DNA of 20,827 nucleotides, from positions 1 to 20,827 of the forward strand of contig JAJRTK010000260.1 in the NCBI GenBank assembly GCA_024278345.1. Direction: 5' to 3'. Under the pieces are notes generated by a model, which was not told the DNA's origin, did not search any database, and saw only the letters and a program-made list of their open reading frames with translations. The position numbers and the translations under genes were made by a program. The DNA is from a bacterium (lineage in GTDB: Bacteria; CSSED10-310; JAJRTK01). Positions 1 to 20,827 of the stretch are shown here, in pieces; the stretch's first letter is position 1; each line of letters opens with the position of its first letter.

Positions 1-14
1 ACGTGGCCGCGTTT

Positions 15-22
15 CACCAGCA
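15..22. repeat. left copy of 8-bp target-site duplication
   Basis: CACCAGCA here is repeated exactly at 177-184. The two copies directly abut the outer ends of the 11-bp terminal inverted repeats at 23-33 and 166-176. An exact direct repeat at both outer edges of an inverted-repeat element is the usual footprint of a transposition event. Confidence 0.8.
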
Positions 23-176
23 GGGACCTATCAGATCCGGTTGACAAGTCCACGCACGAAAGGAACCCACCGTTCAATTTCGTGAATCCCATCCAACCCG
101 CCACCGGCAAGATGCCGGTGCCACCGTTTCGGCGAAGAAAATTGTAAAGCAAAAACACGACAATTTGATAGGTCCC
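23..176. mobile_element. MITE-like non-autonomous insertion element, 154 bp
   Basis: The ends are perfect 11-bp inverted repeats: GGGACCTATCA at 23-33 and its reverse complement at 166-176. The match extends to 13 of 14 positions inward. The element is flanked by the exact 8-bp direct repeat CACCAGCA. Inside are three further perfect inverted repeats: 55-61 with 78-84 (7 bp), 102-109 with 113-120 (8 bp, 3-nt loop) and 139-145 with 160-166 (7 bp, next to the right end). It holds no transposase and no convincing reading frame, so it would need a transposase from elsewhere. Eight-bp duplications are known for several IS families (for example IS66, ISL3, IS6, IS1595), and I cannot assign one. It sits about 56 bp before the start codon at 233, so it may have replaced or supplied part of that promoter. 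Confidence 0.75.
102..120. repeat. 8-bp palindrome with 3-nt loop inside the element
   Basis: CACCGGCA, loop AGA, then TGCCGGTG form a strong GC-rich hairpin. It resembles the short REP-like palindromes dispersed in many copies in some bacterial genomes; I recall similar ones from PVC-group genomes, but this is memory and not a search result. Only one copy was noticed in this window. Confidence 0.7.
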
Positions 177-184
177 CACCAGCA
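177..184. repeat. right copy of 8-bp target-site duplication
   Basis: CACCAGCA directly follows the right terminal inverted repeat and is identical to 15-22. Removing 23-184 would restore a continuous sequence with one copy of the octamer. Confidence 0.8.
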
Positions 185-232
185 CAATCAGATTCGACGA
201 GACCAGATCCAGACAGATCGGGAGAAACTCAG

Positions 233-1630
233 GTGACCCAAAATGACGCCCAGCACCAGCCAGCCCAGGATCGCAGCAGAGAATCCAGGCTGCTGAAGAA
301 TCAACCCGAGCCCTCTTCGGGCTCACCCGCCGAGAAGGGAGCAGCCCGACCGCGTCGTCGGCGGCCGGCAACGCGACAGAGGCCCACAACCTCGCGAAAC
401 AGCGGCAACCGCCAACGGCCTGCCTCTGAAAACAAGGCTCCTCGAAGCCCTGGATCCAAACAAACACCCACAGCTCGAAGGCGGGCGGCAACCCCGGCCT
501 CTGATCCTGAAAAAAGACGACCGACTACCCGGCGGTCCAAGAAAACGACCGGTGCATCACGTAGGCGAAGAGTCCCCGCAACAGACAGCCGCCCCCCGGG
601 GCACCAGCGACGTATCTCCCGGGCGCCCAAGACCGACGCCATGGATTCCACTCTCCAGCAAGCAGCCGATCCAAGGCTCTTTACCCGAAAGCCCCAACTA
701 GAAAGCGAAGAATCCACGCTCCAAGAGGCACCGGATCGAAGTCTATTCGCTTCAAAAAGTCAACCGCCAGATCTGGACTCCCCCCTCCAGGGAACACCTG
801 ATCCAAGCCTTCTAAATCCCCGTTCCCCGCAACACTACAAGGCCACTGGCAAAAGCCCGAGAACCGGATCTTCATCTCGGCCTGACCAGGCAGCGAGGAG
901 ACCAACGCCCCGCCACAAGATAGCTAAGAAAAGCCCGAGAGTACGCCAACCAACCGGGTCTAGTCCACCCGAAGCCACCTCGTCCACGGTCGGACCACAA
1001 GCACCCAGAACTTCCCCCATGGGGCCTCGGCCAGTTCCAGTCTCTTTCGAGGGCGCATCCACTGACTCTCGCTCCACCACAGCATCCGGGGCAAATCCCC
1101 CATCGATCCCCGTTTTCCCAAAGAAAACCTCCCATGGCTTCGCCGCTCCCAAGAGCGGGCCAGCCAGTCGTTTGACGCCACCACAGCCGCCCAGACATCC
1201 CAAGCCCACCAGTCCTTTCCGAGAAAAAGCTCCGCAAAAAACGCAGCCCTCCGCGGCAGACAGAACTCCGGCACCTCTGATGGAACAGTCAGCCACGGGG
1301 ACGACGGCAAATTCTCGAAAAAAGACCAAAGGTGATCCCAGGTTTTCCTACTCGTCGCGACCCGAGACGCTCAAAGAGGAAAAGCCTTCCTCCGCTCCGG
1401 CGGGCACCAGCCGCGGCGGGTGGATGCCCATACGAAAACCAGCTCCGGCACCTCCCCTGCTAACGGAGCGTTTAGGAACTGGCGGAAAAGCTACCTGCCA
1501 CGGCTGTGCAGGGCAAGGGATCTGCCCTCTCTGCTTCGGTACTGGCAGGGAACCGGGCAAGCTTTTTTGCCACGGCTGCCAGGGAACAGCCATGTGTTCC
1601 GTCTGTGGCGGAGACGGGGTCATCACCTAG
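233..1630 (+). CDS. disordered Pro/Arg/Ser-rich protein with C-terminal DnaJ-type CxxCxGxG zinc module
   Basis: A 465-residue protein of unknown function. The GTG start is chosen because GGGAGA (220-225) lies 7 nt upstream. Residues 1-415 are low complexity, basic and rich in Pro, Ser, Thr and Arg, with no signal peptide or membrane span. Within them, about residues 138-197 contain three imperfect tandem copies of a roughly 20-residue unit of the type S-x-LQ-x(3)-D-x-x-L-(F/L). The tail is structured: CHGCAGQG (422-429), CPLCFGTG (431-438), CHGCQGTA (446-453) and CSVCGGDG (455-462). These are the four Cys pairs of the DnaJ cysteine-rich zinc domain, but there is no J domain and no DnaJ C-terminal domain. 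By analogy the module could bind two Zn ions and mediate protein contacts. The stop codon overlaps that of the convergent lipoprotein gene. Shadow frames exist on the minus strand, but the zinc motifs support this strand. Confidence 0.75.
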   Translation: MTQNDAQHQPAQDRSRESRLLKNQPEPSSGSPAEKGAARPRRRRPATRQRPTTSRNSGNRQRPASENKAPRSPGSKQTPTARRRAATPASDPEKRRPTTRRSKKTTGASRRRRVPATDSRPPGHQRRISRAPKTDAMDSTLQQAADPRLFTRKPQLESEESTLQEAPDRSLFASKSQPPDLDSPLQGTPDPSLLNPRSPQHYKATGKSPRTGSSSRPDQAARRPTPRHKIAKKSPRVRQPTGSSPPEATSSTVGPQAPRTSPMGPRPVPVSFEGASTDSRSTTASGANPPSIPVFPKKTSHGFAAPKSGPASRLTPPQPPRHPKPTSPFREKAPQKTQPSAADRTPAPLMEQSATGTTANSRKKTKGDPRFSYSSRPETLKEEKPSSAPAGTSRGGWMPIRKPAPAPPLLTERLGTGGKATCHGCAGQGICPLCFGTGREPGKLFCHGCQGTAMCSVCGGDGVIT

Positions 1631-2433
1631 GAGCCGCCTGCCGATCCACTCTTGGTTTTGGTCCGTGGACCCGCCGTCGATTCGACGCTGATCTTCTCTG
1701 CTGTCCCAGCCACCGAACCAGCCCAAGCCCTGACCTTTGATCCCGACTTTCCAGCGCGGGTCTCCTCCTCAGGGCCAGTTTTGGAACCAGCCACATCCTT
1801 TCCCTTCGGACTGTCGGTCGATCCCGTGCTGGAGTTTCCTTCGGGTCGGGGCACTTCCCCATCTCCTAGTTCCCGGAGCCACCGGCGAACGCGGTCGGCA
1901 TCGGGGCTGCCGGGTTCCAACACGATATAGCGCTCCAGCAAGCGCCTCCCCTGCTCCAGTTGGTCTAATCTGCGAACGTACAGAAGGCCAAGATTCAAGA
2001 CTGCTCTGGAATCATCGGGATCCGAGTCAATTAGTTTTTCGTAGACCCGTTGGGCCTCCCGCGGTCTTCTAGCCAATTCCAAAGCAACCGCCAAGTCGAG
2101 ATCGACATCCCGGTCTCCCGGCTCCTGCCTTCGGGCTGATTCCAATGCCTCCACCGCCAACCCAGGAAGCCCCAGTTTCGCGTAACAAAGGCCAAGCTTG
2201 TGCTGTAGGCCCGGAAAATCTGGCTTTTCCTGACGGATCAGCTTGAACCGCCTGAGCGCCCCCGCGTAGTCTCCTTCCCGCAACTGATCGAGGCCTCCTC
2301 GATAGACCGCGGCGAGCTCGGCGGGATTCAACCGAATCCGTTTCGCGGCACATCCCGAGCCAAACGACACCATGAGGAGACAAGTCACCAACAAGCCCAA
2401 CAAAGGTCCCTGTTCGCTGCCGTTAGCCCGCAT
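1627..2433 (-). CDS. TPR-repeat probable lipoprotein
   Basis: 268 residues. A hydrophobic N-terminus (residues 10-26) ends at Cys28 in the context FGSGC. This is a plausible but non-canonical lipobox, because position -3 is Gly instead of an aliphatic residue. About four TPR units follow (approximately 44-75, 76-108, 109-142, 143-176), with typical features such as GDYAGALRRF and ARRPREAQRVYEKLI. The C-terminal 85 residues are Ser/Gly/Lys-rich and probably disordered. TPRs bind protein partners, so an envelope scaffold is likely. The ATG at 2433 overlaps the upstream DUF192 stop (TGATG) and has GGAG about 8 nt before it; a TTG one codon earlier is less likely. This is the last gene of the five-gene FHA operon. 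Its stop codon shares the palindrome CTAG with the stop of the convergent gene, leaving no room for a terminator between them. Confidence 0.85.
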   Translation of the reverse strand: MRANGSEQGPLLGLLVTCLLMVSFGSGCAAKRIRLNPAELAAVYRGGLDQLREGDYAGALRRFKLIRQEKPDFPGLQHKLGLCYAKLGLPGLAVEALESARRQEPGDRDVDLDLAVALELARRPREAQRVYEKLIDSDPDDSRAVLNLGLLYVRRLDQLEQGRRLLERYIVLEPGSPDADRVRRWLRELGDGEVPRPEGNSSTGSTDSPKGKDVAGSKTGPEEETRAGKSGSKVRAWAGSVAGTAEKISVESTAGPRTKTKSGSAGGS

Positions 2434-2846
2434 CAAGTTTGCTCCAACTGTAGCTTATCGCCTGGTTGTGTACCACTGAGCTCCACGATTCCAACGGGAA
2501 GCTCCAAAACCGAATGAGCTCCACGCCCTCCGGACCAGCTCCGCCAAATCGCCCACCACGGCTGCGGTGCCAGCCCCGGAAAAACGCACGTCACCTCATA
2601 GTTTCTTGAGAGGAAAATGGCATCGATGGAAAAACTCATTCCACACATGTGGATTTGTTTGCCGGGCACAATCCAGAGCCCTTCCCCCTCCTCGAGGCCC
2701 GAATAGGACAACAATCCAAAGCCTCGCGCAAAAAACGTAGAGGCCACCTTTGCTCGGGTCGCCAAAACCGTATTTCGGCTAAGATTCTCCACCTTCAACA
2801 TAGCTTCGGCCTCCAACACCGGGCCAAGGAGGCCCACTTTTTTCAT
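2433..2846 (-). CDS. DUF192 family protein
   Basis: 137 residues covering most of a DUF192 domain. Visible family features are RGFGLL (41-46), LEEGEGLWIV (51-60), the core around IHMCGMSFSIDAIFLS (65-80) where relatives have the fuller W-M-K-N-T type signature, and LELPVGIVELSGTQPGD (114-130) at the end. The function of DUF192 is not established; many members are exported, but this one shows no signal peptide from the ATG at 2846. A second ATG at residue 16 would give a shorter protein that keeps the whole domain. No clear Shine-Dalgarno is seen. The start overlaps the preceding FHA gene by ATGA, which points to translational coupling. The next gene, the TPR lipoprotein, overlaps its stop. 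Confidence 0.85.
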   Translation of the reverse strand: MKKVGLLGPVLEAEAMLKVENLSRNTVLATRAKVASTFFARGFGLLSYSGLEEGEGLWIVPGKQIHMCGMSFSIDAIFLSRNYEVTCVFPGLAPQPWWAIWRSWSGGRGAHSVLELPVGIVELSGTQPGDKLQLEQT

Positions 2847-4342
2847 TCCGTTTTTTTGAGTTTCTCCGCCGCAATTTTGTGGTAGCGGTGGGCGGGGTTG
2901 GGAATCATTTCCATGACTCGTTTCCAGTAATTCCGGGCTTTGTCCAGCTTTCCTAAATCCTCGTAAAACCGGGCTTTTCCCAAAAGTCGTTTCGCGTTTT
3001 CCTCTTCGACGCTCTGTTTGGGCTTCACCGAAGACCTCCGCCGGCGTATCTCCTTGCCCAGCTCTTCAGCGCGGGCAAGAGCAGTGCTTCCTCTTGCTCC
3101 CGGCGTGGTCCGCAACCGCTGCAAGAACTCTTCAGCCTGGCCCCATTCGCGCATTGCCCGCGAACTGTTCCCAAGCTCCTGGGCCTCGAGACCTGTCCGA
3201 TAGGCGACCTCGATTCCCCGCGAAAGCTCCCGAATCTTCTTTTGCCTCCGCGAGCGCAAACGATCTCCGGCACGACGTCTTTCCACGTCTCTCAGCAACT
3301 TGGTCGCCGTCGCATCTCCGGGCTCCATTTGCAACACCTTTTGGAGCTCCTTCCCCGCTTCCTCGTAGCGCCGCGCATCCACCAAGCTCTGAGCCCGGGC
3401 AAGCCCCCTCTTGACTCGGAACGCATGCTGCTGTTTCAACTGGTCGGCTCGTGAATCAACCTTGCCCAGTGCGCTTTTCAACCGATCGACCAAAGCTAGG
3501 AGCTCTGGATCTCCACCGGTCGAAGGCATCGAACGCCTGATCCGGGCAATCATTTTTTTCAGAGCCGCTCTCGCGGGTTCCAACGCCTCCTCTGGAAGTA
3601 CCGCTAACTCCGCGGAACCGTATTTCACCATCAATCCCTGCACTTCCGAAAGGATCCTGGCCCGGAGCTGGCCAGCCTCTTCGGCACGAGTCTCCGTAAA
3701 GAGGTCCGCCTGCCCGGCATCGTCTTGCTCATGAACTCCGTCGAGAGGGTTGTCCATCTCATGAATTCTACGGCTGGAATCGGAAAAAGAGATGGTCAAG
3801 AGCAACAGCAACACCAACACCCCCAAACCACCCAACATGAGCTTCAGGCGTTTTCCGGAATCTGGCTGACCCACGAGAGCAATTTCTCCGGCCGATGATT
3901 TGGAAATGACCTCCACTCGCTGCCCGACAGAGGATCCCTGGAGCGACCGCCTCCCCGGCAAAGGCCGCCCTAGGGCATTTCCTCCATCGTCTTCGTCTTC
4001 TTCGACAATTTCGTATCTTTCCGGATCACGACGGCCAGATCGGAGACTCTCCCTCATGACCTCAAGCCGCGAGCGCCCAAGCTCGATCACATCTCCGTCC
4101 CGTAGCTGGACATCGGACTGGATCCGCCCGTTGACTCGCGTGCCGTTGCGGCTTCCCAAGTCGGTGAGAAGGAGATCCGAGCCATCGGCCAGAATCTCGA
4201 AGTGACGCTTGGAAACCCTCTCGTCATCCAATACGATGTCACAATCAAGGGCCCTGCCCACCACGACGCAAGCATCCACCAACGCCACATCCCGAACCAT
4301 CTTTCCCCTGTGGGAGATCCTCAGTTTCCAGTCCTTCGCCAT
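2843..4342 (-). CDS. FHA-domain membrane protein with extracytoplasmic TPR/coiled-coil region (FHA 3)
   Basis: 499 residues. The N-terminal FHA domain (about 5-97) keeps the phosphothreonine-binding signature: Gly29-Arg30, the S-x-x-H motif at 44-47 and Asn66-Gly67 in DLGSRNGTRVNG. A charged linker with an acidic patch (112-119) leads to one membrane span (about 168-187). Outside lies a long helical region with TPR-like units around 312-345, 375-410 and 449-481. There is no signal peptide, so the FHA domain should face the cytoplasm and the helices the periplasm. FHA domains bind phosphothreonine peptides made by Ser/Thr kinases. GGGGAAG lies about 7 nt before the ATG at 4342. The gene follows the second FHA gene by 22 bp and overlaps DUF192 by 4 bp. 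The partner phosphoprotein cannot be named from sequence. Confidence 0.9.
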   Translation of the reverse strand: MAKDWKLRISHRGKMVRDVALVDACVVVGRALDCDIVLDDERVSKRHFEILADGSDLLLTDLGSRNGTRVNGRIQSDVQLRDGDVIELGRSRLEVMRESLRSGRRDPERYEIVEEDEDDGGNALGRPLPGRRSLQGSSVGQRVEVISKSSAGEIALVGQPDSGKRLKLMLGGLGVLVLLLLLTISFSDSSRRIHEMDNPLDGVHEQDDAGQADLFTETRAEEAGQLRARILSEVQGLMVKYGSAELAVLPEEALEPARAALKKMIARIRRSMPSTGGDPELLALVDRLKSALGKVDSRADQLKQQHAFRVKRGLARAQSLVDARRYEEAGKELQKVLQMEPGDATATKLLRDVERRRAGDRLRSRRQKKIRELSRGIEVAYRTGLEAQELGNSSRAMREWGQAEEFLQRLRTTPGARGSTALARAEELGKEIRRRRSSVKPKQSVEEENAKRLLGKARFYEDLGKLDKARNYWKRVMEMIPNPAHRYHKIAAEKLKKTE

Positions 4343-4364
4343 GATTGAGCTTCCCCGGCAACGC

Positions 4365-5291
4365 CTATTGAAGACCGACGGCTCGTCGGTCGAGTGCAGC
4401 CTGTTTTTCCCGGGCGGACTCCATCAATATTTGCGCTTTCTGGCCAATCGCATCCTCTGGCCCAGCAAGTTTCAGGATGAGGTCGAGCTCCCGAACCGCC
4501 TGAGCATAGCGAAGGTTCGAGTATTCTTCCCTCGCCACCTGATAGTGGTATGCGATCTTTTTCTTGAGTTGCTTGATTGCCCACTCCAATTGGGACTCGC
4601 AAGCAGAACAGCCGGGATTGTCGCGAAGCGACGTCTTGAACTCTTCGATGGCCTCTAGGAGGTTCCCCGCATCGAAAGCATTGATTCCTCGTTGAAGATG
4701 AAGCGACGCCTGCCGGATCTGATCGTCGGTGGGCACTTGAGTTCCCGGATCAAAGCTCTCAACGGCCAGTGTCCCGATCTCTACGATCTGACCGTCTATC
4801 CGCACTTTATCCCCATCGCCGCCGCCTGGTGTCTGCAATCCCAACAAAATGATCACCAAAAGCAAGAGAAAAATCACGATCCCATAAATGCCCATACGCA
4901 CACGCGCACCACTATCGAGTTGGGTGCTTCTACTCAAGAGATCGGCCTGGTCTCCAATTTGCTGAGCCTGCTTGCCCTGGGGTTTTGCGGAGAACACCAA
5001 GATCGACTTGCCGACGCGAATCTGGTCCCCGTCTCGGATCTCCGCCCGCTCGATGACTCTCCCGTTCACTCGAATTCCCGTCTTCGATCCCAGATCCTCG
5101 ATGTCAAAACCAATCCCATCATAGATGATCCGAGCATGGTGCCCCGAAACCGTCGGATCGTCGATAACGATATCATTGGAAGAATGCCGGCCCAAAGTCA
5201 CGGCCTCCACCAAAATCTTGAAAACGAGATCCTGCAAGGGACCTTTATACCCAACAAGATTGACATCAAATCTCTCCGAGAACCTCTTCAT
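4365..5291 (-). CDS. FHA-domain membrane protein with extracytoplasmic TPR region (FHA 2)
   Basis: 308 residues from the ATG at 5291. This start is preferred because GGGGTGA lies a few bases upstream; an in-frame TTG at 5312 would overlap the upstream gene by 17 bp. The FHA domain (about 10-100) has Gly34-Arg35 and S-x-x-H at 49-52. The usual Asn of the N-G pair is Thr71 (GSKTGIRVNG), which may alter phosphopeptide binding. One span lies at about 134-153 (IVIFLLLLVIILLG). TPR-like helices follow at about 195-228 and 247-277. A CSAC motif (228-231) sits on the predicted periplasmic side and could form a disulphide. The architecture matches the next gene (FHA 3) and suggests an ancient duplication. 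It is the second gene of the operon, 4 bp after the first. Confidence 0.9.
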   Translation of the reverse strand: MKRFSERFDVNLVGYKGPLQDLVFKILVEAVTLGRHSSNDIVIDDPTVSGHHARIIYDGIGFDIEDLGSKTGIRVNGRVIERAEIRDGDQIRVGKSILVFSAKPQGKQAQQIGDQADLLSRSTQLDSGARVRMGIYGIVIFLLLLVIILLGLQTPGGGDGDKVRIDGQIVEIGTLAVESFDPGTQVPTDDQIRQASLHLQRGINAFDAGNLLEAIEEFKTSLRDNPGCSACESQLEWAIKQLKKKIAYHYQVAREEYSNLRYAQAVRELDLILKLAGPEDAIGQKAQILMESAREKQAALDRRAVGLQ

Positions 5292-5295
5292 ATCT

Positions 5296-7167
5296 TCACC
5301 CCATTTGCTCAATTACGAGCACCGTCACCAACCGAGCACCCTGGGAAAAGCTCACCGCCCGAGCCTCCAGCGCGTGTCCTACACGCAATCTTTGAACACA
5401 GATCTCCCTGGGAGCCAACCTCGATTCCCGCAAGAGCTCCATGATCTCCGCCAAACAAGAGGCGGAAGCGAACAGATCCAATAAATGTTGTCCGGATGCC
5501 CCCCCCCCCCGACATCCCAACAGCTCCATCGCCGCCGAGTTGCACACGTCCACCAATCCTCCGCCATCGGCAATCACCAAGCCCTCTCCCAGCAAATCCG
5601 CCGTCCGACGGACAACCTCCAGTCCACCAGACGGCCCATCCATTCGCCCACTAGCCGCTTGGCTCGGCTGAGCCGCCCTATCGAGGACCCGATTGACGGC
5701 ATCGACTAATTCATTGACCCGGCGATCCGTTGTGGGCGGAACCTCCAGCTCCAAATCCTGCTTCAGCGCCAAGTTCAGTTCTTGCGCCATCTGCCGAAAA
5801 GGACGATGGCACTGTTTTTCCAGAAAAATCGCCACGACCAGTGCCAAGGCCCCAAAAAAGAGCCCGAACATCACCACCAGCGTTGCCATGTGCCTTTTCT
5901 TCTCTCGAAGATAGCTCACTCCGAAATCAACGACCGCGGTCCCATAGCGCTGGCGCCCAAAAGCGATGGGAACGGAAAAGACTCCACCGGACGGGGTCAA
6001 CTGCATCAGGAACTTCTGGGCATCCGCCGCTCGTTTCAAGAGTTGTGAACGAACTCCACGCCTCTCCTCAGGAGCAACCACCTCACCACCAAGCCCCAAG
6101 ATCAAGACCTCATTGACGCCTCGCTCCCTAGATATCGGCTCAGTGATCAATCCCACGTCCCCCGCCCGAAGCTTGGGCAAATTCATTTCCGCCACCAAGT
6201 AAGCCAGGGTCCTTGCCCGAGATTTGGCCTCGACGCCCATCATGTCTTCGGCCAATCCGATCAAGCCGACGCCGATGAAAAGAGTTACTCCCACGACCAG
6301 AAGAAGAAGCCAAATCGAAAAAGCCATCCGAAAATTGACTTTCACTCGCCGCCGCGGTTTCCCGGAACGGCGGTCACGCGCAACCCGATGGGCAGGTGTT
6401 CCACCGGTTTCTTCTTCCTGATCGTCAAACCCCCAATCCTCCCCGGAAGGCGTAGAATCCTCCTCTGAGACCAATCGCTGGCGCTTTGCCGGCGCAACTG
6501 GGGAGACCCTTCTCACTGGCGGCACTCTCTCCTCCACCATTCCAGGTGTTGCCAGGCGATCCTTGCGGCGCACTAACGAATCTCGAGACATTTCCTCCGT
6601 CGGCTCCCCGCGCCTTGGCCGGACCTTACGTTCCGATGCACGCCCAGGTTTGGGTATCTCCGACAGCCTTTGTGACGACTTTCTCCGGATTCGCTCCTCT
6701 CGTTGCCAAAGACTGGAGCCAGTGCTTCCACGCCCATTACCGCGATCCCCGGCACTAATTTTGAGTTCTTCGTCCCCTGCTCCGGCATGCATCGGACCGG
6801 CAGCACCAACCACCATGGGAAGATTTCGGCGACTCGACGCCTCATGGTCGATCTCCGATACGACCGTCAAATCACTTGGATCAGAGGAAAGACGATAGAG
6901 AAGCTGATAGTCTCCTACCGACACGATATCTCCATCTTCGAGTCGTTTCCTTTCCACCGGCACACCATCGACCCGTGTGCCATTCATGCTCCCGAGATCG
7001 AGTACTACGGCGCTTCCTCCGGACACTTCGAGCCTGGCGTGCTCGCGGCTAATCCCGTCGCCGTCAAGGCAAATCGCGTTCGTCGGAAGCCGACCAATCA
7101 CGTAGCTTCCGTCATCAAGCTCCATTCGCCTCGGAGGCCGCGGACCCGTAATGGTCAACTCATGCAT
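5296..7167 (-). CDS. FHA sensor protein: FHA, two membrane spans, HAMP-like and PAS regions (FHA 1)
   Basis: 623 residues from the ATG at 7167, which has GAAGGGA just upstream; an in-frame extension to 7287 would run across the promoter and is not favoured. Order of domains: FHA (3-92) with Gly25-Arg26, S-x-x-H at 40-43 and Asn62-Gly63; a basic disordered linker (95-275); span 1 (281-304); an extracytoplasmic region of about 120 residues; span 2 (427-449); a HAMP-like helical linker (450-500); and a PAS-like domain (about 525-620). No histidine-kinase, cyclase or GGDEF output domain follows, so the protein probably signals by protein contacts. It is the first gene of the five-gene FHA operon. 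The PAS domain contains a run of 12 G on the coding strand (codons for Arg553 to Ala557) where slippage would shift the frame. Confidence 0.88.
   Translation of the reverse strand: MHELTITGPRPPRRMELDDGSYVIGRLPTNAICLDGDGISREHARLEVSGGSAVVLDLGSMNGTRVDGVPVERKRLEDGDIVSVGDYQLLYRLSSDPSDLTVVSEIDHEASSRRNLPMVVGAAGPMHAGAGDEELKISAGDRGNGRGSTGSSLWQREERIRRKSSQRLSEIPKPGRASERKVRPRRGEPTEEMSRDSLVRRKDRLATPGMVEERVPPVRRVSPVAPAKRQRLVSEEDSTPSGEDWGFDDQEEETGGTPAHRVARDRRSGKPRRRVKVNFRMAFSIWLLLLVVGVTLFIGVGLIGLAEDMMGVEAKSRARTLAYLVAEMNLPKLRAGDVGLITEPISRERGVNEVLILGLGGEVVAPEERRGVRSQLLKRAADAQKFLMQLTPSGGVFSVPIAFGRQRYGTAVVDFGVSYLREKKRHMATLVVMFGLFFGALALVVAIFLEKQCHRPFRQMAQELNLALKQDLELEVPPTTDRRVNELVDAVNRVLDRAAQPSQAASGRMDGPSGGLEVVRRTADLLGEGLVIADGGGLVDVCNSAAMELLGCRGGGASGQHLLDLFASASCLAEIMELLRESRLAPREICVQRLRVGHALEARAVSFSQGARLVTVLVIEQMG
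5499..5510 (-). repeat. homopolymeric G12 tract inside the FHA/PAS sensor gene
   Basis: Twelve C on the plus strand are twelve G on the coding strand, within codons CGG GGG GGG GGG GCA. The present length keeps the frame open. One extra G would redirect translation to a stop ending at 5309, and one fewer G to a stop ending at 5379. Either change replaces the end of the PAS-like domain. Tracts of this size are prone to polymerase slippage and also to sequencing error. Confidence 0.9.
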
Positions 7168-7218
7168 AGATCCCTTCACTCCGATATCTGGACACCAACC
7201 CAACAACACCTTGAAAAA

Positions 7219-7247
7219 CTTATAGCAAAGCGCTCCTTGCCACTCAA
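7219..7247 (-). promoter_or_regulatory. sigma-70-like promoter of the FHA operon
   Basis: On the minus strand, TTGAGT (-35, 7247-7242) is followed after exactly 17 nt by TATAAG (-10, 7224-7219), with a TGC extended -10 element directly before it. The predicted transcript starts near 7212, giving a leader of about 45 nt to the ATG at 7167. Confidence 0.6.
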
Positions 7248-7298
7248 CAAGCGGGCCGCACGACTCAGATATCGACGAGCCTCTCACCGTCGGGAACC

Positions 7299-7327
7299 TT
7301 GACGCGGAAAAAACAGTTTGCTACACG
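7299..7327 (+). promoter_or_regulatory. sigma-70-like promoter of the mlaC-tolC pair
   Basis: TTGACG (-35, 7299-7304), a 17-nt spacer and TACACG (-10, 7322-7327) with an adjacent TGC extended -10. The -10 hexamer is weak and relies on the extended element. The predicted start is near 7334, about 60 nt before the ATG at 7396. The divergent FHA promoter lies some 50 bp away, so a regulator bound between them could affect both. Confidence 0.5.
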
Positions 7328-7395
7328 ACTTCCCGGCACGCCCAAGGACGAATCCGACTCGCGAAACCTCCCCTTCACGGCGGAAACTAAGCACC

Positions 7396-8016
7396 ATGAA
7401 GCGATTGTTCCTCTTCTCAGCCCCACTGCTTCTCTCAAGCGTTACCGCACGAGCCGCTCTAGGGCCACAGCCCTTTATCGAACAACTCCTGGAGCAGTAC
7501 CGCACGATGAAGGCTGCTCCCGACCATGAGCTCAGCAATGAAGAGAAGATCCAGAACGACACGATTCGAAAGGCGCTCCTCCAAAAGCTTGACATTGATG
7601 AAATCGGTCGCCTTTCTCTAGAAAAGCACTGGACAAGCCTCAATGAGGAGCAGCAAGCTGAATTCCTCCAGCTCCTCCACACACTCATCGAAGATCGTTC
7701 TCTTAAAAACATCCGCGGTACTTCAGAAGATTTTCACGTGGAATACGAGGGAGTCGATAAGCTTCAGGATTCCAAAGCGCTGGTAAAAACGGTCCTCGAA
7801 GTCAAGGACGACGAGTTTTTTGTTGATTTTAAACTCTATCCTAAGGGCGACACCTGGATGATTTACGATGTCGTCATCGACGATGTCAGCACGATCCGGA
7901 ATTATAAAGATCAGTTCAACAAGATCATCGCCGAAGAGGGATTCGCCAAGCTCCTGAAAACAATGCGGGACAAATCCCTCGATTCACCGCAAAACCGATC
8001 CGGGGCCGGCAAATAA
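7396..8016 (+). CDS. mlaC: MlaC/Ttg2D-type periplasmic phospholipid-binding protein
   Basis: 206 residues, close to the roughly 210 of E. coli MlaC. The start at 7396 is chosen because it begins a clean signal peptide (MKRLFLFSAPLLLSS, probable cleavage after TARA). An earlier in-frame ATG at 7318 would lie within the promoter's -10 region. The mature protein shows the family pattern: helices before LDIDEIGRLSLEKHW, then EEQQAEFLQLLHTLIED, the strand FFVDFKLYPKGDTWMIYDVV, and DDVSTIRNYKDQFNKIIAEEG near the end. The family carries glycerophospholipids between outer- and inner-membrane complexes to maintain lipid asymmetry. The usual permease, ATPase and MCE partners (MlaE, MlaF, MlaD) are not in this window. 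It is instead followed by a TolC-type gene, so a variant export role is possible. Confidence 0.88.
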   Translation: MKRLFLFSAPLLLSSVTARAALGPQPFIEQLLEQYRTMKAAPDHELSNEEKIQNDTIRKALLQKLDIDEIGRLSLEKHWTSLNEEQQAEFLQLLHTLIEDRSLKNIRGTSEDFHVEYEGVDKLQDSKALVKTVLEVKDDEFFVDFKLYPKGDTWMIYDVVIDDVSTIRNYKDQFNKIIAEEGFAKLLKTMRDKSLDSPQNRSGAGK

Positions 8017-8056
8017 TCACCGACAGCAAGAATTGGTTTGACTTCCGCCGCCTCTT

Positions 8057-8071
8057 AGGAGGAACACCTTG
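8057..8071 (+). promoter_or_regulatory. consensus Shine-Dalgarno ahead of a TTG start
   Basis: AGGAGG (8057-8062) lies 6 nt before TTG at 8069, which is in frame with the TolC-type gene. No comparable ribosome binding site precedes the ATG at 8195 that directly starts the signal peptide. This favours the TTG start despite the N-terminal extension it adds. Confidence 0.6.
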
Positions 8072-9580
8072 GGTAGAAAACTCCCTTCTCAGAGGACTGA
8101 CAAAAGGCGAGGAGCGCGCAACGGATGTGAGCGATGGGAGCGGAAGCCAATCAAAGGTAAAATCCGTGGTTTGCCCACCTCATGCCCTAGCAAGATGACC
8201 CCGTGTCTCCCATTGTTTTTTTTTCTGTCTCTGTTTCTTCTGCCGGTGGTGACCACTGCCGGCACCGAGGAATCCCGCCCTCTCTCCGTTGCCGATTGCG
8301 TCCGTCTCGCCCTGGAAAACAGCCCGACCATGGAGGAGCCCCGTCTTCGCATCGAAATGGCGGAAGCTAAATTGGCCGAGGCTCGGGGGCTCCTCTTCCC
8401 CTTGATTGCCTTCAGCGCCGATTTTGGTGTGGTGCCCGAGGCTCGTGGAAACGCCATCTTCTCTCCGGACTCGGATACAGGCAGTCTCTCAAGCCTGGGT
8501 CCCTTCTTTCGGGGTGAGCTTAGCCTGGTGCAACCACTCTACACGTTCGGAAAGGGGAAAGCGGGACTCAAGGCCGGGCGAAAGGGTTTGGCGGCCGCCC
8601 AAGAACAGGGGCGCATTGACAGGGCGAAACTCGTCTACGAGATCCGGAAACTCTATGGTTTAGTTCTTCTGGCTTCGAGCCTGAAGCGGCTCACCGAAGA
8701 CGCGGGTGGCAAGCTCAACAAGGCTCTAAGGAAGGCACAAAATCTTTTCGATGCCGAGAACCCGGAAGTGAGCCAGCAGGATTTGGCAAAGCTCAAGCTC
8801 TTCGCGGCAAAAGTCGAAGCCCAGACCCTGGAGGCGGAGACCGCTGTTCGGCTTTCCCGCACAGCCCTGACCATCGCTGTTGGCTTGGAAGATGTCGATT
8901 CTCTCACGCTGGCCGAGCGGCGGCTGCGACGGCCGCGGGGCAACCTTCTGGACCTGGAAACCTACACCCGCGCGGCTCTGGACAACAGGCCGGAGCTCCA
9001 GGCTCTGCTGGCTGGGATCAAGGCCAGAGAGGCTCTTGTGACAGTTCAAAAACGGCTCTTTTTTCCCGATCTCTTCGTCGGCGTCAAGCTTCGGTATGGA
9101 GTGGCGCCGAACCGCGAGGACCAGAGCAACCCATTCGTGAAGGACGATTTCAATTTTTTCAACTATGGAGCGGCCTTTGGGCTTCGGCTGAAGTTGCCGT
9201 TAAAAAAGCAACTGGCCCGACTCCGGATCGCCGAGTTGGAGCTGGAAAAGCTCCAATGCCGCTATCGGCTGGCTAGGGTTGGCATCGAGCTGGAAATCGA
9301 AAAGGCCTTCTGGAAGGCCCGTGAGGCTCGGGGGAAAATGAAATCTACCCGAAAGGGGCTCAAGGCGGCCCGAGGCTGGATGGTGTCGGAGAACCAACTC
9401 TACGAGGTGGGGACAGGCTCCACCAAAGATCTTCTCGAGTCCCTTGCCGCCTATGCGGAGGCGAAGAAAGACTCCCTGGTGGCCATCCAAAGGATGCATC
9501 TGGCTCTGGCGGAAATCGACCATGCCACTGGTAGAGATCCCGATTTCCTTGAGCAGGTCAAAAAGCCGAACATTCCTTAA
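8069..9580 (+). CDS. TolC-family outer-membrane efflux protein
   Basis: 503 residues from TTG 8069, or 461 from ATG 8195. The hydrophobic signal core LPLFFFLSLFLLPVV comes soon after the ATG, but the only good ribosome binding site serves the TTG. With the TTG start, the signal carries an unusually long basic n-region of about 42 residues. The mature part has the duplicated outer-membrane-efflux architecture: a first repeat opening with PLSVADCVRLALENSP and containing FFRGELSLVQPLYTFGKG, and a second around residues 285-490 with RAALDNRPELQAL, YGAAFGLRLKLPL and long helices. TolC-type trimers form outer-membrane channels for type I secretion or efflux pumps. No inner-membrane pump or adaptor is in the window; the upstream MlaC-like gene is its operon partner. 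Its stop codon overlaps that of the convergent mnmA (TTAA). Confidence 0.9.
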   Translation: MGRKLPSQRTDKRRGARNGCERWERKPIKGKIRGLPTSCPSKMTPCLPLFFFLSLFLLPVVTTAGTEESRPLSVADCVRLALENSPTMEEPRLRIEMAEAKLAEARGLLFPLIAFSADFGVVPEARGNAIFSPDSDTGSLSSLGPFFRGELSLVQPLYTFGKGKAGLKAGRKGLAAAQEQGRIDRAKLVYEIRKLYGLVLLASSLKRLTEDAGGKLNKALRKAQNLFDAENPEVSQQDLAKLKLFAAKVEAQTLEAETAVRLSRTALTIAVGLEDVDSLTLAERRLRRPRGNLLDLETYTRAALDNRPELQALLAGIKAREALVTVQKRLFFPDLFVGVKLRYGVAPNREDQSNPFVKDDFNFFNYGAAFGLRLKLPLKKQLARLRIAELELEKLQCRYRLARVGIELEIEKAFWKAREARGKMKSTRKGLKAARGWMVSENQLYEVGTGSTKDLLESLAAYAEAKKDSLVAIQRMHLALAEIDHATGRDPDFLEQVKKPNIP

Positions 9581-10659
9581 TCTGCTGGAAGGGAGCTCTC
9601 GATCCAGCCGCCGCCTACAAGTTCATCCCCTCGATAGAAAACCGCGGCCTGCCCAGGCGTCACGGCACGCTCTGTAGAATCGAAGACAACCCTGGCTCGA
9701 GATCCTGGAAGCCCATGGACCACCGCTGGTGAACCTTGGTGAGTCGAACGAACCTTACATTCGATCCGCAGGCCATGGGTGGGCGGCGGCTCCGAAATCC
9801 AGTTCACGGACGCAGCCAGGAGGCCTCGCGCCCAAAGCTCATGGACTTCTCCCACAACCAGGAGGTGCGCACTGGCGTCCACTTTCAGTACGTAGAGCGG
9901 GTTGGGGGCACTGATCCCCAATCCCCGTCTTTGCCCCACGGTGTAGTGAACGATCCCACGGTGCCGGCCCAACTCCTCTCCCCGCCGATTTACAATGGGC
10001 CCCTCGCGGCAAATCCCAGGCCGCTGATCCGTCAAGAAGCGCCCGTAATCGCCATCGGGAACGAAACAAATTTCCTGACTCTCCGGCTTGTTCGCCAGGG
10101 CTAACCCCAGCTCGTCGGCTTTGCGCCGGACTTGGCCCTTGGTCAAAGCCCCCAAAGGAAACAAGACTCTGGAAAGCTGCTGGCGCGTCAAGCTGAAGAG
10201 AAAATAGGATTGGTCCTTGGCCCGATCCAGGCCACGGTACAGCCGAGGCTGGCCCGCGACCTCTCCTTTGATTGCATAGTGCCCAGTGGCCACGAGCTCC
10301 GCTCCCAGCCGCTCCGCTTTTTCCATCAACACGCCAAACTTGATCTCGCGGTTGCAGTGGATGCAGGGAATTGGGGTTCGTCCAGCAGCGTATTCATCAA
10401 TAAAGTTGCCAATGACACGCTGGCGGAACGGCCCGATGAGATCGAAGACATAGTACGCGATCCCGAAGAGCTCGGCCACAGCCCTGGCGTCGTTCACATC
10501 CTCCAAAGAACAGCACCGCCCGGATGCCATGGGTCCAGCACCAGCGAAGACCTTCATGGTCACGCCCACCACGTCGTAACCATCTTCTAGGAGCAAGGCA
10601 GCAGCCACGGAGCTATCGACGCCTCCACTCATCCCCAAAACGACTCGCTTTCCCTTCAT
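9577..10659 (-). CDS. mnmA: tRNA-specific 2-thiouridylase MnmA
   Basis: 360 residues. The enzyme makes the s2U34 modification of tRNA-Lys, -Glu and -Gln, activating U34 with ATP and transferring persulfide sulphur. The start at 10659 is chosen by homology (MKGKRVVLGMSGGVDSS) and by GGTGGA just upstream; an in-frame extension to 10917 lies inside the preceding gene. Visible motifs are the PP-loop SGGVDSS (11-17), the CC-SLEDVNDAR segment (49-59), CNREIKFG with the first catalytic Cys102, QEICFVPDGDYGRFL with the second catalytic Cys198, and GRHRGIVHYTVGQRRGLGI (231-249). All key residues are present and the length is normal. It follows the GT-C gene by 19 bp as the last gene of the kinase operon and is convergent with the TolC-type gene. 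Confidence 0.97.
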   Translation of the reverse strand: MKGKRVVLGMSGGVDSSVAAALLLEDGYDVVGVTMKVFAGAGPMASGRCCSLEDVNDARAVAELFGIAYYVFDLIGPFRQRVIGNFIDEYAAGRTPIPCIHCNREIKFGVLMEKAERLGAELVATGHYAIKGEVAGQPRLYRGLDRAKDQSYFLFSLTRQQLSRVLFPLGALTKGQVRRKADELGLALANKPESQEICFVPDGDYGRFLTDQRPGICREGPIVNRRGEELGRHRGIVHYTVGQRRGLGISAPNPLYVLKVDASAHLLVVGEVHELWARGLLAASVNWISEPPPTHGLRIECKVRSTHQGSPAVVHGLPGSRARVVFDSTERAVTPGQAAVFYRGDELVGGGWIESSLPAD

Positions 10660-10678
10660 CGTTCCACCCACCGCTCTT

Positions 10679-12562
10679 CTACGGAATCGCCGCAAGGGAT
10701 CTTTCGGCCTCACGTTCCAACTCTTCCGCCCGTGGAGAGCCATGGCCCCGGAGAGGCTCCAGAGCGGCCAAAGCCTCCCCAGGCCGATCTCCCACCAACA
10801 GAGCCTGCACCAGAACCAATCGCACCCACAGACTCTCCCTCTCTCGAACCAAGAATCGCCGCAGGCACACAATGGCCTCTTCGAAACGCCTGAGTCGCAG
10901 GAGCAACAAACCCTCAAGCGCCGCCGCTTTGGAACAACCGGGATCCTCCAAGAGTTTCCGCCTCAGTTCCTCCCTGGCCCTCAAGAGGCGAGGCCTCGGT
11001 TCCTCAAGAAACTTCAGCCCACGATCCCATGGCCGGACGACACGGTAACGTCGCGCGTGCAAGCGAGGTTCGGCCCGGGACATTTGGGCCAGGACCATGG
11101 CGTTGTCATCCCAATAGACGAGCCCCCACTTGGGATCGGCTAGAAGCCTCTTCGTGATGGGATCGGAGATCCGATAATCGACAATGGCATACGAAAAATC
11201 GAACTTCCGGATGAGGTCGGCCACCGCTTGCGACGAAGAGGGCGATTGCTCAGCCTTCCAGACCTCGATCATCCGGGGAAGATGAACCAGAAATCTCGAA
11301 TCCCAAAAGACCTTGCGACCTGTCGGCCCCAACCTCCAGATCAGATAGCCGCCAATGCGCTGATTGTTGAACAGATTCCCGCGCAAGTCCCGACTCTCCA
11401 CGAAATCCGCGGCCCTCGAGGGAAAGACGTTCTGCACCACTCCAGTTCCCATGGGAGGATGACCGGCAACGAGTCCCTTCACTACCAGGAAACAAGCTGA
11501 TGCAAGCACGAGCAACAACGGAATCCAGCGACCCATGCACTTTTTCCGGGGAAGCCGTCTTGCAAGTTGGGAAGAGATGTCCAGCCAACCCACGGTGGCG
11601 GGGATGATGGTCAAGATCACAAAAAAAGCGATGTGCCGGACCGACTGGAAGGCCATGGCGCCGCCAAGGGCGAACAGCGCCCCCGAAAACAGATTTCTCG
11701 AACGTCTGGAAAGGGCAATCCCCACGCCGGCCACAAGTGCGTAAATCCATAGCCAGCCGAATCCCTCCAATCGCCAAGGGGAGAGCCACTCCGTAATCTC
11801 GACCCCCCTTGTCACCACTGTCAAACGGAGTGTGCCGACAATCCACTGAATCCCCGAGAAACCCAGCGGGGGCAAAACCAAAGCCAAGGCACCAAACGAG
11901 GCGAACAAGAGGCGCTCCACCATGGAAAGGACGAACCGCGAACCGCTTGAGCGATAGGCGGGAACAAGCGCCAAAAAAAGGCTTAGCACCAGAATACCAA
12001 ATGGATAACTGCCGTGGATCTGCCGCCAACACCAGAGGGTCAGGCCGGCCGCCACCAAATACCTGCGCAGCCCCGTGCGCTTCCCAAGACGGAGGAACAA
12101 CAGCAGAAGCCCTAGAAGGCCGTAGCTCACCAAATGGGGCCGCAAGAGGAAATGGAATCTCAGCAGAGGAGCAACGACCAGAAGTCCGGCAGCACAAAAT
12201 GCCGGTTTCAGGTCCGCCACAAGCCCCTGGGCATAAATGACGCCAAAAACCCACGCAACAAGACCCGCCTGAACCCAAGAAAGGCCATGAAGCCCAAAAA
12301 CCCGCTGCGCCAGGGCGATTGCGACATCAAACAACCAAGCGGAAAAAACCACGGCAGTGCCGGGCAAAGGGTAAGAAAATGGATCCACGGAAGGAAAGGC
12401 CCAGTGCCCCAACAGATAGTCGCCCGTGGCCAAATGCCACCAGACGTCGTAACTTGCCAGGGGAGTCAGGCCAAGGGCAAAGGCGCCAGCCAACACGAGT
12501 ATTCCGTAAACAACGACGGAGGAAGAACTCGGCCAAGATGCGCTTGTCAATCTTTTCGCCAT
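10679..12562 (-). CDS. polytopic GT-C-like glycosyltransferase-family membrane protein with TPR-like tail
   Basis: 627 residues from the ATG at 12562; a GTG one codon earlier is possible. There are about ten hydrophobic segments in the first 370 residues. The first extracytoplasmic loop starts SYDVWWHLATGDYLL and continues VDPFSYPLPG. An acidic residue before an aromatic/His cluster in loop 1 is characteristic of GT-C fold transferases that use polyprenyl-linked sugars. A soluble domain follows (FPSRAADFVESRDLRGN, then FNNQRIGGYLIWRLGP and VFWDSRFLVH). The last 85 or so residues form TPR-like helices (RRFEEAIVCLRRFL, GDRPGEALAALEPL). Substrate and product are unknown; envelope polysaccharide or protein glycosylation is possible. 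It starts 3 bp after the kinase stop, so the two are probably translationally coupled. Confidence 0.75.
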   Translation of the reverse strand: MAKRLTSASWPSSSSVVVYGILVLAGAFALGLTPLASYDVWWHLATGDYLLGHWAFPSVDPFSYPLPGTAVVFSAWLFDVAIALAQRVFGLHGLSWVQAGLVAWVFGVIYAQGLVADLKPAFCAAGLLVVAPLLRFHFLLRPHLVSYGLLGLLLLFLRLGKRTGLRRYLVAAGLTLWCWRQIHGSYPFGILVLSLFLALVPAYRSSGSRFVLSMVERLLFASFGALALVLPPLGFSGIQWIVGTLRLTVVTRGVEITEWLSPWRLEGFGWLWIYALVAGVGIALSRRSRNLFSGALFALGGAMAFQSVRHIAFFVILTIIPATVGWLDISSQLARRLPRKKCMGRWIPLLLVLASACFLVVKGLVAGHPPMGTGVVQNVFPSRAADFVESRDLRGNLFNNQRIGGYLIWRLGPTGRKVFWDSRFLVHLPRMIEVWKAEQSPSSSQAVADLIRKFDFSYAIVDYRISDPITKRLLADPKWGLVYWDDNAMVLAQMSRAEPRLHARRYRVVRPWDRGLKFLEEPRPRLLRAREELRRKLLEDPGCSKAAALEGLLLLRLRRFEEAIVCLRRFLVRERESLWVRLVLVQALLVGDRPGEALAALEPLRGHGSPRAEELEREAERSLAAIP

Positions 12563-12565
12563 CAC

Positions 12566-15500
12566 TCAGGGCACGCGGACCTGAAAAAAAACGGTCTGGT
12601 GGCTGCGCACCCGTACTCCATCCTTCGTGAGCGGCTTATAGCGAGACGCCTTGGCCGCCGCGATGAAGGCATTGTTGAAGTCTTTGAGCTCCTGCTCGCT
12701 CAGAATTTTCGCCAGTTGGGCATTCCTCTCTGCTCCACCTAGAACCTGCAGGATTCCCGTCACCTCACCCTCCATGGAAATCTCAGCCCGCGCAAAAAAC
12801 CGCACCGAAAGCGACTCGTGCTTCCCTAGTGCTCGCTTGATCTTTCGGCGGAGTTTCTTGCTGAGGGATACTTTTCCCAAGCGGATATCTTCCAGTGGGT
12901 TGTCGGGAAACTGCACTAGATCATTTTCTCGAACTGGCCGACGGGTCGGTGTTGGGGCGGTTCCTTGACCGGGCTGATAGGAAGATCCTCTCTCCATCCC
13001 GGCCACGGCTGGCGCCACCGCATCTCGAGGCAAACCGGATGCAACCTCCGTCTCCCCTCCTTCGAAGGCAGGTTGGCGACGATGCGCCGGAGTTGGAGTT
13101 CTTCCCGCACGCTTGACGATGATCACGGCATCGCGATCTCGCTGGCTGCGAGACGAAGAAGGCGTGTCACCGTAGACGACCCTCGGACGTGACCCGGAAC
13201 GAGATGCTCCCGGGACAGTCCTGGAAACAGCAGGCTGTCGCTCGATCCGCCGCGGCTTCTTCGCAGTCTTGCGAGTTGGTTTGGTGCGCGGTCGAATAGT
13301 GGGTGTTGGAGGGGATGTAGGTTCCACAACTGGTACGGCGGCTGGCACGGGTTCGCGGGAACCTTCCGCTTCAAGAGAAGCCGCCGCTCCATAAGATCCG
13401 TCCGGGGTCAAGAGGCGCCGTGAGCTCTGTTCGTCTTCCGCAGGTAAGCTGGTTTCATGAGCGGAAGAAGAACCCGCCCAAGAATCCGTGGACTCCACCT
13501 CTAAATCGGGAGGCTGCCTCAGGCGAGAGGAAAGATCCTCCGTATTTGGCGGCTCGTTCTGAGGCAGCTCAAACTCGTCTTGCACCAGAGTCCCTTCCTC
13601 GGCCGGGACATCCGAAGCCCCATGACCTTGGTAGAAAATTACCATGTAAAGGGTGAGACCGACCACGCAAACGACCATGATCAGAATGAGTGCATAGAGC
13701 CAGGTGGGAGCTCCTTGCTGCGATAGTTGCGTGCGCTCGACACCCGTGGGCAGCTCCACGGAATCCTCGCGAATCCTGGACGGCGGCTGGCGAGAAGGTC
13801 GAGCGGCGGGACGGCGACGAGGCTCGGGTCTCCGCTCGCTCTTTACGCGTGGCGCGGGTTCAATGGCTCCGGCACTACTATCCCCAAAGACGCGGCTTGG
13901 AAGATCCACTTGGGCAATCGATTCAGCCGTATCCTGGTGAAACTCGTCCTGGAACAGATTCTGGATGTAGCTCCCAAGGTTGAGGGCTCCCAGGGCAACT
14001 TTTCTTTTAAAAACGAATTTGTCGAGAGCCCGCTTCATCAATCCCGCATCTTGGTACCGATCCGCGGGATCCACGGCAAGCGCTTTTAGGATAATACGCT
14101 CCAGCTCATGGGGCATATCCTTCGCATACTGGGACGGCTCCACGATATTCGGATCACGAACTTTCTTTAGGATGTCAATCTCACTCTTTCCGGCAAACAA
14201 CTTCCTGTCCGTGAGCATCTCGTAAAGAATATTGCCGACACTATAAATATCCGACCGGTGATCGATCGGTTTTCCCCAAGCTTGCTCAGGGGACATGTAA
14301 AGGATCTTCCCCTTGAGAGCCCCCGCACGAGTAATGGAAGCTTGGCGGGCAGCTTTCGCGATACCAAAATCGACGAGCTTCACCTCGCCTTCGTAGGAAA
14401 TCAGAATATTCTGAGGACTGACATCGCGATGGACAAGCTTCAGTGGGTTACCGGACATATCGCACTTCCGGTGTGCGTAATCCAAAGCCTTGCAGATCTT
14501 CGCGGCGATGGTTACCGCCTTCTCAATGGTCATCGGCAGTCCCATTTGCCGAGCCCTGTGCAAGATCTGCTTGAGGTTCTTGCCATGGACGTACTCCATG
14601 GCGATGTAAAACGAATTGTCTACCTCCCCCAGTTCATAGATCTGAACGATGTTCGTGTGGGTCAATTGGGCCGCCAGCTTGCCCTCGTCAATGAACATCT
14701 TGATGAACTCTTCATTGTCTGTCAGATGAGGCAGAATCCGCTTGAGAGCCACAAGCTTTTCAAAGCCTTCCACACCAATCTGCTTGGCGCGAAAAACCTC
14801 GGCCATCCCTCCCGTGGCAATCTTCTTGAGCAGTTGAAACTTCCCGAAGACCTGACCTTCTCTCCTTACGGCTGGAGGAGCGGGAGATCTGGTCGCCGAG
14901 GGATCGGGAGGAACCTGACGCCGGATCATCTCCACTGGAGTGACCGCGACCGTGGGCCGATGGCTGCCTTGGTTCTTTCGTTTCGGTTCCCGCCGCGGGC
15001 GGACGTCTGCACCGAAACTTACTCCGGCAACCTCCGAAGCAATCGGCGGACGACCCTGTTCTTCTTCTTCCGGCGCGTCCATTACATCTGACAGGAAGTC
15101 CAAATTATCCACAATCCTGTCAATGTCTTCTTCGGCAACATCAGACAAGCCAGCGATAGCTCCAGGAATAACGGCCTCGTCCCCGCCTACCGACGCTTGC
15201 CCGCGATTGCGACCAGCAGCGGATGCTCCGATGCCGTTGTGACCTGCTAAAGCCGATCGACTTCCCATTCCTCCATTTGCGCTGGACCCGGGTTTTCCTG
15301 GAACCGTGAGTTCACTCCGCATCAGCCCGGCCAGAGTTTCCTCCAGTATCTGTTCCAGGTGATCTTGGCTGTCAGAGGATCGCTTGGTCCTGGCATAGCG
15401 AGGAGCACCGGCATTCACCGGCGGAGACAAGCGGCCCCCGACCTCGAGGCTGACAGAAAAATGCTTCTGCAGTAAAGAGATGAGTTTCTCCTCGTTCAAG

Positions 15501-15838
15501 GGCTTGACTAAGAAGTCATCGGCCTTGAACTTGCGCATGGCCTGACGCTTGTATTTTTCGTTCTTATAGAGCTTGGTCGTGATGACCACGGGAATCCCCG
15601 CGCCGCCGTCGCTCGATTTTATCGATTTGCAAACTTCAAATCCGTGCAGCTTTGGAAGCATCGCAGCCAAGATCACCATGCCCGGCTGCTCCCGACGAAA
15701 TGTTTCCAACGCCGCGACACCATCCAGGGCCGTGTAGACTTCAAAGCCCCGTCCCTCCAAGATCAACCTGGCGTCCTCAAGACTTCGCACGTCATGGTCT
15801 ACGACCAGAATCCCCGCATTGTTCGCCTTTGGTGCCAT
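12566..15838 (-). CDS. transmembrane Ser/Thr protein kinase with degenerate receiver and TonB-C-like end
   Basis: 1090 residues. Residues 9-127 form a CheY-like receiver that keeps Asp14/Asp16, Thr87/Thr88 and Lys112, but Ala58 occupies the phospho-acceptor Asp position (VILAAMLP). A variable linker leads to a Hanks-type kinase (332-612) with all key residues: glycine loop ATGGMAEVF, Lys366 in VALKR, Glu385, HRDVSPQN (Asp472, Asn477), DFG (490-492) and SPE (516-518). The HRDVSPQN form is common in myxobacterial Pkn kinases. One span (712-736) is followed by a Pro/Arg/Ser-rich stretch and a compact end (about 985-1090) resembling the TonB C-terminal fold (MEGEVTGILQVLGGAE, ASRYKPLTKDGV). The kinase is thus cytoplasmic with an extracytoplasmic sensory end. 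It should be active and is a candidate writer for the window's FHA readers. It is the first gene of an operon with the GT-C gene and mnmA. Confidence 0.93.
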   Translation of the reverse strand: MAPKANNAGILVVDHDVRSLEDARLILEGRGFEVYTALDGVAALETFRREQPGMVILAAMLPKLHGFEVCKSIKSSDGGAGIPVVITTKLYKNEKYKRQAMRKFKADDFLVKPLNEEKLISLLQKHFSVSLEVGGRLSPPVNAGAPRYARTKRSSDSQDHLEQILEETLAGLMRSELTVPGKPGSSANGGMGSRSALAGHNGIGASAAGRNRGQASVGGDEAVIPGAIAGLSDVAEEDIDRIVDNLDFLSDVMDAPEEEEQGRPPIASEVAGVSFGADVRPRREPKRKNQGSHRPTVAVTPVEMIRRQVPPDPSATRSPAPPAVRREGQVFGKFQLLKKIATGGMAEVFRAKQIGVEGFEKLVALKRILPHLTDNEEFIKMFIDEGKLAAQLTHTNIVQIYELGEVDNSFYIAMEYVHGKNLKQILHRARQMGLPMTIEKAVTIAAKICKALDYAHRKCDMSGNPLKLVHRDVSPQNILISYEGEVKLVDFGIAKAARQASITRAGALKGKILYMSPEQAWGKPIDHRSDIYSVGNILYEMLTDRKLFAGKSEIDILKKVRDPNIVEPSQYAKDMPHELERIILKALAVDPADRYQDAGLMKRALDKFVFKRKVALGALNLGSYIQNLFQDEFHQDTAESIAQVDLPSRVFGDSSAGAIEPAPRVKSERRPEPRRRPAARPSRQPPSRIREDSVELPTGVERTQLSQQGAPTWLYALILIMVVCVVGLTLYMVIFYQGHGASDVPAEEGTLVQDEFELPQNEPPNTEDLSSRLRQPPDLEVESTDSWAGSSSAHETSLPAEDEQSSRRLLTPDGSYGAAASLEAEGSREPVPAAVPVVEPTSPPTPTIRPRTKPTRKTAKKPRRIERQPAVSRTVPGASRSGSRPRVVYGDTPSSSRSQRDRDAVIIVKRAGRTPTPAHRRQPAFEGGETEVASGLPRDAVAPAVAGMERGSSYQPGQGTAPTPTRRPVRENDLVQFPDNPLEDIRLGKVSLSKKLRRKIKRALGKHESLSVRFFARAEISMEGEVTGILQVLGGAERNAQLAKILSEQELKDFNNAFIAAAKASRYKPLTKDGVRVRSHQTVFFQVRVP

Positions 15839-15889
15839 CCCTAAGCGACCTCGTCAGTATTAGGAGAGCGACTCAACCCCCACTCATAG

Positions 15890-15919
15890 AAGCTACCGGA
15901 AGTACAAGGGTTTTGTCAA
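15890..15919 (-). promoter_or_regulatory. sigma-70-like promoter of the kinase operon
   Basis: A perfect -35 TTGACA (15919-15914) is followed after 18 nt by TAGCTT (15895-15890), a weak -10. The predicted start is near 15883, about 45 nt before the ATG at 15838. A 6-bp inverted repeat, CGCTAT/ATAGCG at 15943-15964, lies just upstream and could be an operator or a remnant hairpin. Confidence 0.45.
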
Positions 15920-15983
15920 AGATCTCAGGGAGCGGACCAACCCGCTATCGGTCGCTGAATAGCGCGATTCCGACTTCAGTACA

Positions 15984-16013
15984 GACAAAGGGAGGCACCC
16001 TCGGGCACCTCCC
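15984..16013 (-). terminator. rho-independent terminator of the pilin gene
   Basis: On the minus-strand RNA, GGGAGGUGCC, loop CGAG and GGUGCCUCCC (16013-15990) form a continuous 10-bp stem with two G-U pairs. It is followed by UUUGUCU. It begins 28 nt after the pilin stop codon and separates the pilin transcript from the kinase operon. The U-run is short, so some readthrough is possible. Confidence 0.75.
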
Positions 16014-16040
16014 AAAAAAGCATCAAACAACCCGCAATGC

Positions 16041-16541
16041 CTAGATCTCAGGCAGCGTGGACACACCGGCCCCGCCGCCGATATCACTTCCGAGCAGAAT
16101 GCCGGTCTCGTCTACGTAGAACGAGCGAATCCCGGTCCTCTGATGGACGATGGGATGCGCCTCAGCGGACCATGAGTAATAGGCAACTCCCGCCGAACCC
16201 ACGGGCGTTAAATTCCCTGCCAGCAAACTGAAGTTATATCCAGATTTGAGGCCTGCCCCCAAATCATCGGAAATGTAGCGAACGCCACCAGCACCCTGAC
16301 CGGACCGAAGCCCTTCCAGCGTGTTTGAGTACGAGTGGGGCGACGAGTTGTTGTTGTAATCCGTCTGCGCCGCGGCAATCGTCTTCAACGCGCCAGAAGC
16401 CGAGGCCTCATTTGCCGACATTCGCGACCTGAGAAGGCTCGGAATGGCAATGGCTGCAATAATACCAATAATTGCGATCACGATGAGGAGCTCGATGAGC
16501 GTGAAACCACGATCACGACGAGTCCGCAAAATTGACAACAT
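16041..16541 (-). CDS. type IV prepilin-like protein (PilA-type major or minor pilin)
   Basis: 166 residues. A short basic leader (MLSILRTRRDRG) is followed by the prepilin peptidase site G/FTLIE, with the conserved Glu at mature position 5. The class III hydrophobic helix LLIVIAIIGIIAAIAIPSLL follows. The globular part has the ANEASASGALKTIAAAQTDY helix extension typical of many non-enterobacterial pilins, then a Gly/Ser/Tyr-rich beta region. The length is normal for a type IVa pilin. AAGGAG lies 8 nt before the ATG at 16541. Prepilin peptidase and assembly genes (pilB, pilC, pilD) are not in the window. A terminator follows, so it is probably monocistronic. It could also be a pseudopilin, since no secretion-system context is visible to decide. 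Confidence 0.93.
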   Translation of the reverse strand: MLSILRTRRDRGFTLIELLIVIAIIGIIAAIAIPSLLRSRMSANEASASGALKTIAAAQTDYNNNSSPHSYSNTLEGLRSGQGAGGVRYISDDLGAGLKSGYNFSLLAGNLTPVGSAGVAYYSWSAEAHPIVHQRTGIRSFYVDETGILLGSDIGGGAGVSTLPEI

Positions 16542-16915
16542 ACGCTTCTCCTTAAATTCCTAGGGGATGCATCTCCCATCCATATACGGATGCGCTCATA
16601 CTGGGAGCAAAACTCATTCCAACTCCCACTTCTCACGGGTCATTTCCCTAGAGCTCGGAACGAACAATGAACCCGAATCTCACAAGAACCAATCGGCGCA
16701 ATCAATACCACACCAGCAACCTGCCACGCCAGCGGAACCTCAACCCAGTTCTCCTCCACCATGCCACACAAGGTGAAAACCAAACCGAAAAAAAGTGCCC
16801 CACCAATAATTGTCCAGCTTCCTCCCTCAGCACCTCTCTCGATCTGACAAAAAACGTCACATTATTGCCATTTTTCGGCGCTACTCTCACCACAAACTCA
16901 CCCGCACACTAAGGC
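16542..16915. other. intergenic region upstream of the pilin gene
   Basis: A 374-bp, more AT-rich gap between the acidic-protein gene and the pilin gene. It holds the pilin ribosome binding site, a candidate promoter (16595-16622) and a cluster of complementary GGATG/CATCC segments (16565-16592). A minus-strand frame at 16640-16810 could encode 56 hydrophobic residues but has no ATG, GTG or TTG near its start. No clear terminator for the acidic-protein gene is seen. Confidence 0.6.
16595..16622 (-). promoter_or_regulatory. candidate sigma-70-like promoter of the pilin gene
   Basis: TTGGAA (-35, 16622-16617), a 16-nt spacer and TATGAG (-10, 16600-16595) are a moderate match. The predicted start is near 16588, about 46 nt before the ATG at 16541. 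Pilin genes in several groups use sigma-54 instead; the only -24/-12-like sequence nearby has the wrong spacing. Confidence 0.35.
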
Positions 16916-18220
16916 TCAGTCAATGATGACATCCGCACTCGCATAATCAGGGACAAACTCATCCTGCATGTCATCGACTCCACCGCCATTCGCCAGCTCT
17001 TGCGCCGCCCCGGCGAGCTCATTGCCCTCGGTACCCACACCTGTGATCTGGACCACACCAGCAACGATGGATCCCGTCAAGACTCCACTGTCCTCATCGA
17101 AATAGCTCCCTTCCGAAGAAGCTTGCGAGCCGGACCCTTCTCCTGCGTCGAAGCCTGGATCATCAGCGGTGCCGGCATCGCCCCTGTCACCACCCGAATC
17201 TGACCCGTCCGCGGGCGCATCGGCGCCACTATCCTCGTTCTCTTCACTGTCGAGATCCGAAAACGGGTCCGTATCATCATCCTCATCCGCATCATCAAGA
17301 TCACCGAAAGGATCGAGGCTATCCTCCTCCTCCTCTTCGGAAAGATCACCAAATGGGTCATATTCCGTCGATTCATCAGGCTCCGGCTTGCCCTTTCCAG
17401 AGCCCTCGCCATCCGCCGCCGCCCCCCCCATTCCTTCACCAGGATTCTCGGACTCATCCGGGCTGGCATCGGAATCCTGGTCTTCATCGCCGGCGGCTCC
17501 CGACTCCTCTTCTTCCTCTTCACCGGTAACGTATTCCCCACCGAAGGCGGGATCACTGACTTCGATTTTCCCGGAGTAATCCTCCTCGTCAGGCTCGCCC
17601 TCAGCCTGCTCGCCCTCAGCTTGTCCGCCAAAGTCAAAGTTTTCGGAGCCGCCGGCCACAGCCTCCTCCTCGCCCTCTTCAGCACCATCTTCTGCATCAG
17701 GGTCCTTGGATGTCGTCTCCCGGGATCCCTCTCCTGAGCCTTTCTCGCCAGCAGGACCGTCTTCCTCCTTTGCGCCCGTCTTCTCCTCCCCCTGCTCATC
17801 GGAGCCCACTGATTCATCGGAATCCGCATCGAACGCTCCCTCTGGATCGGGTTCATCAGGCACCGCGTCATCGACGCCAGAGTCGCCTTCGCCGTCGGCA
17901 ATGCCATCGCTCGCCAGATCAGATGAAGCACCGGCAACTTCTTCTCCCGTTCCGCCGTCTTCGCTGGCAATGGAAGCCAGCAAGTCCATTTCGTCATCAT
18001 CGGCAGACATTCCATCGGAAACTGTTTCCGGTTCCACAAGGCCTTCATCGAAATCGTAAACATCCTTGGCCTCGTCGGTGACAATCTTCTTGAAAACAAA
18101 ACTGTCTCCAGATGAGGACTGCCCCAGAGCCACTTCGCCATTCAACCAGAGAATGCCCAAGAGAACCGCTCCAAAGCGAAACCAGGAAGCCTGAGAAATA
18201 GCCGAGGCAAATCGTAACAT
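16916..18220 (-). CDS. secreted, extremely acidic low-complexity protein with DPF(G/S)DL repeats
   Basis: 434 residues, function unknown. A signal peptide is visible (hydrophobic FGAVLLGILWL, probable cleavage after VALG near residue 33). The mature chain is dominated by Asp, Glu, Gly, Ser and Ala, contains no Cys, and has a very low predicted pI. Residues 287-331 are three tandem 15-residue repeats, each starting X-DPF(G/S)DL followed by eight or nine mostly acidic residues. A short less acidic module (about 372-412, LTGSIVAGVVQITGVG) ends the protein. The composition suggests a disordered polyanion that could bind Ca2+ or other cations at the surface or in matrix, but no known calcium-binding motif (RTX, EF-hand) is seen. 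GAGGA lies about 8 nt before the ATG. Long shadow frames on both strands here reflect the biased composition. Confidence 0.8.
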   Translation of the reverse strand: MLRFASAISQASWFRFGAVLLGILWLNGEVALGQSSSGDSFVFKKIVTDEAKDVYDFDEGLVEPETVSDGMSADDDEMDLLASIASEDGGTGEEVAGASSDLASDGIADGEGDSGVDDAVPDEPDPEGAFDADSDESVGSDEQGEEKTGAKEEDGPAGEKGSGEGSRETTSKDPDAEDGAEEGEEEAVAGGSENFDFGGQAEGEQAEGEPDEEDYSGKIEVSDPAFGGEYVTGEEEEEESGAAGDEDQDSDASPDESENPGEGMGGAAADGEGSGKGKPEPDESTEYDPFGDLSEEEEEDSLDPFGDLDDADEDDDTDPFSDLDSEENEDSGADAPADGSDSGGDRGDAGTADDPGFDAGEGSGSQASSEGSYFDEDSGVLTGSIVAGVVQITGVGTEGNELAGAAQELANGGGVDDMQDEFVPDYASADVIID

Positions 18221-18640
18221 CTGTCCATTCCTCGCAAGGTAAGTGATATCCAGTCGAAACAGGGCACCGAGTCGTTTTCATCCGTCACTCAGCGACCACG
18301 AAGTGGGCTCTGGCCTCTCATCGGCCCTCAAACTGCGGTAGATAACAGCCTCGCCCCCGCCCAAAACTCTCAAGTGCGACCTCACGGGACTCGCTACAGC
18401 AGCGGCATCTACCAGAACAAGCTATGGTCACAGCATAATGAAACTCGAAAGAAAGTGCCAATCAATCGAGTTTGAGCGTGGTCCCACCTTCCGGGTATAA
18501 ATCGTTTAAAACACTTTCCTTTCATTGTGTTGGGCCAGCTCACGCCGGCGCCACTACGAGCCTTTCCATGGGCCACTCCAACGTCCCCTCCAAAGCACCA
18601 AGAATAGCTCACGCAAGTTCCTGGAGCCGATGCGAACTCA
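18221..18640. other. intergenic region upstream of the acidic-protein gene
   Basis: 420 bp without a supported gene. It holds a perfect 8-bp inverted repeat (18441-18473) overlapping a candidate promoter. No convincing terminator for the aminotransferase gene is seen. An 81-codon minus-strand frame (18409-18654) overlaps the aminotransferase end and shows no protein family features. Confidence 0.55.
18435..18473 (-). promoter_or_regulatory. candidate operator/promoter: 8-bp inverted repeat over a -35 element
   Basis: AAACTCGA (18441-18448) and its exact complement TCGAGTTT (18466-18473) are separated by 17 nt. On the minus strand this spans TTGGCA (18461-18456, -35-like), with CATTAT (18440-18435, -10-like) 15 nt on. 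The short spacer makes the promoter call weak. The repeat itself is exact and about 220 bp before the acidic-protein ATG. Confidence 0.35.
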
Positions 18641-19834
18641 TCACGCCAACGCACTCAGAGCCCGGGCCAAGCGGCTCACACCATCGATCAGTCGCTGGCG
18701 CCCCGTGGCATAAGAGATGCGCACATGCCCCTCGACCCCGAAAGCCGCCCCGGGAACCACCGCAACCAGTGCTGTTTCCAAAAGATATCTGCTGAGCTCC
18801 AGGGAACCACCGATAAGTGCGCCATTCACCTTGCGCCCCAAGTAGGCTGAAATATCTGGAAACACATAAAATGCTCCCTGGGGCCACACACAAGAAAGGC
18901 CGGCGATTTTCTCCAGCCCCTCGAACAAGAGCCCGCGCCGGAACTCAAATTCACGTCTCATCTCTTCCACGGAGCTTCTCCTGTGGGCAAGGGCAACAAC
19001 GGCGGCCTTTTGGGAAAAAGTTGAGACATTGGACGTCGTGTGGCTCATGATCCTGCCAGCGGCGGCGCACACATCTAGGGGCCCGGCCAAATAGCCGACT
19101 CTCCATCCAGTCATCGCGTAGGTCTTGGAGAAAGACCCCACGATGATGGTGCGCTCCAGTGCAGGCGGAGAAATCGAAGCAGCCGACACATGCCTGGCCT
19201 CTCCGTACACAAGCTCCGAATAGGTCTCATCCGACACGATCCACCAATCTTGTTTTTTGGCCAGCCGGGAGATGGCCTCCAAGCAGTCTTGCGAATAAAC
19301 CGCACCTGTGGGGTTGTTGGGCGTATTGATGACAATGGCTTTCGTCCGCTTCGTCGAGAGCCTTTCCAGATCCTCCGGCCTCGGCTCGAAACGGCCAGCA
19401 GCAGAGGTCGGCACGACGATAGGAATGCCGCCGGAAAGTCTGACCTGTTCCGGAAAGCTCACCCAATAAGGGGCGGGGATGAGAACCTCATCCCCAGGTT
19501 CCAATATGGTCTGGAAAGCTAAGTGGAGAGCATGCTTTGCTCCCACCGACACAACGACTTGGGAGGAGGTGAGCTCAAGCTCCAACTGGCTGTTCAAGTT
19601 TTCGGCGAGGGCCCTCTTCAACTCGGGAAGGCCCGCGGCCGCCGTGTATCTCGTATACCCGGCATCCAGAGCCTCCTTCGCGGCCTCTCGAATCAGTTCA
19701 GGGGTATTGAAATCCGGTTCGCCAGCCGCAAATGAGATCACATCAACCCCGCTGGAAAGCATTTCCTTGGCCCGCGCCGTGATGGCCAATGTCTGGGATT
19801 CACCTATACCCAAGGCTCTGTTGGACAAGCGCAT
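18641..19834 (-). CDS. PLP-dependent class I aminotransferase (aspartate aminotransferase type)
   Basis: 397 residues, the normal length for the subgroup I-gamma aspartate aminotransferases. It would transfer the amino group between aspartate and 2-oxoglutarate in the cytoplasm; some relatives prefer aromatic amino acids or prephenate. Visible residues are NNPTG (173-177, Asn174), SDETYSELVY (Asp202, Tyr205), the PLP lysine Lys237 in SFSKTYAMTGWRVGY, Arg245, and the substrate-carboxylate Arg372 in HVRISYA. The early FAAGEPDFNTP segment is typical of the I-gamma group. The start at 19834 is chosen by homology and by TTAGGAG about 10 nt upstream; an in-frame extension to 19912 adds 26 unrelated residues. 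It is transcribed divergently from rpiB. Confidence 0.95.
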   Translation of the reverse strand: MRLSNRALGIGESQTLAITARAKEMLSSGVDVISFAAGEPDFNTPELIREAAKEALDAGYTRYTAAAGLPELKRALAENLNSQLELELTSSQVVVSVGAKHALHLAFQTILEPGDEVLIPAPYWVSFPEQVRLSGGIPIVVPTSAAGRFEPRPEDLERLSTKRTKAIVINTPNNPTGAVYSQDCLEAISRLAKKQDWWIVSDETYSELVYGEARHVSAASISPPALERTIIVGSFSKTYAMTGWRVGYLAGPLDVCAAAGRIMSHTTSNVSTFSQKAAVVALAHRRSSVEEMRREFEFRRGLLFEGLEKIAGLSCVWPQGAFYVFPDISAYLGRKVNGALIGGSLELSRYLLETALVAVVPGAAFGVEGHVRISYATGRQRLIDGVSRLARALSALA

Positions 19835-20178
19835 GTTGACTCGACTCCTAAGAAAGTGGAACAAGGGATCGTGCCGATGGCCACCCTCGATGCGATACTC
19901 CGGTTCCCTCAAGACCCTCTTCTAGCATAACCAAACAAAGAAGGTTTTCCTCAAATACGATCGGGCTCTCCCAAGGGTAGCGGTTCCCCTGAGAAGAAAG
20001 CTTTCCTGCACAAGGATCTTCTCCAACGCTTTGTTTTCATGAGGGTTGTACTCCGCATCGCGTCGGCACCAACCCGCGCCCGCGGCACGAGTTCCCCGGG
20101 TTCGCCACACCAGATCTCGACACCACCCTACGAGGGGCGCGGGGGAGAGACCCGGTTCTGGCCCGCCGGGACGCTCGT

Positions 20179-20207
20179 TTGTCGGTCCCGGACGCTTCTG
20201 GTATAAA
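20179..20207 (+). promoter_or_regulatory. sigma-70-like promoter of rpiB
   Basis: TTGTCG (-35, 20179-20184), exactly 17 nt, then TATAAA (-10, 20202-20207). It matches 4 of 6 and 5 of 6 consensus bases with ideal spacing. The predicted start near 20214 leaves a leader of about 100 nt. Confidence 0.6.
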
Positions 20208-20241
20208 GGGCCTTCACGACCTGCGAAACCGGCGAGGGACG

Positions 20242-20281
20242 GTCACCGCGGGCACCGGTGACAACGGAGGGAAGCTCTCCG
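20242..20281 (+). promoter_or_regulatory. two stem-loops in the rpiB leader
   Basis: GTCACCG (20242-20248) pairs with CGGTGAC (20256-20262) over a 7-nt loop. CGGAG (20265-20269) then pairs with CTCCG (20277-20281) over a 7-nt loop. Neither is followed by a U-run, so they are not terminators. They match no riboswitch class I recognise. Confidence 0.4.
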
Positions 20282-20313
20282 AAGTTGACTTTTGAGCGAT
20301 GAGGAGAAAAAGC

Positions 20314-20790
20314 GTGCAGATCGCCATCGGCTGTGATCACGCCGGTTATGAGATGAAACGCCACGCCATGAAGCTCGTTGGAGAAGCAGGCTTCCAGATC
20401 TTGGACTGCGGAACCGACAGTACCTCGCCCGTGGACTACCCAGACTACGCCGAGCGCGTGGGACAAGCGATCCTCGCCGGCCGGGCCGAACGAGGAATCC
20501 TTGTCTGCGGGAGCGGAATCGGCGCCGCCATCGCCGCGAACAAGCTCCCCGGCATTCGTGCGTGCGTCTGCCACGACACCTATTCCGCCCGGCAAGGCGT
20601 GGAGCACGACGCTCTCAACGTCCTTTGCCTGGGGGGCCGTATCATCGGTCCCGCCCTGCTCCGAGAGATCATCTTGGAGTTTCTTAGCGCGACGTTCTCC
20701 GGCGCTGAGCGGCATGTCCGCAGACTGGGCAAAGTGACCGCCCTGGAAGAAAAGTTTGCCGCCAGACAACTTCAAGCCACACGGGCGTAA
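20314..20790 (+). CDS. rpiB: ribose-5-phosphate isomerase B
   Basis: 158 residues from GTG 20314. It interconverts ribulose 5-phosphate and ribose 5-phosphate in the pentose phosphate pathway. The RpiB/LacAB signature is complete: [14 protein letters not shown] at the N-terminus, [13 protein letters not shown], the catalytic Cys65 in [15 protein letters not shown], and [21 protein letters not shown]. An ATG at 20299 would add five residues, but GAGGAG (20301-20306) overlaps that ATG and lies 7 nt before the GTG. The GTG also matches the usual family N-terminus. The protein has a slightly longer C-terminal tail than typical RpiB of about 150 residues. No terminator is visible in the remaining 37 bp, and a further gene may follow beyond the window. 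Confidence 0.95.
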
Positions 20791-20827
20791 TTCCGGTCGT
20801 GCTCTTCTTTTAGGGCGGAGTTGCCGA

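Follow-up and report, generated by a model that had tools for sequence, protein, structure and literature searches.

The window, the whole stretch of 20,827 nucleotides under analysis (contig C184 of genome G000, which comprises 550 contigs and is 88% complete), holds an operon of five tightly packed minus-strand genes at 1627-7167. Three consecutive genes encode membrane proteins with FHA domains, which are phosphothreonine readers, and these are followed by genes for a DUF192 protein and a TPR lipoprotein:

5296-7167, minus strand: FHA/PAS receptor, with a cytoplasmic FHA domain (6913-7104), disordered linker, transmembrane (TM) region, extracytoplasmic Cache-like domain, TM region, HAMP-like helix and PAS domain
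4365-5291, minus strand: FHA/TPRb, with an N-terminal FHA domain (5010-5201), one TM region and a short extracytoplasmic TPR-like region
2843-4342, minus strand: FHA/TPRa, with an N-terminal FHA domain (4076-4267), one TM region and a long extracytoplasmic helical/TPR region
2433-2846, minus strand: DUF192 protein, presumably cytoplasmic
1627-2436, minus strand: TPR lipoprotein, located where a TadD-type secretin pilotin would stand (putative role)

The original prediction had described this set as a single operon, and Pfam matches, predicted membrane spans and spacing all agree with it; the intergenic gaps are, in order, 4 bp, 22 bp and then 4-bp overlaps, as it had given them. Since the 5' end lies 150 bp from a divergent mlaC gene and the 3' end meets a convergent gene (233-1630), the five genes form a closed unit. 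The receptor starts at ATG 7167, behind a GGAG/GAAGGGA stretch that is a plausible ribosome site, and ATG 5291 is the most likely start of FHA/TPRb, over TTG 5312. The convergent gene encodes a protein rich in proline and arginine that has a CxxC zinc-finger repeat at its end, and the stop codon of this gene overlaps the end of the gene for the TPR lipoprotein on the opposite strand. Farther out at this contig end, positions 20-176 are an interspersed repeat, which translates as GGTGILPVAGW... At least six other contigs of the genome carry copies of it at 81-100% identity, some of them partial, and the repeat probably broke the assembly. The window also encodes, at 16916-18220, a protein of 434 aa that is extremely acidic, of low complexity and signal-peptide-like at its start; its gene adjoins a type IV pilin gene.

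Domain structure of the five proteins

The three FHA domains match Pfam FHA far over the cut-off (E-values 8.6e-16 for FHA/PAS, 5.6e-19 for FHA/TPRb and 8.9e-20 for FHA/TPRa), and all three proteins retain the phosphothreonine-binding signature GR...S..H. Together with the predicted TM regions, these matches bear out the claim that each protein combines an N-terminal FHA domain with at least one membrane span.

In the FHA/PAS receptor two real TM regions are predicted, at about 279-313 and 418-445. Its AF2 model has confident FHA, sensor and PAS domains, with a disordered linker between the FHA domain and a long TM helix, after which come an alpha/beta sensor, the second TM helix, a HAMP-like helix and the PAS domain; we call the sensor Cache-like, a reading of the secondary structure of the model. 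The model shows a PAS fold despite a Pfam score under the cut-off (17.4 vs 22.6 bits), and PAS scores over the cut-off in the orthologues of genomes G003, G137 and G185. These parts correspond to the extracytoplasmic loop, HAMP-like and PAS regions proposed for one of the FHA proteins. The protein carries no enzymatic output domain (no kinase). Among PDB entries, the WalK sensor kinase model 9a5d matches the model as a whole best; as the superposition of the whole chain is poor (TM-score 0.3), this is a match of parts. WalK has its sensing parts in the same order, followed by a histidine kinase at the end.

Extracytoplasmic TPR/helical regions had been claimed for the other two FHA proteins, and both have them. 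FHA/TPRa, with a single TM region predicted at about 163, matches Pfam TPR_2 (2.1e-7) and in its AF2 model shows the FHA domain, the TM region and confident helical repeats at about 212-498; FHA/TPRb has its single predicted TM region at about 134, followed by the short TPR-like region. FHA/TPRb matches L041 over its full length (30%, 2e-25), and its orthologues occur in Tad clusters. The architecture of FHA/TPRa was considered as a marker of Tad loci and rejected, since its double-FHA relatives in Myxococcota lay outside tad loci in all ten places examined; FHA-TM-TPR architecture is not Tad-specific. These Myxococcota proteins (L296-L305) have a double FHA, one TM and TPR, and at L297 the gene adjoins genes resembling a Bat (aerotolerance) operon.

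The DUF192 protein (Pfam DUF192, 7.8e-14) showed neither signal peptide nor TM region, and its relatives in the PDB, 3m7a and 3pjy, are solved proteins of unknown function. A DUF192 search of viral contigs gave no match. The TPR lipoprotein matches TPR_19 (3.2e-19) and has an approximate lipobox, FGSGC. TadD is a lipoprotein with five TPRs and is the secretin pilotin of Tad systems (PMC10499894). A TadD role of the TPR lipoprotein is suggested by its class and position rather than by a specific sequence match, a comparison with the PDB returning only generic TPR proteins and MamA/PEX5.

A Tad operon in a phylum-mate and its counterparts in G000

Tad (Flp) pili are surface fibres used for attachment. 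The best relative of the DUF192 protein by whole-genome search lies in G003, a phylum-mate listed as Candidatus Schekmanbacteria in the genome collection (contig JACPHN010000012.1). G003 carries a complete Tad operon as one unit on one strand, in the order Flp-TadE-CpaB-CpaC-TadZ::TadA-TadB-TadC-FHA/PAS-FHA/TPR-FHA/TPR-DUF192-TPR lipoprotein, where Flp is a pilin-like gene, and the five genes of the window correspond to its 3' end with order and strand kept. The first two FHA pairs align over their whole length, and the third pair does so over both the FHA and the TPR part. DUF192 and the TPR lipoprotein likewise match their G003 counterparts (for the TPR lipoprotein, 26% over 16-223, 1.5e-16).

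Family searches located T2SSE, T2SSF, RcpC and TadE genes on G000 contigs other than the window. Contig C3 carries CpaC-TadZA-TadB, with identities to G003 of 36/48/53%; the CpaC/RcpA secretin matches Secretin at 1.5e-29, and the TadZ::TadA fusion (L086, 12188-14491) matches T2SSE at 7.4e-63. TadC lies on C61 (52% to G003). On C287 are a pilin-like gene, TadE-like genes and CpaB/RcpC (RcpC 2.6e-24); the TadE match is 6.7e-4, and the adjoining small pilin-like ORF matches weakly, to DUF4244 only. Searches of C184 with T2SSE and T2SSF gave no match: the window holds no tad gene, and the module is not contiguous with the tad core in G000. By orthology to G003, the only link that joins the pieces, the Tad operon of G000 is divided among C287, C3, C61 and the window, and each of the four pieces keeps the G003 order. 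Unrelated genes stand on both sides of the pieces on C3 and in the window, so the operon is not interrupted there by the end of a contig; the shortness of C61 makes the cut there less certain.

Two further groups of genes in G000 were observed. On C61, the lone tadC is faced by three convergent genes, one for an FHA protein, one kinase-like and one for a receiver (L088, 156-3593). A second Tad cluster, on C163 (L049, 562-12522), encodes CpaB, CpaC, an FHA-fused TadA, TadB, TadC, an FHA-TM protein, a triple-FHA-TM-TPR protein and a TPR protein. It is FHA-rich and Kil-like in make-up, and in pairwise comparison its genes are mostly more distant from G003 than those of C3 and C61.

From gene order and homology, we consider it likely that the five genes are the accessory and regulatory 3' end of an operon for a Tad pilus (tight adherence or Flp pilus, type IVc), set apart from core genes that lie on three other contigs of G000. 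The original prediction had not recognised the set as a described system. The idea of a system with no described relative is not supported: the same five genes stand in the same order behind tadZA-tadB-tadC in G003, as an accessory part of the Tad pilus machine, so that the set does in part belong to an already described secretion system.

Recurrence behind tadC in other genomes

A gene-neighbourhood check agreed with the further claim of a multi-gene membrane system that links FHA proteins to envelope assembly, and the neighbourhood is kept in other phyla; the distribution given here is from sampled genomes. A small HMM scan, made on retrieved regions, placed a triad of FHA proteins with two, one and one TM regions behind TadC in G040, G185 and G274, with DUF192 between; G224 has DUF192-FHA-FHA behind TadC, and G195 the receptor alone. 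A profile (A4) built from six receptors was run on 386 genomes as a held-out test, and beyond the six it matched along the receptor together with an FHA domain in just two genomes: in G137 over the full length (2.4e-60), and in G050 over the receptor part (6.9e-58), where part of the FHA region is masked in the sequence. Both of these receptors lie directly behind TadC (in G137 with DUF192 between), with an FHA pair and a PP2C phosphatase. A third match along the receptor part, in G065, was rejected as a sensor with neither FHA domain nor Tad context. Receptor orthologues are present in Tad clusters of seven other genomes; in 146 Myxococcota genomes, with at most ten candidates scored in each, A4 matched FHA parts and no full-length protein. 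By sequence comparison, conservation of the FHA triad behind tadC in other lineages is shown.

The same is shown, very widely, for DUF192. Flanking DNA of its 80 best relatives held tad genes (TadA or TadB/C) near the DUF192 gene in 46, a fraction that does not apply to DUF192 at large, as the 80 were the best-scoring of a profile that included Tad-linked members. In 31 of the 80 the gene directly follows tadB/C. By our own estimate, assuming one or two Tad loci per genome, chance would give about one such case or fewer in 1.17 Mb.

Three genomes have a gene for a PP2C phosphatase or a kinase next to their FHA genes, and in G224 a Hanks-type Ser/Thr kinase is encoded immediately behind them; the window's operon itself includes neither kinase nor phosphatase. 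The kinase at 12566-15838 in the window had been suggested as a partner of the FHA proteins, and we rejected it as a dedicated partner: its gene lies in a separate transcription unit, and the genome has 95 Pkinase matches in all (E <= 1e-20). With these and 34 FHA domains in 6.06 Mb, the bacterium, as judged from its genome, is very phosphothreonine-rich. The gene at 12566-15838 is an unusual fusion of a response-regulator receiver, a Ser/Thr kinase, a TM region and a TonB/AgmX-like C-terminal part.

A possible phosphothreonine switch of the pilus

Two alternatives concern what the module serves. Once part of a Tad operon, it could now serve another envelope machine, for example MlaC/TolC or a type IVa-like pilin near 16041, as the lack of tad genes in the window, the divergent mlaC and tolC genes 150 bp away and the pilin on the same contig would suggest. 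However, G000 keeps orthologues of the remaining Tad operon, with its pieces in G003 order, and in the other genomes examined neither mlaC nor tolC was noticed next to the module; we regard such a change of machine as improbable. That the FHA proteins belong to a type VI secretion (TagH/Fha) or an FtsZ/cell-division FHA system is barely conceivable. A weak match to TagH (TIGR03354) reaches 30-31 bits vs a cut-off of 120 and is confined to the FHA domain; nothing matches beyond that domain, no type VI or division genes lie nearby, and the full-length orthologues are located in Tad loci. Membership in T6SS, T3SS, GltG or FhaB families was rejected generally, the FHA part alone matching, far under curated cut-offs.

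How the FHA proteins would work admits a reading that we hold to be unlikely, though less so than either of these: they may be structural, like the FHA-like cytoplasmic domain of the T3SS protein SctD, and scaffold the Tad platform with no phosphothreonine reading and no switch. Pfam Yop-YscD_cpl indeed scores over its cut-off in all three proteins, one FHA domain has lost its loop Asn (the SxNG loop of FHA/TPRb, the middle protein, has T instead of N), and the operon contains no kinase. Against this, the receptor orthologues all share, without variation, the GR/S/H residues of phosphothreonine binding, the phosphothreonine-binding FHA domains of GarA, FhaA and OdhI outrank the T3SS protein PscD among structural matches, and PP2C or kinase genes are neighbours of the FHA genes as described above. 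A search with the T3SS SctD model TIGR02500 gave no full-length match (13-18 bits vs a cut-off of 86).

Returning to the Tad accessory reading, we infer that the module acts as a phosphothreonine switch of the pilus, a proposal that we consider about evenly balanced; function throughout is read from context and domain type. The FHA/PAS protein would be an inner-membrane receptor whose Cache-like domain detects a ligand or state outside and whose PAS domain detects one inside, with output through its own FHA domain. The ligands of the three FHA domains would be phosphothreonines that a Hanks-type kinase adds and a PP2C phosphatase takes away, on TadZ/TadA, TadC or one another as candidate targets. 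Binding would gather or release the inner-membrane platform and so switch the assembly of the pilus on or off. With their TPR parts, FHA/TPRa and FHA/TPRb may bridge the periplasm towards the secretin, of which the TPR lipoprotein would be the TadD-like pilotin, and DUF192 would be a small cytoplasmic factor, probably acting at TadC. More tentatively, and with somewhat less confidence than in a switch as such, we propose that this arrangement is conserved: an FHA receptor with an outside Cache-like and an inside PAS domain and no kinase output, two FHA/TPR bridges, DUF192 and a PP2C/Hanks-kinase pair may together set when and where the pilus is built.

If this is true, it would be a signal-transduction architecture with a sensor whose output is phosphopeptide binding instead of catalysis. 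The assignment to Tad links the DUF192 family, and a family of receptors that has no name yet, with a known machine. It also offers a testable answer to the Kil question, the role of the many FHA proteins in Tad-like loci, and shows that the parts of a Tad operon may be recognised even when they are dispersed, the pieces looking like orphan systems. In the T6SS PpkA-PppA-Fha switch, a kinase, a PP2C phosphatase and an FHA protein control an envelope machine by threonine phosphorylation; that switch belongs to another machine and has no sequence relation to the present proteins beyond the FHA domain.

Among known systems, the module is closest to the Tad/Flp (type IVc) pilus, in that its five genes are contiguous with flp-like, tadE, cpaB, cpaC, tadZA, tadB and tadC in G003 and its TPR lipoprotein fits TadD. 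Unlike here, standard described loci have no FHA triad and no receptor, and the operon of G000 is in four pieces and includes DUF192. In the open-licence literature we found no paper combining Tad pilus, FHA domain and TPR, nor a description of the FHA/Cache/PAS receptor and ordered triad, and a single paper placing DUF192 with Tad: the Tad operon of Bulleidia extructa has a DUF192 gene near its 3' end, and the passage on it mentions no FHA triad (PMC12786226). FHA domains in Tad-like clusters are already known, from Kil and class III CpaF, and the receptor and ordered triad are hardly described. The Kil apparatus of Myxococcus xanthus, a Tad-like killing apparatus with over-represented FHA proteins and a proposed contact-signalling cascade, resembles the G000 system in its abundant FHA proteins and in a Tad core divided among separate gene clusters (PMC8460266). 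It differs in that its ATPase KilF bears an FHA domain, while the TadZA of C3 has no FHA match and the C163 ATPase is FHA-fused, and in reportedly having no TadD. Among the candidates scored in the 146 Myxococcota genomes the receptor profile found no full-length match, so the receptor probably does not belong to Kil. Class III CpaF, an FHA-fused Tad ATPase (PMC12019362), likewise attaches a phosphothreonine reader to the Tad inner-membrane motor, whereas the FHA domains of the window are carried on separate membrane proteins.
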